Source: Candidatus Acidiferrales bacterium
GTDB taxonomy: Bacteria > Bacteroidota > Ignavibacteria > Kryptoniales > JAKASW01
DNA: 64,000 nucleotides
Direction of reading: 5' to 3'
Assembly (NCBI GenBank): GCA_035515795.1
Contig: DATJAY010000004.1
Location: forward strand, 186,001-250,000
Shown: positions 1-64,000 of the stretch, piece after piece
Numbering within the stretch: the stretch's first letter is position 1
Layout: each line of letters starts with the position of its first letter
The notes under the pieces: generated by a model
What the model was told of the DNA's origin: nothing
Seen by the model: only the letters and a program-made list of their open reading frames with translations
Databases searched by the model: none
Translations under genes and position numbers: made by a program

Positions 1-2331
1 CTCGCCTGTCGTTGCTTCCTCAACTCGCGGGAGTTCCAACGTCTCGTCAGGCACAGGGAAGCAGCAATGGAAAGTCGTTCCTCTGCCAAGCTCACTATGA
101 AAAGTGACAAATCCATTATGGCTCTCCATGATCCCGAAGACCAACGATAGACCTAGACCGGTTCCTTTGCCATGCTCTTTGGTCGTGAAGAAAGGCTCAA
201 AGATGCGGCCCTGCGTTTGCTCGTCCATTCCTACGCCCGTGTCCGAGATCCCGAGAACAAGATAATCCTTGGCGGTAGCTTTCGGGTGTCTGCCGCTCAA
301 AGCCTCTCCTGATTCACGACGAGTGGTGATTGTTAAAGTTCCGCCGTTTGGCATTGCATCGCGCGCATTCACACACAGATTGAGCATAACCTGATGAACT
401 TGCGTGGCATCGGCTTCGATCAATGGAAGATCCTGGGCAAGAAGAGTCTTGACCGCGATCGTCTTGGGGAATGTCTCACGCAGCAGCTTGATAACCTCAC
501 CGACAAGATCGTTGAGCGAAACGGACTCGATGAGCACGTCAGTCTTCCTTGCGAAGGTTAGCATCTGTCTCACCAGACTGGCCCCTCTTGAAGTTGCCCT
601 CAAAACTGCATCTATGTTCTTCTTCTGATTTGCCGGGACATCCAATCCCTGAAGCATCGAGGCATGTCCCATGATAATGCCAAGCAGGTTGTTGAAATCG
701 TGGGCGATGCCGCTCGCGAGGGTGCCCAGACCTTCCAGCTTTTGTGCCTGGACGAGTTCGCGCTCCAGCTCGCGTCTCTGGATCTCGTTTCGCTTCAGTT
801 GTTCATCTGCCAGCTTTCGGGCGGTAATATCGCGGATGATCATGCTGGTATGAGCATTATTCTGCTTATCCCGGAACAATGCACTTGATATTTCGACGGG
901 AAAAGGAGAGCCATCCTTTCTAAACATGGTTAACTCGCCGGATGCTTTTCCTACCCTCGCGCGTTCTGCAAGCAGGTTCTCCAATCGCGGGTCGTTTACA
1001 TCAACCAGACCGCCACGACCAACGGTGCGGATCTCTGCTTCAGTTCGTCCCAGCATCTTGCATGCCGCTGGATTTGCGGCCTGAATGCTCCCGTCGGGCG
1101 ACGTTAACAGAATCGCATCCATACTGTTTTCAAAAAAGGCGCGGTACTTCTCTTCACTTTCAAGAAGAGCAGCTTCAGCGCGTTTGCGCCCGGAGATATC
1201 CCGCACGATGACTTGGGATGCTTTGGATCCTTGCCAATCGATGACGGCGGCAGCTACCTCAACTTCAACAGGGGTGCCGTCCAGCCGAACGTACTTTTCC
1301 TCCAGTAGGGGCACTGGCTGACCGGCCAATGTTTGATTTATGCGTTCGTGTACTTTCTCATGGTAATCACGATGTATAAGCTCCAATACCGGTTTCCCGA
1401 TTAGTTGTTTTGGGTCGTCAGCGCCAAGCAGCCTGCAGAACGCCGTGTTAACAAACGCGATTCGGTTGTCGACGTTCACGAAGAGAGCGTCAGGCAAGAG
1501 TGTAACCAGTGTCCGGTAGCGCCCCTCACTTTCACGCAGATCCGCCTCTGCACGTTTGCGTCTGGTGATATCCTGGCCGACTCCGATGAGTTCCTTGTCT
1601 ATGCCTCTTGCGTCTTGCCAGAGAATCCAGCGTACTTCACCATTTTTTGACCGCAGCTCTGTCTCATAAGGATTCTCGTGGACGGCGATCTCCCCGCTAG
1701 CTGCCCTTGCTACCTGCATTCTTGCCTCTTCTTGCCCTTGGGAATCCCGGCGAGTCAGAAGCCACCAGCCATTGCCAAGAATCTCTTCCGCCTCATAACC
1801 GAGGATCGTCTTGACAGACGGGCTTGCATATGTTATCCACCCATTTGCATCGGCGATCAGGATAAGTGAGTTGACTCTCTCCATGATCTTGTCGGACAAG
1901 TGCAGCCGCTCCTCTGCGTGGCGTCGTGATTCCTTTTCCTTTGCTTCGTCGATAGCGCGTTTAACGGCTAAAGAAAGCCTCGTTAATCGATCTTTTAGAA
2001 CGTAATCGACAGCTCCCTGCTTTATAAGGTCAATCGCAATTTCTTCGCCGATGGATCCGGAAACGCAGATGAAAGGGACATGAGGACAGATGTCAGCGCA
2101 TAACTGCAATGCTCCGAACGCATCGAACCCGGGTAATTTGAAGTCGCTTAAAATGACATCATACTTCTGGCTGCGAAGCATCGAGACATATTCTTTTTTA
2201 GTTTTTGCACAATCCATACTGATATCAAATTCAGCCTTGGCAAGCAGTTGGCTTATTATCTCCGCGTCTTGAGGTGAATCATCAAGATATAACACCTTTA
2301 ATGGGATTTTTTCAGCAGATTTGTCTTTCAT
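1..2331 (-). CDS. Hybrid sensor histidine kinase, REC plus three PAS, partial
   Basis: The gene is open from its ATG to the window edge (777 codons), so the C-terminus is missing. Reading the minus strand gives an N-terminal receiver domain (about residues 11-125, acceptor D63 in the SDFKLPG context), then three PAS/PAC blocks (about 150-270, 280-400 and 405-520), each followed by an ITRRKRAE- or ISGRKRAE-type linker. A HisKA domain has H544 in GIAHDFNNL, and the HATPase has NARDAMPNGG, DTGVGM and GTGLGLS. It is a cytoplasmic kinase, since no membrane segment is seen. The visible end, just past the ATPase domain, commonly continues into a C-terminal receiver in this class (inference). Its ATG overlaps the stop of the upstream PAS gene by four bases, so the two are co-translated. 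Signal and target are unknown. Confidence 0.93.
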   Translation of the reverse strand, partial: MKDKSAEKIPLKVLYLDDSPQDAEIISQLLAKAEFDISMDCAKTKKEYVSMLRSQKYDVILSDFKLPGFDAFGALQLCADICPHVPFICVSGSIGEEIAIDLIKQGAVDYVLKDRLTRLSLAVKRAIDEAKEKESRRHAEERLHLSDKIMERVNSLILIADANGWITYASPSVKTILGYEAEEILGNGWWLLTRRDSQGQEEARMQVARAASGEIAVHENPYETELRSKNGEVRWILWQDARGIDKELIGVGQDITRRKRAEADLRESEGRYRTLVTLLPDALFVNVDNRIAFVNTAFCRLLGADDPKQLIGKPVLELIHRDYHEKVHERINQTLAGQPVPLLEEKYVRLDGTPVEVEVAAAVIDWQGSKASQVIVRDISGRKRAEAALLESEEKYRAFFENSMDAILLTSPDGSIQAANPAACKMLGRTEAEIRTVGRGGLVDVNDPRLENLLAERARVGKASGELTMFRKDGSPFPVEISSALFRDKQNNAHTSMIIRDITARKLADEQLKRNEIQRRELERELVQAQKLEGLGTLASGIAHDFNNLLGIIMGHASMLQGLDVPANQKKNIDAVLRATSRGASLVRQMLTFARKTDVLIESVSLNDLVGEVIKLLRETFPKTIAVKTLLAQDLPLIEADATQVHQVMLNLCVNARDAMPNGGTLTITTRRESGEALSGRHPKATAKDYLVLGISDTGVGMDEQTQGRIFEPFFTTKEHGKGTGLGLSLVFGIMESHNGFVTFHSELGRGTTFHCCFPVPDETLELPRVEEATTGE

Positions 2332-2936
2332 TGCGCTACGTCCTCTCCGGCATAGACGTGTCCATCCAGTATCTTAACGAGATCAATAATGTTTTTCTTT
2401 TCAGTGTCCGGATACAAATCGGTAAGATGGAGTGACAAAGCTTCATCCTTGCTGTATCCATAATGCGCGGCAAATGCGTTGTTGACTGCAAGAATGATGA
2501 GGCTGCTTAATTCACAGACTAGCATCGGGAATGATACTAATAAGAATTCGACTCTGCCCTTTCGATCAAGAATTGGCTGTACCATCCAATCATAGTAGGT
2601 CACTCCGTTTTCGGCCCTGTTGGCAGAGAAGTGCGGTCTAGGCGTAACTTGAACTGGCTTTCTTGTTCGTATCGCTTCATCAAGGAATTCTTTTGTGACA
2701 ATGAGTTCATTCTCATAAGTTGAAAAGAAATCAAGGAAACGCTTCCCAATACAATTCCGGACATCTTTCCCGATTTCTGCGACTAACATTTCATCTAGCC
2801 GGACAATTCTGTAACGTGTGTCCAGGATGGAGAGGCAAACGATGGTTTGATTGAAGAAGGCTTCGATGACCTTGGTGGGGTAGGGTTGCGACCTGCGTTT
2901 AGATTGCCTGACTTTTTCTTGCGAATTCACGACCAT
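2328..2936 (-). CDS. PAS-domain protein upstream of hybrid kinase
   Basis: A 202-residue cytoplasmic protein made of PAS-like sequence only. The first PAS spans about residues 22-135 and ends in the strand WMVQPILDRKGRVEFLL. A second, shorter segment (about 145-200, AVNNAFAAHYGYSKDEAL) looks like the first half of another PAS domain and stops without the PAC part. No output domain is present. The stop overlaps the ATG of the hybrid kinase (ATGA), so it probably supplies sensory input to that kinase (inference). AGGAG lies only two bases before the chosen ATG; a GTG two codons later has better spacing (eight bases) and could be the real start. It may also be the N-terminal part of a once longer PAS kinase. 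Confidence 0.8.
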   Translation of the reverse strand: MVVNSQEKVRQSKRRSQPYPTKVIEAFFNQTIVCLSILDTRYRIVRLDEMLVAEIGKDVRNCIGKRFLDFFSTYENELIVTKEFLDEAIRTRKPVQVTPRPHFSANRAENGVTYYDWMVQPILDRKGRVEFLLVSFPMLVCELSSLIILAVNNAFAAHYGYSKDEALSLHLTDLYPDTEKKNIIDLVKILDGHVYAGEDVAQ

Positions 2937-3174
2937 TTCTCCTGAAGCGTTGCTTCAAAGACTGCCACGATCTTCGACAAGCTCTGACATGAGGCGGGGG
3001 TGCAACCACATACAAAATTCCCCCTTTAGTATCCTTCAGCTGTCTTTGCAACCGTAAAGTAATCACCACTTAAGAATAAAGCAACTGTGTGTCTTCAAGT
3101 CTTGGGCCTGACTAAACACTGATCCGCACGGTGTGGAGACTATGTACGAATGTAAACAAAACGGCACTTAAGAT
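2937..3174. other. Intergenic region upstream of the PAS/kinase operon
   Basis: No convincing gene is visible. The stretch should hold the promoter of the minus-strand PAS-kinase operon; a small dyad GAAGC-AAC-GCTTC lies immediately upstream of that operon. No clear promoter boxes were recognised. Confidence 0.5.
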
Positions 3175-3203
3175 AAAAAAGCCCGGTTACTCTCGCCGGG
3201 CTT
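3175..3203 (-). terminator. Rho-independent terminator after beta-galactosidase
   Basis: On the minus strand AAGCCCGG and CCGGGCTT form a perfect 8-bp stem with a 9-base loop, followed by a T-run. It lies about 37 bases past the stop of the GH2 gene and closes that single-gene transcript. Confidence 0.85.
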
Positions 3204-3239
3204 CTCGCTCGAACTTCAGTTCTCAAACTATCTGAAGAT

Positions 3240-5690
3240 TTACTTTGCATCGATCACGACTGTTGATCCGTTTAAACCATCCGATGTTGCCTCGAGTTTG
3301 ATTTGTCCGCTCTTCTCCGTTGACTGTACCACTACGAGTGCTAAACCGTTAAATGCTCTCCGGTAATCTGCTTTGAACGAATCGTGGTCCGTCTCGGAGC
3401 CGTTGTCAACGCCCGCTATTTTGCCCTCGCCTGAAATCTTAAAATGAATTAAGTTGTGCGCACCAGGCACCAATGTTCCTTTATCATCGAGAACCTTCAC
3501 GGTTACGAATGAAAGGTCTCTTCCGTCGGCAGTGATTACTTTTCTATCAGGCTCCAGGACAATTTTCGTGGGTTGCCCGGCCGTTACGGCTGAGTCTGTC
3601 ATGACTTCATTGCCTCTATGTCCTACTGCCTTCAGTGTTCCGGGTTCATAAGTGATTCGCCACATCAAGTGCAGCTCGTCACCGGTTTTCTTTTTTGTTC
3701 CGAGCGACTTGCCATTGAGAAACAGCTCGACCTCGTCGCAATTTGTGTAGACCCAGGCGTCGATCGTTTGACCTTGCTTCCAGTTCCAATGCGGGAAAAG
3801 ATGCAGCACGGGCTTGTTTGTCCACTCACCCTGATACATATAGTAAACGTCTTTTGGGAAACCTGCGAGGTCCATGATGCCAAAATAAGAGCTGCGGGAC
3901 GGCCAATCATAAGGTGTTGGCTCGCCGAGATAATCGAAGCCCGTCCAGATATACATTCCCGATACGAAATCATATTTCTTCACGAGACTCCATGCCTCTT
4001 CGTGCGTCGCGCCCCATGGTGCGCTGACATTGTCGTATGCGGAGACCGTGTTGTCGGGATTGCCCGCTGTAAACGGTAAGTCCCAGCGGATCGGCCAGCG
4101 TTTAATGCTGTCGGAAGGCATGTCGTAATGACCGCGTGTCTCCAGCGCTGAGGTGGTCTCGGAACCGATAAGTTTCTTGCCGGGGAATTTAGCCGGGAAG
4201 AGTGAGTACTCGTCCTGGCCGTAACTAAAGCCGACCATGTCCAGGGCGCCCGACCGTATCAAAGGATTGTCCGGAGTCCGATCGTTACAATTTGAGGTGA
4301 TCGGACGCGTCGTATCGAGACTGCGGATTATACCGGCCAATTCTCTGGAAATATAGTCCCCACTGCTATCTTTGTGGTCCCACTGTTCGACGATTTCATT
4401 TCCGATGCTCCAGATGAAAACGCTCGGGTGGTTCCTGTCGCGCAGAACCATGTCCTCGATGTCTCTCCTATGCCATTCTGCAAAGTCAAGATGGTAATCG
4501 TATTTTGTTTTTCCTTTCATCCACATGTCGAAAGCTTCATCCATCACGATGAAACCCATCTTATCGCACAAGTCGAGAAGTTCGGGTGCAGGAGGATTGT
4601 GAGACGTCCTTAGTCCGTTGCATCCCATCGATTTCAAAATCTCAAGCTGCCTCTGCAGAGCGCGTGTGTTGATCGCTGAGCCGAGGCACCCCAGATCATG
4701 GTGGTCGCAGATGCCCAAGATTTTCAGGTGTTTGCCGTTCAGAAAGAATCCCTTTGCGCTATCAAATGTAAACGTTCTAATTCCAAATGTCGTTACATAT
4801 TTATCAGTTATCTTACCCTCGGATTCTACCGTCGTAATGGCATCATATAAGACCGGGTTGTTGACCGACCACAGTTCGGGATTTTCAATGCCAAGACTCT
4901 GAGCGACTTCATAAGTGGAATCCTTTGGGATGACGACATCTGATTTTGTCGTCGCCACTTCCTTGCCGCTTCCATCCGTCAATATGGTGGTCAGGGTTAT
5001 CGTTTCGTTTTGCTGTAATGCATTTCTGATTTTTGTCTTAACTGCGACTTTTGCGGATTGCCCGGTGACTTCAGACGCCGTGATGAATGTGCCCCAATGA
5101 TCCACGAATACTTTTCCGGTCGTCACAAGCCATACGTTCCTGTAAATTCCTGAACCTGAATACCACCGCGAGTTCGGCTGCTGAGAATTATCCACGCGCA
5201 CCGCCAACACGTTCTTATCATTTCCGTATTTAAGAAACGGCGTAAGTTCATATTGAAATGAGGAATATCCATAAGGACGTTTGCCCAGATAGTGACCGTT
5301 GATCCAGACTTCGCTGTTTCTGTACACGCCGTCGAATTGAATAAAGGTCAGCTTGTCTTTGTCGGACGTTGGAACGAGAAAAGTCTTTCTATACCATCCT
5401 ATGCCGCCAGGCAAAGCGCCTCCACCGACTCCTGCTGGATTGTCTTTTCTGAATTGTCCCTCGATACTCCAATCGTGCGGCAGATCGAGCAACCTCCATC
5501 GTGAATCGTCCAGGCCCGGGTTCTGTCCGTCTTGCACATCGCCGAGGTTGAAGTGCCAGTCTTTGATGAAGAGTTCCGACGTCCGTTGTTGTGCGGAAGA
5601 GAAGGAACTGAGGATCAGTAACGATATCGAGGTGATGAAAAAGCCATAGAGCGATGGACCGCATTTGATCTTTGATTCTTGAATCTTCAT
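3240..5690 (-). CDS. Exported GH2 beta-galactosidase, Bacteroides type
   Basis: An 816-residue glycoside hydrolase family 2 enzyme, predicted to release beta-linked galactose (or a related sugar) from oligosaccharides. A signal peptide covers about residues 1-34 and ends in SSAQQ. The sugar-binding jelly roll is at about 40-195 and the Ig-like domain at 200-308. The TIM barrel (about 312-610) carries the general acid/base E432 in WSIGNE and the likely nucleophile E511 in LIGSETTSA. C-terminal beta domains of the DUF4982/GH2-C5 type follow. GGGAG seven bases before the ATG supports the start. It is read divergently from the acyl-CoA synthetase and ends at a strong terminator. The layout matches periplasmic GH2 enzymes of polysaccharide utilisation loci; with the nearby GH31 gene it fits xyloglucan side-chain removal (inference). 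Exact substrate is uncertain. Confidence 0.93.
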   Translation of the reverse strand: MKIQESKIKCGPSLYGFFITSISLLILSSFSSAQQRTSELFIKDWHFNLGDVQDGQNPGLDDSRWRLLDLPHDWSIEGQFRKDNPAGVGGGALPGGIGWYRKTFLVPTSDKDKLTFIQFDGVYRNSEVWINGHYLGKRPYGYSSFQYELTPFLKYGNDKNVLAVRVDNSQQPNSRWYSGSGIYRNVWLVTTGKVFVDHWGTFITASEVTGQSAKVAVKTKIRNALQQNETITLTTILTDGSGKEVATTKSDVVIPKDSTYEVAQSLGIENPELWSVNNPVLYDAITTVESEGKITDKYVTTFGIRTFTFDSAKGFFLNGKHLKILGICDHHDLGCLGSAINTRALQRQLEILKSMGCNGLRTSHNPPAPELLDLCDKMGFIVMDEAFDMWMKGKTKYDYHLDFAEWHRRDIEDMVLRDRNHPSVFIWSIGNEIVEQWDHKDSSGDYISRELAGIIRSLDTTRPITSNCNDRTPDNPLIRSGALDMVGFSYGQDEYSLFPAKFPGKKLIGSETTSALETRGHYDMPSDSIKRWPIRWDLPFTAGNPDNTVSAYDNVSAPWGATHEEAWSLVKKYDFVSGMYIWTGFDYLGEPTPYDWPSRSSYFGIMDLAGFPKDVYYMYQGEWTNKPVLHLFPHWNWKQGQTIDAWVYTNCDEVELFLNGKSLGTKKKTGDELHLMWRITYEPGTLKAVGHRGNEVMTDSAVTAGQPTKIVLEPDRKVITADGRDLSFVTVKVLDDKGTLVPGAHNLIHFKISGEGKIAGVDNGSETDHDSFKADYRRAFNGLALVVVQSTEKSGQIKLEATSDGLNGSTVVIDAK

Positions 5691-6015
5691 TTAGAGTCTC
5701 CCTTTTTTGAGAATAGTGCCGGGATTACTTGCATAGACTTTTGATTGGCAAATCAATCATAAAATTACGCACATTCTCTTTTCAGACAAAATTCCCAGTC
5801 AGAGGAAATAATATGCTTGATTTCGCCCACCTGACAAGATAAATTTTGATCGTTGCTTCGTTGAGCAAAACGTACCATCTAAGAAGTGAAAGACTTTTTT
5901 CAAGGCTGCCGTGACTCAATCAGTTAATGAGAGAGAAGTTTTTTCCGCGATTGGGAATGCAATTTAAGAGCGTTATGGTATTCCGCAGCATAGCTAAATC
6001 TAAGGAGGTTCCGCA
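5691..6015. promoter_or_regulatory. Divergent promoter region, GH2 / acyl-CoA synthetase
   Basis: A 325-base gap between two divergently read genes, with no supported gene inside. It must hold both promoters. It contains the Shine-Dalgarno GGGAG of the GH2 gene and AAGGAGG ahead of the acyl-CoA synthetase. No operator was recognised. Confidence 0.55.
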
Positions 6016-7692
6016 ATGACAGTTGAACTTGACAAGTTTCTCAAGGCTCGTGAATTCCTGCAAACTCGCCGGGAAGATTATGAGTCGGCGTACTACGGAT
6101 TTAAATGGCCGGACATAGAGAACTTTAATTGGGCGATAGATTATTTTGACAGTTACGCGGAAGGCAATAATGGTACTGCGCTGTGGATTGTGGACGAAAA
6201 AGGGTCCGAGTGGAAGTATTCGTTTGCGGAAATGTCGGAGAGATCCAGCAGGGTCGCCAACTTCTTGAAACGTCTCGGTGTGAGCAGGGGAAATAGGGTA
6301 TTGCTCATGCTCGACAACCAGCCGGAAATCTGGGAAGTCATGCTGGCGGCGATAAAACTCGGTGCCGTCCTGATTCCTTCGTCCTTCCTTCTCACTAAGA
6401 ACGACATCCAGGACAGGATACGAAGAGGAAGAGTGAAACTGGTGATTGCCACACCCGAAAACGTCGGGAAGTTTGACGGGATCGAAGGAGAATTCGTGAA
6501 GGTTGTCGTCGGCCCCAAGACTGACAATTGGATTCCTTGTGAGAATGCATACAGTTCGCTTGTAACATACAAGCCCGATGTACAAACCAAAGTCACCGAT
6601 ACTCTTTTCTTGTATTTCACATCCGGTACGACGGCCCAACCCAAGATGGTCCTCCATACGAACGGTTCTTATCCGATAGGACATCTATCGACCATGTACT
6701 GGCTCGGCGCCCGCGAGGGAGATCTTCACATGAACATCAGCTCGCCCGGTTGGGCAAAACATGCGTGGAGTTCCTTCTTTGCTCCGTGGAACGCAGGAGC
6801 CGGAGTTTTTGTCTACAAATATGCGAGGTTCATTCCAAAGGCATTTCTTGAGATACTAAGGAAGCACAAAGTGAATGCTCTGTGTGCTCCTCCTACCGTG
6901 TGGAGAATGTTGATACTCGAAGATCTAAAACAGAAGCCTGAATCCCTCCGCGAGCTGGTCAGCGCGGGTGAGCCGTTGAATCCTGAAGTGATCATGAAGG
7001 TCAAGACCGATTGGGGAATCACGATCAGGGATGGATACGGTCAGACCGAATCGACTCTCCAGATCGGGAACATGCCGGGCTCAATCGTGAAAGTCGGAGC
7101 GATGGGACGGCCCGCGCCGGGATATCGAATTGAGCTTCTCGATGCAGACGGTGCGGAGTCCGACGAAGGGGAAATTGTAATGAGTCTTGATCCGCGTCCG
7201 TTGGGATTGATGATTAATTATGCGGATGACATAGCGAGAACGAAGACGGTTATGTCGGGTGGGTACTACAGAACCGGCGACGTCGCGACGCGTGATCAGG
7301 AAGGATACTTCTGGTTTGTGGGAAGGGGAGATGACTTATTCAAGAGTTCGGATTATCGTATCAGTCCTTTTGAGATCGAAAGTGTGCTGATTGAATCGCC
7401 GGCCGTTGCCGAAGCGGCGGTCATTCCTGCTCCCGATCCTATCCGCGGGTTTATTCCTAAGGCATATGTGACTCTCGCTCCGGGATTCGAACCTTCGCTG
7501 GAGACGGCGAAAGAAGTTTTGGATTTCGTCAAGTCAAGGGTGGCACCGTTCAAAAGGCTGCGGCGGATTGAGTTCGTCACGGACTTGCCCAAGACGATCT
7601 CGGGGAAAATCAGGAGAGTCCAGCTCCGCTCACAAGAAGCAAACAAGGAGATGAAAGGCGAATTTGAGTTCCTGGCTGACGAGATGAAATAG
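6016..7692 (+). CDS. Acyl-CoA synthetase, AMP-forming, medium-chain type
   Basis: A 558-residue member of the ANL adenylating superfamily that joins a carboxylic acid to CoA through an acyl-AMP. The phosphate-binding motif FTSGTTAQPK is at residues 201-210; GYGQTES lies mid-protein, YRTGDVA follows, and the hinge region GRGDDLFKSSDYRISPFE is the form typical of medium-chain acyl-CoA synthetases. The catalytic lysine is in PKTISGKIRR near the C-terminus. Length suits the family. AAGGAGG seven bases before the ATG supports the start. It stands alone between two glycosidase genes on the other strand, so context does not show its substrate; acetate, propionate or a medium-chain acid are all possible. 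Confidence 0.92.
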   Translation: MTVELDKFLKAREFLQTRREDYESAYYGFKWPDIENFNWAIDYFDSYAEGNNGTALWIVDEKGSEWKYSFAEMSERSSRVANFLKRLGVSRGNRVLLMLDNQPEIWEVMLAAIKLGAVLIPSSFLLTKNDIQDRIRRGRVKLVIATPENVGKFDGIEGEFVKVVVGPKTDNWIPCENAYSSLVTYKPDVQTKVTDTLFLYFTSGTTAQPKMVLHTNGSYPIGHLSTMYWLGAREGDLHMNISSPGWAKHAWSSFFAPWNAGAGVFVYKYARFIPKAFLEILRKHKVNALCAPPTVWRMLILEDLKQKPESLRELVSAGEPLNPEVIMKVKTDWGITIRDGYGQTESTLQIGNMPGSIVKVGAMGRPAPGYRIELLDADGAESDEGEIVMSLDPRPLGLMINYADDIARTKTVMSGGYYRTGDVATRDQEGYFWFVGRGDDLFKSSDYRISPFEIESVLIESPAVAEAAVIPAPDPIRGFIPKAYVTLAPGFEPSLETAKEVLDFVKSRVAPFKRLRRIEFVTDLPKTISGKIRRVQLRSQEANKEMKGEFEFLADEMK

Positions 7693-7747
7693 ATACTCGC
7701 AGATTATCCCAGGAATAGAGCGACGTCCTATCTTCATTTCTCCTTCT

Positions 7748-7761
7748 ATCCTAGCTAGGAT
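7748..7761. repeat. Perfect 14-bp palindrome between convergent genes
   Basis: ATCCTAGCTAGGAT is its own reverse complement. It lies in the gap between the ends of the acyl-CoA synthetase and GH31 genes. There is no loop or T-run, so it is not a typical terminator. Function is unknown. Confidence 0.5.
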
Positions 7762-7807
7762 TGAGAACCTGTTGAAGCGTTTGTCACCTTTGCCTAATTC
7801 TGATCAT

Positions 7808-10624
7808 TTAGTAAAGAGCCACTGTTTTCTTCCTGCCATCATACTTTACAACTTTGTCAGCCTTCTCCGTAGTATCCACTCCCGTTCCATGATTCGGCGA
7901 GACGACCACGATATTAAATGTTCTCGTCCTCATCATTCCTGGAAATTTGCCTTGGCGTTTACCGATTGTGAGAGTATGCGTGGAATCAGCCCACTTAAAT
8001 TCGATCGTGGAGTAAATTCCCTTTTCATAATCGTAGTTGTCGTTCTCATCCTCGTAAAGAGTAAAGTTCGCATCCGCACCTGTGTAAACACGGAGCTCGA
8101 TAGGATCGGCAAACTTTTCGGTTGAATATTGCATGAACGGTCCCATGGGAATAATCGAACCTGTCCTCACGAAAAGTGGAATCTTGCCGATGGGCGCGTC
8201 AGCAATGACGTCCCGGCCGCCTTCGTATTTTTTGCCGGTCCAGAAGTCAAACCAGCCGTCGCATTTCGGCAAATAGACTTTCGCAGCCTTCGGCCTGTCT
8301 TCATGGATTTGTTCCTTGGCAAATATCGACGGTGTCTTCCAGTAGAGTTCCATGTGGGCCGCACCTGGAGTTGCATTTTCGGTTTCAAGCACAAATTTGT
8401 ACTCTGTTCCGGCTGTCAACGCTACGGTGTCAGTGTATTGCTCGACGCTGGTATAGACTATCGGAAGTTGTTTACCATCAAGAATGATCCTTTTTCGATC
8501 ATAGCTTCTCAAGTGAAATTGATACTTGCCGGTCTCTTTCGGGATTAGTTTTCCTTCCCAACTTATCGAGAATGAAGAATCTGTAACATAGCTCGGTCTT
8601 CCTGTGGAATACCAATTAATATTTATGTCCGGTTCAACTTCTTGCTTTGTCACGATCATATGTTTGCTATCGCTGCAATATGTTGCGAGTATGCCCGCCT
8701 TGCCGTCATTTGTCTTAAAGTATTCCGGCCCGATCAGAACGCTTTGTTCAGGAGGTCGGTAATACATCCAATCTGTAACGGGTGTAACCATGATTGATGG
8801 GCCGAACATGAATTGGTTGTCAATGCCATAGGTCGTTTTATCTGATTCGAAATCCATCGGAAGTCCGCGCATCATGGTATATCCTTGACTCGTGACTTCC
8901 CATGCGAGCGAGTAAATATAGGGAAGGAGTCGGTAGCGCAGGTTGTCGAACTCAAGCATAGGCTCTGTGAATTCGCCGAATTCCCAGATCTCTCGCGGAG
9001 TTTCCGAGCCGTGTGCGCGGAATATCGGACTGAACGCACCGAACTGGAACATGCGCGCGTAGAATTCCTGGTACGCCGGATCCTTCCCGCCTCTGTTGAA
9101 GACGCCGCCGTATGCTCCGAGCACAAATGCTCCGATGTCGAATGTGTAGTAGGGGATACCTGCCATACAATGATTAATACCTGCTGAAATCTGGTCGCGA
9201 TAAATCTTCCAGTCTGCACCTATATCGCCAGTCCATGTTGTGGCTGCATTTCGTTGCTGGCCGGCATATGTCGATCTCGTAAGTATGTAGAGGCGCTTGT
9301 CCGCGAACTCTTTTCTATATGTCGAGTACAAATCATCCGTCATCGCGAGCGAGAATGCATTCAAGTATCTTGCCCATGTTCCCAGATAATTATTCCCGAC
9401 TCGTTTCATTTCGTATTCTGTGGAACCGACATTGTTGGCATTGATCAGATCAGGCTCGGTTGAATCGATCCATAGTGCATCGACGCCCTTTGACAGCAGG
9501 CCGTTCTTCAAATACTTCCAGTAAAGTCTGTTCGCACCCGGGTTGTACGCATCGTAATATTTAAACCCGCCCCAACCTATCGGCGAATAAAGGAAGCCAT
9601 GCTTCTCCATGTCCTTATAGATCATGGTATTAGGTCCTAGGGCAGGCCAGATTGAAATCATGAAATGAAAATGCATGTCATGAAGACTATCGATCATCCC
9701 TTTGGGATGCGGGTACGTCGTCGAATCGAAAAACATTCCGCTCCAGTTCTTCGCGCCGCCCCAGTAATCCCAATCCTGAACGATATTATCGATTGGCATT
9801 TTCAACTCGCGGTATTTCCTCGCGATCTCCAATACTTCTTCGCGAGTTGCGTAGTGTTCTTTACTTTGCCAATATCCATAAGCCCACTTGCCATACATGG
9901 GCGCGCGCCCGGTGATCATGCGGTATCCCGCGATGACGCTGTCCATGTTGTCACCAGCGATGAAATAGTAATCAATGTTGTCCCCGACATCGGACCATAA
10001 GGACATGTTTTTCTTGCCGTCGTCGTTGAAAACAGTCTTGGAGTAATTATCCCAGAGTATGCCGTAGTTCATGGCCGAAACAAGAAATGGAGTGATCGCA
10101 TTCGTGTTGGTTTGAACTAATGTGACTGTGTCGCCGCGGTAGTTCATGTAACCATGCTGGTCTGCGCCGAGGCCGTAAATTCCTTCATCGGAAGTAACGT
10201 TAAAGTCCTGTCTTACGTTGAACGAAGAATCTGTGCCGTAGAGGACCGGTTCCATGCCGCATCCATCTTCTTCAAGTATTTCCTTATCATTGGTGTCCGA
10301 AAATTTCACCTCGCCGTTTGTGAGTGAAATGATGGCTTTCAAGCGACTCGATGAAATCACGATACTACTGTCCTGCTTTTGATTTCCAACCTCTATCTTC
10401 TGTGGCTGGTTCATGATAACTGAAAGGCTTTTCTTCTTGTCAGTGCCTGCCGTTGACCACTTCTCGATTCTTAAGATGTTTGGTGCATAAAATTGAGCCT
10501 TTACATTTAGACCCTGGGTGGTTATGATAACACCGTTCGTGATTTGTTTAACACTTTTTTCCTGCGCAAAAGAAGTAAGTTTCAGCAGCACTGATAGGCA
10601 GATTATTATCCTAACTGATTTCAT
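7808..10624 (-). CDS. GH31 alpha-xylosidase-like hydrolase with PA14 insert
   Basis: A 938-residue exported glycoside hydrolase family 31 enzyme. The signal peptide begins MKSVRIII and ends near SFAQ. The N-terminal beta-sandwich spans about 30-235. The catalytic barrel (about 240-600) has the likely nucleophile D387 in DALWIDSTEPD and acid/base D467 in WTGDIGADW. A PA14-like domain (about 635-766, containing LRSYDRKRIILDGKQ) sits between the barrel and the C-terminal beta domains. The WIDSTEPD form resembles alpha-xylosidases more than alpha-glucosidases. A TTG six codons upstream keeps the frame, but the ATG used here puts the signal peptide at the N-terminus. With the GH2 beta-galactosidase nearby it fits trimming of xyloglucan oligosaccharides in the periplasm (inference). 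Other alpha-glycoside substrates are not excluded. Confidence 0.9.
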   Translation of the reverse strand: MKSVRIIICLSVLLKLTSFAQEKSVKQITNGVIITTQGLNVKAQFYAPNILRIEKWSTAGTDKKKSLSVIMNQPQKIEVGNQKQDSSIVISSSRLKAIISLTNGEVKFSDTNDKEILEEDGCGMEPVLYGTDSSFNVRQDFNVTSDEGIYGLGADQHGYMNYRGDTVTLVQTNTNAITPFLVSAMNYGILWDNYSKTVFNDDGKKNMSLWSDVGDNIDYYFIAGDNMDSVIAGYRMITGRAPMYGKWAYGYWQSKEHYATREEVLEIARKYRELKMPIDNIVQDWDYWGGAKNWSGMFFDSTTYPHPKGMIDSLHDMHFHFMISIWPALGPNTMIYKDMEKHGFLYSPIGWGGFKYYDAYNPGANRLYWKYLKNGLLSKGVDALWIDSTEPDLINANNVGSTEYEMKRVGNNYLGTWARYLNAFSLAMTDDLYSTYRKEFADKRLYILTRSTYAGQQRNAATTWTGDIGADWKIYRDQISAGINHCMAGIPYYTFDIGAFVLGAYGGVFNRGGKDPAYQEFYARMFQFGAFSPIFRAHGSETPREIWEFGEFTEPMLEFDNLRYRLLPYIYSLAWEVTSQGYTMMRGLPMDFESDKTTYGIDNQFMFGPSIMVTPVTDWMYYRPPEQSVLIGPEYFKTNDGKAGILATYCSDSKHMIVTKQEVEPDININWYSTGRPSYVTDSSFSISWEGKLIPKETGKYQFHLRSYDRKRIILDGKQLPIVYTSVEQYTDTVALTAGTEYKFVLETENATPGAAHMELYWKTPSIFAKEQIHEDRPKAAKVYLPKCDGWFDFWTGKKYEGGRDVIADAPIGKIPLFVRTGSIIPMGPFMQYSTEKFADPIELRVYTGADANFTLYEDENDNYDYEKGIYSTIEFKWADSTHTLTIGKRQGKFPGMMRTRTFNIVVVSPNHGTGVDTTEKADKVVKYDGRKKTVALY

Positions 10625-10821
10625 TTTGATCTCGCTTGCCAATTTTGGTTTCCCGGGCTAATGCATTCGGCAAATGCAATATAGACTATCGAAAGTGATT
10701 GAGCAAATGTAAGTGGATTGATACTAACAAAGTATGTAACTTTAAATACATCCGTTGTCATCGGGTCCAATTTTGTTCTTTTGAATTTCTAAACAACGTC
10801 ATAAGATAATTAGGAGGCTTT

Positions 10822-12318
10822 GTGAGAAGAAAAATTGAGATACAACAGGAAGAAACGAATCCTTCGAGAAGAAGATTCATTAAGACGGTCGGCACAGCTG
10901 CCGCCGGTTTGCTCGTTGTGCCATATTTGAAGCCATCCGGAGTATTCGCTTACAACCATAAGAGCACCGCTTCATATCTTGCAACAGTCGCGATCACCAA
11001 TACAACGGGATTTGCTGCCGACACGTACGTTTATGACGATGCCACGAACGGGGGTGTCAAGCAGAGGGTGCAATATCTTCTCGGCCAACTAAGCGGGATT
11101 TCCAGCTTGTTCAGCAGCGGTAAAAAAGTTGCGATAAAAATAAATTTAACCGGCGGTTCGGGGAACGCTACGAGCAAGGCGTTGGGCAGTTATACAATTA
11201 TCCAGGCTATGTGGACTCATCCGGCAGTTCTTCAGGCAGTGGGCGAGTTCATTCTCAGCTGCGGTGTTAACCCTGGAGACCTTTACATCGTGGATTCTCT
11301 CTGGGATACGGGATGGCAGAGCTCGGGGTCGACAGCGCCCTTCGGTTCCAATGACAGTTTCGGCTACAAGGCAGTACAAACCGCCTTGGGATGTAACGTG
11401 GTCGATCTGAATGACACAACTGCGTCCAACATTACGCAGATATCGACCGGAAGCAATTACTTCCATTTTCCAAACTTAACCATGAACAAGATATTGCAGG
11501 GAGTCGATGTTTATGTTTCCGTTCCCAAATTGAAGCAACATTCGGCTGCCGGACTTACTTGTTCACTTAAGAATCAGGTCGGGACTGTTCCCAAATCGCT
11601 GTATACAATAACGGGCGACAACGGACGTAGGGGAAAACTCCACCATGCGACAAGCACCGGTACAGAGGGGAATTATTTGCCCGAATCCATTTGTGATCTT
11701 AATGCGGCCCGCCCTGTTCATCTCGCCGTGGTGGATGCAATAATGAATGCAACAGGCGGAGAGGGCTCCTGGTGTGCGAAATTTGCACCGTGCTCGACAC
11801 ATGCGTTGATCGCAGGGACGGATCCCGTTGCGACCGATAGCATTGGAGCGAACCTGATGGGGCTTGATTGCGAGGCGACGACTCTTCCGTTGCCTGCACC
11901 GATGACGGATGGTACCGTGACGGTCAATGCATGCGATAACTATCTCGATCTCCTGCGCACAAAAGGTGTTGGCACAAATCAGCTGAGCGAGATCAACGTC
12001 GTCGGGGACGGGAAGACCATGGCCGTTCGTCCGAATGCGGAGGAACAGCAGCCGGCTGGGTTCAAATTGTGCGCCAATTTCCCCAACCCTTTTAACCCGT
12101 CGACGATTGTCGTCTTCTACTTGCCGAAAGCCGAACATGTCACGCTCAAAATCTACGATATTACCGGACGTGAAATTGAGACCCTTGTGGAAGGATCCGT
12201 TCCTCCGGGTGAGCATCGTTTACACTGGAACGCAACCGGACTGGCAAGCGGAGTATATATATGCAGGATGCTGGCAGGAAATTTCTCTGAATCAATCAAG
12301 ATGGTCTATCAGAAATAG
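10822..12318 (+). CDS. DUF362 protein with Tat signal and T9SS tail (copy 1)
   Basis: A 498-residue exported protein with a GTG start six bases after AGGAGG. The N-terminus holds a twin-arginine motif SRRRFIK followed by a hydrophobic stretch ending near FAY, so it should cross the inner membrane folded. The middle (about 50-400) is a DUF362-type domain with VSVPKLKQHS and SLKNQVG; the family is uncharacterised, and no CxxC iron-sulfur motif is seen here. Residues 420-498 start with FPNPFNPST and end KMVYQK, a T9SS type A sorting domain, so final export to the surface is expected. The next gene is a close paralogue with the same layout. Activity is unknown. Confidence 0.9.
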   Translation: MRRKIEIQQEETNPSRRRFIKTVGTAAAGLLVVPYLKPSGVFAYNHKSTASYLATVAITNTTGFAADTYVYDDATNGGVKQRVQYLLGQLSGISSLFSSGKKVAIKINLTGGSGNATSKALGSYTIIQAMWTHPAVLQAVGEFILSCGVNPGDLYIVDSLWDTGWQSSGSTAPFGSNDSFGYKAVQTALGCNVVDLNDTTASNITQISTGSNYFHFPNLTMNKILQGVDVYVSVPKLKQHSAAGLTCSLKNQVGTVPKSLYTITGDNGRRGKLHHATSTGTEGNYLPESICDLNAARPVHLAVVDAIMNATGGEGSWCAKFAPCSTHALIAGTDPVATDSIGANLMGLDCEATTLPLPAPMTDGTVTVNACDNYLDLLRTKGVGTNQLSEINVVGDGKTMAVRPNAEEQQPAGFKLCANFPNPFNPSTIVVFYLPKAEHVTLKIYDITGREIETLVEGSVPPGEHRLHWNATGLASGVYICRMLAGNFSESIKMVYQK

Positions 12319-12408
12319 CTCAACCGCAGCTTGCTGTCGAAATAAGTCGGACGAATCAATCTCCGAGAGTTCATCCGGGCTTTTTGAGAAACTGGTTTAG
12401 GAGGGTTC

Positions 12409-13887
12409 ATGAAAAAGAAAGAGAATGAAATTATATCAGAAATGAATTCCTCGCGGCGAAGGTTCATAAGGAACGTTGGCACGGCGGCTGCAGGCCTGCT
12501 CGTGGTGCCATACCTAAAACCGTCAGGAGTTTTTGCTTACAATCATAAGCGTACATCGTCTTACCTTGCAACAGTCGCGATCACCAATACCAACCCGAAA
12601 AGTGGCCCTACGCCTGCCGACAGCTATGTTTACGATGATGCTAGCGGTGGTGTTAAACAAAAAGTGCAGTACCTTTTCGATCAGCTTGGAGGAATTTCCG
12701 ATCTATTCAGTGCTGGGAAGAAGGTTGTAATAAAGATAAACTTGACGGGCGGATCAGGCTATGTAGGAAATTCAATGCTGAAAGGTGTTCCCATAACGGA
12801 AGCGATGTGGAGTCATCCTGTAGTCGTTCAAGCAGTGGCACAACTGATCATTGATGCAGGTGTAACTGCAAGCGACATCACCATAGTGGACAGTCTGGGA
12901 AGCGGAGACTCTTTCAGCAATTCCGCTTTTCAAGGTTATGTGGATGTTAAGAATGCCCTGGGATGCGGCTTAGTTGACATCAGCAAAGGCACTTTTGTCA
13001 ATATCTCCACCGGCAGCAGCTACTTTAATTTTCCGTCTCTAACCATGAATCAGATTTTAAGAGATACTGATGTCTATGTCTCAGTACCGAAATTGAAGCA
13101 GCATGCCACAGCAGGTTTGACATGTTCGCTCAAGAATCAGGTTGGGGCAACGCCGCAATCATCCTATGAATTGCCAGGCTACACTTATCGGCGGGAACGG
13201 CTTCACCATCAAGCGGGCACTGACTCGGAATGGAATTATTTGCCCGAGACTATTTGTGATTTGAATGCCGCCCGGCCGGTCCATCTTGCTGTAGTCGATG
13301 GAATAAAAAACGCAAAAGGCGGCGAAGGAGCTTGGAACCCAAATTTTGTGCCGTTTCAAAGTCATGCGCTTTTGGCAGGAAAAGACCCTGTAGCGACTGA
13401 CAGCATCGGCGCGAATGTTATGGGTCTGGACTGCGAAGCAGCGACTCTCACGTTACCGGGACCGTTGACGGACAACGGGGTTTCATCCACGGAGTGCGAC
13501 AACTATCTTTATCTTCTCAACAACAAAGGTGTTGGCACAAACCAGCTAAATGAGATCAACATTGTCGGCGACGGGGCGAATCTGATTACATCGGTCCGAC
13601 CAAATCTCGATACAACACAGCCTGCTGACTTCAAGCTCTGTGCCAATTTTCCCAATCCGTTCAATCCATCGACGATAATCGTCTTTTATTTGCCTCGAAA
13701 CGAACATGTTACCCTAAAAGTTTTCGACGTCACTGGTCGGGCGATTGAGACCCTTGTTGACGGAGAGGTCCCTGCCGGCGAACACCGATTGCAATGGAGC
13801 GCGACCGGCTTGGCAAGCGGAATATATTTGTGCAGGATGGAAACTAAGGATTTCGCCGAAACGATAAAGATGGTTTATCAGAAGTAG
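12409..13887 (+). CDS. DUF362 protein with Tat signal and T9SS tail (copy 2)
   Basis: A 492-residue paralogue of the preceding protein, separated from it by 90 bases and preceded by AGGAGG. The Tat motif reads SRRRFIR and the following signal region is almost the same as in copy 1. The DUF362 core keeps VSVPKLKQHA and SLKNQVG, and the T9SS tail occupies residues 414-492. The two copies diverge mostly in the region around residues 60-200, suggesting an old tandem duplication with separated roles. No metal or catalytic motif can be named with confidence. Copies 1 and 2 are probably one transcript. Confidence 0.9.
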   Translation: MKKKENEIISEMNSSRRRFIRNVGTAAAGLLVVPYLKPSGVFAYNHKRTSSYLATVAITNTNPKSGPTPADSYVYDDASGGVKQKVQYLFDQLGGISDLFSAGKKVVIKINLTGGSGYVGNSMLKGVPITEAMWSHPVVVQAVAQLIIDAGVTASDITIVDSLGSGDSFSNSAFQGYVDVKNALGCGLVDISKGTFVNISTGSSYFNFPSLTMNQILRDTDVYVSVPKLKQHATAGLTCSLKNQVGATPQSSYELPGYTYRRERLHHQAGTDSEWNYLPETICDLNAARPVHLAVVDGIKNAKGGEGAWNPNFVPFQSHALLAGKDPVATDSIGANVMGLDCEAATLTLPGPLTDNGVSSTECDNYLYLLNNKGVGTNQLNEINIVGDGANLITSVRPNLDTTQPADFKLCANFPNPFNPSTIIVFYLPRNEHVTLKVFDVTGRAIETLVDGEVPAGEHRLQWSATGLASGIYLCRMETKDFAETIKMVYQK

Positions 13888-14048
13888 GACGACTCCAGGG
13901 TATTGAATGTCACAAACTGCTGCTCGCTTCAAAATGAGAAACGATCAATGTATCCAACTCATTCAAAAAGCGAGTTGCAGTTTGGAGGCTTAAAGTTTTC
14001 AGCAATCCTTCCGATAATTCAATTGCGTAGATAATTTCTTCCAAGAGC

Positions 14049-16628
14049 GTGGATCGAATCGTGAGGTTTGCGGACAAATATTTTCCTGGATTTCTGCTGA
14101 CAATTTTATTGTCGTGCCTCGAGATGTCTTCCGCCCTGGCTCTCAATCCGCACAAAACTATATCCCAGTACGGCCACAGTTTCTGGATTCGTGAAAATGG
14201 CTTGCCGGCAAATAATGTCAAGGCAGTTCTTCAAACACGTGATGGATTCATTTGGCTTGGTACGACATCAGGTCTGTTCTGCTTTGATGGCGTAAGCTTC
14301 AGTGAGGTGAGCACAATCCCGGAAGATCCAAAAATCCATGAATCGATATCTACCCTGTGCGAAACACGAGATGGGAGCTTATGGGTGGGGACTCAATTCA
14401 GGGGATTAAGACGCCTGAAGGATGGGCGAGTGTTTGTATATGGTTTGAACGAGGGATTTCGCAATACGAATGTTAGCGACTTGTTTGAAACTCGTTCCGG
14501 TCATCTCTTGATAGGTACGGCAATCGGGCTTTACTTGTTTGATGAAGAGAGGTTCAAACCGATTTTAGTTAATCCAAATTACGTCAGAGACATTGCGGAA
14601 GATTCACACGGAAGAATTTGGGTGGCTACTTATGACGGGATTAGAATCTTGGAAGGCAACCAATTCACTGTAATCAGAAGTATTACCACTGCAAACGGCT
14701 TGCCTACTAACACGGTTACTTCCATTTGCACCGATCGTAAGTCAAATGTGTGGGTTGGTACTTTTGAAGGATTGGTCCGCTGGAAGGACGGGAAAATCAC
14801 GATTTACAATACGAACAATGGATTGTCGCATTATAATATCAACAAGATATATGAAGACCACGATGGTAATCTGTGGGTGGGAACACGAGGCGGGCTTGAT
14901 CGCCTCTATGAAAAGAAATGGACGGCATACACAAGTTCAGACGGCTTAACTGACAACAACGTCCTCTCATTTGCGGAGGATCGCGAAGGGAGTCTTTGGG
15001 TCGGTACCTATAACGGATTAAATCAGTTCAAAGATGTCAGTATTACTACCTTTACGAAATCGGAGGGTCTAGCGGACGATCAGTTGTCCAGTGTCGTCGG
15101 GAGTCCCGATGGGAGTCTGTATTTTCTTAGCGACCAAGGGGCAAACGTTACCCGGCTGAAGGATGGTAAAATAAACATATATAACATTCCCGTGGGACCT
15201 GCTTTTGTCGCGCATGACAGTAGCCTTTGGATTGGTCAGAATGGTTTTCTCTACAACATCAAGAACGGAAAGCTTGTCCAATATGACGCTCGGTCGGGTT
15301 TACCGCACAAATGGATCTCTGCTTTCGATGAAGATGACAAGAGTCTCTTTATGTACTTAGATCATTTTGGCATCTTCAGGTTCATTGATGGCCGATTGCG
15401 TCCTTATCTGCTTGCAGATAGGATTCAGTATCCCGCGCCCGAAGAGTATATTGTTTGTTTTTATCGACAATCCGACAGCCTGATGTGGATCGGCACAACT
15501 GATTCGCTGGTGAAGATACAGAATGAAAAAATTACAGGTTTCACAACTGCAGACGGCTTGGCTGGCAACTGGGTCAGCTCTATATTTGATGACGGCCGGG
15601 GAAGTCTATGGATTAGCTCACCTCAAGGGGGGCTTACTCGCTACAGTGGAGGCAGGTTTACCACCATTAATGCTAAGATTGGCTTGTTCACTGACGAGAT
15701 TTATTGTGTGCTTGGCGACAGCTATGGTGGCCTTTGGTTAAGTAGCCCGGTAGGAATCGGGTATGTTAGAAGACAGGAGCTTGATGATTACGCTGAAGGC
15801 AAAATAAATTACATACATTCAAAAGTTTATTCAACTGCAGATGGGATGAAGACGGATGAGTGCTTCGGTGAGTGGCAGCCGGCGGGCTGGAAGGCAAATG
15901 ATGGAGGCATATGGTTCGCGACGAGAAAAGGTGCTGTCATGATAGACCCGAGGCAATTCAAGGAAAACAAGCTACTACCACCCGTGATAATAGAACAAGT
16001 AGTCAGGGATGGACAACCTGTTCCATCAAACGAATTCCTAAGTTGTCCGCCCGGCACAAAAGATTTGGAGTTCCATTATACCGCGCTGAGCTTTCTGGTA
16101 CCAGGAAGAGTATTATTCAAATATAAATTGGAAGGATATGATCACGAGTGGATAGACGCCGGTACTCGACGGGCGGCTTATTATACAAACCTTTCGCATG
16201 GTGACTATGAATTTCAAGTGATTGCCTGCAACAATGATGGAGTCTGGAACGAAACCGGAGCGACCTTTAAATTCGAACTTAAGCCGCACTTCTATGAGAC
16301 GTACTGGTTCTATGCGTCAATGTTTCTAACAGTGATCGGAATCGCGTTCGGAGTTTATCGCTTGCGTGTTTGGCAGCTATTGGAAAGAGAGAAGAAGCTC
16401 AATGCACGCATTCAGAAAGCGCTGGCTGACATAAAAGTCCTGGGTGGGTTGATTCCGATTTGTTCCAACTGCAAGAAAATCCGTGACGATAAAGGGTACT
16501 GGGAAAATTTGGAGAAGTACATACAGATTCACTCGGAAGCGCAATTCTCTCACGGAATATGTCCCGACTGCGCAGCGAAATTATATCCTGAGTTACTTTC
16601 GGAACTGGAGAAGAGGAAAAAGTCTTGA
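14049..16628 (+). CDS. Sensor propeller membrane protein with four-Cys tail
   Basis: An 859-residue membrane protein. A signal sequence (about 1-35) is followed by two seven-bladed propellers' worth of regulator-propeller repeats (about 40-660, recurring forms such as GSLWVGT and DGLTDNNV), then a Y_Y_Y domain (about 680-740) and one membrane helix (about 748-770). In place of the usual histidine kinase or GGDEF output, the cytoplasmic part is only a short charged helix and a module at 800-860 with C805-x2-C808 and C838-x2-C841, preceded by FSH. That tail recurs at the end of PAS proteins in many bacteria and looks metal-binding (inference). Start: GTG at 14049; a second GTG four codons on is equally possible. 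The ligand may be a glycan, as for related propeller sensors. Confidence 0.88.
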   Translation: MDRIVRFADKYFPGFLLTILLSCLEMSSALALNPHKTISQYGHSFWIRENGLPANNVKAVLQTRDGFIWLGTTSGLFCFDGVSFSEVSTIPEDPKIHESISTLCETRDGSLWVGTQFRGLRRLKDGRVFVYGLNEGFRNTNVSDLFETRSGHLLIGTAIGLYLFDEERFKPILVNPNYVRDIAEDSHGRIWVATYDGIRILEGNQFTVIRSITTANGLPTNTVTSICTDRKSNVWVGTFEGLVRWKDGKITIYNTNNGLSHYNINKIYEDHDGNLWVGTRGGLDRLYEKKWTAYTSSDGLTDNNVLSFAEDREGSLWVGTYNGLNQFKDVSITTFTKSEGLADDQLSSVVGSPDGSLYFLSDQGANVTRLKDGKINIYNIPVGPAFVAHDSSLWIGQNGFLYNIKNGKLVQYDARSGLPHKWISAFDEDDKSLFMYLDHFGIFRFIDGRLRPYLLADRIQYPAPEEYIVCFYRQSDSLMWIGTTDSLVKIQNEKITGFTTADGLAGNWVSSIFDDGRGSLWISSPQGGLTRYSGGRFTTINAKIGLFTDEIYCVLGDSYGGLWLSSPVGIGYVRRQELDDYAEGKINYIHSKVYSTADGMKTDECFGEWQPAGWKANDGGIWFATRKGAVMIDPRQFKENKLLPPVIIEQVVRDGQPVPSNEFLSCPPGTKDLEFHYTALSFLVPGRVLFKYKLEGYDHEWIDAGTRRAAYYTNLSHGDYEFQVIACNNDGVWNETGATFKFELKPHFYETYWFYASMFLTVIGIAFGVYRLRVWQLLEREKKLNARIQKALADIKVLGGLIPICSNCKKIRDDKGYWENLEKYIQIHSEAQFSHGICPDCAAKLYPELLSELEKRKKS

Positions 16629-17233
16629 TTATAAAGTTGGGATCTGAGAGGCCCAATGTCGTCACTGCAAATTAGTCTGAGATATTAGTTCCGGTTAAAT
16701 CTGATTGCACGGATTCCTGTCCGAATTCTCAATTACGTTTTGTAAACACTTACGGGTAAAATTTCCCACACATTTGTATTAATTACCTACACCGTAGCTT
16801 CCTCAAGACTATGGTCCCATTTTGCGATCCTGTAACTTCCACCTCCGTAACTGGTTATAGTTGCCAGTTAAAATTGCCGAAATGCGATCCATTTGGTATG
16901 GAATTGGATACTTACTGTGCTGAGCTTTGTTAGGCAAAATTTTGAACGGTTGAAGGTTCATGATAGTGGATGAAGACTTGCATCGAGTTTTTGAAACGGA
17001 TATATTTTCAACGAGAGTTGATACTTAGGAGTTGTCGTGGTGTCAGACTTACTGAATGGCATGAAGAGAGCGCGAATCTGTTATCGTGACGACGATGAGC
17101 GGTGAATTCATGACAATTAGATTTTCAATTCGGCTGACGTTCAATCTCTGGAAGACATGATGCAGGCGCGATTCGATTGATCTTTCCTGATCAAGTTGTC
17201 TTGCTGCGTTAGAGAACTAAGAAAGGAGAAAGA
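16629..17233. other. 600-bp gap without a convincing gene
   Basis: AT-rich non-coding sequence upstream of the pilin-like genes. The only coding hint is a 22-codon frame from about 17038 (GTG, preceded by AGGAG) ending TGA near 17104, too short to support. The promoter of the pilin-like operon must lie here. Confidence 0.45.
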
Positions 17234-17752
17234 ATGGGAACTGGACAAATGCTTTTGACGGTATTCGCTATCATTCTCTTGGGCAATATAATTCTTACCA
17301 CTAACCGGGGAATCAGCAACAGCAGCCAGGTTCTGACACAAACCAGTATTGGGATCGACTGCGTGTCACTGGCAACCTCCACCATCGAAAAAGCACAGCG
17401 CTTGCCATTCGATGAGCACACCAAGGATTCCACATGGCAGAATTCGTTGACCGCGCTTACTCCTCCGGCAAGTCTCGGACAGGAGCACCCAGGCGACACG
17501 CTGAGTGATTATGACGATTATAATGGATATCCCGGTGGACCCAATGGCAGTCGGACGGAGACAGATCCTCTTCTGACAGGAATATACAAAGTCATGACTC
17601 AGGTGCATTATGTTACCCGCGATGCCAGCGGTAACTTCGTTATCTCAACCGGATCTGCAACCTGGAGCAAGCGGCTCGACATATGGGTGTGGAACACAGC
17701 CGACCCAACTGACACGGTCAAGATGACCGACATTTTCAGTTATTGGTATTAG
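17234..17752 (+). CDS. Pilin-like protein 1 (PilV-like position)
   Basis: A 172-residue protein anchored by one N-terminal hydrophobic helix (about 4-26) with the rest outside the cytoplasm. It begins M-G and goes straight into the helix, unlike standard type IV prepilins, which have a longer basic leader and a glutamate five residues after the cleavage point. The C-terminal half is rich in D, T and W and ends in an aromatic cluster IFSYWY. AAGGAGAAAGA before the ATG is a strong ribosome site. It is first of three adjacent genes of similar design. Family was not recognised with certainty; the comparison with PilV rests on gene order and topology. Confidence 0.8.
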   Translation: MGTGQMLLTVFAIILLGNIILTTNRGISNSSQVLTQTSIGIDCVSLATSTIEKAQRLPFDEHTKDSTWQNSLTALTPPASLGQEHPGDTLSDYDDYNGYPGGPNGSRTETDPLLTGIYKVMTQVHYVTRDASGNFVISTGSATWSKRLDIWVWNTADPTDTVKMTDIFSYWY

Positions 17753-17765
17753 ATGAGGTGAGATC

Positions 17766-18401
17766 ATGGGCAGTACGGTTCTGATCGACATAATAGGTTC
17801 TATGCTGATTGGCGGATTACTTCTTCTCGCTGCACTGAGAATGAATGACAGTGCCACGCGGAATACGTTTCAATCGCAGGAACAACTAACGGTTCAGCAA
17901 AATATGACTTCATTGATTCAGAACCTTGAATCGGATTTCAGAAAAATTGGTTATCGAGCAGGAGGATACGCGCCTCCGACTGACAGCTGTACGATTTATG
18001 CCAGGAACGATAGCATAGCGTTCATGAGCGACCTGAATAATGACGGCGGCCTGGACACTGTAATATGGTATTTTAGGCCGGGGCCTCTTAAGAATTGTCC
18101 TAACAAGAATGTGGGCATGCTCATTAGGAAGTACAAGGGTATCAACATAAACCAGGATAAGTGGAATGTTGACAGTGCTAACCTTGGAGTGACTTACTTT
18201 CATATTGATTATTTCGAGACGTTTGGGACCCAGTTGGACACCCTGCATCTGCCGTACACGATAGGTACAATACCTCCACCGGTACTGATGCAATTGACTT
18301 TGGAGGTTCAGCCGTCGTCAGCTTATGATACGGCATTCGTGAGCAATTTTGCGTACTGGACTCAGACAAGACTAGTATCAAGAAATCTTACGGGAAGATA
18401 G
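17766..18401 (+). CDS. Pilin-like protein 2 (PilW-like)
   Basis: A 211-residue protein starting M-G-S, followed by a hydrophobic helix (about 5-25) and a long helix rich in Q, N and S, as in PilW-type minor pilins (QSQEQLTVQQNMTSLIQNLESDFRKIGYR). The remaining part is a predicted beta domain containing CTIYARNDSIAF and a run describing a date- or number-like D-x-N-x-D element, DLNNDGG, which could bind calcium. It lacks the +5 glutamate. The gene follows the previous one by 13 bases and is preceded by GAGGTGAG. Export probably uses the pilus or pseudopilus route, but none of its assembly genes lie in the window. Confidence 0.8.
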   Translation: MGSTVLIDIIGSMLIGGLLLLAALRMNDSATRNTFQSQEQLTVQQNMTSLIQNLESDFRKIGYRAGGYAPPTDSCTIYARNDSIAFMSDLNNDGGLDTVIWYFRPGPLKNCPNKNVGMLIRKYKGININQDKWNVDSANLGVTYFHIDYFETFGTQLDTLHLPYTIGTIPPPVLMQLTLEVQPSSAYDTAFVSNFAYWTQTRLVSRNLTGR

Positions 18402-18411
18402 GAGGTATAAA

Positions 18412-19872
18412 ATGGTCGGGAAAGCATCACTCATAGTCATACTTGGTTTCAGCTTATTATTCGGCGTTGCAAGCCAGTACTGGAATAGGACAAGCAATCG
18501 TGCAATAGAGAATCTCTCGAATTATTACGACTCTACGGTGGCGCACAATATTGCTGTGAGCATAGCGAATCTTGCAGTCGATTCTCTCTTCCAGAATACC
18601 GCGGATACTACAATGTCTGCGTTGACAGGTTACTTTCCTGTGCCAAGCGGGAAAAATGACGGGAGTTACAAGGCCGTGTTTTCAATGCAAACTGGCGCTG
18701 GGGGGATCAGGAACCCATACATTGTGGCAACGTCGTCGTATACCGGCTGGTTAAACAACAAACCCTATAGCATTAACGACACCGTCACGGTTCTTCTGTC
18801 CTATTTTGCATTCTCGAGATATGCGTTTTTCACTGGAAATGATAACGGTGTCTATTGGACGACAGGAGATACCCTTACCGGGCCCCTGCAGACAAATGGG
18901 AATCTTTATGTTGATGGTGTTCCGGTAGTCCATGGTCCCGTGACAATAGGCGGTACAACATACAGTAACCACCATGGAGCGTTGCAAAATCCGGTTCAAA
19001 CGAATTTGCCGGACTCTTATGGCGACACACTCAAATGCAACTCATTTAGGCCTGGTGTAAGTGTTCCATTGCCGAAGGATCTCAGTGGTACCACAAAAGA
19101 TGCCATTCCTGCGTCAATTTTTTCACAGTCTAATTATGCTGGGAGCAATTATGCCTATGATGTGTATTTGAAGTTTAATGCCGATGGGACCGTGACAGAA
19201 ACCGACACAACCAGGCAGTTATCCCATGGGAATTGGTCAGTTGTGGCTAAGTCGGCAAACCAAAACATTGCGCTCAGTTCCCTGGTTAATCCGGCTACGA
19301 ACAAGACTGTAATCGAAGTTAGCGACGGAGATGTCCATGTCTCTGGAGTTGTAAACGGAGATGTTACCGTCGTGGCAACGCAGGGTGCGACCCCGGGGGC
19401 AACGACCTACCGTAGAAGTTCGACCAATACTTCGAATCCATCTTTTAGTACTGGCGTTGACGGCAACGTTCTAATAACCGGTCCCATCACCTACAACAGT
19501 AACCCTCAGAGCAATCCATCCAGCACCGATATGCTGGGACTCGTCGCAAACAACGATGTCATGCTGACGTCTCAAAGCACTGATGGCAATATTACTATTG
19601 ACGCGGCTATTTTTGCAATGGGCTCATTCACTTTTCAAGACTATAGCTCCGACAAGGGTACTACCAGTAACGGCACGTACAACACGTTTAAAGGGTACCT
19701 AAACGTCTACGGTTCAATATCACAAAATTCGCGCGGTGGTGTCGGCGCAATTGTAAACGGTACTGCGTACGGATATTTGAAGGATTACAAATATGACAGT
19801 CGTTTTGCCTGGATTTCTCCACCTTCGTTCCCCGGCACAACTCCTTTCCGGGTCATAGCATGGCGTGAGTGA
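18412..19872 (+). CDS. PilX-like / DUF4900-type surface protein
   Basis: A 486-residue protein, third of the operon, 10 bases after the previous stop and preceded by GGAGGTATAAA. It begins M-V-G-K, then a hydrophobic helix (about 5-22) and a helical stretch with repeated N and S. From about residue 130 it becomes beta-rich with many G, N, T and S residues; the portion DGDVHVSGVVNGDVTVVAT resembles the repeated turns of a parallel beta-helix. This layout is that of PilX-like proteins with a DUF4900 region found in several bacterial phyla. The role is unknown; it may cap or decorate a pilus-like fibre. Confidence 0.8.
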   Translation: MVGKASLIVILGFSLLFGVASQYWNRTSNRAIENLSNYYDSTVAHNIAVSIANLAVDSLFQNTADTTMSALTGYFPVPSGKNDGSYKAVFSMQTGAGGIRNPYIVATSSYTGWLNNKPYSINDTVTVLLSYFAFSRYAFFTGNDNGVYWTTGDTLTGPLQTNGNLYVDGVPVVHGPVTIGGTTYSNHHGALQNPVQTNLPDSYGDTLKCNSFRPGVSVPLPKDLSGTTKDAIPASIFSQSNYAGSNYAYDVYLKFNADGTVTETDTTRQLSHGNWSVVAKSANQNIALSSLVNPATNKTVIEVSDGDVHVSGVVNGDVTVVATQGATPGATTYRRSSTNTSNPSFSTGVDGNVLITGPITYNSNPQSNPSSTDMLGLVANNDVMLTSQSTDGNITIDAAIFAMGSFTFQDYSSDKGTTSNGTYNTFKGYLNVYGSISQNSRGGVGAIVNGTAYGYLKDYKYDSRFAWISPPSFPGTTPFRVIAWRE

Positions 19873-19897
19873 TTTTGTTCCGCATGTAGCTAAATGG

Positions 19898-19916
19898 CTC
19901 AGTGTTTCTGAGTTTT
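19898..19916 (+). terminator. Weak hairpin terminator after pilin-like operon
   Basis: CTCAG-TGTTT-CTGAG forms a 5-bp stem followed by TTTT, 25 bases after the last pilin-like stop. The stem is short, so termination may be partial. Confidence 0.35.
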
Positions 19917-20076
19917 AGGTTGTTATTGCTTATTGGACTCATGAGAGTGTTGAAATATATCCATGGCAAGAGTTAGGTCAATATAGATTTGTCATTGTAA
20001 GTAGACCCACCGACGTAATGAGCTTGAGCATCAAAACAAAAAGCGACAAAGAGTTAAAAATGGCTTGTGAGGTACA

Positions 20077-20313
20077 ATGGACAAAGAAATGAAAGTCGTT
20101 ATCATGCGTCTTGTCATTGAACCAGATCCCAACAAACAACGTATCATCACCCCTGCCCGTGACATAGTAGCTCTGAAAGGTAACGGAGACACCAATATGT
20201 TTTGTGGGAAATGCAAGAATCTTCTGGCACAGGAGATCGACCCGATGAGAATCAAGGGAATTGTGGTTCAATGTTATAAATGCAAATCGTTTAACGTTGC
20301 TCCGCAGTCTTGA
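20077..20313 (+). CDS. Small zinc-ribbon protein
   Basis: A 78-residue soluble protein with two CxxC pairs, FCGKCK at about 42-47 and QCYKCK at about 66-71, the spacing of a zinc ribbon. The first half (PDPNKQRIITPARDIVAL) has a strand-rich look and conserved charge. GAGGT lies before the ATG. It stands alone between the pilin-like operon and a lipoprotein gene. Similar short proteins of unknown role occur widely; nucleic-acid or protein binding is a guess from the ribbon alone. Confidence 0.75.
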   Translation: MDKEMKVVIMRLVIEPDPNKQRIITPARDIVALKGNGDTNMFCGKCKNLLAQEIDPMRIKGIVVQCYKCKSFNVAPQS

Positions 20314-20466
20314 GAGTCCCGAGTCAAATCCACATCCAGTAAGCTGCGGTTCCCGTATCGTTTTCTCTCTCCAGGTTGTTTTCAAATCACACCGATGTTT
20401 ATTACATTAACTGTCGGAATGATCTTTATTTGAGTGCCAATTTCAAAAAAACGGGAGGTAATTTTT

Positions 20467-21465
20467 ATGAAGCGTTTTAGTATTCAACCTATTATCGTCA
20501 CGATACTCATTGCGTTCGTCGCCGCGGGATTCGGCGGCTGCTTCGGCGGATACAATGTGATGGGACTTCACCTGTTTTCGATAAAAATCGAAGTTCGTGG
20601 TCCTAATAACGCCGCTCTTGTCGGCGCCGTTGTAAATTGCAGCTGCGGCGAAACCGTCACTATCGATACGACAGGCATCGCAACGTTGCACTTCTCAGAT
20701 GTTGGTCCATATTACGTCTCGGTCGTATATCAGGATAGAGTCATCTCATCATACAATGTGTCTATCCCTTCAGATGACGGGAAGAAGTTGACGACCAACT
20801 ATGCGCCGGCGACGGCCCAGCCGACAACCACGACCGAAACCGCTCCTCCTGTAGACAACAGCGGTCTCGCCATGATGATGACTCGTCTTTATCCGATCCT
20901 GTTCCAGTATATGTTCAGCGCGTACGGATATAACATGGAATTGAATCCTTATCAGCCCGGACAGTATACCGATTGGACTCTTACGGGCAAGAGCGGAAAA
21001 CCTTTTGAGACCCGGAAAGCATTTCTGACCACGCTTCCGGATGGGAAAGAATGGTGGGGACTTACCTATATTTCAAACAAGGACTCCATAATAATGGAAG
21101 TGATGTTTTCCGAGAAGCACCAGTCGATCCGGCGAATGCGGCAAAAGTTTGGGAATGATACGCCGAAAGAAGTTCCTGTAACGGAAGGATGGTACACCGC
21201 ACCGATGCAATTGACTCCCGAGTCAGTTGAAGGTGCAGTTGTGAAAAAAGGAGTGAGCGTTACCGTTCCGGCGGGATCATATACTTGCGATCAGATTGAG
21301 TTCGCAGTAGGCGCAGGGAACATGACCTTGAGAATGTGGAGAACGACAAGTGTGCCGGGCGGAGTCGTCAAGTATGAAATGGTTGACAAAGGCGGCGACA
21401 CTATTTATACCGGTGAATTAAAATCCACTGGCACGGGAGCCGCGACTCAGCTAGGTTCATATTAA
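20467..21465 (+). CDS. Lipoprotein with carboxypeptidase-regulatory-like domain
   Basis: A 332-residue exported lipoprotein. The start is the ATG seven bases after GGGAGGTA; an upstream in-frame ATG eleven codons earlier has no such site. The signal peptide ends in a lipobox-like AGFGGC (Cys 25). Residues about 40-105 form a beta-sandwich resembling the carboxypeptidase regulatory-like fold (VRGPNNAALVGAVVNC). A proline/threonine linker (about 115-130) leads to a C-terminal beta domain ending VTVPAGSYTCDQIEF, a form seen in proteins that handle or bind hydrophobic ligands, though this is weak evidence. Its own transcript ends at a strong hairpin. Function is unknown. Confidence 0.82.
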   Translation: MKRFSIQPIIVTILIAFVAAGFGGCFGGYNVMGLHLFSIKIEVRGPNNAALVGAVVNCSCGETVTIDTTGIATLHFSDVGPYYVSVVYQDRVISSYNVSIPSDDGKKLTTNYAPATAQPTTTTETAPPVDNSGLAMMMTRLYPILFQYMFSAYGYNMELNPYQPGQYTDWTLTGKSGKPFETRKAFLTTLPDGKEWWGLTYISNKDSIIMEVMFSEKHQSIRRMRQKFGNDTPKEVPVTEGWYTAPMQLTPESVEGAVVKKGVSVTVPAGSYTCDQIEFAVGAGNMTLRMWRTTSVPGGVVKYEMVDKGGDTIYTGELKSTGTGAATQLGSY

Positions 21466-21491
21466 AAATAGTTTTCTCCGCAAGACGCTAG

Positions 21492-21543
21492 GTCGCAAAG
21501 AATTTTAGGTATCGTTTCACCTTGTTCTTTGCGACTTTTTTCA
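21492..21543 (+). terminator. Rho-independent terminator after lipoprotein gene
   Basis: GTCGCAAAGAA and TTCTTTGCGAC are perfect 11-bp arms around a 22-base loop, followed by a T-run. It separates the lipoprotein from the uvrB operon. Confidence 0.85.
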
Positions 21544-21715
21544 AATGGAATCGTTTCGGAACGGTTCATATCTGGATTTGATTCCAACCGGGGTTTGATT
21601 CTCCATCGCATCGCTGGTAAATTATCCCTATGCAGACCGGTGATCGAGAAGAAATTTATTTTCGCGTGAACAGCGCATCGTAATGAATTAGTTTTCGGCT
21701 TTTAGTCCATGAAGT

Positions 21716-23752
21716 ATGAGCAATTTTAACATTGTGTCGGAATACAAGCCATCCGGGGATCAACCTGAAGCGATCCTCGAGTTGACCGAAGGAATACGGA
21801 ACGCCCATAAATTTCAGACCCTCCTTGGGGTGACCGGTAGCGGTAAGACATACACCATGGCACAGATCATTCGGAACATCAATAAACCCACTCTTGTCAT
21901 CTCACATAACAAAACGCTCGCCGCGCAGTTATATGGTGAGTTCAAACAATTGTTTCCGGAAAACATCGTCGAGTTCTTCATCTCCTATTACGATTATTAT
22001 CAGCCTGAGGCGTACATTCCCCAGACCGACACTTACATAGAAAAGGATTCTTCCATCAATGATGAAATAGACCGTCTTAGACTCCGTGCGACAAGCTCTC
22101 TGCTCAGCGGGCGTAACGATGTCATTGTTGTGGCGTCCGTATCATGCATATATGGAATCGGCTCCCCCGAAGATTATCAGCACGAAGTTGTGTGGCTGCG
22201 AAAAGGCGAAAAGATGGGACGTCGGCACCTCCAGGAGATGCTGATAAAAAGCCTTTATTCAAGGAACGATGTCGAATTCCTGCGCGGAAATTTTCGAGTA
22301 CGCGGAGACGTACTTGAGATATTTCCAGCTTATGAGATAGACGAAGCGGTAAGAGTGGAATTTTTTGGGGACGAGATCGAGTCGCTGAAAACTTTCGATC
22401 CTCTGACGGGGGTACCGGCTGCCGAAATGGACGAGGTATTCATCTATCCGGCAAGGCACTTTGTGACCAGCGAGGACAAGCTTGAATCGGCTGTAAAGAG
22501 AATTGAGAACGAACTCGTGGACAGACTGACCGAGCTTCGCGCACTGGGGAAATATTTGGAAGCACAGAGGCTGGAACAACGTACGAGATTTGATATCGAG
22601 ATGATGCGCGAGGTGGGATACTGCAACGGAATAGAAAATTATTCGCGCCATATTACGGGAAGGGAACCGGGCCAGCGTCCTTATGTCCTGCTGGATTATT
22701 TTCCTAAAGACTTTTTGATGTTCATAGACGAATCGCACCAGACGATCCCTCAGCTCCACGCGATGTACCATGGTGATCGTTCACGGAAGATGACCCTTGT
22801 CGAATATGGATTCCGGCTCCCCTCTGCGCTGGACAACAGGCCTCTGAAATTTGAAGAGTTCGAATCGATGGTTAACCAGGTCGTTTTCGTCAGTGCGACG
22901 CCGGCGGAGTATGAACTCGAGAAAAGCCTCGGCGTAATTGTGGAACAAGTAATAAGGCCGACCGGCATCGTCGATCCTGAAGTTGAAATAAGACCCGTGA
23001 AAAATCAGATGGACGATTTGATTCAGGAGATACGGGAGCGGGTGAATATAAAAGAACGTGCTCTTGTGACAACATTGACGAAAAGGATGGCAGAGGATCT
23101 CACGGAATATCTCAGGAATTTGAACATCAGGGTGAGGTACATCCATTCGGATATCGATTCCCTTGAAAGGGTCTCGATTTTGCGGGACCTGCGTCTCGGT
23201 GAATTTGACGTCCTTGTCGGAGTGAATCTTCTCCGCGAAGGGCTCGACTTGCCCGAAGTTTCTCTTGTCGCAATACTGGATGCCGACAAGGAAGGATTTT
23301 TGCGTTCTGAAAAATCTCTGATCCAGACCGCCGGGAGGGCGGCGAGGAACATCGGAAGCAAAGTTATTTTATATGCTGACACGGTTACTCGAAGCATGAA
23401 AAAGATGATCGACGAGACGGAGCGACGCAGAAAAATCCAGTCGGATTACAATGTGGAGCACAATATCAAGCCGAGGTCAATATTCAAGACTGCCGAAGAA
23501 ATTCGCGCCTCGACTGCTATCGCCGATGTTCGCGCCGAGAGCGAGGAGAAGACAAAGAAGCTCCAGCAGGCATCTGTCTCTGAGAAATCCGAAAAATACC
23601 TGACTGACCGGCAAAAGGGAGATTTGATAGAGAGGCTCACTAAAGAAATGTACCAGTCTGCGAAGGAGCTCGACTTCGAAAAAGCCGCAGAACTTCGAGA
23701 CGAAATTCATAGACTGTCCCGCGAACGGGACCAGAGGTCGGCAAAAAATTGA
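21716..23752 (+). CDS. uvrB: Excinuclease ABC subunit B
   Basis: A 678-residue UvrB, full length. It is the damage-verifying helicase-like subunit of nucleotide excision repair, loaded by UvrA and paired with UvrC. The Walker A GVTGSGKT is at about residues 38-45, the beta-hairpin region [12 protein letters not shown] at about 91-102, the DExH-type FIDESH at about 338-343, helicase motif VI around QTAGRAARN, and a C-terminal UVR helix pair ([16 protein letters not shown]) that contacts UvrC. ATG is used; no clear Shine-Dalgarno sequence precedes it. It heads a six-gene run of overlapping or nearly touching genes. Confidence 0.98.
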
Positions 23753-24462
23753 AACCATTTCAGAGTCTGACCCGGTTCACGGAGGCACTTGCAGATTTCA
23801 TCTATCCTCCCGCATGCTCAACCTGTTGGAGAGAGTTACAGCGAGGTGAGTACTACATTTGTCACAACTGCTGGAATGGATTCGAGCGGGTTTCGCCAAC
23901 TGAGACCATCATTCAGACAATTGAAGAGAAATTTCTTGCCGACGGATGCATTGACAGAATTGATTCCGTTTTTCTTTTCGAGCAGGATCCACGCGTGAGG
24001 ACCGCGATTCATCTTTTGAAATATTCGGGAGCCGAACGCATAGCGGATCGATTTGGCTTTTTCATGGCAAAGGAAATTGTGGCCGATGAGGAACTTTCAA
24101 CGAGTGACATGATTGTTCCTGTCCCGTTGCACCCCGCACGGAAACGCGAACGAGGTTATAACCAGAGCGAGTTGATTGCAGGCAAGATCGGAGTCGAGCT
24201 GAGAATAAGAAATGAATGGCACTTATTAGAGCGAATCAGGCAGACTCAAACGCAGACTCTGTTTGATGCAGAGGGAAGAAAGAAAAACATCGCGGGCGCG
24301 TTCTCTATGGGCAAACATTTGAAAGTGGCCGTAAAAGGGAAAAATATTCTTTTGATAGACGATGTGATAACGACAGGATCGACAATAAGAGAATGTGCAA
24401 GGGTTTTGAAGGAGAATGGCGCAGCCAAGGTATACGCGGCATCGGCGGCGATAACGATATAG
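23749..24462 (+). CDS. ComF-family phosphoribosyltransferase
   Basis: A 237-residue protein starting at a TTG that overlaps the uvrB stop. The N-terminus holds a zinc-finger-like pair CSTCW and CHNCW (about 19-45), and the C-terminal half a type I phosphoribosyltransferase fold with the PRPP loop [12 protein letters not shown] at about 200-211. ComF proteins help DNA uptake in competent bacteria, but many homologues in non-competent species have no known role. No other competence gene lies in the window. Co-transcription with uvrB is expected from the overlap. Confidence 0.93.
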
Positions 24463-24510
24463 GGATTCGATTTATTTTGGATTTTCCCGCGATTTCCTTT
24501 AAACTTCAAT

Positions 24511-25479
24511 ATGAAACGAGTCCTTTTTTTTGTGGTAATGATGTCAATTGCATCTTCTTGTTCAAAAAAAACTGAGCAGGGACAATCTCAAAGTACGCAG
24601 CATGTTGCCCAGATTCCTTCTGTGACGATGCCGCAGTTCGACGGCAAGTCGGCTTATACTTTCTTGGTTAAGCAATGCGATTTCGGACCAAGGAATCCCA
24701 ACAGCACGGGGCATGAAAAATGTCTTGCGTATTTGCAGCAGCAGTTCAGTCTTTATGCCGACTCGGTCGGTCTGCAAAGTTTTTCCGTCCCGGGATATGA
24801 CGGTGTAGTCCTGCGGCTGACGAACGTGATTGCAAGTTTCAACTTGAAAGCGAAGACGCGGGTACTTGTTTCGGCTCATTGGGACACGCGGCCGCGCAAC
24901 GATCGGGAAAGCAGCGGCCCCACGGACAAGCCGATCCTCGGTGCAAATGACGGCGCGAGCGGTGTCGCCGTATTGCTCGAGATGGCGAGGTGCTTTAAAC
25001 AAAATCCCCCCCCCGAAGGTGTCGACCTTGTCTTGTGGGACGGAGAAGATTACGGAAAGGAAGGAAGCCTTGACTACTATTTTCTCGGCTCGAAATACTG
25101 GGCGGCAACGAAACCATTCTCGTATTATCCGATTTTTGCGATTAACCTCGATATGGTCGGTGACAAAGAGTTGACTCTTCCGAAGGAATATAATTCCATC
25201 CAATATGCGGGCGACGTCGTAAACCTCGTCTGGAACACCGCTGCGGAAATGGGAATGTCGCAATTTGTCGACCGCGTCGGTGATCCGGTTTCCGATGACC
25301 ATTTATCGCTCGACAACGTCGGAATAAAATGTATCGACATTATTGATTTTGCCTATCCGGATGAGTCGAACAGGTACTGGCATACTCTGGAAGACACACC
25401 GGATAAATGCAGCGCGGAAAGTCTCGCTGCTGTCGGCAGAGTCATAATTCAAGTTTTGTACAGAAAAATTCCAATTTGA
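24511..25479 (+). CDS. M28-family lipoprotein, glutaminyl-cyclase-like
   Basis: A 322-residue zinc-dependent protein with a lipoprotein signal (IASSC, Cys 17). The M28 fold shows SAHWDTRP (H123, D125), GANDGASG (D147, zinc), WDGEDYG (E179 catalytic, D180 zinc) and a late YWHTLEDTPDKC histidine. The single-zinc arrangement and the HWDTRP opening resemble bacterial glutaminyl-peptide cyclotransferases more than aminopeptidases; such enzymes form N-terminal pyroglutamate, which in Bacteroidota is common on signal-peptidase-cleaved exported proteins (inference for this gene). A plain aminopeptidase is the alternative. It lies 48 bases after the comF-like gene and five bases before prmA. Confidence 0.88.
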   Translation: MKRVLFFVVMMSIASSCSKKTEQGQSQSTQHVAQIPSVTMPQFDGKSAYTFLVKQCDFGPRNPNSTGHEKCLAYLQQQFSLYADSVGLQSFSVPGYDGVVLRLTNVIASFNLKAKTRVLVSAHWDTRPRNDRESSGPTDKPILGANDGASGVAVLLEMARCFKQNPPPEGVDLVLWDGEDYGKEGSLDYYFLGSKYWAATKPFSYYPIFAINLDMVGDKELTLPKEYNSIQYAGDVVNLVWNTAAEMGMSQFVDRVGDPVSDDHLSLDNVGIKCIDIIDFAYPDESNRYWHTLEDTPDKCSAESLAAVGRVIIQVLYRKIPI

Positions 25480-25484
25480 ATTTT

Positions 25485-26336
25485 ATGACAGATAATTATC
25501 TCCAACTAAAAATTTCCACCGACCAGCCCGTGAACGATCTGATTATAGGTTTCCTCAGCGATGTGGGTGCGGAAGGTTTTATCGAAGAGACGAACGAGCT
25601 CTCCTGCTACTTCGCAGACCGTAAATGGAATCCTTCGTTTCGTACCGACGTAAATGAATTTCTCATCAATCTGAAGAAGCAGGGAAAAATAAAAAATTTT
25701 TCCATTGAAGTCCTTGCGGTCCGCGATCAGGATTGGAACAGGGAATGGGAAGACTCGGTTGTGCCCGTTGAGGTGACAAACAATGTCGCTATCAAGCCGA
25801 GCTGGAAAGATTATTACGGCGATGCGAAGATTGTAATCGAGATCGATCCGAAGATGTCGTTTGGTACGGGACATCACGAGACGACCCGGATGATGATCGG
25901 GTTGCTGGAAAAATTCATAAAGGGCGGCGAAGCAGTTTTGGACATTGGAACCGGAACCGGTGTTCTCGCTATTGCAGCAGTAATGTTGGGCGCCAAGAAA
26001 TGTGCTGCTATAGATAACGACGATTGGTCAATTGAAAACGCCCGTGAAAACATCGGCAGGAACGGCGTGGCGAACAAAATTGAATTGATGAAGGGGGATC
26101 TGGCTTCCGTGCCGTCTTCCGAATTCGATATAGTGGTCGCTAACCTGAACCGTAACACTCTTCTCTATCTCAGAGATGAGATATATGATCGCACCGCAAG
26201 AGGCGGGCGGTTGCTGCTCACGGGAGTGCTTACGCTTGACGAAGAAAGCATAATCAGCGCATACGCTCAAAAAGGATTTAAATCGGAGGAGATCATTCAC
26301 GAGGCCGAGTGGTCGGCTTTGGTGCTCAAGAAATGA
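25485..26336 (+). CDS. prmA: Ribosomal protein L11 methyltransferase
   Basis: A 283-residue PrmA, which transfers methyl groups from S-adenosylmethionine to ribosomal protein L11. The ATG used here begins MTDNYL, five bases after the preceding stop; an in-frame start farther upstream would overlap the peptidase gene and add unrelated sequence. The N-terminal substrate domain (about 1-90) precedes the Rossmann methyltransferase domain with VLDIGTGTGVLAIAA at about 149-163, the acidic DNDDW loop and the NLNRNTLL motif (the NxxxNxL-type catalytic motif of PrmA). Its stop overlaps the ATG of the next gene. Confidence 0.95.
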   Translation: MTDNYLQLKISTDQPVNDLIIGFLSDVGAEGFIEETNELSCYFADRKWNPSFRTDVNEFLINLKKQGKIKNFSIEVLAVRDQDWNREWEDSVVPVEVTNNVAIKPSWKDYYGDAKIVIEIDPKMSFGTGHHETTRMMIGLLEKFIKGGEAVLDIGTGTGVLAIAAVMLGAKKCAAIDNDDWSIENARENIGRNGVANKIELMKGDLASVPSSEFDIVVANLNRNTLLYLRDEIYDRTARGGRLLLTGVLTLDEESIISAYAQKGFKSEEIIHEAEWSALVLKK

Positions 26337-27274
26337 GGTATGCTTCGATAGACATCGGAACGAATACGATTCTGATGTTGATAGGAGAGGTAACAGGGGG
26401 AGGCGGGGAAGATTCGCTTAAGATTACTCCAATAAAAGATTTCTACAGTGTTCCGCGGCTCGGTAAAAATGTCTCCGTAACGGGAAGGCTCGATGAAAAC
26501 TCAATTGAACTTGCGTTTAATGTCCTGAGAAATTATAAAGCGATAGCGGGTGAACATAAGGTCGACAGGATTATTGCTTCTGCGACAAGTGCTGTGCGAG
26601 ACGCTGCAAACAGGGACGGTTTTGTCAGACGAGTGAGGAGCGAACTGGGGATCGAAGTTGAAGTGATAAGCGGTGAGTTGGAAGCGGAGATGGACTTCAT
26701 CGGTGCTGTGAGCGGAGCGCCGGATCCAAGCCAGCAAACTCTTGTTATTGACATTGGCGGTGGAAGCACGGAGTTGAGCTATGGAAAAGGGTTCGAGCCC
26801 TCTCTTTCTCGAAGTATCGACATCGGAGCGGTCAGAGTCACTGAAAGATTTCTCCATCATAACCCTCCGATTCTGACGGAATTAAAGAAGGCGGCCGAGT
26901 TCATAACGGCCGCTTTGAATCAATTCCCGTTCACAAAAATAAATCCTCGCGTGATCTTCGGCGTAGCGGGAACTCCGACTACGCTTGCGTTGATTGCCCA
27001 GCGGAGACATGAGTTCGACGCATCGGCTGTCACAAACTACCCAATGACGACTAGAACACTTCGGAAAGTTTTTGATGAAATCAAAAGCAAGCCTTCAGGC
27101 GAAATACTTGAGCTTACCAAAGCGGCTGAGGGCCGAGCAGACGTTCTTGTTGCGGGTGCGTTGATCCTTTTGAAAGTTCTGGAAGTAGCCAATGCGGCAG
27201 AGTTTTTGACCACGGATCGCGGATTGCGGTACGGTTACCTTTTTTGTAAGCATAAAGGGCTTCTTGAAAAATGA
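26333..27274 (+). CDS. Ppx/GppA-family exopolyphosphatase
   Basis: A 313-residue short-form Ppx/GppA phosphatase of the ASKHA fold, acting on polyphosphate or (p)ppGpp. The ATG is chosen because it overlaps the prmA stop (ATGA) and starts MRYASIDIGTNT, the family's phosphate-1 motif. The adenosine/phosphate-2 motif is VIDIGGGSTEL at about 139-149, and the catalytic glutamate should be the one at about residue 113 within GELEAEMDF. No C-terminal HD-like domain is present, as in the short exopolyphosphatases. It is translationally coupled on both sides. Which substrate it prefers cannot be told from the sequence. Confidence 0.93.
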   Translation: MRYASIDIGTNTILMLIGEVTGGGGEDSLKITPIKDFYSVPRLGKNVSVTGRLDENSIELAFNVLRNYKAIAGEHKVDRIIASATSAVRDAANRDGFVRRVRSELGIEVEVISGELEAEMDFIGAVSGAPDPSQQTLVIDIGGGSTELSYGKGFEPSLSRSIDIGAVRVTERFLHHNPPILTELKKAAEFITAALNQFPFTKINPRVIFGVAGTPTTLALIAQRRHEFDASAVTNYPMTTRTLRKVFDEIKSKPSGEILELTKAAEGRADVLVAGALILLKVLEVANAAEFLTTDRGLRYGYLFCKHKGLLEK

Positions 27275-28575
27275 CGCTGTCGTCGCTCGCCGGACACGCA
27301 GTTGAACTTCTTGATAAGATTGTAAGGTCAGATCCGCCGGCGGATAAAATTATCTCAGAGTTCTACAGACAAAGGAGATATCTCGGATCGCACGACAGGC
27401 GATGGATAACGGAAAAAGTCTACGGAATTATCCGAAACTTCATACTTCTGCGGGAAATTGTTGAGGAGTGTTCCTCTGGCTTGAAGCCACTAAATGTTTT
27501 TCTACTCTACGAGATTCTGATCGCCGGGATGGAGCCGAACGAGATCAGCAATATTTATTCTCAACTTCTTGAGTCGTACAGGCTTGCCGGCAGCGAAATA
27601 GATCTTGAAAGTTTATTGAAATGTTCCGCGCGTCAATTGTCGGCGCTTAAGGACAACGAGTTTGCGTTGAATTCGTTTCCGACCTTTTTTCGCGCTGTCC
27701 TGCCTCCAAGTGTTAAAGATGAATGTGTCCAAATAATGCAGGCTCTGAACCATGAAGCGCGAGTTTGCATTCGTGTCGACACATCGAAGATTTCGCGAGA
27801 CGAAGCAATAGACTCGTTTCGAATAGAAGGCATTGAAACGTCACCGTCTTATTTTTCTCCTCTCGGACTCTATTTACCGGGGCGGATCAATCTTAATACA
27901 GTGGCGCTCTATAAGAACGGTGCGATTGAAATTCAAGAAGAAGCAAGCCAACTGGTCGGGCTGATTGTTGAGCCGGGAAAAGGTGAGGTTGTAGTCGACA
28001 CATGTGCCGGCGGCGGGGGAAAAAGTCTGGAATTCGCGTCTTTATCAGGAGGAATGTCGGAAATCCATGCTCTTGATGTTGACAAAGAGCGGATCGATAA
28101 TCTAATGGTGAGGGCCGCGAGGAGCGGCTACGGAAACATTTCTTCGAGAGTTGTTTCGAGAGAAAGTTTTGACGGTATTGAGGAACTTGTAGGCTGTGCC
28201 GACAAGGTAGTGATCGATGCGCCGTGCAGCGGAAGCGGTACCATTCGCAGGAATCCCGATAAGAAATTTCGACTGACAAGAGAATCAGTAGGGAAAAAAG
28301 CCGCTTACCAGAAATTCTTATTAGAACATTACTCGCAGCTTGTCAGAGTCGGAGGATTGCTCTTCTACGTCACGTGCAGCATTTTTGAAGAAGAGAACCG
28401 CTCGGTCATCAAATCGTTTGCGAATTCAAATCGAAATTTCGAATTTGTCGAGGTGTCGAGCATCCTTACAGAGAAAAAATTTTCTGGCTTGATCGAAGAT
28501 GGTTTTCTTTCGATATACCCGCATCGCGCAGACATGGATGGATTCTTTGTTGCAGTCATGAAACGCGTCGGCTGA
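27271..28575 (+). CDS. rsmB: 16S rRNA m5C methyltransferase, RsmB-like
   Basis: A 434-residue RNA cytosine-C5 methyltransferase of the RsmB/NOP2/Sun group. A NusB-like RNA-binding domain covers about 1-135, a linker follows, and the catalytic domain (about 180-434) holds VVDTCAGGGGKSLE for S-adenosylmethionine, DAPCSGSGTIRRNPD with one catalytic cysteine, and the second, nucleophilic cysteine in YVTCSIFEEEN. The NusB-plus-methyltransferase layout favours RsmB (16S C967) over RsmF. Its ATG overlaps the previous stop. It is the last gene of the uvrB operon. Confidence 0.92.
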   Translation: MTLSSLAGHAVELLDKIVRSDPPADKIISEFYRQRRYLGSHDRRWITEKVYGIIRNFILLREIVEECSSGLKPLNVFLLYEILIAGMEPNEISNIYSQLLESYRLAGSEIDLESLLKCSARQLSALKDNEFALNSFPTFFRAVLPPSVKDECVQIMQALNHEARVCIRVDTSKISRDEAIDSFRIEGIETSPSYFSPLGLYLPGRINLNTVALYKNGAIEIQEEASQLVGLIVEPGKGEVVVDTCAGGGGKSLEFASLSGGMSEIHALDVDKERIDNLMVRAARSGYGNISSRVVSRESFDGIEELVGCADKVVIDAPCSGSGTIRRNPDKKFRLTRESVGKKAAYQKFLLEHYSQLVRVGGLLFYVTCSIFEEENRSVIKSFANSNRNFEFVEVSSILTEKKFSGLIEDGFLSIYPHRADMDGFFVAVMKRVG

Positions 28576-28593
28576 TCAGGAGAAACAATTGAA

Positions 28594-28635
28594 AGCCCAC
28601 ATCTTCGAGGGCTGTGGACGAAAATGATGTGGGCT
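28594..28635. terminator. Hairpin between convergent rsmB and small membrane gene
   Basis: AGCCCACATC and GATGTGGGCT are perfect 10-bp arms with a 22-base loop, lying between the ends of two convergent genes. Minus-strand output shows a weak T-rich tail, so it may end both transcripts. Confidence 0.55.
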
Positions 28636-28651
28636 GTTACTCACTCTGATC

Positions 28652-28939
28652 CTACGAAGAACCTTTCAGAGTCTTGACCAGATCTACCATGAGGATAATC
28701 AGCGCAAATGAGCCGACAATAGCAGGTACGTAATAGACATCATGGTAATTTAGTCCGGGGAACCAGCAACCAAACACCGGCGATCCTAGCCAGGCTCCGA
28801 GCCATCCCCAAATCACTGTTCCAATGAAAGACTCAATGCCGCTTCTTACCCGAGTCTTTAGTGCGAAATGGAGAATGAGAGAGACCACCACGCTGATCAC
28901 CAGCAAGATGAGAAAGCTTATGAAATCCATCCCAATCAT
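28652..28939 (-). CDS. Small membrane protein, YeaQ/GlsB-like
   Basis: A 95-residue protein with three predicted membrane helices (about 4-25, 35-57, 68-88). The middle segment FIGTVIWGWLGAWLGSPVFG resembles the glycine-rich helix of GlsB/YeaQ/YmgE and other transglycosylase-associated proteins, though the family match is not certain. GAAAGGAAG precedes the ATG. It is a single-gene transcript ending at a hairpin shared with rsmB. These proteins are often stress-induced; nothing here shows its regulation. Confidence 0.72.
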   Translation of the reverse strand: MIGMDFISFLILLVISVVVSLILHFALKTRVRSGIESFIGTVIWGWLGAWLGSPVFGCWFPGLNYHDVYYVPAIVGSFALIILMVDLVKTLKGSS

Positions 28940-29160
28940 TTTGCCCTTCCTTTCATTTTAGATTGTCAGGATGAATAAATGATGTCCGGTCGGTCTCGCT
29001 TCACTGCGAAAAAACTCCCGCCGGTCGAAAAAAATTAACCAAAGTGATGAGCAAATACAAACCGGATTTTTTGCCTCGACTTAGCACTGCACGGGCGTGA
29101 CGGAGATATGAAGAGGAAATCATGTCATTCTTTCGTGTGACAGATAGCTGAGTTTTCGAT

Positions 29161-30327
29161 CTAATTCGGTTTTCTCTTTCCGATTCGGTTCACGATCTTC
29201 ACAAATTTTTCTGCGGCAGTCGTTATGTCATCTTCGGTGGTGAACCTGCCGAAAGAAAACCTCACGGTCGCCATAGTTGTTTTGTCGTCCCTCCCGATCG
29301 CCTTAATAACATGAGAAGGCTGAAGACTCCCCGAACTGCACGCCGATCCGCTGGTCACCGCAACGCCTTCAAGATCCATATTAATTATGAGTGCCTCGCC
29401 GTCAATTTCATGTTCGCTGCTGTTAATCGACACGCTGAGAATGTTTGGCAATGAACTCTCTTCGGGAGAATTAATTATAACTTCAGGAATTTCGGCCGAA
29501 ATTTTGTTTCTCAAGAGAAGATTAAATTCTGAAAGCCGCATTTGTTCTTTATCTGAATCTTGCGCGCATAGCTCACCGGCCTTTGCGAAGCCGACGGCGA
29601 GCGGAACGCTTTCCGTGCCGGGGCGGCGATTTCGTTCTTGCGAGCCGCCATGGAACATCGGTTCAAAGTCGATCCCTCTTTTGATATAGAGTGCTCCGAT
29701 TCCTTTGGGTCCATAAATTTTGTGTGCGGTAAATGAGGCAAGATCGACATCGAATTTGTTAACGTCGAATCTTGTCTTGCAGAATGATTGAACCGCATCG
29801 GTGTGAAAAAGGACTCCTCTATCGTGTGCGGCCCCTATCAGCTCGGGCAAATTCTGAATCGTGCCTATCTCGTTGTTCGCATGAATTATGCTCACCAAAA
29901 ACGTTTCATCAGTTATGGCATCCTCCAGCTCATCGCGCGAGACGAAACCCTTTGCATCCACCGGCAGGACGGTCACGTCGAATCCACTTTTCCTCAGCGA
30001 CTCGGCTGCATTGAAAATGGCATGATGTTCAATTGAAGATATGATCAGATGTTTCTTGCCCGAATGCGAAAATTTCGCTGCGACTCCGAACAAGGCGGAG
30101 TTATCTGATTCTGTGCCGCCGCTCGTGAAGAAAAGCTCGGATTCTCGCGCGCCGATGAGACCCGCTATTCTTGCCCGGCTGTTCTCAAGCGCCGACTTCG
30201 CTTCTCTGCCAAAGCCATGAATGCTTGAGGCATTCCCGAATATTCCTGAAAAATACGGGGTCATTGCCTCAACGACTCGTTTATCCGTCGGAGTCGTCGC
30301 TGCGTAATCCAGGTAAATCCTTCTCAT
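29161..30327 (-). CDS. Cysteine desulfurase, NifS/IscS family
   Basis: A 388-residue PLP enzyme that takes sulfur from cysteine as an enzyme-bound persulfide for iron-sulfur cluster or thio-cofactor synthesis. It starts MRRIYLDYAATTP, typical of the family. The PLP lysine lies in SFTAHKIYGPKG (about 200-211), the PLP-stacking histidine in SSIEHHA, and the catalytic cysteine in the loop TSGSACSSGSLQPSHV, the longer loop form of group I (IscS/NifS) enzymes. No scaffold or Rrf2-type regulator is adjacent, so the recipient is unknown. It is read divergently from the Crp-like regulator. Confidence 0.95.
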   Translation of the reverse strand: MRRIYLDYAATTPTDKRVVEAMTPYFSGIFGNASSIHGFGREAKSALENSRARIAGLIGARESELFFTSGGTESDNSALFGVAAKFSHSGKKHLIISSIEHHAIFNAAESLRKSGFDVTVLPVDAKGFVSRDELEDAITDETFLVSIIHANNEIGTIQNLPELIGAAHDRGVLFHTDAVQSFCKTRFDVNKFDVDLASFTAHKIYGPKGIGALYIKRGIDFEPMFHGGSQERNRRPGTESVPLAVGFAKAGELCAQDSDKEQMRLSEFNLLLRNKISAEIPEVIINSPEESSLPNILSVSINSSEHEIDGEALIINMDLEGVAVTSGSACSSGSLQPSHVIKAIGRDDKTTMATVRFSFGRFTTEDDITTAAEKFVKIVNRIGKRKPN

Positions 30328-30491
30328 TTGTGCATTTCCACGAGTTTTCTATCATAAAATATAAAACCGTTTGAACGAATATTTAGTTCTTTTGAAAGGC
30401 AGGCTTTGTTGGCGTTGATTTTCTTTCGGTGCAGGTTTATTTTTGATGAAGCATTTGACAACTTAATTAACAAATAAGCAGGGAGCATCCT

Positions 30492-31175
30492 ATGAAAGAG
30501 GCTATGGAGTTTTTGAAGAACGCTCCAATATTTGAGGAGCTTGAGGAAAGGGATTTCGCGAAAATAAGTGCTTGCGGCGTCAAAAAAGATTATAAAAAGG
30601 GTGAAGTGATTTTAATGGAGGAGGAAACAGGATCTGCATTATTTGTCATAGTTGGCGGTGAAGTGAAGGTCGTTCGCGTGGGAGATGACGGGCGTGAAGT
30701 CATTCTAAGTATCCTGGGTCCGAGCGATATATTTGGGGAGATGGCGTTGCTCGATGGGGAGACTCGCTCTGCCAGCGTCGTCGCACTGGAACAATCGGAG
30801 CTATTCATGATTCATAGAAAGGATTTTCTCGCCCTGCTGCACGAGTACCCGAGCATTGCAATATCACTCTTGAGACATCTTACCCTTCGTCTAAGGAGAG
30901 CAGATGCTTTGATCAAGAGTCTCTCTCTGAAAGACGCATACCATCGCGTCGGCTATGTTATACTTCAGTTTGCCGATGAACGGGGCAGGATCAAGCAGGG
31001 TAAAGTTGAAGTCGATAATCTGCCCATTCAACAAGAGATCGCAAACATGGCCGGTACTACGAGAGAGACGGTCTCTAGAACACTCAGCAAAATGGAAAAG
31101 CTGAAACTAGTCAACGTCAATGGCAACACGCTGGTCATACTGGATTACGAAGGATTTAGACGAAAATTTAGTTGA
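30492..31175 (+). CDS. Crp/Fnr-family transcription regulator
   Basis: A 227-residue regulator. The cyclic-nucleotide-binding beta barrel covers about 10-125 with FGEMALLDGETRSASVVA, close to a functional phosphate-binding cassette, although this does not prove that cAMP is the ligand. A long dimer helix follows and the C-terminal winged helix-turn-helix (about 160-225) has IQQEIANMAGTTRETVSR. No Fnr-type cysteine cluster is seen. GGGAG before the ATG supports the start. The next gene begins inside its stop codon, so it forms an operon with the PHP and ribH genes. Its targets are unknown. Confidence 0.94.
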   Translation: MKEAMEFLKNAPIFEELEERDFAKISACGVKKDYKKGEVILMEEETGSALFVIVGGEVKVVRVGDDGREVILSILGPSDIFGEMALLDGETRSASVVALEQSELFMIHRKDFLALLHEYPSIAISLLRHLTLRLRRADALIKSLSLKDAYHRVGYVILQFADERGRIKQGKVEVDNLPIQQEIANMAGTTRETVSRTLSKMEKLKLVNVNGNTLVILDYEGFRRKFS

Positions 31176-32038
31176 AAGAAAAAGTGGAACCACAATCCGG
31201 TATTTCCCGGACAATCGATCTTCACACCCATACTTTACATTCCGACGGGGCGTTGACTCCGCGCGAACTTATTGAAAAAGCGAAGTCAGTCGGCATCGAA
31301 TTAATTAGTGTAACCGACCACGATTCCGTCGCCGGGTTGACCGAAGCACAATCTTGCGCAAACAAAATCGGAATCGAGTTTATCCCGGGAATTGAGATTA
31401 CGTCGAGCTATAAGAAATACCAACTTCATTTTCTTGGTCTTTTTATCGATTACACAAGCAATAGTTTTAATTCGTTGCTTAGTCATCTGCGAGATGCAAG
31501 AGTGAGCCGCGCAAGACGAATAGTTGACAAGCTGAATAAGATCAAGATCCCGATAAAGTTTGAATCTGTTCTTGAGAAATCGGGCGTCCAGAATTCAATC
31601 GGGCGGCCGCACATTGCCAGCACGATGGTTGAAAAAGGGTACGCTGAAAGTTACGATGAAGTGTTCGACAAATATCTCGGAATCGGGAGACCGGCGTACG
31701 AAGCAAATTGCCCTTTCCCTCCAGCGGAAGCCATAAAGATGATTGCACAAGCCGGTGGCTTGAGTTTTATCGCTCATCCTTCGCATTATGTTAACGAGGA
31801 TTTGTTGCGGCAGTTCCAGAAGCTCGGACTTGATGGAGTTGAAGTTGTTCATCCTTCTCATTCGCCGGACGAAACAGAATGGCTGCGGAATTTTGCGGAC
31901 GGCAATGGCTTTTTGAAATGCGGCGGCAGTGATTACCATGGCGGCTTGAAGAACGACGACGCTAACATGGGGAAGTATTCTTCTGAAGAACGCTGGCTTG
32001 AATCAATGCAAAAAAAATTAGGCAGGAGAATCGTTTAG
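31172..32038 (+). CDS. PHP-domain phosphoesterase
   Basis: A 288-residue protein of the PHP family. It starts at a TTG overlapping the preceding stop. Metal ligands appear as [11 protein letters not shown] at about 16-26, TDHDSVAG (about 47-54), the EITSSYK region, HPS in FIAHPSHYV, and GGSDYHG near the C-terminus. This order matches YciV-type 3',5'-nucleoside bisphosphate phosphatases / RNase AM, which degrade pAp or short RNA from the 5' end. A DNA-polymerase-linked or histidinol-phosphatase role is less likely given length and context. Confidence 0.9.
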
Positions 32039-32493
32039 TGGCTATTCACGAGGGAAAATTAAACGGAAGTGGAATGAAGGTCGCGATCGTGGTCAGTCGA
32101 TTTAATGGATTCGTGACGGAACGTCTGTTGTCGGGCGCAATGGACGGTCTTAACCGTCATGGGGTTTCCGAGAGCAATATCGATATTTACAGGTGTCCCG
32201 GCGCATTTGAGATTCCCGCAGTCGCAAAAAAAGTCATTGAACAAAAAAAGCATGATGCAGTAATTTGTCTCGGAGCGGTGATCCGGGGAGAGACGCCCCA
32301 TTTCGATTACGTCGCCGGCGAATCGGCGAAAGGGGTAGGAAAACTTTCACTTGATTCCGTGATTCCGGTAATATACGGAGTGCTAACAACAGACACGGTC
32401 GAACAGGCGATCGACCGTGCGGGAGGAAAATCAGGCAACAAAGGCTACGATGCAGCAGTTTCTGCTATTGAAATGGCAAACTTGTTCAAATAA
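32038..32493 (+). CDS. ribH: 6,7-dimethyl-8-ribityllumazine synthase
   Basis: A 151-residue lumazine synthase, the penultimate enzyme of riboflavin synthesis, joining 5-amino-6-ribitylaminouracil with 3,4-dihydroxybutanone phosphate. It starts at GTG overlapping the stop of the PHP gene. Motifs: [14 protein letters not shown] (substrate loop), [12 protein letters not shown], and [17 protein letters not shown] with the catalytic histidine. Length is standard for the icosahedral enzyme. Other rib genes are not in the window, so it is separated from the rest of the pathway. Confidence 0.97.
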
Positions 32494-32553
32494 TCCGCGT
32501 CCTGGCGGAAATGAAGGACGTGTTCCAGAAGAAACGAAGGATTAGCCTGATTT

Positions 32554-34812
32554 ATGATTAGAAAATTGCCGGTTATCATCATGGTGTCCATGATGGGGTT
32601 ACAAGCATCCGCACAAACTCTTATATGGAAGAATTTTTCTTCCATGTACAATGTGAATGGAATCACCATTTTCAATGGACATGTGTGGGCTGCCACTTCA
32701 GGCGGAGTATTTTCCTATTCGCCGGTGAGCGGCACTTTTGATGAGTTCACCACGACCGAAGGGTTGTCGAACATACAAGCGACCTCAATAATTTCCGACT
32801 CTGGAAATATCTTGGTGGGTGAAGGAGATGGAACCATCGATGAGCTCAACAGCTCCGGGGTGAGGTATAGGTCACAAAAGGACATCGAAAAATCCTCTGC
32901 GTTGTCTAAACGGGTCAGAAATCTGGCAGTTGCCGGAGACACGCTGTTTGCATGTACCGACTTTGGTGTGATTGTCATTTCAAGAAGCTCGTTCGGAATT
33001 CTTGATAGCTATCTGCACTTCTTTCCGAAACAAGCCACCGACACCGCAAATTCAGTTGCGATTTTTCATGGTGATATTTATGTAGCGAGTCCGTTTGGTC
33101 TGTCCTTTGCGCCGCGTTCTGCGACAGATCTTGCTGCGCCAGATTTCTGGAACGCGGTGCCGGACTCGATCGGATTCTCCTCCGGTGTGAGCTCGCTGGT
33201 GGTTTTCAACGGTTCTTTGCTGGTTGGAACGAACCATGGCATCTTTTATTCATCCGATGGAATCACTTTTCAGCTGCTCCCAGGCACAGGCACGATGAAT
33301 GTTGTAACACTTGTTGACGACGGGAATTCGTTGTTAATAAATTCGCAGAACGGACTGTTCAAGTTGCTCCCTGATAATTCCATCTCCACGATCTACAGCG
33401 GCGGCGTTTCTTTGCACAATGTAGCGGCGTATGCCGACACATTAATTCTCGGCGGAACGTCGCTAGGATTACTTTCCATCGGATCTTCAGTTCAAACCAT
33501 CGTGCCCCCTGGTCCGGCTACAAATTTTGTCAACCATTTGTCTGTTGACGCATCAGGAAATCTGTGGTGCGCGACCAGCTCAGATGACCATGGATGGGCG
33601 TTCATGAAATTTGACGGAACCAAATGGAAAAATTATAGTCTGAGTCAGACTCCGATCTTGACGACGAACCAATTTTTCCAGATCAGCGCGGTTTGCGGAA
33701 ACAGAATTGTGGCAGGCGCCTGGGGCGGGCCTGGACCGAAACCGACTCCGAGGGGTGGGATAGCTCTATTGAGCAGCGATACGATAACAAAGGTGTTCAA
33801 CAGTTCCAATTCACAGCTTGTCGGCATTTCGAATGACCCTACCTATGTCGTGGTGGGAGACGCTGCATGTGATGCAAATGGTAATATTTGGATGACCGAT
33901 TTTGGCGCGTACAACGGGAACATATTGGCAGTCTATTCCCCTCAGGACTCTTCATGGTACACATTCAACAACCCTTATTCGCCGCCCGCCGGTTTTGTTT
34001 CAATTGCCGTCGACGGCTACGGGGGAGTGTGGGCCGGAGATCAGTTTGTAGATAATCAGGGCAATTTTGATGGAGTGTTTTATTATAACGCGAATGGAAC
34101 CCTCGATGACAAAAGCGACGATCAAAGTTTCCCTATCGGAACAAGTGACGGACTCCTGAGCGATCAGGTAAATTCGGTGATGGTTGATAATGAAAATCAA
34201 GTATGGGTAGGGACGACTCTGGGCCTGAATGTAATCTATGACCCGACCGATCCGAGCTTGGTATTGTCAATTTACTCGATGCTGGATCAGGATATTCTGG
34301 GGATTGACTACGATGCCTTGGATAATAAATGGATTTCGACAGTGACTGGCGTATTCGTGTTATCGAAAGACGGCAATACGCAGCTAGCACAATACAATAT
34401 CACGAATAGCCCGATTCCCAATGACAATGTGGTTTCTGTTGCTTGCGACAGAATTCACGGGATTGTGTACTTTGCGACGAACTACGGAGTAACTCAATTA
34501 AAAATGGGAGTGATACAACCGCAGACAAACTTCACCAAGATAAAAGTGTACCCCAATCCTGTGAAGTTTCCGATCAAGGACTATGTACGAATTGCGGGAC
34601 TTGTCGCGGACAGCCAGATCAAGATTTTTTCCGTTGCCGGCAAAATGGTTAGTCATCTCCCCGGTCCGGCGGGAACCGTTCAAGGCGATATTGCTTATTG
34701 GTTTGGTACTGATGACGAGGGTAGACTGCTGCCGAGTGGAATCTACATAATAATTGCTTATTCTCCGGACGGTACCCAGAGCGCCGTAACAAAAGTAGCG
34801 ATAGTCCGATGA
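32554..34812 (+). CDS. PorZ-like propeller protein with T9SS tail
   Basis: A 752-residue exported protein. A signal peptide ending in ASAQ is followed by propeller blades with forms such as VWAATSGGVFSY and NQVWVGTTLGLNV, arranged as two propellers (about 25-330 and 340-650). The C-terminal domain (about 660-752) begins TKIKVYPNPV and ends VTKVAIVR, the T9SS type A fold. Opening W-x-N-F-S-S and total length resemble PorZ, the surface protein of Porphyromonas that works with the T9SS attachment complex on A-LPS. Orthology is inferred, not shown; a general T9SS-exported propeller protein is the alternative. Confidence 0.78.
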   Translation: MIRKLPVIIMVSMMGLQASAQTLIWKNFSSMYNVNGITIFNGHVWAATSGGVFSYSPVSGTFDEFTTTEGLSNIQATSIISDSGNILVGEGDGTIDELNSSGVRYRSQKDIEKSSALSKRVRNLAVAGDTLFACTDFGVIVISRSSFGILDSYLHFFPKQATDTANSVAIFHGDIYVASPFGLSFAPRSATDLAAPDFWNAVPDSIGFSSGVSSLVVFNGSLLVGTNHGIFYSSDGITFQLLPGTGTMNVVTLVDDGNSLLINSQNGLFKLLPDNSISTIYSGGVSLHNVAAYADTLILGGTSLGLLSIGSSVQTIVPPGPATNFVNHLSVDASGNLWCATSSDDHGWAFMKFDGTKWKNYSLSQTPILTTNQFFQISAVCGNRIVAGAWGGPGPKPTPRGGIALLSSDTITKVFNSSNSQLVGISNDPTYVVVGDAACDANGNIWMTDFGAYNGNILAVYSPQDSSWYTFNNPYSPPAGFVSIAVDGYGGVWAGDQFVDNQGNFDGVFYYNANGTLDDKSDDQSFPIGTSDGLLSDQVNSVMVDNENQVWVGTTLGLNVIYDPTDPSLVLSIYSMLDQDILGIDYDALDNKWISTVTGVFVLSKDGNTQLAQYNITNSPIPNDNVVSVACDRIHGIVYFATNYGVTQLKMGVIQPQTNFTKIKVYPNPVKFPIKDYVRIAGLVADSQIKIFSVAGKMVSHLPGPAGTVQGDIAYWFGTDDEGRLLPSGIYIIIAYSPDGTQSAVTKVAIVR

Positions 34813-34857
34813 ATAAATGTTTCCTTTCCGCTTTCAGGAGTAACTCGATGTCGACCG

Positions 34858-36300
34858 CTACTGCCAATGTGCGCGATATACCTCCACGTGAGTGTCCTGC
34901 GTTGCGTTAATTCCAAACCCTGCCAAAGTGGCGTCATAAATTTTTTGAAGCGATACATCTAGGTCTGGTAATCGCACGTGTACACCCGTGCGGAGAATAA
35001 TGAACTCAGGCTTTTTTGCTTTTAAATATTCTTCGGTGCTTTTGTTGTAGTTGTACCAGTCTTTGTCAACCAATCCACCCAAATCGTAAATACCGCATCC
35101 CGAGTACACCCCGATTATTCCTACATCGGGGGTGGCCACGTGACAATTCCCGGTGTTTAATTTATTCAACAGTTCGGCAATCTCCGTATAATGTTTTTGG
35201 AATCCTTCGTAAAATCTGTCTGCATCGGGTTTAACTATGAACGCGGTGAAAAGAGAATTATAAAATGCTGAACCGGCAATCAGGGCGACCCAGGCGAAAC
35301 GTTTTGTCCCAGTAGAGAAATTCCATCTTTGTATTACACGACCTACAAAATCTACCGTGACAAGAATTACGAGCGGCGTGATCATCAGCGAGTATCTGGA
35401 GATGATTGCGACGTTTTTTAACATGTAGAAACAGAAAAACGAAAACGTCAAAATCATGAAAAGAAAGGTTTCTGAATTTATTCTCTTCGTGGTTATTAGT
35501 TTGGGATTTCTTGTCGGGAGGAGAAACATAGTGACCGCGACCAAAATAAATCCAATCTCAACGAGGTTTTCTGACAAAAGTAATTTTGCGTCCCGCAGCA
35601 AGGTGTAAATTTCAGTCGAAAAGAACGGATCTCCTGCCTTTGAGAGGAGTGTTGTCGGGACGATAGTTCCGTAGTATGCTATTGCAAAGGTCAGCCAGCA
35701 CAATAGCGGCAGTGCTGACAAGATAATCTTGACGAAATCAAATTTCGTTTTCTGTTCTGCCAGGAGGTACGAGAAGAATATTAAGAAGACCAGACAGAAC
35801 TCCGGACGTATCAACGGCGCCAACCCTAGGGGAAGATATACCGATCGTTTTGATGTGCCATCATTTTCTTTGTAAACGATGAAGGCAAGCAAAAGCATGA
35901 AGAAACATGCTGCAGGCGCTTCCATTCCGGTAAATGACCAGCGAAGAAAGTAAGCGTTCGCGGCCAACAAAAAAGCGGCAATTGATGATTCGATTGAACC
36001 GAAACGCAGTTTCGCGGTGTAATACATCATGACTATCGAAGCCGCTGCAAACCCGAGCGACAGTAGTCTGGCAGAGGCAACAAAGTTGTGTAGGATGAAC
36101 GCAGTGGCCGCGATGAGCAGCGGCCAGAGTGGAGCAGTAGAGCCGTAGGTTTTGTTCCCGGCAAAACTGTACCCTTTTCCGCTTAATATATCCTTTGCGT
36201 ATCCGATGTGAATGAAGGCATCATCGGGTATAAAATGGCGGTAGAGTAATAGTGCGGCGGCTCCAAAAACTAAGACGAGAGCGAACAGTGAGTTTTTCAT
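34858..36300 (-). CDS. GT39-like membrane glycosyltransferase
   Basis: A 480-residue integral membrane protein with about ten hydrophobic helices, a DDAFIHIGYAKDIL segment near the N-terminus (about 26-39, the acidic pair of C-type transferases such as ArnT and protein mannosyltransferases) and YGSTAPLWPLL soon after. The C-terminal soluble part (about 370-480) contains DLGGLVDKDWY. Such enzymes move sugars from polyprenyl-phosphate donors. The ATG at 36300 is preferred over a TTG 22 codons upstream because a candidate promoter lies between them. The gene is convergent with the PorZ-like gene. Acceptor is unknown; glycosylation of surface polysaccharide or protein is possible. Confidence 0.83.
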   Translation of the reverse strand: MKNSLFALVLVFGAAALLLYRHFIPDDAFIHIGYAKDILSGKGYSFAGNKTYGSTAPLWPLLIAATAFILHNFVASARLLSLGFAAASIVMMYYTAKLRFGSIESSIAAFLLAANAYFLRWSFTGMEAPAACFFMLLLAFIVYKENDGTSKRSVYLPLGLAPLIRPEFCLVFLIFFSYLLAEQKTKFDFVKIILSALPLLCWLTFAIAYYGTIVPTTLLSKAGDPFFSTEIYTLLRDAKLLLSENLVEIGFILVAVTMFLLPTRNPKLITTKRINSETFLFMILTFSFFCFYMLKNVAIISRYSLMITPLVILVTVDFVGRVIQRWNFSTGTKRFAWVALIAGSAFYNSLFTAFIVKPDADRFYEGFQKHYTEIAELLNKLNTGNCHVATPDVGIIGVYSGCGIYDLGGLVDKDWYNYNKSTEEYLKAKKPEFIILRTGVHVRLPDLDVSLQKIYDATLAGFGINATQDTHVEVYRAHWQ

Positions 36301-36335
36301 ATCTTCGGTTTTATTTATCTTAAAAGATCCAATAT

Positions 36336-36366
36336 CAAAGTTATTATTTGTTGGGTGGCGATTCAA
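36336..36366 (-). promoter_or_regulatory. Candidate Bacteroidota-type promoter for glycosyltransferase
   Basis: On the minus strand TTG (36366-36364) is followed after 20 bases by TAACTTTG (36343-36336), matching the TTG / TAnnTTTG promoter form known from Bacteroides. It sits 36 bases before the ATG used. Whether this organism's sigma factor uses that form is not shown. Confidence 0.3.
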
Positions 36367-36569
36367 TGATCTGCGGTGACTTCGCTACATTTCGAACTTT
36401 TGGAGGGTTTAGAATCAAAGAACTATGCTTTGCTGAGAAACCCGCAACATGGTACGAGGAAAGAATGTTCAGTGATATATGTTCCAGAAAATTAGACTTT
36501 GCGTTCCGGAGCAAGGGGCTGAAAAAAACGAAAACTTCGGCCCGTATTATTATTAAACAATATCAATAG

Positions 36570-36599
36570 TTGGCATTTTTCCGAACTGTCTTTTATATT
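36570..36599 (+). promoter_or_regulatory. Candidate promoter of the SPT-like gene
   Basis: TTGGCA, 18 bases, TATATT. The expected transcription start would fall about one base before the ATG at 36607, which would make a leaderless mRNA; the gene indeed lacks a Shine-Dalgarno sequence. Low confidence. Confidence 0.28.
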
Positions 36600-36606
36600 A
36601 AACCGA

Positions 36607-37842
36607 ATGGAAACGATTTCCACATCCACTCAAAGGAGGCAAACTCGATTGGACATATTTCAGAAATGTCGTGATTATACTTTAGCTGATGAAGTAAAAA
36701 AGCAAGGACTCTATCCTTATTTCCATGCTTTTGAAGAAAATGAAGGTCCCGTTGTCGTCATTGAAGATAGAAAAATTATCATGGCGGGATCGAATAATTA
36801 TTTAGGCTTGACGACTCATCCGAGAGTACGCGAGGCAGCAAAGAAGGCTATCGATAAATACGGTACAGGGTGTTCCGGCTCCCGTTATTTGACGGGCTCG
36901 GTTACCTTGCATTTTGAGCTCGAAGAGCGACTGGCAAAGTTCATGGGCAAAGAGGCCTGCATGACTTACTCGACCGGATTCCAAACGGCCCTCGGAGTGA
37001 TTTCAACTCTGGTTCAGCACGACGAGTATGTCATCTCAGACCGAGACAATCATGCCTGCATCGTCATGGGAACATTCATATCCAAGGGGCAAACCGCGGA
37101 GTTGGTTCGTTATAAACACAACGATATGGATCATCTTGAGACGGTGATTTCTAAAATACCGTTGGATGCTCCAAAGTTAATTGTGTCGGACGGTGTATTC
37201 TCAACATCCGGAGATATTCTGGATTTGCCTCGGATGGTGGAGGTTGCAAAGAAGTACAATGCTCGTGTAATGATCGACGATGCGCACTCGGTCGGTGTCA
37301 TTGGAAAAGGTGGTCGCGGCACGGCGAGCTATTTCGGGCTGGATGGTGATGTTGATCTGACCATGGGAACCTTTTCTAAGACATTTGCTTCGCTCGGCGG
37401 TTTTGTCGTCGGCGAGAGGGCTGTCATAAACTACCTGCAGCATCATTCAGCTGCGTTCATATTCAGTGCGAGTCCGACGCCCGCTTCGGTGGCTGCGGCG
37501 ATTGAAGCGCTGAAGATATTGGAAGAGCAACCGGAACTTGTTGACAAGCTGATAAGTAATGCAGATTATGTGAGACAAGGTTTGAAAAAGCTTGGTTTTA
37601 AGGTCCATGAAAACAAAACCGCGATCGTTCCTGTTATCATAGGCGATACGATGAAGACGTTACTATTCTGGAGAAAGCTTTTCGATGCCGGTGTCTACGC
37701 GAATGCATTTGTCAGACCGGGCGTCCCGCCAGGTATGGAAATGCTCAGAACAAGTTACATGGCGACGCACGAGCGGCACCACTTAGACAAAATAGTTGAA
37801 CTTTTCGGAGAGATCGGAAGAGAGCTCGGCGTGATCGCATGA
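36607..37842 (+). CDS. Serine palmitoyltransferase-like alpha-oxoamine synthase
   Basis: A 411-residue PLP enzyme that condenses an amino acid with an acyl-CoA. Motifs: SNNYLGL (about 62-68), [19 protein letters not shown] (about 88-106), H149 stacking on PLP, D224 and H227 in MIDDAHSVG, and PLP lysine K258 in [15 protein letters not shown]. The TFSK-x2-AS-x-GG form and the LYPYFHAFE opening match bacterial serine palmitoyltransferases (Bacteroides, Sphingomonas) better than KBL or BioF, which would read TLGK or similar. No biotin or threonine-degradation gene is near, and a GNAT-fold gene follows at once, as expected for sphingolipid synthesis. 8-amino-7-oxononanoate synthase remains an alternative. 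Confidence 0.85.
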
Positions 37843-37888
37843 TGGTCATCGGCACAAATTCTTGAAACCACATACAGAGAGGAAAGAG

Positions 37889-39007
37889 ATGAGCGGAATT
37901 GACATAAAGCCCGTGCGCACAAAGAAAGACTTGATGGACTTCATAAAACTCCCTTGGAAGATTTACAGGAATGATCCATATTGGGTTCCGCCTCTTCTGA
38001 TGGACAGGAAAAAACTCCTGGACACGAAGAAGAATCCGTTTTATCAACATTCCGAGATAGAAATGTTTCTTGCACATAGAAACGGAGATGTTGTAGGACG
38101 AAACGCAGCGATCATAAATTATAATCACAATAAATTCCAGGAAGAGGAAATCGGCTTCTTCGGATTTTTTGAGTCGATGAACGACCAGGAAGTCGCAAAC
38201 ACGCTTTTTGATGCAAGCAGGGATTGGATCAAGAAAAAAGGATATTCAGCGATGCGGGGGCCTATTAATCCGTCGACGAACGACGAGGTCGGCCTCCTGG
38301 TCGATGGCTTCGAAAGCAGCCCGATCATGTTGATGACCTACAACCCGAGGTACTACCTCGATTTATTCAATAACTACGGACTGAAAAAGGAGAAAGATCT
38401 TTTCGCTTTCCATGTGAACAAAGATCGCGTATTCACGGACAAGCTGGAACGGGTGGCGAGGATGATAACTCACAAGGAGGGTGTCACGTTTCGAAGCATC
38501 AATATGAAAAAGCTTGGCGAAGAGATAAAAAAAGTTAAGGATGTTTATAATGAAGCCTGGAGCAAAAACTGGGGATTCGTGCCGATGACAGATGAGGAGT
38601 TCGATTTCCTCGCCGAGGACTTGAAGCAGGTTGTCGAGCCTGAGCTTGCTATATTTGCCGAAGTCAACGGCAAGCCCGTGGGATTTGCACTTTCACTTCC
38701 CGATATTAATTACGCACTGAAATTCAACAAGAAAGGCCATCTGCTGCCGGGCATTTACCATCTCTTGACCAAAAAGAAACAGATAAAATGGATAAGGATC
38801 ATGGTACTCGGCGTGATTCATAGCTACCAGCAGACAGGGATCTCGGCAGTATTGTTTTATGAAACGGCGAAACGCGCAGTTAAACTTGGATACCCCGACG
38901 GTGAGGCATCATGGGTGCTCGAGGATAATTTAATGATGAATCGGAGTGCGGAATTATTGAATGCAGAAAAATATAAAACTTACAGAATCTACAGGAAGGA
39001 TTTTTGA
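37889..39007 (+). CDS. GNAT-fold acyltransferase, possible ceramide-synthase-type
   Basis: A 372-residue protein. The ATG follows GAGAGGAAAGAG, so the upstream TTG in frame is rejected. Two regions look like GNAT folds: about 1-180 (IKPVRTKKDLMDFIKLPW, RNDPYWVPPLL) and 190-372, which holds the acetyl-CoA-type turn region MVLGVIHSYQQTGISAVL and ends YKTYRIYRKDF. Proteins of this type are annotated as N-acetyltransferase or YghO-like. It lies 46 bases after the SPT-like gene. Bacterial ceramide synthase has a GNAT fold and acts right after SPT, so it may acylate the sphingoid base (inference from order only). Confidence 0.82.
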   Translation: MSGIDIKPVRTKKDLMDFIKLPWKIYRNDPYWVPPLLMDRKKLLDTKKNPFYQHSEIEMFLAHRNGDVVGRNAAIINYNHNKFQEEEIGFFGFFESMNDQEVANTLFDASRDWIKKKGYSAMRGPINPSTNDEVGLLVDGFESSPIMLMTYNPRYYLDLFNNYGLKKEKDLFAFHVNKDRVFTDKLERVARMITHKEGVTFRSINMKKLGEEIKKVKDVYNEAWSKNWGFVPMTDEEFDFLAEDLKQVVEPELAIFAEVNGKPVGFALSLPDINYALKFNKKGHLLPGIYHLLTKKKQIKWIRIMVLGVIHSYQQTGISAVLFYETAKRAVKLGYPDGEASWVLEDNLMMNRSAELLNAEKYKTYRIYRKDF

Positions 39008-39024
39008 TCGGAGGTTTTTGAGAA

Positions 39025-39948
39025 ATGCCAGTGAAGAAAGTTGAAAAGATATGGATGAACGGTAAACTTGTGAATTGGGACGATGCTAAGGTTCATGTGT
39101 TATCTCATGTAATTCATTACGGCTCAAGCTGGTTCGAGGGGATTCGCTGTTACGACACGGCGAAGGGGCCGGCAATTTTCCGGCTGGATGAGCATTTAAA
39201 ACGACTTGAGAATTCGGCAAAAATTTATCGCGTGGATGCCCCTTACACAATAACGCAGCTCAAACAGGCAGCCATGGAGACGATAAGGGCGAACAAAATG
39301 AAAGCATGTTACATCCGCCCGATTTTTTTCCGCGGCTACGGCGATGTAGGAGTGAATCCATCCAACAATCCGGTCGATACGGTCATCGCGGTCTGGGAAT
39401 GGGGGCAATACCTCGGCCATGAGGCGGTTCAGGACGGAATCGATGTTTGTGTTTCCAGTTGGCGTCGAGCAGCGCCGGATACGTTTCCGACGCTCGCAAA
39501 GACCGGCGGCAACTACATGAATTCTCAATTGATAAAATTAGAGGCGATGGCAAACGGTTACACGGAAGGTGTCGCCTTGGATGCCGATGGTTATGTGAGC
39601 GAAGGAAGCGGCGAAAATATTTTTGTCGTCCGAGATGGAATTCTTTATACGACTCCGCTGCATTCAGCAATCCTCGGAGGTATCACCAGGGCATCGGTGA
39701 TCCAGCTTGCAAAGGAATCCGGCATTGAAGTGCGGGAAGAACAAATGCTCCGCGAGTTTCTTTATATTGCCGATGAAGTTTTCTTCTCAGGTACAGCCGC
39801 CGAACTCACTCCGATCCGTTCGGTAGATAAGATTAAGGTTGGAAACGGCAAGCCGGGTCAGGTCACACGGGAGTTGCAGAATAAGTTTTTCAACATTATT
39901 AGAAATGGAGAAGACACGCACGGCTGGTTGACGTTCGTGTACGACTGA
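39025..39948 (+). CDS. ilvE: Branched-chain amino acid aminotransferase
   Basis: A 307-residue class IV PLP aminotransferase that makes leucine, isoleucine and valine from their 2-oxo acids, or the reverse. Motifs: [14 protein letters not shown] (about 28-41), [22 protein letters not shown] with the PLP lysine (about 160), [12 protein letters not shown] (about 192-203) and [13 protein letters not shown]. The [10 protein letters not shown] opening is typical of IlvE rather than D-amino acid transaminase. GGAGG lies 15 bases before the ATG with GAG nearer. It follows the GNAT gene by 17 bases and could be co-transcribed with it; branched-chain 2-oxo acids feed iso-fatty acids, which are common in sphingolipids of Bacteroidota (inference). 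Confidence 0.95.
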
Positions 39949-40011
39949 GAAAGAGTGCTGATGGGCGATTTAAGGCTCTCAATTTTTCACCACTAACTTT
40001 GAATTTATTTT

Positions 40012-40557
40012 ATGGGCGAGCAAGTATCGGTAGTTAGCAGCGTGTGGGAAAATTTTTTCCGCAATCATAAAAAGGATGATGATAATCTGGAAAAATTGCT
40101 TTCTGAAGTGCCGATTTTTTCTCAGTTGACTTCAAGGGAGTTGAGGCAAGTCAGCGGGATTGTGCACCGTCGGCAATATTCGGCGGGCGAGTATGTTTTC
40201 GCCCAGGGTGATCCGGGACTCGGGATGTACGTCATCGAAGAAGGAGAAGTCTCGATAATGTTCTTCGATGACGCGGGAAGGGAAAAAAAATTAGCGCTCC
40301 TCAAGTCGGGGGATTTCTTCGGCGATCTTTCGTTGCTTGACGAATCGCCGCGGAGTGCAGCGGCTATCTCGAAAACGGAATCGAAAATTATCGGTTTCTT
40401 CAGGCCCGATCTCATAAATCTTTTAAGCCGCTCACCGAAGTTAGGCACGAAAATCCTTTTTAAGCTGGGTGAAGTCATCGGTACTCGCCTGAGAGTGACA
40501 AACGAGCAGCTTGCTAAATTGAACGCGGAGCTGGAGAAGATTCGGAACAAAAAGTAG
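40012..40557 (+). CDS. Cyclic-nucleotide-binding domain protein
   Basis: A 181-residue soluble protein with one cyclic-nucleotide-binding barrel (about 28-150): IFSQLTSRELRQVSGIVH, GMYVIEEGEVSIMF, FGDLSLLDESPRSAAAIS. It ends in a coiled-coil-like helix (about 160-180) and has no DNA-binding domain, so it is not a Crp-type activator. The ATG has no clear ribosome site. The UspA gene follows after nine bases, suggesting paired stress or energy-state sensing. Confidence 0.88.
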   Translation: MGEQVSVVSSVWENFFRNHKKDDDNLEKLLSEVPIFSQLTSRELRQVSGIVHRRQYSAGEYVFAQGDPGLGMYVIEEGEVSIMFFDDAGREKKLALLKSGDFFGDLSLLDESPRSAAAISKTESKIIGFFRPDLINLLSRSPKLGTKILFKLGEVIGTRLRVTNEQLAKLNAELEKIRNKK

Positions 40558-40566
40558 GGAGGTAAC

Positions 40567-41037
40567 ATGCCGACCGTCAGTTTAAAGAAAATTCTTGTTC
40601 CTCAGGATTTTTCCGATTATTCGTTGCACGCCCTGAAATATGCTGTCACCTTAGCAGGGTTGTTCAAATCCGAACTTGTCATAATTCACGTTGTGGAGCC
40701 GATAGTTTATCCCGCGGATTTCAGCTTCGGGCAAGTGAGCATTCCTGCGATGGAAGAAGAAATTCGAAAACACAGCGAAGAACAACTGAACGAGCTAGTC
40801 GCGAAGGAAATTCCGGACAGCATAAAAGTCACATCGATAATACGAGTGGGCAAGCCGTTTATTGAAATCGTCGATGTCGCCAAGTCTGAGAGCATTGACC
40901 TTATCGTTATTTCTTCGCATGGAAGGACAGGCATGGATCACGTCCTGTTCGGCAGCACAGCGGATAAAGTGGTACGAAAAGCACCATGTCCTGTCCTCAC
41001 CGTCCGGCCCCATGAACATGAATTTGTAACGCCGTAA
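40567..41037 (+). CDS. Universal stress protein, UspA family
   Basis: A 156-residue Usp-fold protein. It begins SLKKILVPQDFSDYSLHALKYA and carries the ATP-binding loop ISSHGRTGMDHVLFGSTADKVV (G-x2-G-x9-G-S form) near residues 117-138, so it is of the nucleotide-binding kind. AGGGAGGTAAC before the ATG is a strong ribosome site. It pairs with the cyclic-nucleotide-binding gene upstream. Confidence 0.95.
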   Translation: MPTVSLKKILVPQDFSDYSLHALKYAVTLAGLFKSELVIIHVVEPIVYPADFSFGQVSIPAMEEEIRKHSEEQLNELVAKEIPDSIKVTSIIRVGKPFIEIVDVAKSESIDLIVISSHGRTGMDHVLFGSTADKVVRKAPCPVLTVRPHEHEFVTP

Positions 41038-41185
41038 AGATTCTCGGCTTTCGGGAGTCAGACGCCCGAGAACAGGTTCGGCCAGGGCTATCACAAAGTG
41101 GTTTTTGTGACGACGCCGTGAAAGTTGTTGGGGTATGGGAACGAAGGCAATAGAATTGCCTGTTAGTTCTTCTAAAGGAACCTCG

Positions 41186-42361
41186 ATGAAACTCCGATTG
41201 CCTTTTTCCCTTTGTGTTTTGCTCGCTGCACTCCTTTCCTTAAGCTGGAACTTCAGCAATCAAGATTGTTCAGCAGAAGGTCAAACGTACCAGCTGCCGC
41301 AGGAATCCCTGACAGACTTGAAAAATCGGGACATCAAGATGCCCACGTTGCCGTCCATCGAGGCGATGCATTGGTTCAACACCGGCGATACGCTGAATCT
41401 GAAAGGCAAAGTTGTCCTCGTGGATTTCTGGGATTACACCTGCGTAAACTGTATCAGAACCCTGCCGTATCTCAAAGAGTGGTACGGCCGCTATAAGGAT
41501 GCCGGGTTGGTGATCCTCGGGGTCCATTCGCCGGAGTTTGAGTTCGCGAAGAAGAGGGAAAACGTAATGGCTGCAATTCAGAAATTCGAAATTGACTATC
41601 CTGTTGTGATGGACAATGAATTCAAAATCTGGGATCGATTTGGGAATCAATATTGGCCCGCAAAATATTTATTCGATAAAGGTGGGACACTTCGTTATAT
41701 CCATTTTGGTGAGGGTGGATATGGCGAATTCGAAACGATGGTACAGAAGCTGCTGGAGGAGGCGAACCCGGACGCGAAACTTCCGGCTGTAATGGAACCG
41801 ATACGGGCGACCGACGTTCCGGGAGCCGTTTGCTATCTCACGACACCTGAGACTTATCTTGGATATGCCCGAGGTTCAATCGGGAACAAGGAAGGATACT
41901 CGCATAATGAGACCGTATCATACTCCGAGCCGGGCAGCATCGACAAAGACAAATTCTATTTAGTCGGGAAGTGGGATATCGAACAACAGTTCGTACGTTA
42001 CGTCGGCGGAGATGGCCTGGGGGATTCGATAAGTAGTAGGGGGAAATTGATAATTAATTACATTGCTGCCGAAGCAAACCTGGTTATCAGGCCCGACTTC
42101 AATTCTAACCCTGGGCGTCATGATCCTTTTAGGGTCTACGTGTACCAGGATGGGAAGCCCGTCGCAAAAGAAGACTGGTCAAGCGATTTGCGCGGAGATT
42201 CGGACGGCAGAACGTACGTGACAGTCGATGCCGCGCGAATGTATTATATCATCAAAAACAAGAATTACGGAAGGCATATATTGACTTTGCAGACGACATC
42301 TGATGAGTTCGCTGCTTATGCGTTTACGTTTGTGACGGCATGTCAGACCCCATCCAACTAG
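41186..42361 (+). CDS. Exported thioredoxin-like protein, DipZ C-terminal type
   Basis: A 391-residue exported redox protein. AAAGGA lies before the ATG used; an in-frame upstream start would bury the signal peptide (about 1-30). Residues about 60-200 are a TlpA-like thioredoxin domain with active site WDYTCVNCIRTLPYL (Cys-Val-Asn-Cys). Residues about 220-391 form the beta-sandwich found at the C-terminus of DipZ (TPETYLGYAR). The electron-donating CcdA/DsbD membrane part that precedes these domains in DipZ is absent here, so its partner must lie elsewhere. It may reduce or form disulfides of exported proteins, including apocytochromes from the nearby multiheme genes (inference). Confidence 0.88.
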   Translation: MKLRLPFSLCVLLAALLSLSWNFSNQDCSAEGQTYQLPQESLTDLKNRDIKMPTLPSIEAMHWFNTGDTLNLKGKVVLVDFWDYTCVNCIRTLPYLKEWYGRYKDAGLVILGVHSPEFEFAKKRENVMAAIQKFEIDYPVVMDNEFKIWDRFGNQYWPAKYLFDKGGTLRYIHFGEGGYGEFETMVQKLLEEANPDAKLPAVMEPIRATDVPGAVCYLTTPETYLGYARGSIGNKEGYSHNETVSYSEPGSIDKDKFYLVGKWDIEQQFVRYVGGDGLGDSISSRGKLIINYIAAEANLVIRPDFNSNPGRHDPFRVYVYQDGKPVAKEDWSSDLRGDSDGRTYVTVDAARMYYIIKNKNYGRHILTLQTTSDEFAAYAFTFVTACQTPSN

Positions 42362-42384
42362 GAGCAAAGGATGCCGACGAACCT

Positions 42385-43698
42385 CTACAAACCGTACTTT
42401 TTCCTCTTCCGCCAAAGCGTTGCAGGATCGATCCCGAGAATCTTTGAAGCTTCCTCGACCGTCAGAGATTCATGTACCACTCTCGCGATATAATCTTTCT
42501 CAAGTTCATCGAGTGAAACAAGACGCTTGTTCTCCTTACTTTGGATCTCGTCGGGCAAGTGGTAGGGTTCTATTTTTCTTCCGTGGGCAAGGAGAACTGC
42601 GCGTTCGACCACATTTTCAAGTTGACGGATGTTCCCGGGCCATTGATAACCGGTAAGCATTTTGAACGCTTCGGAACTGACCTCAGGCTGGTTTTGCTTT
42701 CCGAATTTTTCGATGAAATGTTTTATGAGAATTGGTATATCGTCGGGTCGTTCACGCAATGAAGGGAGCTTTATGGTGACTCCGTTAATCCTGTAATAAA
42801 GATCATCGCGAAATCGTCCGGAGCCCAGGGCATCTTTAAGATCGCGGTTTGTTGCCGCGATGAACCGAACATCTACTTTTATTGTTTGCGAATCGCCGAC
42901 CCTTTCAAATTCCCGGCTCTGGAGAAATCGAAGGAGCTTTGCCTGAGTCGTCGTAGGTATTTCTGTGATCTCATCCAGGAATACCGTACCGCCATCTGCC
43001 ATTTCAAATCTTCCCTGGCGATCTTTTACTGCCCCGGTGAACGCACCTTTTACATGGCCGAACAGTTCACTTTCGAGGAGGCTCTCCGAAAGGGCGGCGC
43101 AGTTCACTGTAACAAAAGGACCGTCTTTGCGCGCGCTCGTATTGTGGATGAATCTTGCCATGACTTCCTTGCCCGTGCCGCTTTCGCCTTCGATCAACAC
43201 GCTTATGTTTGTGTCTGCGACTTCGCGTGCAAGATTGAGCAATGAAAGCATCTGCGGATTCGTAGTGATTATATCTTCCGACGCCTGATATAAATTTAAT
43301 TGCTGCTGGAGTTGCTTGAGTTGTCTTTGAAGTTTAAAGTTTTCATGTACTTTTTGAGCGAAGTGCTGCAGCTCCTGAAAGTCAAAAGGTTTCTGAAGAT
43401 AATCGTAGGCTCCTTGCTTTATGGCTTGAACCGCGGAGTCAACTGAGCCATGCGCGGTTACGATCACCGCTATTATGTCGGGGAAAATTTTCTTAATTTC
43501 AGCCAGAAGCTGGATGCCATCAAGGGGATACATTTTCAAATCCAGGAATGCAATGTCAAATTGTTTTTGGTTGGCAATCTTCAGAGCTTCATCGGATCTT
43601 GACACTGCGGTGACCTCGAGCCCGATCGATTCCAGACAAATTTTCATCGTACGGAGAATGTTCGGCTCATCGTCTACCAGCAAAACATTTGTTTTCAT
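42385..43698 (-). CDS. Sigma-54-dependent response regulator, NtrC family
   Basis: A 437-residue activator. The receiver domain (about 1-120) has DDE near residue 10, acceptor D53 in [12 protein letters not shown] and K103 in LQKP. The AAA+ domain (about 143-375) has Walker A GESGTGKE (171-178), GAFTGA (218-223) for contact with sigma-54, and [10 protein letters not shown]. The C-terminal Fis-type helix-turn-helix ends [22 protein letters not shown]. The ATG overlaps the kinase stop (ATGA), which overrules a longer start 30 codons upstream. Partner of the kinase gene that precedes it; target promoters are unknown and no good -24/-12 element was found close by. Confidence 0.94.
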
Positions 43699-45563
43699 GC
43701 CGAGATCTTTCTTTCGCCGACGATTCTTTTTCCTATCGGGATTGAAAAGGTGAAGACGGTGCCGATCCCGATTTGGCTTTCGACCCAAATCCTCCCGTCG
43801 TATAATTCAACTATCTCCTTCGCGATGGATAACCCCAAGCCGACGGAGCCGGGCGATGGGTTGGAGGAATCCTGCAACTGCACAAATTTGTCAAAGATTT
43901 TTTCCAGTTCGTCCTTTTCAATACCGCACCCCGTGTCTCGCACTGCTACAACCAGATTATCTCCGTTCATCGCTGCATCCACGATCACCGTTCCGCCGGC
44001 ATCAGTAAATCTCAAAGCATTTGTGACTAGATTGGAAATTACCCATGATAACTGCTGATAATCAGCCAAGAAAACGGGAATTGCGCCGTCCGTATTGATA
44101 ATGAGTCTAACATTTTTGTTTGTGAACTGAAGGAGAAGCGGCTGCACTGAAAACTCAATCAATGATTTCGTCTCAACTCTGTCTTCCTTTAGCTGTATTT
44201 TTCCCGACTCTATTCTTGAAAGTTCGAGCAGTTCACGCACTAATTTGGTCAAGCGTTCAGCGTCGTGTTTTCCCGCCGCAAGAAGCTCCCGCTGCTTCTT
44301 GTTGACATGACCGATATGTTCGTCCTTAAGTATGTCGAAAGTCATGTTGATTGATGTAAGAGGAGTCCGAAACTCGTGAGAGACCCTTGCCATGAAGTCA
44401 GATTTAACTTTGTCCAGCTCTTTAAATTGTGTGACGTCCTGTAAAATCAAAACCGCGCCGGAAATTTTTCCGGAGCTTGCCACGGTCGGGTTCAGCTTTA
44501 TCCTGAAATATCTGTTCTCCCCTTCAAATTTTAATTCGAAGTACGGAGGTATGTCGTTTAAGTTTTCTCCGTGGAGACTGCGGTCTACGTACTTGGCAAG
44601 TTCCGAATTCTTGACGACATCCTGAAATTGTTTCCCGACCACCTCTTCTTCCAAGAGGTAAAACAGATCTTCCGCCAACTTATTCATCAACACAAGCCGT
44701 CCTTCTATGTCGACGATTATTATCGGATCGGATATTGTAGAAACTATCGTCTCGGATTTTTTCTTTTCCGAGATGAGTTTTTCAATGTTTATCTCTTCAT
44801 ACTTTTGAAGCCGCTCAGCCATCTTGTTGAACTCGTGTGCCAACTCTCCAATTTCATCTCGCGAATTTATGTCGGCCCTGACGTCGAGAAAACCGCGTCC
44901 GACTTTTCTGACCGTATCGATCAGCTTTTCTGCAGGTTCTGTGATATAGTGGGAAAACTGCCAGCTTGCTACTATGCTCAAGACTATTGCCAATGCCAAC
45001 GCTCCGAGGACTGCGAGTGTCGCTTGATCTCCGGTGTCTGTTACTTTCGTGACAGTCTGAACCATAGCGCTGTTGTTTATGTCGAGCAATTGGAAGCATT
45101 CAATCTTAATCTTGTCAAGAAGGGGAAGGATATTGTTGTAATGATAATAAAGGGCAGCTCTGTCACGATCCCGATAAATAATGTCTTTCAGCGTATCGGT
45201 GTCGCTGGAATATTTTGAGTAGAGGGAGTCGATTCGCTCCAATATTTTTGCCCCGCGCTGCAAACCGTTGGAGCTGACCGCTTGTTGAAATGCCGCAAAG
45301 AAATTCTTCTGGTTCTCGTGGAATTGTATGTAGCCTGCGTCGCTGTAACCGCCGAGCATTAATAATTGCGCGCTGTTGTCTTGCTCAAGGCTTCTCAACA
45401 TGCTTTGCGCGGCGATAACGTTCTGGTAATTCTGTCCGATCATTGTTGTGACGGCAGAAGTCAACTCATGAAAGTTATAGATCGACCAAACGCTGACGAT
45501 CACGTTTATGATCACGAGGACAGTGAATCCAGCCGCGACTTTTGCTCTAAGAGTGCTGAACAT
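43695..45563 (-). CDS. Membrane histidine kinase, HAMP-PAS, KinB-like
   Basis: A 622-residue sensor kinase. Membrane helix 1 is at about 8-28, a helical periplasmic domain at 30-180 (four-helix style, resembling KinB-type sensors), and helix 2 at about 181-203. HAMP (204-256), PAS (268-378), HisKA with H396 in ARVSHEFRTP, and HATPase (about 495-610) with NLVTNALRFTDAGG, DTGCGIE and GSVGLGLSI follow. Its stop overlaps the start of the sigma-54 activator, so they form one two-component system. The signal is unknown; KinB-type domains have been linked to small metabolites and envelope state. Confidence 0.93.
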   Translation of the reverse strand: MFSTLRAKVAAGFTVLVIINVIVSVWSIYNFHELTSAVTTMIGQNYQNVIAAQSMLRSLEQDNSAQLLMLGGYSDAGYIQFHENQKNFFAAFQQAVSSNGLQRGAKILERIDSLYSKYSSDTDTLKDIIYRDRDRAALYYHYNNILPLLDKIKIECFQLLDINNSAMVQTVTKVTDTGDQATLAVLGALALAIVLSIVASWQFSHYITEPAEKLIDTVRKVGRGFLDVRADINSRDEIGELAHEFNKMAERLQKYEEINIEKLISEKKKSETIVSTISDPIIIVDIEGRLVLMNKLAEDLFYLLEEEVVGKQFQDVVKNSELAKYVDRSLHGENLNDIPPYFELKFEGENRYFRIKLNPTVASSGKISGAVLILQDVTQFKELDKVKSDFMARVSHEFRTPLTSINMTFDILKDEHIGHVNKKQRELLAAGKHDAERLTKLVRELLELSRIESGKIQLKEDRVETKSLIEFSVQPLLLQFTNKNVRLIINTDGAIPVFLADYQQLSWVISNLVTNALRFTDAGGTVIVDAAMNGDNLVVAVRDTGCGIEKDELEKIFDKFVQLQDSSNPSPGSVGLGLSIAKEIVELYDGRIWVESQIGIGTVFTFSIPIGKRIVGERKISA

Positions 45564-45856
45564 ATTTATTTATAAGTTTGCAAAACGGAGGATAATTATC
45601 AATGTTTGAAGATGCCGGCTGTTAATTCATTGCGTATAGCAAAAAAACGTGCGCTATGAGGGGGCGCTGCTGAAACATGAGGAAGGAGCGGTGAGTATGA
45701 AATGGCTCTGCGGAATTATTCCACCTAAAAACAAGGAATAATTACGCACGCGTCGCGATGTATATTTATTCAACTCCTTTTTCAGCCAAAAGTAGAGTCT
45801 TTTAAGTATCTGCACGATGCCAATCGTGGCATATGGCTTGATGAAATGACACTGTG
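45564..45856. promoter_or_regulatory. Divergent upstream region with two dyads
   Basis: No supported gene. It holds two inverted repeats, AATTATTCC (45714-45722) with GGAATAATT (45735-45743), and ATGCCA-ATCG-TGGCAT (45817-45832). A 14-codon frame starting ATG near 45696, preceded by AAGGAG, could be a leader peptide but is too short to support. The kinase promoter lies in the left part. Confidence 0.45.
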
Positions 45857-46222
45857 ATGAGAAAGTCTGAAAAAAAACATGTTTTAGGAATTGTCGCCGA
45901 TGAAGATGCGATGTTCGACATTCTTGCTAAGTTCCTGACTAAAGAGGGATATGAGGTTGAACGGGTGATCCATGAAATCGGTGAAGAGGAAGATCTTTCG
46001 TTGATTATTCACGCTCCAACCAGGTCCTCTGATCGATCGAAGAATTTCTTCAAAAATCTGAAGAAGAAAAAAATTATCATTGCCCAATCTGGAGACGATG
46101 AGTACTCAGAAATCGACGACAATACGATTTTATTTTCGGAGCGTCCGCTTAATCTGAAGCAACTGAGTGACACGATAGAGAAGGCACTCTCAAGATCGAA
46201 TCAAGATGTGACTGTTCACTGA
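45857..46222 (+). CDS. Degenerate receiver-domain protein
   Basis: A 121-residue protein with the length and strand pattern of a CheY-like receiver. The acidic pair is partly kept (ADEDAMF), but the place of the phosphoacceptor aspartate reads SLIIHAPTR, and the usual K-P reads SERPLN. It should therefore not be phosphorylated in the normal way and may act as an adaptor (inference). A GTG one codon upstream is also possible. It lies between the two-component pair and the multiheme gene cluster, reading toward the latter. Confidence 0.68.
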   Translation: MRKSEKKHVLGIVADEDAMFDILAKFLTKEGYEVERVIHEIGEEEDLSLIIHAPTRSSDRSKNFFKNLKKKKIIIAQSGDDEYSEIDDNTILFSERPLNLKQLSDTIEKALSRSNQDVTVH

Positions 46223-46489
46223 ATAAATGCAGTTGAGATATCGAAATTGAAAATAATTGCTGAAGCACCACATAGTGAAATGAGTTTTGGGCTGCTGATT
46301 TATATAAATGCTACTCGCTCAGGGGAAGGCACTGCCATACTTCGGCGGCCCAAAAAATTTTGTTAGAATTTCTTTTCTTTCCTCCTCCTGCTGCTGTCAG
46401 GGAAAAAATTTAGCGTCCCTGACAGCAGTCTCCTATTAACAAGGCGCGGAAAGTTTGCTCAAGTTGCACCAAATGAGTAATATTGCAGG
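46223..46489 (+). promoter_or_regulatory. Structured leader upstream of multiheme cluster
   Basis: Two nested-scale hairpins precede the first cytochrome gene. The outer arms TTTTGGGCTGC (46285-46295) and GCGGCCCAAAA (46345-46355) pair with one G-U. Closer in, CTGCTGTCAGGGA (46391-46403) and TCCCTGACAGCAG (46416-46428) form a perfect 13-bp stem with a 12-base loop, 61 bases before the ATG. Neither is followed by a T-run, so a simple terminator is unlikely; an operator or an mRNA leader structure is possible. Confidence 0.5.
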
Positions 46490-49165
46490 ATGAAGCATCT
46501 ACTTATTTTGTCGTTCTCTGCCTCATTTCTTGGTCTAATAGGACCGGCATTCGGGCAGTCCAATGACGATTGCCTGACTTGCCACTCTGATTCCTCGTTG
46601 ACAATGGAGAAAAGTGGAACAGCGGTTAGTCTTTATGTCAATGAGAAAAGCTTTAAGTCGTCCGTTCATGGGGACGCGTCCTGCGTCGATTGCCATGCGG
46701 GGTTTGATCCTAATAGCACTCCTCACAAAAAAGAAATAACTCCGGTCGATTGCGGCAGCTGCCACGATATCCCATTAGCAAAAGACACCAAACAAATGAA
46801 AGGACTGGCACACTCCAGGCTTCAATGTTTCGATTGTCATGGCAAACATGACATACAATCAACAGATAAAATCGCTGGAGACAGAGAATGTCTATCGTGT
46901 CATTCGGCGGAAAAGATTTTCCTTACATCTGCACATGCAAGAGCTGACATAAATAAGAATAAAATGGGCTGCGAATCGTGCCACGATAAGGCCCACGAGG
47001 TAATGGCTGTGACGCCGGGGCGATGGGCGGCTGAAGACACTCTTTGCGCTCGGTGTCACGGAGGAATTAATTCTGCAATCGAGGCAGGAGTCCACAAGAA
47101 GGCTTTTGTCAGCGGATCTTTGACTTGTGTGAGCTGCCACGCCGCGCACGGGACGCAAGTTTCTAAAGCAATCATCTCTCAGAACGCTTGTTTCAAGTGC
47201 CACACCGACAAAAGGCTTCTTGTTGCGGGGCGATTGTCAGGCAGCGAAATCTCTCTCGTGCAATCGTACGATCACAGCATACACGAGGAGTCGGTAAGAA
47301 AAAATGGGAAGGGTGCGACCTGCATAGACTGTCATGGCTCGCACACGATCAAACCTGCAAGCGATCCGGCGTCTCCGGTTAACCGTGCAAATATCGTCGC
47401 GACATGCGGAAGATGTCATGCAGACATCGAAACTCATTATCTGAATTCGTCGCACGGTCAGGGCTTCAAGAACGGGCTTGCTGTTTCTCCGGTCTGCACT
47501 GATTGCCACAATGAACATAGTATTAATTCGATAAGCGATCCAAACTCGCCGGTGAGCCGCGCTAATGAACCCAAGATATGTCTTGATTGTCATATTGGTA
47601 ATGAGGCGGTGTTAAAGATCGTTGGGGTTTCGCCCGCCTTTCTGGAAAGCATAAAATACAGTGTTCATCTGGTTGCGCTTTCGAAAGGAAATCTAAAGGC
47701 TGCGACCTGCAGCGACTGCCACGGGGCGCATGATATGCTGCCCGCAGGAAATCCTCAGTCAAAAGTTTTCAGGAATAATATTCCCAGCACATGCGGACAG
47801 AGCGGCTGTCATCAAAATGTCGCCGCAAAATATTTCGATGGGATTCACGGCAAGGCAATTCTGGCGGGGAACAACAGCGCGCCGGTTTGCACGAACTGCC
47901 ACGGCGACCATCAAATATTGGCCCCCAGCAATCCGCAATCCACGGTTTCAAACGGAAATATAGTTCAGGTTTGTTCTCAGTGTCACGGTTCCGTCAGCCT
48001 AACACAGCGTTACGGTTTGCCTCAACAGACAGTGGGGAGTTACCTGGATAGTTATCATGGACTCGCCACGCAGGGCGGATCGACGACAGTTGCAAATTGT
48101 GCGAGCTGTCATGGATCGCACGACATAAAGCCATCCTCTGATCCGACGTCGCCAATCAACAAGGCAAACCTTGCCGGAACCTGCGGAAAATGCCATTCAG
48201 GCGCTGATGCACAGTTTGCTTCTGCTGCTGTCCACGTCTTGCCTGCTTCCAGGAACGATCCGCTGCTTTATTGGATTTCTCAGATTTACGTCGTGATGAT
48301 CGCAGGCATCATCGGACTTATGATTCTTCATAATATTTTTGATTTCACCAAGAAGGCAAAACGTAAGCTTAAAAAGCGGAGAAATCCATCATTCGAGCAC
48401 ATCCACTTTGAAGCTAGACTCCATACGAGAATGACAAAGTGGGAGATGGCCCAGCATTGGGGCTTGCTGATCAGTTTCACGCTCCTTGTTCTTACCGGAT
48501 TCATGCTGAGATTTCCCGATTCGTGGTGGGTGAAATCGATCCGCGCTGTCGGAGGGGGAGGAGAAACCGTGTTTGAACTCAGGAGTCTTGTCCACCGGAT
48601 GAGCGCAATCCTGCTGATTGCTACTGCTCTTGTCCACTTCTATTACATAATTTTTACAAAGAGGGGGAGAGAATTTATCCATGATATGATCCCGAGACTT
48701 AAAGATGCTCGTGACGTCAAGGATATTATAAAGTATTTCCTCGGGTTGGAAAATCAGCGGCCGAAATTCGACAGATTCAGCTACGTCGAAAAAGCTGAAT
48801 ATTGGGCCCTGATTTGGGGAACGGTGGTCATGGTGACAACCGGTCTGCTTCTTTGGTTCGACAATCTCTCGTTGGGGCTATTCACAAAACTTGGCCTTGA
48901 TGCTGCGACATTAATCCATTACTATGAAGCGATACTTGCTTCACTGTCGATTGTCGTTTGGCATTTATATTTTGTTGTGTTTAACCCTGATGTTTATCCG
49001 ATGAACCTTTCGTGGTTGTTCGGTACGATAACCGAAGAGGAGATGTTTGACGAACATCCCTTGGAATTAGAGCGGCTGAAAGAAAAAGAGGAAAGGGCAA
49101 ATGAAATCGTCGTCGAAAACGGAAATGAGACCCCATCGACGGAAGATGACAGCGTCGAGCGGTAA
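46490..49165 (+). CDS. 19-heme cytochrome c fused to cytochrome b membrane domain
   Basis: An 891-residue protein. After a signal peptide (ending PAFGQS) come 18 CxxCH motifs and one CGQSGCH (CX4CH) motif, about residues 27-595. From about residue 270 the motifs sit in repeated units marked by forms like SDPASPVNRAN before CGRCH. Five hydrophobic helices follow (about 600-850) with histidines in AQHWGL, VHRMSA, LVHFYY, IHYYEA and VWHLYF, the style of a formate-dehydrogenase-gamma or b561-like cytochrome b. This layout suits taking electrons from the quinol pool to periplasmic hemes. It is the first gene of the cluster. Direction of flow is not determined by the sequence. Confidence 0.93.
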   Translation: MKHLLILSFSASFLGLIGPAFGQSNDDCLTCHSDSSLTMEKSGTAVSLYVNEKSFKSSVHGDASCVDCHAGFDPNSTPHKKEITPVDCGSCHDIPLAKDTKQMKGLAHSRLQCFDCHGKHDIQSTDKIAGDRECLSCHSAEKIFLTSAHARADINKNKMGCESCHDKAHEVMAVTPGRWAAEDTLCARCHGGINSAIEAGVHKKAFVSGSLTCVSCHAAHGTQVSKAIISQNACFKCHTDKRLLVAGRLSGSEISLVQSYDHSIHEESVRKNGKGATCIDCHGSHTIKPASDPASPVNRANIVATCGRCHADIETHYLNSSHGQGFKNGLAVSPVCTDCHNEHSINSISDPNSPVSRANEPKICLDCHIGNEAVLKIVGVSPAFLESIKYSVHLVALSKGNLKAATCSDCHGAHDMLPAGNPQSKVFRNNIPSTCGQSGCHQNVAAKYFDGIHGKAILAGNNSAPVCTNCHGDHQILAPSNPQSTVSNGNIVQVCSQCHGSVSLTQRYGLPQQTVGSYLDSYHGLATQGGSTTVANCASCHGSHDIKPSSDPTSPINKANLAGTCGKCHSGADAQFASAAVHVLPASRNDPLLYWISQIYVVMIAGIIGLMILHNIFDFTKKAKRKLKKRRNPSFEHIHFEARLHTRMTKWEMAQHWGLLISFTLLVLTGFMLRFPDSWWVKSIRAVGGGGETVFELRSLVHRMSAILLIATALVHFYYIIFTKRGREFIHDMIPRLKDARDVKDIIKYFLGLENQRPKFDRFSYVEKAEYWALIWGTVVMVTTGLLLWFDNLSLGLFTKLGLDAATLIHYYEAILASLSIVVWHLYFVVFNPDVYPMNLSWLFGTITEEEMFDEHPLELERLKEKEERANEIVVENGNETPSTEDDSVER

Positions 49166-49517
49166 GATCAGTTCGAGTTTGAAGAAACACTTTGAATCGC
49201 TGGTGACAACGAGGATCAGCATCGTACTCCAAATGATGTACGCGCATCCCGACGAATTGGTTGATCTTGAAAGCGGCGAGAAATATATTTGCAGTGTCTG
49301 CGACCGTGAATACAAAAGGTGCGAAGTCGAACTCGATTACAGATGTGAAGTTGCAAGAAAGCTTGAAACCGAATTCAAGGAGCTTGAGCTTGCCTTAAGC
49401 AGGCTGCGTGGCGGGAATTATGGATTTTGCGAGAGATGCTATAAATTTATCGGGAAAGAAGAACTTGAGAGAATGCTTACTCGAACCGTCTGCGATTCAT
49501 GCGGCGGGCTGAGTTGA
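49101..49517 (+). CDS. DksA/TraR-type zinc-finger protein
   Basis: A 138-residue protein beginning inside the end of the cytochrome gene in another frame. The start is supported by GAGGAAAGG just before the ATG; it overlaps the cytochrome by 65 bases. The C-terminal part reads RLRGGNYGFCERC, then CDSC, the four-cysteine finger of the DksA/TraR family, but the coiled-coil acidic tip typical of DksA is short. An extra cysteine pair CSVC and two more cysteines lie at about 62-85. DksA proteins act on RNA polymerase, so it may regulate the cluster (inference). Overlap suggests coupled translation. Confidence 0.83.
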   Translation: MKSSSKTEMRPHRRKMTASSGKISSSLKKHFESLVTTRISIVLQMMYAHPDELVDLESGEKYICSVCDREYKRCEVELDYRCEVARKLETEFKELELALSRLRGGNYGFCERCYKFIGKEELERMLTRTVCDSCGGLS

Positions 49518-49594
49518 CATGAAACAACCCTTGTAAGATAAAGCAGTACCATTATTGAAAATGCAGTAGCACAAATGAAAACGGAGGTAACATC

Positions 49595-50146
49595 ATGAAA
49601 TCTGTAGCGTCAGTTTTGGTGATAATTTTATTTTCGGCGATCGTGTCGATCGCGGCCGACAATAATCATCAATATGTCGGTGTTCAGGTTTGCAGCATGT
49701 GCCATAAAACTGACAAGAACGGTCAGCAGTTTCAAAAATGGCAGGCAAGCAAACATTCACAGGCAATGAAAGCCCTCGAGACTGCCGACGCTGACAAGAT
49801 AGCGGCTGCCCACGGTGTGAAAGGAAAAGCCTCTGAAGCGAAAGAGTGCATAGAATGTCACCAGACTGCTTACGATGCGCCGGCTTCCTTGCTCGGCCCG
49901 AAGTTCAGCAAAGAAGACGGCGTACAGTGTGAATCGTGCCATGGTGCAGGCAACGACTACAAAGCGATGTCGACCATGAAAGACAAGCAAAAAGCGATTG
50001 CCGCAGGATTGACAGTTCTCTCGGTCGATGATGGCAGTGCCGAGAAACTCTGCGAAACCTGCCACAACAAGAAGAGCCCGACATTCAAATCTTTCGATTT
50101 TAAGAAGATGTGGGCCGAGATTGCTCACCCTGTTCCTAAGCAATAA
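49595..50146 (+). CDS. Tetraheme cytochrome c554-like protein
   Basis: A 183-residue periplasmic protein with a signal peptide ending near IAADN and four heme motifs: CSMCH, CIECH, CESCH and CETCH. The spacing and YVGVQVCSMCH opening match the cytochrome c554 family, with W-Q-x-S-K-H-S-Q-A as a conserved segment. ACGGAGGTAAC before the ATG is a strong ribosome site. It likely shuttles electrons between the membrane-bound 19-heme protein and the outer-membrane components downstream. Confidence 0.93.
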   Translation: MKSVASVLVIILFSAIVSIAADNNHQYVGVQVCSMCHKTDKNGQQFQKWQASKHSQAMKALETADADKIAAAHGVKGKASEAKECIECHQTAYDAPASLLGPKFSKEDGVQCESCHGAGNDYKAMSTMKDKQKAIAAGLTVLSVDDGSAEKLCETCHNKKSPTFKSFDFKKMWAEIAHPVPKQ

Positions 50147-50314
50147 GAAGTTTGTAAGTTCGGAAGAGAAGGAAGTGGAGTTGCTGGGAGGGCCGGCGTT
50201 GGCTGCGCCTGAGGTCATTATAGGCGAGGTGCATTGCGGCAGCGTCCTTCCGTTTACCCATTCGAACGACTTAACATCTTGTTTTTTCTTTGAGAACAAA
50301 AAGAGAGGTGGGCC

Positions 50315-51682
50315 GTGAAAAGTTTCTCTCATCGGTCAGCTATTCGCACTGAGCGCTCTGCTTTCAGCTGTCGGTTACCGGTTGATAAACAAGTGCTGTT
50401 GATGATATTTGCAGCCACTTTCCTTTTTGTTGATGCCTGTGCCCAGTCATTTAGCGGGAGATTCGTTACAACCTTTTATTCATACCAGCAGTACGATACC
50501 ACCAATACGTCGAAGATAAGTCTCCGCGGCTTTGAAGCTATGCAACTAAATTTTGGAACGGGCGATTATCAATTACATACCTACATTCTAGCGACGAACG
50601 ATTTCATAACAAGTCAACCAAACGATCCGCTGCTTCGAGCGGAGAATTTATACCTTGAGGCGCGCAACGTTGCCGATGCCGTTAATCTAAAGATCGGCAG
50701 GCAGCCGGTGTTTCAACAGGTGGGAATTTCTTCGTTTGATGGCTTGAGTGCCGATGCAAATTTCCTCGACAACAAAATTAGTCTCGTGGTTTTTGGAGGC
50801 TCGCTTCCTCCGGTTGATGAAAGGTTCAAGCTGAATTCTGATCTGAAAGATAACTTGGTGTCCGGCGCACAGGCGAGCTATTCGCCTTTTGAAAATTTCA
50901 GGATTGGCGGCGCCTATGTAGACAAGACATTTAAGCCGTCGAGCTACTACGCGCTCAGAAGAGACAGTATTGATGCGCCGAGCGACGTTCGTCAGGTATT
51001 GATAGACCCATCATCAGTGGCAAGTCAGTTCGTTTCCGGCGACGTTTTCTATTACACACAAGACGTTTCCGGATATCTCAGGCTGGATTACGACTTAAAC
51101 TTTGAGGAGTGGAATCGTACCGAAGTTTCTTTTCGTTATTCGCCGATAACCGCCCTATCTGCCGATGTCGGATATTTTCATCATGATTCGAGGTTGCCAT
51201 TCAACTCGATATTCTCAGTGTTCGACCATAGTGGTACTGACGAGTACGATTTTGGATTAAATTACTTTTTGATGAAAGATGTTTCTGCTTACGGCTCCGT
51301 CAATAAGATCTATTATTCCGGTGATAATTCAACCCAGTTTACAATTGGCGCGAACGTTTATTTGTTTAACCTGAACTTTTCTCACGATGATGGATTTGCC
51401 GGGAACCTGAACGGCGTAAGCGCGCAGCTCATCTATCCTTTCATGGACCGGAAGCTTATGCTGATTGCATCCGGTGAAATCACCGGTTATAAGATATTGC
51501 AGGCTGATTCTTTGCCCACAAGCCGCTTGTACAGCGGCTCGCTTGGCTTGACGTGCAGGCCCGTAAATCTTCTATCAGTTACCTTGCAAGCTCAATACTA
51601 TCAGGATCCGGTTTACAGAAACGACTTCCGCGGGTATCTGCAGGTGAGCTACTATTTCTTCAGTAAATCAGGTATGCAGTGA
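50315..51682 (+). CDS. Outer-membrane beta-barrel protein of cytochrome cluster
   Basis: A 455-residue protein without heme motifs. GTG start after GAGGTGGG. A long N-terminus with a hydrophobic stretch (about 27-43, ending DACAQS) acts as signal. From residue 45 on the sequence alternates hydrophobic and polar residues with aromatic ends of strands (FVTTFYSYQQYD, RLDYDLNFEEWN) and finishes in F (YLQVSYYFF near the end), the pattern of an outer-membrane barrel. Placed between cytochrome genes, it could be the porin of a porin-cytochrome conduit (inference). No named family was recognised. Its stop overlaps the upstream part of the next gene's ribosome site. Confidence 0.82.
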   Translation: MKSFSHRSAIRTERSAFSCRLPVDKQVLLMIFAATFLFVDACAQSFSGRFVTTFYSYQQYDTTNTSKISLRGFEAMQLNFGTGDYQLHTYILATNDFITSQPNDPLLRAENLYLEARNVADAVNLKIGRQPVFQQVGISSFDGLSADANFLDNKISLVVFGGSLPPVDERFKLNSDLKDNLVSGAQASYSPFENFRIGGAYVDKTFKPSSYYALRRDSIDAPSDVRQVLIDPSSVASQFVSGDVFYYTQDVSGYLRLDYDLNFEEWNRTEVSFRYSPITALSADVGYFHHDSRLPFNSIFSVFDHSGTDEYDFGLNYFLMKDVSAYGSVNKIYYSGDNSTQFTIGANVYLFNLNFSHDDGFAGNLNGVSAQLIYPFMDRKLMLIASGEITGYKILQADSLPTSRLYSGSLGLTCRPVNLLSVTLQAQYYQDPVYRNDFRGYLQVSYYFFSKSGMQ

Positions 51683-51693
51683 TGGAGGCGAGC

Positions 51694-52953
51694 ATGAGAC
51701 ATCTTGTGGTCTTGGGAGTCGTTTTTGTCGCAGGACTTGTGACTACTTCAAGCTTGTTTGCACTGAAAGATTCTCCGGAATCTGACAACCAAAAGCTCAT
51801 CAAATTTTCTCACTCTAAACACATAAACGATGTCGGCGTCGCGTGCGCTGATTGCCATACCGCGGTAATGACCAGTACAAAGGAGACGGATATTCTTCTT
51901 CCATCGATGGAAACATGTTACACCTGTCATGATCAGGCCACTACGAAGTGCGATTTTTGTCATACTTCTTCCGACAGTGCAACATACAAGGACCTTGTTC
52001 AAACGAGCGGTCCGGTTTTTTTCTCACACCAGCATCACGCGGGCGACTTGAAATTAAAATGCGAAACGTGCCATCAAGGGTTGGATAAAGTTGATTATGC
52101 GGAGCAGGACGCAAATGCTCTCCCAAAGATGGAACAGTGTGTAACATGTCATGGCCTTGTAGAAACGAATGTCAGGACGGACAAAGTTGATTATGTCGTG
52201 AAGGCGGCTCCTGGAGGGTGCGAGACCTGTCATAAAGACCTGACAAAACTAGTTCCGGCTTCTCATCGTGAGACAGATTTTGTGAGCCAGCACAAGAATT
52301 TCGTAAATGTGTCAGGGCCGCAAAATGACTGCAAATCCTGTCACAGCCCTGCCACTTGTCAGGAGTGCCATGATGCTTCAAACATGGCAAAGGATTTAAC
52401 ACCAGGACAGATCTATGTGCCGTCGACTCCGTCGCTTTCTCCATTGACGACGCACGATAAAACTACCGCGGAGAAAGTTCATCCCGAGAACTATCGGTTT
52501 ACACATTCCATCGACGCAAAAGGCAGAGAGAGCAACTGCTATACTTGTCATGATGAACGGGCCTTCTGTGTGGGATGCCATACTTCAAACGCAAATGGTT
52601 CGAGGATAGAACCAGTGTGGCACGAAGGCGGGAATTTCATAACGTTTGGTGTGGGCAGCGGCGGCGGAAGACATGCGCAATATGCCCGGAAGGATATTGA
52701 AAGCTGTGCGAGCTGCCACGATGCTCAAGGAGCAGACCCGACTTGCATAACATGCCACACCGATCCTGACGGGATAAAAGGGAACGACCCCCGAACTCAT
52801 GCGGCGTTTTTTATGCATGACGTTCAAGGAAGCTGGCACGACGACGCGGGAGCAGTCTGTTACACATGCCACACCGATCCGAATGCTCATCCAGGCGGCA
52901 AGCCAGGGATAGGGTTTTGTGGCTATTGTCACGGTAGTCATCCGGGAGACTGA
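51694..52953 (+). CDS. Periplasmic 14-heme cytochrome c
   Basis: A 419-residue exported protein with 14 CxxCH motifs, from CADCH and CYTCH near the N-terminus to CYTCH and CGYCH at the end. The ATG at 51694 is preferred because GGAGG lies six bases ahead; a GTG overlapping the barrel stop would give five more residues. The signal peptide ends near SLFALKD. Motif density is about one heme per 28 residues, as in class III-type multiheme wires. It follows the barrel gene directly and could sit in or near the barrel as the conducting part. Confidence 0.92.
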   Translation: MRHLVVLGVVFVAGLVTTSSLFALKDSPESDNQKLIKFSHSKHINDVGVACADCHTAVMTSTKETDILLPSMETCYTCHDQATTKCDFCHTSSDSATYKDLVQTSGPVFFSHQHHAGDLKLKCETCHQGLDKVDYAEQDANALPKMEQCVTCHGLVETNVRTDKVDYVVKAAPGGCETCHKDLTKLVPASHRETDFVSQHKNFVNVSGPQNDCKSCHSPATCQECHDASNMAKDLTPGQIYVPSTPSLSPLTTHDKTTAEKVHPENYRFTHSIDAKGRESNCYTCHDERAFCVGCHTSNANGSRIEPVWHEGGNFITFGVGSGGGRHAQYARKDIESCASCHDAQGADPTCITCHTDPDGIKGNDPRTHAAFFMHDVQGSWHDDAGAVCYTCHTDPNAHPGGKPGIGFCGYCHGSHPGD

Positions 52954-52955
52954 AA

Positions 52956-53852
52956 ATGAAAAAATATTTAGGCATTGGCCGTCTGTTATTTCCCGTCAAT
53001 TCGATTGTTGTCCTCGGGTTGATTTTTAGCTCCTGCAGCAAACTGCAAAATAATGTTTTGGCACCTCCGCAATCTCAGTCCAACATTCACCCTGTGGGCT
53101 GGGGGACACAAGGTTCCGCAAACTTTCATGGAACTTACATCAGGAACAACAATTATGACATGACAACATGCACGTCGTGTCACGGCAGCGATCTTAACGG
53201 GGGCATTGCGAAGCGTTCGTGCTATGATTGCCACGGCGGGACTAACGGCACCCTTGCGTGTAATACATGCCATGGCAGTGCTTTGAATGCTGCGCCGCCA
53301 AAGGATCTATCCGGCGACTCTGTCACAACAAATCCGACGGTTGGTGCACATCAAAGTCACGTCGCGACGAACAATTTTTTTGCAAACGTTTCCTGCTCAT
53401 CGTGCCACCTTGTTCCGGAGACCGCCGGTCCCGGACTACACCCGTTCGGCACCAAAGTTTCAGTTTTATTTTCCGGCGTGTCATTAACTCAGACAAATCT
53501 CCCGGGTTCCCGGTATTACGACAGCACCATGGCGACGGTGAAACCTGTGCCGATATTTAATTTTCAAACACTCCAGTGCTCGAACACCTATTGTCACGGC
53601 AACTTCAAGAACGGGAATAATTTTTCACCTAAGTGGACAGCCGTCGACGGAAGTCAGGATTCGTGCGGTTCATGCCATGGTTTACCTCCGCACGGTGCGA
53701 TTAACGGGATTGTCCCGGTTTATCAAAGTGAAAGTGCACAGAATTGTTTTCTTTGCCACGAGCCAATGATGGGACAGACCGGGATTCAAGACAAGTCCTT
53801 GCATGTGAATGGAAAACTTGAGCTGTACGGCAATTCTCAAGATTCATGGTAG
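52956..53852 (+). CDS. Heptaheme lipoprotein with CX4CH heme motif
   Basis: A 298-residue lipoprotein with a lipobox IFSSC (Cys 27). Heme motifs: CTSCH, CYDCH, CNTCH, CSSCH, CSNTYCH (CX4CH), CGSCH and CFLCH. The CX4CH plus CxxCH arrangement is that of the Geobacter OmcB-related family (GSu_C4xC__C2xCH). Those proteins sit on the outer membrane and take part in extracellular electron transfer. Its ATG lies three bases after the previous stop, with GGGAG before it. It would be the outermost piece of the path. Confidence 0.92.
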   Translation: MKKYLGIGRLLFPVNSIVVLGLIFSSCSKLQNNVLAPPQSQSNIHPVGWGTQGSANFHGTYIRNNNYDMTTCTSCHGSDLNGGIAKRSCYDCHGGTNGTLACNTCHGSALNAAPPKDLSGDSVTTNPTVGAHQSHVATNNFFANVSCSSCHLVPETAGPGLHPFGTKVSVLFSGVSLTQTNLPGSRYYDSTMATVKPVPIFNFQTLQCSNTYCHGNFKNGNNFSPKWTAVDGSQDSCGSCHGLPPHGAINGIVPVYQSESAQNCFLCHEPMMGQTGIQDKSLHVNGKLELYGNSQDSW

Positions 53853-54097
53853 AGTGTTGTCGGTTTACCTGTGCCAATCAGACTTGAAGCGTGCGACCGC
53901 TGATTCTCGTCGAGAGCATTGCAGATGAGGGGAAGACGACGCAGGTCGTTTGGATGCAAAATGACTCGAAGAAAGTTGGCGAAATTACGCGGTCATGTTG
54001 CACTGTTCTCTCCGTAAATATCCATTAGCCTTCGTGCATCTTAAGCGACAAAATGTTACATTTGTGTCGGTTGATTCATCTTTAATTAGGAAAGAAA

Positions 54098-54892
54098 TTG
54101 AACACACTCGATAACGTCAAGGGGTGGTTGATTGACCTGGATGGAACCCTGTTTGTCGGAGATTCGATACTGCCGGGAGCAAATGATTTTATCCGTAAGC
54201 TTCGATCTCAGAATAGAAGTTTCAGGATTGTATCGAACACGACTGTCTTATCGAGGAAGCAGATTGCACAGAAGCTGCAACGGCTCAATCTTGAAGTGGC
54301 AGTTAATGAGGTCTTTACCGCGGCGTCAGCGACAGCGGAATTGCTTCGTACCTTTGGCGGTGTTAAATGTTACCTCGTGGTGGCAAAAGACCTTGTTGAG
54401 GAATTCGATGAGATCGAGATTTCTGAAAAGAATCCGGATTATGTTGTTCTCGGGGACATCGGGAGCGAAATGAATTACGAGATAATGAATAGGGTATTCA
54501 GACTCGTGATGGGCGGTTCGGAATTAATCGCTTTGCAGAAAAATCGGTTCTTCAGAGATGCAGAAGGCTTGCAGATTGATATGGGTGCCTTTGTGGCGGG
54601 TCTCGAATACTCCAGCGGCAAACAGACAAGGATAATCGGAAAACCATCCCGACAATTTTTTAATCTTGCGGTCCATGATATTAGGGTACAAACCGGCCAG
54701 AGGTGGCTTTCCGGAGAATTCGCCATGATAGGAGATGACATCGAGGCCGACATTAAAGGCGCCATGGACGCAGGACTCATTGGAATACTGGTGAAGACCG
54801 GCAAGCATAATGACTCGTACAGCGAACATTTTGGGATCGTGCCGGACTGGTCTTTTGATTCTGTCAGGCAGCTGAGTGAGAGCCTCGGTTGA
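54098..54892 (+). CDS. HAD-superfamily hydrolase, NagD/HDHD2-like
   Basis: A 264-residue HAD-IIA phosphatase. TTG start after AGGAAAG. Motif I is LIDLDGTLF (about 11-19), motif II VSNTT (about 47-51), and motif III MIGDDIEADIKGA (about 210-222). The C2-type cap between motifs II and III is present. It probably removes phosphate from a small sugar phosphate, nucleotide or phospholysine; the exact substrate cannot be told. Confidence 0.9.
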   Translation: MNTLDNVKGWLIDLDGTLFVGDSILPGANDFIRKLRSQNRSFRIVSNTTVLSRKQIAQKLQRLNLEVAVNEVFTAASATAELLRTFGGVKCYLVVAKDLVEEFDEIEISEKNPDYVVLGDIGSEMNYEIMNRVFRLVMGGSELIALQKNRFFRDAEGLQIDMGAFVAGLEYSSGKQTRIIGKPSRQFFNLAVHDIRVQTGQRWLSGEFAMIGDDIEADIKGAMDAGLIGILVKTGKHNDSYSEHFGIVPDWSFDSVRQLSESLG

Positions 54893-54922
54893 AATTTAAA
54901 CCATTTCTAAACTTTCCGTGCT

Positions 54923-55546
54923 ATGAAAAATCTTAATGTAATCGATCACCCCCTGATTAAGCGGGACCTGAGCATTTTGCGCGACAAGTTGACGACAAGC
55001 GAAGATTTCCGAATCGTTCTGAGGAGACTTTCGTCGCTGATGGTCTACGAAGTAACGAAAGACCTGCATGTGAATTCAAATCCGGTTGAGACTCCCCTGG
55101 AGAAGACGAATGGCTTCAAGATCGCGGACGAAGTCATTTTAGTGCCGGTGCTTCGTGCCGGACTCGGAATGATGGAGGCTTATTTGAGTTTTATTCCTAG
55201 TGCTAAGGTTGGACACATCGGTTTGTACCGTGACGAAACAACATTGAAACCGGTGGACTATTATGAAAAGCTGCCGCCTAATTTGTCAAAGAGTGCAGTG
55301 ATCCTTATTGACCCGATGCTCGCGACCGGTGGAAGCGCTTCAGCTGCAATAAACTATTTGAAGGTTCGTGAAGCAAAGAATATCAGGATGAATTGTATCG
55401 TTGCCGCACCCGAAGGCGTAAGGCTCCTTGAGAAAGAACATCCCGAAGTGAAGATATATGCTGCAGTACTCGACCGTGAGCTAAATGAGAATGGATACAT
55501 CTTGCCGGGCCTCGGAGACGCAGGGGACAGAATTTTCGGGACTTAA
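54923..55546 (+). CDS. upp: Uracil phosphoribosyltransferase
   Basis: A 207-residue enzyme of pyrimidine salvage, making UMP from uracil and PRPP. The PRPP-binding motif VILIDPMLATGGSASAA is at about 125-141; GLYRDE (about 100-105) and the C-terminal uracil site YILPGLGDAGDR are also present. Length is standard. No ribosome site is obvious before the ATG. No uracil permease is adjacent. Confidence 0.97.
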   Translation: MKNLNVIDHPLIKRDLSILRDKLTTSEDFRIVLRRLSSLMVYEVTKDLHVNSNPVETPLEKTNGFKIADEVILVPVLRAGLGMMEAYLSFIPSAKVGHIGLYRDETTLKPVDYYEKLPPNLSKSAVILIDPMLATGGSASAAINYLKVREAKNIRMNCIVAAPEGVRLLEKEHPEVKIYAAVLDRELNENGYILPGLGDAGDRIFGT

Positions 55547-55570
55547 TACTCCCCACCTTCCGATCGAGCG

Positions 55571-56299
55571 ATGAATCAAGACGAGCACGTTCACAAGTCC
55601 GATGATGAAATCTCTCCCTTGAACCTTAATTCAAAGAGGCTCTTAAAGAACTATTACGACTGTTTCTATGAGTCCTCGGAATTTCAATATTACACCGAGA
55701 AAACCACAAGGCGATTCCTGAAAGCGTTGCTAAGAAAAGGTCGCGTTAAAACTGGTGCAGCTGTTCTTGATGTCGGATGCGGAACTGCTTTCTACACCGA
55801 ACAACTCCGTATCATCGGATTCAATGCAATTGGGATAGACATCAGTCGGGTCGGGATATTGAAAGGGCATTCAAAGTATCCGTTCGTACCGCTGATCGTA
55901 GGTGATATCTCGGCGATGCCTTTGATGCCTGCGTCGTTTGACGTCCTGTTTCTGAGCGGCTGCAGCTTAATGAATATTCCGGATGTGCAAGCAATCCGGT
56001 CAAATGTTCTGCTTTTGATGAACTATCTAAACAAGAACGGTATTTTTATATTCATAGGTAAAAGTGATTTTTCAGGTGAAACTCTAGAGACCTCGGGGTG
56101 GATTAATCACACGTATGATGAGATATTGAGTTTTGTCGATAGGGAAAAAGTCAGGACGGATGGTCCTTACTTAACTAACATTAGGCTTCTGTCTGCGTTT
56201 GGTCCCTCAGTACTTAATAAAGCTTCTTCGTCCTTCATTAAAAAACTTCCCTTGAATCGCAAGTGGAGTTTTGTCTATTTCATACGCAGAAGAAGTTAG
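55571..56299 (+). CDS. SAM-dependent methyltransferase
   Basis: A 242-residue class I methyltransferase. Motif I is VLDVGCGTAFYTEQL (about 65-79), with the acidic GIDIS strand and a GDISAMPLMPASFDVLF motif after it. The C-terminal half has no identifiable substrate motif. It overlaps the end of the convergent VIT1 gene by four bases. Substrate is unknown. Confidence 0.88.
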   Translation: MNQDEHVHKSDDEISPLNLNSKRLLKNYYDCFYESSEFQYYTEKTTRRFLKALLRKGRVKTGAAVLDVGCGTAFYTEQLRIIGFNAIGIDISRVGILKGHSKYPFVPLIVGDISAMPLMPASFDVLFLSGCSLMNIPDVQAIRSNVLLLMNYLNKNGIFIFIGKSDFSGETLETSGWINHTYDEILSFVDREKVRTDGPYLTNIRLLSAFGPSVLNKASSSFIKKLPLNRKWSFVYFIRRRS

Positions 56300-57033
56300 C
56301 TTTTGAACATTCTGCCGGCAAGAAATGTTGCAGCGGCAGCTAAACCGCCGATGGCCATGCTTTCGAGCCCGCTGCGAAGGAAATTCTTTCCAGTGACAAT
56401 TGTTTTTGCGGCCCCGACGGCGAACAAGACGCTCAACGTGATTATAACGCTCGCGATCAAACCGGATGCCGGTTGCATGAATACATAAGGTAATACGGGC
56501 ATGAGAGCGCCGAAGGCGTAGGCGCATCCAGTCGCGATCCCCGACTTTGACGGCGAAGTGGACGGATCGAGAGACAATCCAAGTTCTTCGTTCATCATGA
56601 TGTCCACCCACCGTTTCCTGTCAGATGTTATGTGCGAGATTATTTTCTCGAGTATCTCGCCTTTGAATCCCTTCGATTCGTATATTTCTCTGATCTCCTG
56701 CTGCTCCACGTCCGGAAAATTGTCCAGTTCATATTCTTCACGACTCATCTCGCCCCGGTAATATTCGATTTGCGATTTCGTGGAAAGGTATGCTCCCAAA
56801 GCCATGGAGATTGTTCCACCAATCAGTTCGGCAAGCCCCGCAATTAAGATGACGCTGCTTTTCACTCCTGCGCCGTTCACCCCCGAGGCGACTGCAAATG
56901 CAGCGACAAGGCCGTCATTGGCTCCAAATACCAATTCACGGACGATGCCTCCCCCTGGAATGTGTGCCGCCTCGGTATGAATCGCAACATCTTTACCGCT
57001 GAGTATCCTTCCACGCCATGTCCATTTTGCCAT
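56296..57033 (-). CDS. VIT1/CCC1-type iron/manganese transporter
   Basis: A 245-residue membrane protein. It opens with IVRELVFGANDGLVAAFAV (about 29-47), the hallmark of VIT1/CCC1. Helix 2 (ISMALGAYLSTKSQIE) leads to a cytoplasmic helical stretch rich in E (about 95-150) that in the family binds metal, and three more helices follow. AGGAT lies before the ATG. It exports or stores Fe2+ or Mn2+; the metal cannot be decided here. A role in supplying or detoxifying iron near heme-rich genes is speculative. Confidence 0.92.
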   Translation of the reverse strand: MAKWTWRGRILSGKDVAIHTEAAHIPGGGIVRELVFGANDGLVAAFAVASGVNGAGVKSSVILIAGLAELIGGTISMALGAYLSTKSQIEYYRGEMSREEYELDNFPDVEQQEIREIYESKGFKGEILEKIISHITSDRKRWVDIMMNEELGLSLDPSTSPSKSGIATGCAYAFGALMPVLPYVFMQPASGLIASVIITLSVLFAVGAAKTIVTGKNFLRSGLESMAIGGLAAAATFLAGRMFKS

Positions 57034-57258
57034 AGTCTTATCCTTTTGTTAAGAATAAATTTATGACGAAAGTAGCAATCAAGAAAATGGAAAGTCTTGC
57101 TATATCTATCATGACTTTCGAGCTTGATGATTCTCATCTTCACTATACGCTGCGGCTCAAGCAAGCTCCACAATCGCCAGGGGTTATCCGGAATTCACAC
57201 TTTATCTTGATTGGTTTGCTTCAGATTGCTATATTACTGTTCAAAATTGGAGAAAGAA

Positions 57259-57699
57259 TTGTCATCTGATTATTCTACGAAGAGTTTTACTACCGAAGAC
57301 GTAGAGAAAAAATGGTTCGTTGTGGACGCGGAAGGGAAGACCCTCGGAAGGCTTGCAACGAAAATAGCCGTCCTTCTTAGAGGCAAGAACAAAGCCAGAT
57401 TTACTCCGCACAACGATACGGGGGACTTCGTCGTCGTCATTAATGCCGGAAAAGTTAAAGTAACGGGCAAGAAATCCGACACGAAGGTTTATTTCCATTA
57501 CACCGGCTACCCGGGTGGCGCGACTTATGTGAAGTATAAGGAGCTCCTCGGAAGGAAGCCGGAGGCGGTCATTGAACATGCGGTAAAAGGAATGCTCCCG
57601 AAGAATCGGTTAGGATCAAGGTTGTTTACCAAGCTGAAAGTTTATGCCGGTTCCGATCATCCACACAAGGCTCAGAAGCCTATTGCAGTTGAAATTTAG
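57259..57699 (+). CDS. rplM: 50S ribosomal protein L13
   Basis: A 146-residue L13. TTG start chosen because GGAG lies six bases before it and the resulting length is normal; a farther upstream start adds sixteen unrelated residues. Family motifs: [18 protein letters not shown] near the N-terminus, [18 protein letters not shown], and the C-terminal [13 protein letters not shown]. It is followed 12 bases later by rpsI, the usual pair. Confidence 0.96.
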
Positions 57700-57711
57700 T
57701 CAGGAGTTTTG

Positions 57712-58110
57712 ATGGCTTCCATACAAAATACATCATTTGCAGTGGGAAGAAGAAAGACTTCCATTGCGAGAGCAAGACTTGTTCCAGGTACGGGAAAAAT
57801 TTTTGTAAACGAGCAGCCGCATTTTGAGTATTTTCCTGTTGTGTCTGTCCAGAACGAGCTCTTTAAGCCGTTCGAAGCAACTGAAACCCAGGGGAAATAC
57901 GACGTTCATGCAATTGTCGACGGCGGAGGGTTGAGTGGACAGGCCGGAGCGCTGAAGCTCGCGATCGCGAGAGCGCTGGTTAAAGAAGGTGAAGAGATGC
58001 GGGCACGGCTGCGCGCAGCAGGTGTGTTAACTCGTGACCCTAGAATGGTCGAGCGAAAAAAATACGGTCGCAAGAAAGCGCGCAAACGCTTCCAGTGGAC
58101 AAAACGTTAA
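57712..58110 (+). CDS. rpsI: 30S ribosomal protein S9
   Basis: A 132-residue S9. The ATG has AGGAG five bases upstream; a TTG one codon earlier is also in frame. It shows VGRRKTSIARARL near the start and the basic tail ending KRFQWTKR, whose last residues reach the ribosomal P site. Co-transcribed with rplM. Confidence 0.98.
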   Translation: MASIQNTSFAVGRRKTSIARARLVPGTGKIFVNEQPHFEYFPVVSVQNELFKPFEATETQGKYDVHAIVDGGGLSGQAGALKLAIARALVKEGEEMRARLRAAGVLTRDPRMVERKKYGRKKARKRFQWTKR

Positions 58111-58142
58111 TTAACTGAACAAATAAATAATCATACTCCCCG

Positions 58143-58169
58143 AGTCCGTCATATATCATGGTACGGACT
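58143..58169 (+). other. Hairpin between rpsI and rpsB
   Basis: AGTCCGT and ACGGACT are perfect 7-bp arms around a 13-base loop, 32 bases past the rpsI stop. There is no T-run, so it may be an attenuator, a processing site or part of the rpsB leader rather than a full terminator. Its loop and right arm (ATCATGGTACGGACTT) resemble the tsf terminator. Confidence 0.4.
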
Positions 58170-58284
58170 TCCTGTTCAAGCTCTTAGAAACAGGGATTCA
58201 CTCGGTGGTGTTCCGGTGCGATGATTTCAAAGCGGAATTCTGTGTGAAGATGACGGGAGTAGAAGAAAAACCAAAGGAAAGTCT

Positions 58285-59052
58285 ATGCCAAGAGTAAGTT
58301 TAGAAGCCCTTCTTTCATCAGGCGCACATTTTGGTCACCTGACTCGCCGCTGGGATCCTAAGATGAAACCTTACATCTTCATGGAACGCAACGGCATCCA
58401 CATTATAGATTTACGACAGACCCAGCAGCTCCTCGATGAAGCGTGCGAGGCAATGGCAAATCTTGCGGCCGATGGGAAGAAGGTTCTTTACGTCGGAACA
58501 AAGAAACAGGCTCGTGAGATAATCCGGCAGCAGGCCGAGCGTGCAGGAGTCTATTATGTCACCGAGCGGTGGCTCGGCGGGATGCTGACAAATTTCAGCA
58601 CCATACGAAAAAGCGTACGCCGGCTTCAACACATTGAGAAGATGGAAGTGGATAATACCATCGAAAGCATGACAAAGAAAGAAGGACTTCATCTCAAGAG
58701 GGAAAAGGAGAAATTGGAGAAGACACTGTCCGGCGTCCGCGAGATGAATAAACTGCCCGGTGCCGTTTTTGTCATTGATATAAAGAAAGAACACATAGCT
58801 GTTGCTGAAGCGTCGAGACTCGGCATACCGATATTCGCTCTGGTTGACACCAACTGCGACCCTGATCCGATCACTTACTTGGTTCCATCGAATGATGATG
58901 CGGTGACAGCGATCGAGGTGATCTTGAAAGCCCTTACCGATGCCTACGTTGAAGGAAGTCAGCGGGCAAATGAAGCGAAGATGGAGGCTATGATGGAACA
59001 GTCGTCGAAGTCTTCGGATGCCTCATCTAAGAAACAAGAGAATGTAAATTGA
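58285..59052 (+). CDS. rpsB: 30S ribosomal protein S2
   Basis: A 255-residue S2. AAAGGAAAG before the ATG. Motifs: LLSSGAHFGHLTRRWDPKMKPYIF near the start (S2 signature 1), RWLGGMLTNF, and DTNCDPDPITYLVP (signature 2). A serine/glutamine-rich tail follows residue 235. The 174-base leader before it may regulate the operon with tsf. Confidence 0.98.
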   Translation: MPRVSLEALLSSGAHFGHLTRRWDPKMKPYIFMERNGIHIIDLRQTQQLLDEACEAMANLAADGKKVLYVGTKKQAREIIRQQAERAGVYYVTERWLGGMLTNFSTIRKSVRRLQHIEKMEVDNTIESMTKKEGLHLKREKEKLEKTLSGVREMNKLPGAVFVIDIKKEHIAVAEASRLGIPIFALVDTNCDPDPITYLVPSNDDAVTAIEVILKALTDAYVEGSQRANEAKMEAMMEQSSKSSDASSKKQENVN

Positions 59053-59153
59053 AAACGATCCGTCAGTGGCGGAACATGACGAGTAAAAGTGCTGCATAGT
59101 GGCATCCCGCATATCCTGTTTTAACAATAGTGGGCGGGAAAGGAGAATAATTA

Positions 59154-59759
59154 ATGGAAATAACTGTTGATATGGTGAAATCACTCCGCGAAATTACCGG
59201 TGCGGGAATGATGGAATGCAAGAAAGCTCTTCAAGAAGCGAATGGCGATGCTGAACAGGCAAAGAAAATTCTTCGTGCACACGGGGCGAAGGTCGCAGAG
59301 AAGCGCGCCGGTCGTGAAGCCAAACAGGGCGTTGTCGAGGCATATATCCACGCGGGCGGCAGAATAGGTGCCATGGTCGAGATCAATTGTGAAACTGATT
59401 TCGTGGCGCGCACAGACGAGTTCAAACAGCTTGCCCGGGATATCGCAATGCAGATCGCCGCGATGAGCCCGTTCGTCATTTCCAGAGAGGAAATCTCTTC
59501 GCAGATGGTTGAAAAGGAGAAAGATAATTTCCGCGCGGAAGCAAAGGGCGAAGGCAAACCCGATTCTGTCATCGAGAACATTGCGGAGGGACGCCTGGAA
59601 AAATATTTTCAGGAAGTGGTCCTTCTCGAACAAGCGTTTATCAAAGATCCTCAGCGTATGGTCAAGGACCTCATGATGGAAATGACGGCGAAAACTGGTG
59701 AAAACGTTTCTATCCGAAGGTTCCAGAGATTTGAACTCGGTGTCGATGGCGCAAAGTAA
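59154..59759 (+). CDS. tsf: Elongation factor Ts
   Basis: A 201-residue EF-Ts, the guanine nucleotide exchange factor of EF-Tu. The N-terminal UBA-like domain reads VKSLREITGAGMMECKKAL, and the TDFVAR motif that reaches EF-Tu is at about 80-85 within NCETDFVARTDEF. The protein is the short form (about 200 residues, against about 280 in Escherichia coli) with one core subdomain. AAAGGAG lies before the ATG. A terminator follows. Confidence 0.97.
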   Translation: MEITVDMVKSLREITGAGMMECKKALQEANGDAEQAKKILRAHGAKVAEKRAGREAKQGVVEAYIHAGGRIGAMVEINCETDFVARTDEFKQLARDIAMQIAAMSPFVISREEISSQMVEKEKDNFRAEAKGEGKPDSVIENIAEGRLEKYFQEVVLLEQAFIKDPQRMVKDLMMEMTAKTGENVSIRRFQRFELGVDGAK

Positions 59760-59813
59760 TTCAACCGGCGGAGGTTCTGAATCTTCGCAAGATTTGTTGA
59801 AGTCGCGCATAAA

Positions 59814-59848
59814 AGGTCCGCCCTTTGATCATGGACGGACTTTTTTTA
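59814..59848 (+). terminator. Rho-independent terminator after tsf
   Basis: GGTCCG-CCC pairs with GGA-CGGAC (one mismatch) and is followed by seven T. It lies about 55 bases past the tsf stop and just before pyrH. Confidence 0.8.
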
Positions 59849-59885
59849 TAATTGTATTTGAATATTGAATAACGAGGAGCAAGCA

Positions 59886-60623
59886 ATGCCGAAGGCGTCG
59901 GACAGCGTGGAACTCAAATTTAAACGCATACTTTTGAAACTAAGCGGCGAGTCACTCATGGGGGAAAAAGGGTATGGAATCGACCCGGGTATTTTAGACC
60001 AATTTTCTAACGAGGTTAAATCGGTGCGTTCTCTCGGGGCCGAAGTCGGTATCGTCATCGGGGGGGGGAACATTTACAGAGGAATCGCGGCAGCCGCGGA
60101 CGGGGTCGACAAGGTCGTGGGTGATCAGATGGGGATGCTTGCAACGGTGATTAATGCACTGGCACTGCAAAATATACTGGAGAAAAAAGGAGTCTATACA
60201 AGACTTATGAGCGCGATCAGCATGGAACAAATGGCCGAGCCTTTCATAAGGCGTCGCGCCATTCGTCATCTAGAAAAAGGAAGAGTAGTAATTTTTGGAG
60301 CTGGTACCGGCAACCCATATTTCACAACAGACACCGCCGCGGCATTGCGAGCCGTCGAGATAAGAGCGGATGTTATCATAAAGGGCACAAGAGTGGATGG
60401 AATTTATGACTCTGATCCCGAGTTGAACCCTAAGGCCATTAAGTATAACGAGATTTCTTACATGGATGTACTGAAAAAAGATCTTAAAGTCATGGACCTA
60501 ACTGCGATAACTCTTTGCAGAGAAAACAAACTACCGATCGTAGTTTTCAATATGAACGTTCCCGGCAACTTGAGAAGGGTATTGTCCGGTGAGGCGATCG
60601 GATCAATCGTCCGTCATTTCTAG
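59886..60623 (+). CDS. pyrH: Uridylate kinase
   Basis: A 245-residue UMP kinase of the amino acid kinase fold, making UDP from UMP. The ATG with GAGGAG six bases before it is used, not the in-frame TTG seven codons upstream. Motifs: [12 protein letters not shown] (about 16-27), GGGNIYRG, the [15 protein letters not shown] helix and [20 protein letters not shown]. It sits between tsf and frr, the standard order. Confidence 0.97.
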
Positions 60624-60653
60624 AATGAATTAACTAAAAATCTGGAGGATCCC

Positions 60654-61211
60654 ATGCTGGAAAAGATTATCCATGAAACAGATGAAAAGATGAAAAAAGC
60701 TGTCGAGTTTACAAGACAGGAATTGTCTAAGCTCAGGTCGGGGAAGGCTACAGCGGCATTGTTAGATGATGTCAAGATAGAGTACTACGGCAAAAAGCTG
60801 CCGATAGCTCAAGTGGGTAGCGTGAGCACACCCGATCCGCACCTAATCACGGTTCAGCCGTGGGATAAATCCATTGTTCATGAGATTGAAAAGGCAATAC
60901 TTGCCGCGAATGTCGGGCTCACTCCCTCAAATGACGGCACCGTGATCAGACTCCCGGTCCCGCCCTTGACCGAGGAGAGGAGAAAGGAACTGGTGAAGGT
61001 TGCAAGGAAATTTGTCGAAGATGGGCGAGTCTCAATAAGAAGTATCCGTCGAGACTCCAATGAGCATTTGAAAAAGGCGGAGAAAGACGAGCATGTTTCG
61101 GAAGATGAGCGCAAACGCGGCGAAACGGAAGTTCAGAAACTTACCGACAAATCCATTAAACATCTCGATGAAATCCTGAACATCAAAGAAAAAGAGATAA
61201 TGGAGGTATAG
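60654..61211 (+). CDS. frr: Ribosome recycling factor
   Basis: A 185-residue RRF that splits post-termination ribosomes with EF-G. TGGAGGATC before the ATG. It has LRSGKATAALLDDVKIEYYG near residues 24-43, the PWDKSIVHEIEKAI segment, and a basic RKFVEDGRVSIRSIRRD segment, with normal length. Last gene of the translation block. Confidence 0.98.
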   Translation: MLEKIIHETDEKMKKAVEFTRQELSKLRSGKATAALLDDVKIEYYGKKLPIAQVGSVSTPDPHLITVQPWDKSIVHEIEKAILAANVGLTPSNDGTVIRLPVPPLTEERRKELVKVARKFVEDGRVSIRSIRRDSNEHLKKAEKDEHVSEDERKRGETEVQKLTDKSIKHLDEILNIKEKEIMEV

Positions 61212-61305
61212 GATTTCCAATAGTCAAAGTCTGAGGTCTTTTTGGCTGCCTTATTTGAAGGTGGTTATGCGTTTGGAGGTCGCCTGCTAGTCCTTTTTTG
61301 ATTCG

Positions 61306-62799
61306 CTAGCCGGGCGAATCGGCCTCCAGCGACTCGGCTATCTCGTCCGTACGTACTACCGGTAGTCTGACTGTAACAATTGTACCTTCCTCTTCCTGGC
61401 TTTCTATTTGAATTGAACCGCCATGTGCCTGCACGAGAAATCTCGAAATCGAGAGACCCAACCCCGATCCTCTTCTTGTACCGCTTGCCGACCTTGATTT
61501 ATCAGCGCGATAGAACCTATCGAAAACATGGGGAAGATCGCTCGATGGAATTCCTATTCCCGTATCGATTATTTCAAGCCTTGCAAACTTGTCTTCGGTC
61601 TTCTGCACCACTTTCACAGTGCCGTTAGGTTTTGAATATTTTATCGCATTGTCGAGCAAGTTAATGAAAATGCTGAGAAGTTTATCTCTGTCCCCCTGTA
61701 CGAAAACCTCCTCACTCTCATGCCCCGAGCCGCTCTTAACTTCGTAGTTTACCCTGACACTATGCTGGGCGGCGTAGCCCGAGACTCGCGATATAGCGTC
61801 TAGAAGAAGTTCATCGATTCTCACCGGCTGCTTCAGGAGTGGAAGCTGACCGCTTTCGAGTCTGGCGATGGTCAGGAGATCATCAACAATATTAGTGATC
61901 CTCCTTATTTCCTCAACTGCGCTTTCAAGAATATTCTGGTAATCCTCGGGGGTCCTGGGATTTTTTAACGCCACTTCAATTTCGCCAAGCAAGATCGTAA
62001 GAGGGGTCTTCAGTTCGTGCGAGGCATCTGCTGTGAATTGTTTCTGGAGGTTGAATGCCTCCTCGATCCTGTCGAACATATCATTAAGTGTTCCGGACAA
62101 GCGTGAAATCTCGTCGTCAACTTTTCCTTTTTCGAGACGCTTGTCTAAGTGCTCTGCGGAAATCGACTGTGCCGTCCGTATTATCTTGTCGATCGGGTCG
62201 AAGGCTTTCTTCGCAACATAGAAACCTCCAAGTGCAGCCAGTAATATTGTCAGCGGCACCGAAATGAAAAGGAGGAGCCGAAATTGGAAGAGCGATTGAT
62301 CAAGTGCCGCGGTATTCGAGGCGACCTGCACGAGATACCTTGGAATGCCGTTGTCGAGCACGGGGTAAGTGACCATTCGTAGTTTTCCATCCGTATTCAA
62401 CCGCTTCGAGAACGAATTGTCAAGCGTCTCGAAAACCTGATGCTGACTCAGTGCTAGACCGAGAACCTCCGGTCCGACAGGCAATGCAAAATTCCTCAGG
62501 TTGGCGGACTTTATTATTATGTTTCCATCAAAGGACAAAACCTGTATGTACTTGTTTGTGCCGAACGGAAGAACAAAAGGACGCTGAGTCAATCCGGATA
62601 TTATCTCCTGTTCCAGAAATTCGTCTCCCTTTATCAGTCCAACGACTTCGAGTGCGTCGTTACTCAGGTTGAGGTCGAAATTCTGCGCACTTTGCCTCGC
62701 ATAAACCAGATACAATGCCGCAACAAAAACAGAGAGCGTAACTCCGAAGATAATTGCAAAAAGAAAAATTATTTTAGATCTAATCGACCGTATCTTCAT
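61306..62799 (-). CDS. HAMP-domain sensor histidine kinase
   Basis: A 497-residue membrane kinase. Helix 1 is at about 10-33, a periplasmic domain at 35-172, helix 2 at about 173-195, and HAMP at about 196-250. HisKA has H261 in ADASHELKTP; HATPase carries NLLDNAIKYSKPNG, DTGIGIP and GLGLSI. The stop lies inside a GATTCGC/GCGAATC hairpin. Its start overlaps the end of the OmpR-type gene by 20 bases, so the two are a pair. The layout resembles CusS/heavy-metal kinases, but no metal-binding residues stand out. Confidence 0.93.
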   Translation of the reverse strand: MKIRSIRSKIIFLFAIIFGVTLSVFVAALYLVYARQSAQNFDLNLSNDALEVVGLIKGDEFLEQEIISGLTQRPFVLPFGTNKYIQVLSFDGNIIIKSANLRNFALPVGPEVLGLALSQHQVFETLDNSFSKRLNTDGKLRMVTYPVLDNGIPRYLVQVASNTAALDQSLFQFRLLLFISVPLTILLAALGGFYVAKKAFDPIDKIIRTAQSISAEHLDKRLEKGKVDDEISRLSGTLNDMFDRIEEAFNLQKQFTADASHELKTPLTILLGEIEVALKNPRTPEDYQNILESAVEEIRRITNIVDDLLTIARLESGQLPLLKQPVRIDELLLDAISRVSGYAAQHSVRVNYEVKSGSGHESEEVFVQGDRDKLLSIFINLLDNAIKYSKPNGTVKVVQKTEDKFARLEIIDTGIGIPSSDLPHVFDRFYRADKSRSASGTRRGSGLGLSISRFLVQAHGGSIQIESQEEEGTIVTVRLPVVRTDEIAESLEADSPG

Positions 62800-63463
62800 C
62801 TTTGAGAACGTATCCTGCTCCTATGACTGTATGGATCAGCTGTTTCTTAAAATCCTTATCCACTTTTTGACGCAAAAGTTTGACATAGACATCGATTACA
62901 TTCGATTCCATGTCGAAGTTGACATTCCATACGTGTTGAGCGATGTGAACCCTTGAGAGAGTTTTTCCATTATTACGCATGAAGTATTCGAGGAGAGCGA
63001 ATTCCCTTGAGGTCAGCCTGATCTGCCTCCCGTCGCGCTCGACTTTTCGAGACACGGGATCGAGCATAAGTTCGCCGACCTGAAGGGTCGACGACTTATC
63101 CTGACTTTTCCTTCGCAACAATGCGCGAACTCTCGCAAGCAATTCCTCAAAGTGGAACGGTTTGGTGAGGTAATCATCGGCACCTGAATCAAGTCCGCGA
63201 ACTTTTGCCTCGGTATCTCCTATCGCCGTCAGCATCAAAATCGGCGAGTCAATTTTCCTTCCGCGAATTCTCTGGCACGTCTGGACTCCATCCTGCACGG
63301 GAAGAAGTATGTCGAGGATGATCAAATCGTAATCATTATGAGATGCGAGATCCTCGCCTTGTCTACCGTCATAGGCGACATCCACCGCGTAAGATTGCTC
63401 CTCCAACCCCTTTTTTATGAAAGAGGCGACTTTCTTTTCATCTTCCACCACTAGAATTCGCAA
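62780..63463 (-). CDS. OmpR-family response regulator
   Basis: A 227-residue regulator starting at TTG after AAGGA with seven-base spacing. The receiver has EDE near residue 8, acceptor D51 in LIILDILLPVQDG and K in LTKPF. The winged-helix DNA-binding domain (about 128-225) shows LTSREFALLEYFMRN and VDVYVKLLRQKVD. Partner of the kinase gene that overlaps its end. The targets are unknown. Confidence 0.95.
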   Translation of the reverse strand: MRILVVEDEKKVASFIKKGLEEQSYAVDVAYDGRQGEDLASHNDYDLIILDILLPVQDGVQTCQRIRGRKIDSPILMLTAIGDTEAKVRGLDSGADDYLTKPFHFEELLARVRALLRRKSQDKSSTLQVGELMLDPVSRKVERDGRQIRLTSREFALLEYFMRNNGKTLSRVHIAQHVWNVNFDMESNVIDVYVKLLRQKVDKDFKKQLIHTVIGAGYVLKDEDTVD

Positions 63464-63670
63464 AGTGTATTCCTTGAGTAATTAGTTCGAAAAAGGTACT
63501 GAATATCCATGAGATATGATTTGCAGCTATCTGTTTTAAAATATCTTTTGAGGATGTGAAAATCAATTATATGTAGAATAAACCAATGGTTTTGAGTTTC
63601 TCGTTTGTTGTGTGTAGATTTTTGTAAAGCGCTTCTAATAACAAATGACAGGTCACGGGGAGTTGGACTG
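63464..63670. promoter_or_regulatory. Divergent promoter region at right end
   Basis: A 207-base AT-rich gap between the OmpR-type gene (minus) and the last gene (plus). It should hold both promoters; no boxes were recognised. GGGGAG before 63671 is the ribosome site of the plus-strand gene. Confidence 0.45.
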
Positions 63671-64000
63671 ATGAGGAAGATTCGGCCGTATTATTTTTCA
63701 AAACTTCGCACATCTGATTTTTTGTCGTTCTACATGAGGGTACGGAGCTGCGACGGGATTGTCTGTTTTGATTTTGAAGACAGCATAGATGATCCGGATA
63801 AGACTCTTGCAAGGAAGCTGAAAGAAGATCAGCGCAGTGCGGTCGTCAAGTTGTTGAAATCGATGAAGTTGGATGACGAGATGAACGGGATCGGCATCAG
63901 GGTTAATTCCTGCCGCTCGGAATTTATTCAGGAGGATTTGGACGCGATAAATTCCCTGAGAAATTTGCACTCGATATTTTTGTCGAAGGCGGAACACTCG
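63671..64000 (+). CDS. HpcH/HpaI aldolase / citrate lyase beta-like, partial
   Basis: Open from ATG to the window edge (110 codons); the rest is outside. GGGGAG eight bases before the ATG supports the start. The protein begins MRKIRPYYFSKLRT and holds CFDFEDSIDD (about 36-45), GIGIRVNS (about 76-83) and IFLSKAEH near the end, the start of a CitE/HpcH-type TIM barrel (metal-binding acidic residues in DFEDS). Such enzymes cleave or form C-C bonds of acyl-CoA or keto-acid substrates. With only one third visible, the subfamily is uncertain. Confidence 0.8.
   Translation, partial: MRKIRPYYFSKLRTSDFLSFYMRVRSCDGIVCFDFEDSIDDPDKTLARKLKEDQRSAVVKLLKSMKLDDEMNGIGIRVNSCRSEFIQEDLDAINSLRNLHSIFLSKAEHS

Follow-up and report, generated by a model that had tools for sequence, protein, structure and literature searches.

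Two adjacent genes in the window, by which we mean the whole 64,000-nucleotide stretch of DNA analysed here, encode DUF362 proteins in which the conserved domain is flanked by a Tat signal in front and by a T9SS type A sorting domain behind, a combination that recurs in every close homologue we found. We propose that both are secreted, cofactor-bearing LarA-like enzymes that may act on sugar acids and would leave the cell by Tat and then by T9SS, and we put the probability of this explanation as a whole at about 0.45.

Architecture and conservation of the window pair

Both open reading frames are real and complete, and each is preceded by a strong ribosome-binding site, AGGAGG, at position 10812 for copy 1 and 12399 for copy 2 (Table 1). 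No terminator-like site was listed within the 90 bases that separate them. Upstream of the pair, genes for the GH31 hydrolase, an AMP-binding ligase and the GH2 hydrolase follow one another on the opposite strand, and a regulator-propeller protein is encoded downstream. Elsewhere in the window (46490-53852), gene starts with CxxCH motifs appear by eye to be multihaem-cytochrome-like.

Table 1. Features of the two window genes and of neighbouring glycoside hydrolase genes (positions in the window)
Feature	Position	Strand	Remarks
GH2 glycoside hydrolase	3240..5690	-	43-44% to the GH2 adjoining the family homologue in G184/G393
GH31 glycoside hydrolase with PA14	7808..10642	-	Divergent neighbour; profile match
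Copy 1 (W1), Tat-DUF362-T9SS tail protein	10822..12318	+	498 aa, GTG start
Copy 1 Tat signal, aa 15-43	10864..10950	+	TIGR01409; SRRRFIKTVG, VFA precedes mature part
Copy 1 DUF362 match, aa 103-343	11128..11850	+	PF04015
Copy 1 H240-x9-K250	11539..11571	+	Counterpart of L. plantarum LarA H174/K184 (catalytic His, NPN Lys)
Copy 1 T9SS type A sorting domain, aa 420-495	12079..12306	+	TIGR04183
Copy 2 (W2), Tat-DUF362-T9SS tail protein	12409..13887	+	492 aa, ATG start
Copy 2 Tat signal, aa 15-43	12451..12537	+	TIGR01409; SRRRFIRNVG
Copy 2 DUF362 match, aa 122-335	12772..13413	+	PF04015
Copy 2 H232-x9-K242	13102..13134	+	Motif as in copy 1 H240-x9-K250
Copy 2 H266	13204-13206	+	Possible third ligand; invariant in alignment
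Copy 2 T9SS type A sorting domain, aa 414-489	13648..13875	+	TIGR04183

The initial annotation had described two DUF362 proteins with Tat motifs and T9SS tails, and all three parts indeed scored over curated cut-offs. PF04015 matched copy 1 with an E value of 2.1e-29 and copy 2 with 3.5e-31 (103.4 and 109.2 bits, gathering score 24). The tails reached 34.6 and 34.5 bits against TIGR04183 (cut-off 23) and 29 bits each against PF18962 (cut-off 27). The leaders scored 22.4 (copy 1) and 16.9 bits (copy 2) against TIGR01409, whose cut-off of 16.7 copy 2 passes by 0.2 bits; with the Pfam TAT_signal model, copy 1 stayed under the cut-off and copy 2 had no listed match.

In the host genome (4.08 Mb in 39 contigs) we counted 142 T9SS tails (E ≤ 0.001) and nine Tat matches (E ≤ 1), six of the latter over the cut-off and the two window genes ranking at the top. 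These two genes were also the only reading frames with both signals; for the remaining seven Tat matches, no T9SS tail was listed in the same frame. The host encodes TatC as well as SprA (TIGR04189, joined score 885.8 bits, cut-off 200).

With the DUF362 portion of copy 2 as the query, a search across 395 genomes of the phylum yielded seven close homologues, spread over six other genomes and each with E below 1e-70. All seven possess leader, DUF362 domain and tail; the combination that the initial annotation had suggested looking for in other genomes does occur there. Since the combination is unique to the window pair within the host and complete in each homologue, we conclude that it did not arise by chance. 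In the alignment of these nine proteins, both leader arginines, the NPFNP motif, H232, K242, N243 and H266 (copy 2 numbering) are invariant, as are two cysteines, C283 and C363. The leader consensus reads S/C-RR-x-F-[LI], with RR in 9/9 sequences and variation at the positions around it.

Leader and tail patterns were also checked in 42 of the phylum's DUF362 matches. A more distant protein from genome G116 (L137) joins an RR leader and a DUF362 domain to a T9SS-type tail motif, as judged by pattern only, and several tail-less related DUF362 proteins have RR leaders too. The DUF362 proteins L138, L139, L140, L141, L143, L153 and L154 end in T9SS-type tails but have no RR leader; an N-terminal membrane-like segment is present in some of them. 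A wider contig scan returned matches to the tail peptides, with a convincing DUF362 domain at 0 of 80 loci (best E 0.2), and viral contigs held no relative. Among plasmids, copy 1 as the query recovered tails alone (6 records), a 312-aa DUF362 query recovered 3 records, and two other DUF362 subfamilies recovered none.

The genes had been taken for tandem copies, and they are adjacent and 65% identical (67% amino-acid identity over aligned codons). In the tree, however, copy 2 clusters with the genes of G393 and G184, two members of another taxonomic family (support 97/94), and copy 1 falls outside; the copies are therefore not sister genes, and a recent duplication is rejected. The comparison of selection between them, which had also been suggested, gave a dN of 0.25 with dS saturated and omega consequently not estimable. 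We infer that the copies are old paralogues, or that one was acquired horizontally, and that purifying selection has probably acted on them.

Likeness of DUF362 to LarA

No function of DUF362 was found in the part of the literature covered, in agreement with the initial annotation's remark that the family has no known role. The family nevertheless has relatives, as it shares the Pfam clan CL0471 with the LarA N-terminal domain (PMC11770544). LarA is one of the 2-hydroxyacid racemases/epimerases (PF09861) that depend on the nickel-pincer nucleotide (NPN); the nucleotide is bound through K184, R75 and H200, and H108 and H174 act as catalytic bases (PMC11770544). The window proteins belong with DUF362 by their PF04015 scores and the K-x-K-x-H...KN core common to both; they differ from it in the added Tat leader and T9SS tail, and match NCBIfam Npun_F2552 with 42 bits, far short of its cut-off of 500.

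Profile alignment of the nine window-type proteins with 12 LarA homologues of the phylum (hhalign) gave an E value of 5e-4 at a modest probability of 31%, with H232 and K242 falling on the LarA His and Lys, and a wider DUF362 set reached 5e-5, likewise at a modest probability (67%). Most other small DUF362 groups on their own had no significant LarA match in hhalign. The H-x9-K spacing is identical to that of LarA in 9/9 window-type proteins; it was present in 8/8, 2/2, 8/8, 5/5 and 2/2 members of five other DUF362 groups and in 0/6 of one further group, amounting to 34 of the 40 DUF362 sequences examined, and in 11 of 12 LarA proteins. The invariant H266, a possible counterpart of the LarA nickel ligand H200 in the profile alignment, sits 24 residues past K242, against 16 past the Lys for H200.

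No clear conserved counterpart of the phosphate-binding R75 or of H108, the second catalytic His of LarA, was seen in the DUF362 profile alignments, and neither Lar_N (PF09861) nor the Lar C-terminal domain was listed for either window protein at E ≤ 10. For these reasons we do not file the window proteins as LarA, from which they also differ in their predicted export and in that two genomes with the family are without LarB and LarC; from the clan and the His/Lys spacing that they share with it, they may nevertheless work in a LarA-like manner. The likely active site would then lie around H232, K242 and perhaps H266 of copy 2. AlphaFold2 gave a pLDDT of 30 and no usable fold for the two window copies. 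A PDB sequence search with copy 2 returned no match at E ≤ 1, and a PDB profile search returned weak unrelated matches and one T9SS tail (E 0.068), with no DUF362 relative among them.

DUF362 and the genes for NPN biosynthesis

According to PMC11796402, about 15% of the genomes analysed there combine larB, larE and larC with no homologue of larA, and the user protein is given as unidentified; an E. coli expression system is described in the same paper. Among the 395 genomes of our phylum set, 23 encode LarC and 22 LarB over the cut-off, and the host has both. Strict LarA (Lar_N, E below 1e-50) occurred in 11 phylum genomes, just two of them LarC genomes, and nine of the 11 were without both LarC and LarB over the cut-off. 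The LarA-type proteins of these nine genomes (L175, L177-L180 and L182-L185) have the full H-x9-K.

DUF362 genes were found in rows with the lar genes and without a larA in the row. The row in G062 (L205:6648-11970) consists of DUF362, NapH-like and NapG-like ferredoxins, LarC, LarE and LarB, and that in G145 (L206:6921-11230) of DUF362, LarC, LarE and LarB, with surrounding gene starts that look by eye polysaccharide-biosynthesis-like; in both, LarC, LarE and LarB are over the equivalog cut-offs. G141 (L207:8572-12872) has the layout of G145, as judged from LarB and LarC matches and ORF similarity; LarE appears there as a short reading frame in the ORF list. In a control on plasmids, a LarA-type gene lay no more than four genes away from LarC at 4/4 annotated loci, a fifth record carrying no annotation. 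Neither a LarA-type nor a DUF362 neighbour was seen at five further LarC loci inspected in the phylum, the host's included.

Co-occurrence was counted within the host class, which by hand count comprises 98 genomes, 20 of them with LarC or LarB; the p-values ignore phylogeny. DUF362 of any kind was present in 19/20 NPN-pathway genomes versus 29/78 others, a 370-aa DUF362 subfamily in 15/20 versus 0/78, and the window family in 5/20 versus 2/78 (P = 0.0036 without phylogenetic correction). Every genome with the 370-aa subfamily (L004, G000:C7:19187-19804 and relatives) also has LarC or LarB over the cut-off (15/15). A need for NPN in all DUF362 proteins is rejected, since 29 of the 48 DUF362 genomes of the class are without LarB and LarC over the cut-off; it is also contradicted by the control Bacteroides ihuae, which has DUF362 and no LarC, and by a Parabacteroides plasmid copy with no lar gene nearby.

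We read DUF362 as a possible NPN user because of the DUF362-lar rows without larA, the frequency of H-x9-K and the co-occurrence. Term searches found no paper that makes this link, nor did the part of PMC12611868 covered contain it for the terms tried. That DUF362 proteins are the missing NPN users where larB, larC and larE stand without larA, and that the window pair would be the first NPN enzymes known to be secreted, receiving the cofactor in the cytoplasm, leaving it in folded form by Tat and being passed on by T9SS, seems to us doubtful on present sequence comparisons, and we would likewise not expect the cofactor of these two proteins to be an NPN-type nucleotide. A cofactor of some kind is plausible, and gains indirect support from the clan link to LarA, the His/Lys spacing, the DUF362-lar gene rows and the host's LarB and LarC.

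It is also conceivable, if rather unlikely, that Tat was chosen for fast folding or for protection from Sec rather than for a cofactor, and that the DUF362 protein, once secreted, has a sugar or a simple metal ion as its ligand outside the cell. A cofactor is not a requirement of Tat, and C283 and C363 could make a disulfide or a metal site. Moreover, G184 (a single contig) and G393 carry window-family members with both H and K, and they have no LarC, and their LarB matches stay under the cut-off. This absence is not decisive, as nine of the 11 strict LarA genomes are without both as well, and a non-cofactor reading is at odds with the invariance of the LarA-like H-x9-K and with the general use of Tat for cofactor-carrying proteins in the literature covered.

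Improbable in our view is a cytoplasmic cofactor other than NPN in a LarA-like pocket, with the genome's LarB and LarC serving other DUF362 or LarA-like proteins. The host does have two further DUF362 genes and a LarA-like protein beyond the window pair, and the 370-aa subfamily, which it also encodes, follows the distribution of the NPN pathway much more closely than the T9SS-tailed family, but no alternative cofactor pathway was found linked. The LarA-like protein of the host (L129:697-2034) is related to 4nar, a structure titled putative uronate isomerase, and adjoins reading frames that by eye are transporter-like and 6-phosphogluconate-dehydrogenase-like.

Gene neighbourhoods and export route

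The homologue in G184 lies in a row of GH2, DUF362, an SGL lactonase with a T9SS tail, GH3, a GDSL esterase with a T9SS tail, GH127 and GH43, and similarity points to the same row in G393; by their predicted neighbours, both members are within hemicellulose-degradation clusters. The G014 homologue adjoins LacI, a xylose-isomerase-like protein, GH3 and a sugar transporter. Two URO-D-type proteins are near the G373 homologue, and an amidase and a transporter near that of G074; no carbohydrate theme was seen in the scanned part of the G255, G373 and G074 neighbourhoods. Lactonases yield hydroxy acids such as aldonates. Hydroxy acids of this type are the substrate class of the LarA-superfamily gluconate epimerases (PMC11770544), and this pairing with the lactonase neighbour leads us to guess that the substrate may be a sugar acid or a sugar from plant polysaccharide degradation. 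The most likely chemistry would be a redox reaction or an epimerisation, taking place at a hydroxy carbon of such a compound.

Export by Tat before T9SS, as the initial annotation supposed, is very likely from the leader sequences (RR in 9/9, TIGR01409); its further suggestion of a folded protein with a cofactor now has a candidate basis in the LarA-like site and the lar linkage. The TIGR04183/PF18962 tails, together with the host's SprA, are those of T9SS type A cargo. The leaders of both window proteins, in contrast, match the Tat model, whereas known cargo is described with a classical Sec signal peptide and enters the periplasm via Sec (PMC9251779; PMC5445135), and Tat followed by T9SS is thus an unusual route. 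No description of Tat-dependent T9SS cargo was found in the literature covered, which is weak evidence given that the matching literature is much larger than that portion. A Sec signal peptide that happens to contain RR, which would make these proteins ordinary Sec-T9SS cargo, is a very improbable reading of the leader: the Sec use of published cargo, the 0.2-bit margin of copy 2 and the failure to pass Pfam TAT_signal would fit it, but RR stays invariant amid varying neighbours in a S/C-RR-x-F-[LI] consensus, the window pair gives the genome's top two Tat matches, and related tail-less DUF362 proteins have RR leaders as well.

We therefore favor secreted LarA-like enzymes of the DUF362/LarA clan, which would fold in the cytoplasm and probably acquire their cofactor there, cross the inner membrane folded by Tat, and then be moved by T9SS over the outer membrane to the surface or the medium. 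DUF362 is a candidate for the user protein sought, as far as that paper was covered, in PMC11796402. If the window proteins are indeed Tat-routed T9SS cargo, T9SS can export proteins that were folded, and possibly loaded with a cofactor, in the cytoplasm.

What the first reader, a model, noticed from the sequence alone, without database searches (positions are those of the whole stretch)
46490..53852. 44-heme cluster resembling a complete electron route across the envelope
Counting motifs gives 19 (18 CxxCH + 1 CX4CH), 4, 14 and 7 heme sites over four proteins. The set has a membrane cytochrome b fusion at the inner side, a small tetraheme shuttle, an outer-membrane barrel, a 14-heme protein and an OmcB-like lipoprotein. 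Family knowledge (c554, CX4CH lipoprotein) plus order suggests a porin-cytochrome conduit, but the exact set, including the b-domain fused directly to a 19-heme chain, is not one I recognise as a named system.
Basis: partly seen in the sequence, partly recalled or inferred. Interest (0 to 1): 0.88.

Follow-up and report, generated by a model that had tools for sequence, protein, structure and literature searches.

The report
Five-gene porin-cytochrome electron export route
Four heme-rich proteins and a membrane barrel, encoded side by side, probably carry respiratory electrons from the inner membrane to the outside of a Kryptonia-type bacterium; it is a well-preserved member of a conduit already reported from Ignavibacterium, so it is informative but not a new kind of system.

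Summary
In detail: 46490-53852 encodes 44 c-heme sites (18+1, 4, 14, 6+1) on four proteins around a predicted outer-membrane barrel, in one tight same-strand block. No other ORF of 60 aa or more in the 64-kb window has a CxxCH motif. The best reading is an inner-membrane quinol oxidase of CbcL type (19 c-hemes plus a diheme-type b domain) passing electrons through a c554-like tetraheme protein to a 14-heme protein in a roughly 22-strand barrel, and on to a CX4CH lipoprotein. The kind is known: Shi et al. 2014 describe the same order in Ignavibacterium album (IALB_1840-1837), and CbcL/MtoC/MtrH homologues with 3-23 hemes are catalogued. New detail: all 19 heme sites recur in a split two-gene form in another family, the CX4CH site aligns with ordinary CX2CH sites, and the inner-membrane module is swapped between lineages. 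Function is inferred; acceptor and direction are unproven.

The parts
46490..49165 (+). CbcL-like inner-membrane quinol:cytochrome c oxidoreductase: signal peptide, 19 c-heme sites (18 CxxCH + CX4CH at residue 435), one TM anchor (about 599-617), then a four-helix cytochrome b561/FdnI-like domain (about 647-833)
   Evidence: sequence; PF01292 72.8 bits against cut-off 30.1; near-invariant His 656, 702, 716, 810, 825; 19 heme sites conserved across the genus and in the split form
49101..49517 (+). DksA/TraR-like C4 zinc-finger ORF; start uncertain (relatives align from about residue 14-27), overlaps the end of the CbcL gene; role in the route unknown
   Evidence: NF033459 32.6 bits, below its cut-off of 105; same position in the genus loci L065-L076, 58-70% identity
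49595..50146 (+). Cytochrome c554-like periplasmic tetraheme protein (4 CxxCH, 8 His in all), putative shuttle
   Evidence: PF13435 64.9 bits against cut-off 20.8; directly upstream of the barrel in 85 and further upstream in 10 of 107 loci; His count
50315..51682 (+). Outer-membrane barrel, about 22 long strands, sheath of the conduit; annotated GTG start probably too early (signal peptide at about residues 27-45)
   Evidence: AlphaFold2 mean pLDDT 84; best structural matches are 22-strand barrels, Z about 20; 19 invariant columns over 32 sequences
51679..52953 (+). 14-heme periplasmic/trans-barrel cytochrome (14 CxxCH, 32 His); start may be an ATG at 51694
   Evidence: heme sites conserved in alignment A2, with 11- and 12-heme forms lacking the two C-terminal sites; Cytochrome_C7 64.1 bits
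52956..53852 (+). Outer-membrane heptaheme lipoprotein (6 CxxCH + CX4CH 'CSNTYCH'; lipid-anchor Cys27; 14 His = 7 x 2)
   Evidence: Invariant Cys27 and invariant CX4CH site in 30 sequences; TIGR01904 44.1 bits against cut-off 27
45854..46222 (+). 122-aa receiver-like ORF upstream (resemblance to a response-regulator receiver judged by eye), possible regulator
   Evidence: No Pfam hit at E 0.001; conserved at this place in 6 genus loci, 34-50% identity
42385..45563 (-). Divergent histidine kinase (43695-45563) and NtrC-type response regulator (42385-43788), possible control of the operon
   Evidence: HisKA/HATPase_c/PAS/HAMP and Response_reg/Sigma54_activat/HTH_8; kinase next to the cluster in several genus loci; no sigma-54 site above chance

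Best explanation
It is a trans-envelope electron-transfer operon of porin-cytochrome (Pcc) type, as described for Ignavibacterium album, with a CbcL/MtoC/MtrH-type quinol oxidase as its inner-membrane entry. Menaquinol is oxidised at the b domain. Electrons pass from the two b-hemes to the 19-heme periplasmic domain tethered to it, then (with or without the c554-like tetraheme shuttle) to the 14-heme protein plugged into the roughly 22-strand barrel, and out to the lipid-anchored heptaheme protein, which hands them to an extracellular acceptor such as Fe(III)/Mn(IV) minerals, an electrode or a partner cell. Shown here: the genes, heme sites, barrel fold prediction, lipoprotein and TM anchors, and conserved gene order. 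Inferred: complex assembly, outward direction, quinol as donor, identity of the acceptor.
For: 44 heme sites far above chance. b domain with five near-invariant His and PF01292 above cut-off. Predicted barrel, pLDDT 84. Barrel -> 11-14-heme -> CX4CH lipoprotein order conserved in 101 of 105 loci across the class. Junctions overlap or touch in the window, and median gaps across loci are 6 and 9 nt. Exactly 8 and 14 His for 4 and 7 hemes, as bis-His ligation requires. The genome has four cytochrome c assembly (PF01578) hits and further quinol-oxidase-like multiheme modules. Literature: IALB_1840-1837 with the same order and a 14-heme protein; CbcL has 9 c-hemes plus a diheme b domain and passes electrons to a small periplasmic cytochrome (PMC9129911); Melioribacter reduces Fe(III) (PMC6137239).
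Against: No biochemistry or expression data. The complex could not be modelled, and the 14-heme model is poor (pLDDT 53). I. album, which carries a described Pcc cluster, is reported unable to grow on Fe(III) or Mn(IV) oxides (PMC4245776), so the acceptor may be something else. The CbcL gene is not next to the conduit in many relatives (39 of 107 loci had no such module within reach), so its pairing with this conduit rests on position in this genus and some other lineages.
Confidence: 0.85

Rival explanations
1. The same conduit runs inward: electrons from extracellular Fe(II), a cathode or a partner cell enter through the lipoprotein and reduce the quinone pool through the b domain.
For: CbcL homologues include MtoC of Fe(II) oxidisers, and Shi et al. 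found no feature that separates quinol oxidation from quinone reduction (PMC6295460).
Against: No Pcc cluster had been found in a known Fe(II) oxidiser (PMC4245776). A class member, Melioribacter, reduces Fe(III). The genome also holds ImcH-like and cytochrome b6/multiheme modules.
Confidence: 0.12
2. The barrel is an ordinary solute porin and the cytochromes form a periplasmic chain to a soluble acceptor (for example nitrite, tetrathionate or selenite), with no trans-outer-membrane wire.
For: The barrel's only family hit is a sub-threshold Porin_4 match and its closest solved folds are transporters by general barrel shape. The genome has an octaheme tetrathionate-reductase-family protein elsewhere.
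Against: Strict adjacency of barrel and 14-heme gene in 105 of 107 loci, plus a multiheme protein with an invariant lipid-anchor Cys right behind. No terminal reductase is encoded in the block.
Confidence: 0.08
3. The conduit is real, but the 19-heme b-fusion is only a neighbour and serves other periplasmic acceptors; other modules (ImcH-like, cytochrome b6 with 11 hemes) feed the conduit.
For: The upstream module varies among relatives: fused CbcL, split 18+1 plus b, 11-heme plus cytochrome b, or none. The own genome has the 11-heme/cytochrome b6/tetraheme module and an ImcH-like protein at other loci.
Against: In all sampled genomes of the same genus the CbcL or a related b/multiheme module lies directly upstream of the conduit. 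One conduit fed by several oxidases, as proposed for Geobacter, fits both facts.
Confidence: 0.2

Closest known systems
Ignavibacterium album pcc cluster IALB_1840-1839-1838-1837 (Shi, Fredrickson & Zachara 2014, PMC4245776)
   Same: Order periplasmic c-cytochrome, porin, 14-heme cytochrome of about 400 aa, outer-membrane cytochrome with an atypical motif; the same class of bacteria; single-contig class members held here (L182-L184) have a 400-aa 14-heme protein in this order
   Different: The window copy has a 424-aa 14-heme protein and a fused 19-heme b protein plus a DksA-like ORF upstream; the IALB sequences themselves were not available for alignment
CbcL/MtoC/MtrH quinol oxidases/quinone reductases (PMC6295460, PMC9129911)
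   Same: N-terminal multiheme c domain followed by a FdnI/HydC-type b domain with conserved His; 3-23 CX2CH motifs known in the family, Ignavibacteriae included
   Different: 19 sites instead of 9 in Geobacter CbcL, one of them CX4CH; five TM helices counted after the signal peptide against six described
Geobacter OmbB-OmaB-OmcB and Ext conduits (PMC6148476, PMC4245776)
   Same: Periplasmic multiheme cytochrome + barrel + redox lipoprotein architecture; heme lipoproteins with atypical motifs
   Different: Different heme numbers (8-heme periplasmic and 12-heme outer-membrane cytochrome in the characterised Geobacter complex); sequence relation not testable here
MtrCAB/PioAB/MtoAB
   Same: Works like it: barrel sheath around a multiheme wire
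   Different: No MtrB_PioB family match; 14-heme instead of 10-heme wire; smaller barrel

Membership tests
Pcc cluster, Ignavibacterium type (IALB_1840-1837) | Gene order periplasmic c-cytochrome - porin - large periplasmic c-cytochrome - outer-membrane c-cytochrome | tested here: met
   Window gene order and 101 of 105 relatives for the last three genes; described order
Pcc cluster, Ignavibacterium type (IALB_1840-1837) | 14 CX2CH motifs in the large periplasmic cytochrome (about 400 aa) | tested here: met
   14 motifs in 424 aa; relatives 398-431 aa with 14
Pcc cluster, Ignavibacterium type (IALB_1840-1837) | Porin with 18-22 predicted trans-membrane strands | tested here: met
   24 strand elements in the model, two of them short and probably a loop hairpin, so about 22
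Pcc cluster, Ignavibacterium type (IALB_1840-1837) | Direct sequence homology to the IALB proteins | not tested
   No held genome could be identified as I. album by name; only size and architecture agree
CbcL/MtoC/MtrH | N-terminal multiheme c domain (3-23 CX2CH) fused to a C-terminal FdnI/HydC-like b domain | tested here: met
   18 CX2CH + 1 CX4CH; PF01292 above cut-off, TIGR01583 53.7 bits below its equivalog cut-off
CbcL/MtoC/MtrH | Conserved b-heme His residues in the TM region | tested here: met
   H656 94%, H702 98%, H716/H810/H825 100% over 86 sequences
CbcL/MtoC/MtrH | Six transmembrane helices | tested here: inconclusive
   Hydropathy shows five TM helices plus the signal peptide; the published count may include the latter
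CbcL/MtoC/MtrH | Alignment to Geobacter CbcL and quinol oxidase activity | not testable with these tools
   Reference sequence not reached in the available collections; activity needs the bench
MtrB/PioB barrel (MtrCAB-type conduit) | Match to MtrB_PioB family models | tested here: not met
   No MtrB family hit for the barrel in Pfam or NCBIfam at E 0.1; none in the own genome
MtrA/PioA/MtoA | 10-heme periplasmic wire | tested here: not met
   14 heme motifs; only a partial 22.5-bit DmsE-family match against cut-off 192
OmbB-OmaB-OmcB (Geobacter Pcc group I) | Sequence homology of barrel and cytochromes | not tested
Cytochrome c554 family (tetraheme protein) | Pfam Cytochrome_C554 match | tested here: met
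   64.9 bits against cut-off 20.8; not the Nitrosomonas equivalog (47 against 400)
Geobacter CxxxxCH/CxxCH domain proteins (lipoprotein) | TIGR01904/PF09698 match above cut-off | tested here: met
   44.1 against 27 and 31 against 21.7 bits

The most novel reading that the evidence does not exclude
The 19-heme tethered domain plus the 14-heme wire are long enough to form a nearly continuous heme chain from quinone pool to cell surface, so electrons could cross the periplasm of this genus without a diffusing shuttle. The barrel family would then define a class-specific conduit onto which different quinol oxidases are plugged and repeatedly fused or split.
Probability: 0.12. Interest if true: 0.6.

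Novelty: new member of a known kind. Interest (0 to 1): 0.36.

Why it matters
It shows that the conduit reported as an outlier from one Ignavibacterium genome is carried by about 60% of the good genomes of its class, including the Kryptonia order, with a fixed outer-membrane part and an exchangeable inner-membrane part. That makes extracellular respiration a likely common trait of a mostly uncultured class and gives clear gene targets for a test in cultured members (Melioribacter, Ignavibacterium, Stygiobacter). The conserved CX4CH sites suggest that they carry heme and should be counted.

Tried and rejected
MtrB membership: no family match; weak PF11854 hits in five relatives were followed up for the best one (L097), whose 640-aa ORF looks by eye like a TonB-dependent-receptor-type barrel, so they are probably cross-hits. 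Sigma-54 promoter upstream of the operon: 28 matches in the window with up to 2 mismatches against 28.1 expected, no support. Promoter and terminator scan: no clear excess over shuffles. Structure of the 14-heme protein: model too poor to use, so no fold search was made. Fold search of the barrel gave transport barrels of similar strand number; MtrB was not among the listed rows, which says nothing about relationship. Programmed frameshift as the origin of the split form: junction gaps vary (-40 to +20 nt, both frames), so they are ordinary gene pairs.
Full report
OBSERVATION. All CxxCH motifs found in ORFs of 60 aa or more in the 64-kb window lie in four neighbouring plus-strand ORFs between 46490 and 53852: 18+1, 4, 14 and 6+1 sites, 44 in total. 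Shuffling gives at most 2 motifs per protein. The barrel and 14-heme genes overlap by 4 nt and the lipoprotein gene starts 2 nt after the 14-heme stop.

WHAT THE PROTEINS ARE. The 891-aa protein has a signal peptide, 19 heme sites, one TM helix near 599-617 and a cytochrome b561/FdnI-like domain (PF01292 72.8 bits, cut-off 30.1). Five His (656, 702, 716, 810, 825) are conserved in 94-100% of 86 sequences, enough for two b-hemes. The 183-aa protein is c554-like (PF13435 64.9 bits). The barrel has only a sub-threshold Porin_4 hit but a confident AlphaFold2 model from a 32-sequence alignment: pLDDT 84, about 22 long strands, no plug domain in the chain. Its best solved neighbours are 22-strand barrels at Z about 20, a general shape match. 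The 14-heme protein matches Cytochrome_C7 and keeps its heme sites across relatives, with the two C-terminal sites absent in 11- and 12-heme forms. The last protein matches the Geobacter CxxxxCH/CxxCH domain (TIGR01904 44.1 bits) and has an invariant lipid-anchor Cys and an invariant CX4CH site. His counts of 8 and 14 in the tetraheme and heptaheme proteins equal two per heme.

RELATIVES. The barrel profile matches 226 of 369 good genomes of the class. In a phylum sample only three genomes outside the class match, one of them clearly (E 4e-14). Over 107 distinct loci, 105 barrels are followed by the 11-14-heme gene (the other two end at a contig edge), 101 of these 105 by the CX4CH lipoprotein, and the c554-like gene is directly upstream in 85 and further upstream in 10. 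Median gaps are 6 and 9 nt for the last two junctions. The cytochromes are therefore not split over different loci.

THE INNER-MEMBRANE PART IS EXCHANGED. Upstream of the fixed core lie, by lineage, fused multiheme-b proteins of 13, 16, 18 or 19 sites, a split pair (18+1-heme protein plus separate b subunit), an 11-heme protein with a multi-TM cytochrome b, a roughly 497-aa protein with 6+1 sites, or nothing within reach. In the window's own genome the cytochrome b6/11-heme/tetraheme set and a 7-heme NapC-type protein with three TM helices (ImcH-like in layout) lie at other loci, and an octaheme tetrathionate-reductase-family protein with a b561 partner lies at a third. This resembles Geobacter, where several quinol oxidases are proposed to feed extracellular electron transfer (PMC6295460).

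FUSION AND SPLITTING. All 19 heme sites of the window protein occur at the same places in seven sampled split pairs, including the CX4CH site. In 16- and 13-heme fusions that site reads CX2CH, and in one relative CX5CH, so the CX4CH is an expanded version of a real heme site. The split c subunits end in a TM helix and a basic tail, and the b subunits start with a short cytoplasmic stretch, so the fusion joins two cytoplasmic ends; junctions vary in length and frame. In the b-domain tree fused and split forms are interleaved, which implies more than one fusion or splitting event; the number of events was not tested formally.

HOW IT PROBABLY WORKS. Menaquinol -> b-hemes -> 19-heme domain -> tetraheme shuttle (or direct) -> 14-heme protein in the barrel -> heptaheme lipoprotein -> extracellular acceptor. 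The CbcL precedent (9 c-hemes, diheme b domain, measured transfer to the periplasmic triheme PpcA) is in PMC9129911. That this set forms one chain, and its outward direction, are inferences. The acceptor is open: Melioribacter reduces Fe(III) (PMC6137239), but I. album was reported not to grow on Fe(III) or Mn(IV) oxides (PMC4245776).

WHAT IS KNOWN. Shi and colleagues listed IALB_1840 (periplasmic c-cytochrome), IALB_1839 (porin), IALB_1838 (14 hemes, 400 aa, the largest Pcc periplasmic cytochrome then known) and IALB_1837 (outer-membrane cytochrome with atypical motif), and placed porin and 14-heme protein outside their five Pcc groups (PMC4245776). Three single-contig class members held here have the same order with a 400-aa 14-heme protein (L182-L184), but I could not name them. 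CbcL/MtoC/MtrH homologues carry 3-23 motifs and occur in Ignavibacteriae (PMC6295460). Ignavibacteria conduits are also reported from bioanodes (PMC7399161) and hot springs (PMC6137239), and a comparable uncharacterised seven-gene cluster from a Bacteroidetes anode genome (PMC8258643). The set is therefore a new member of a known kind.

LIMITS. No expression or biochemistry; the 14-heme fold was not obtained; Geobacter and I. album reference proteins were not available for direct comparison; gene starts of the barrel, the 14-heme protein and the DksA-like ORF are uncertain; heme-motif and TM counts come from simple pattern and hydropathy scripts.

Noticed in passing
window 49101-49517: DksA/TraR-like zinc-finger ORF overlaps the end of the CbcL-like gene and is kept at that place throughout the genus (58-70% identity); not found next to the conduit in the other families sampled.
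   Followed up: partly
window 45854-46222: 122-aa receiver-like ORF without a Pfam hit, conserved (34-50%) between the histidine kinase and the cytochrome operon in six genus loci; fast-evolving for its position.
   Followed up: partly
L185 around 8100-8250 (oriented to the barrel): In a single-contig 3.30-Mb genome of family f10 the 16-heme fusion frame breaks inside the b domain, with the rest of the domain in another frame; sequencing error or a broken gene.
   Followed up: no
L164: Tandem duplication of the whole c554-barrel-14-heme-lipoprotein core in one Ignavibacteria genome.
   Followed up: no
L079, L084, L090: A lineage (family f3) with an 11-heme wire has three multi-TM proteins (about 740, 530 and 505 aa) directly upstream instead of any cytochrome b module; possibly a different electron donor or an ion pump.
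   Followed up: no
L199 5236-7468 (G000 contig C28): Own genome has an octaheme protein well above the cut-off of the tetrathionate-reductase family (588 against 375 bits) paired with a b561 subunit.
   Followed up: partly
L160 and L195: Lipoprotein of the core enlarged to 18+3 heme motifs in one lineage, so the outer end of the conduit varies most in heme number.
   Followed up: no
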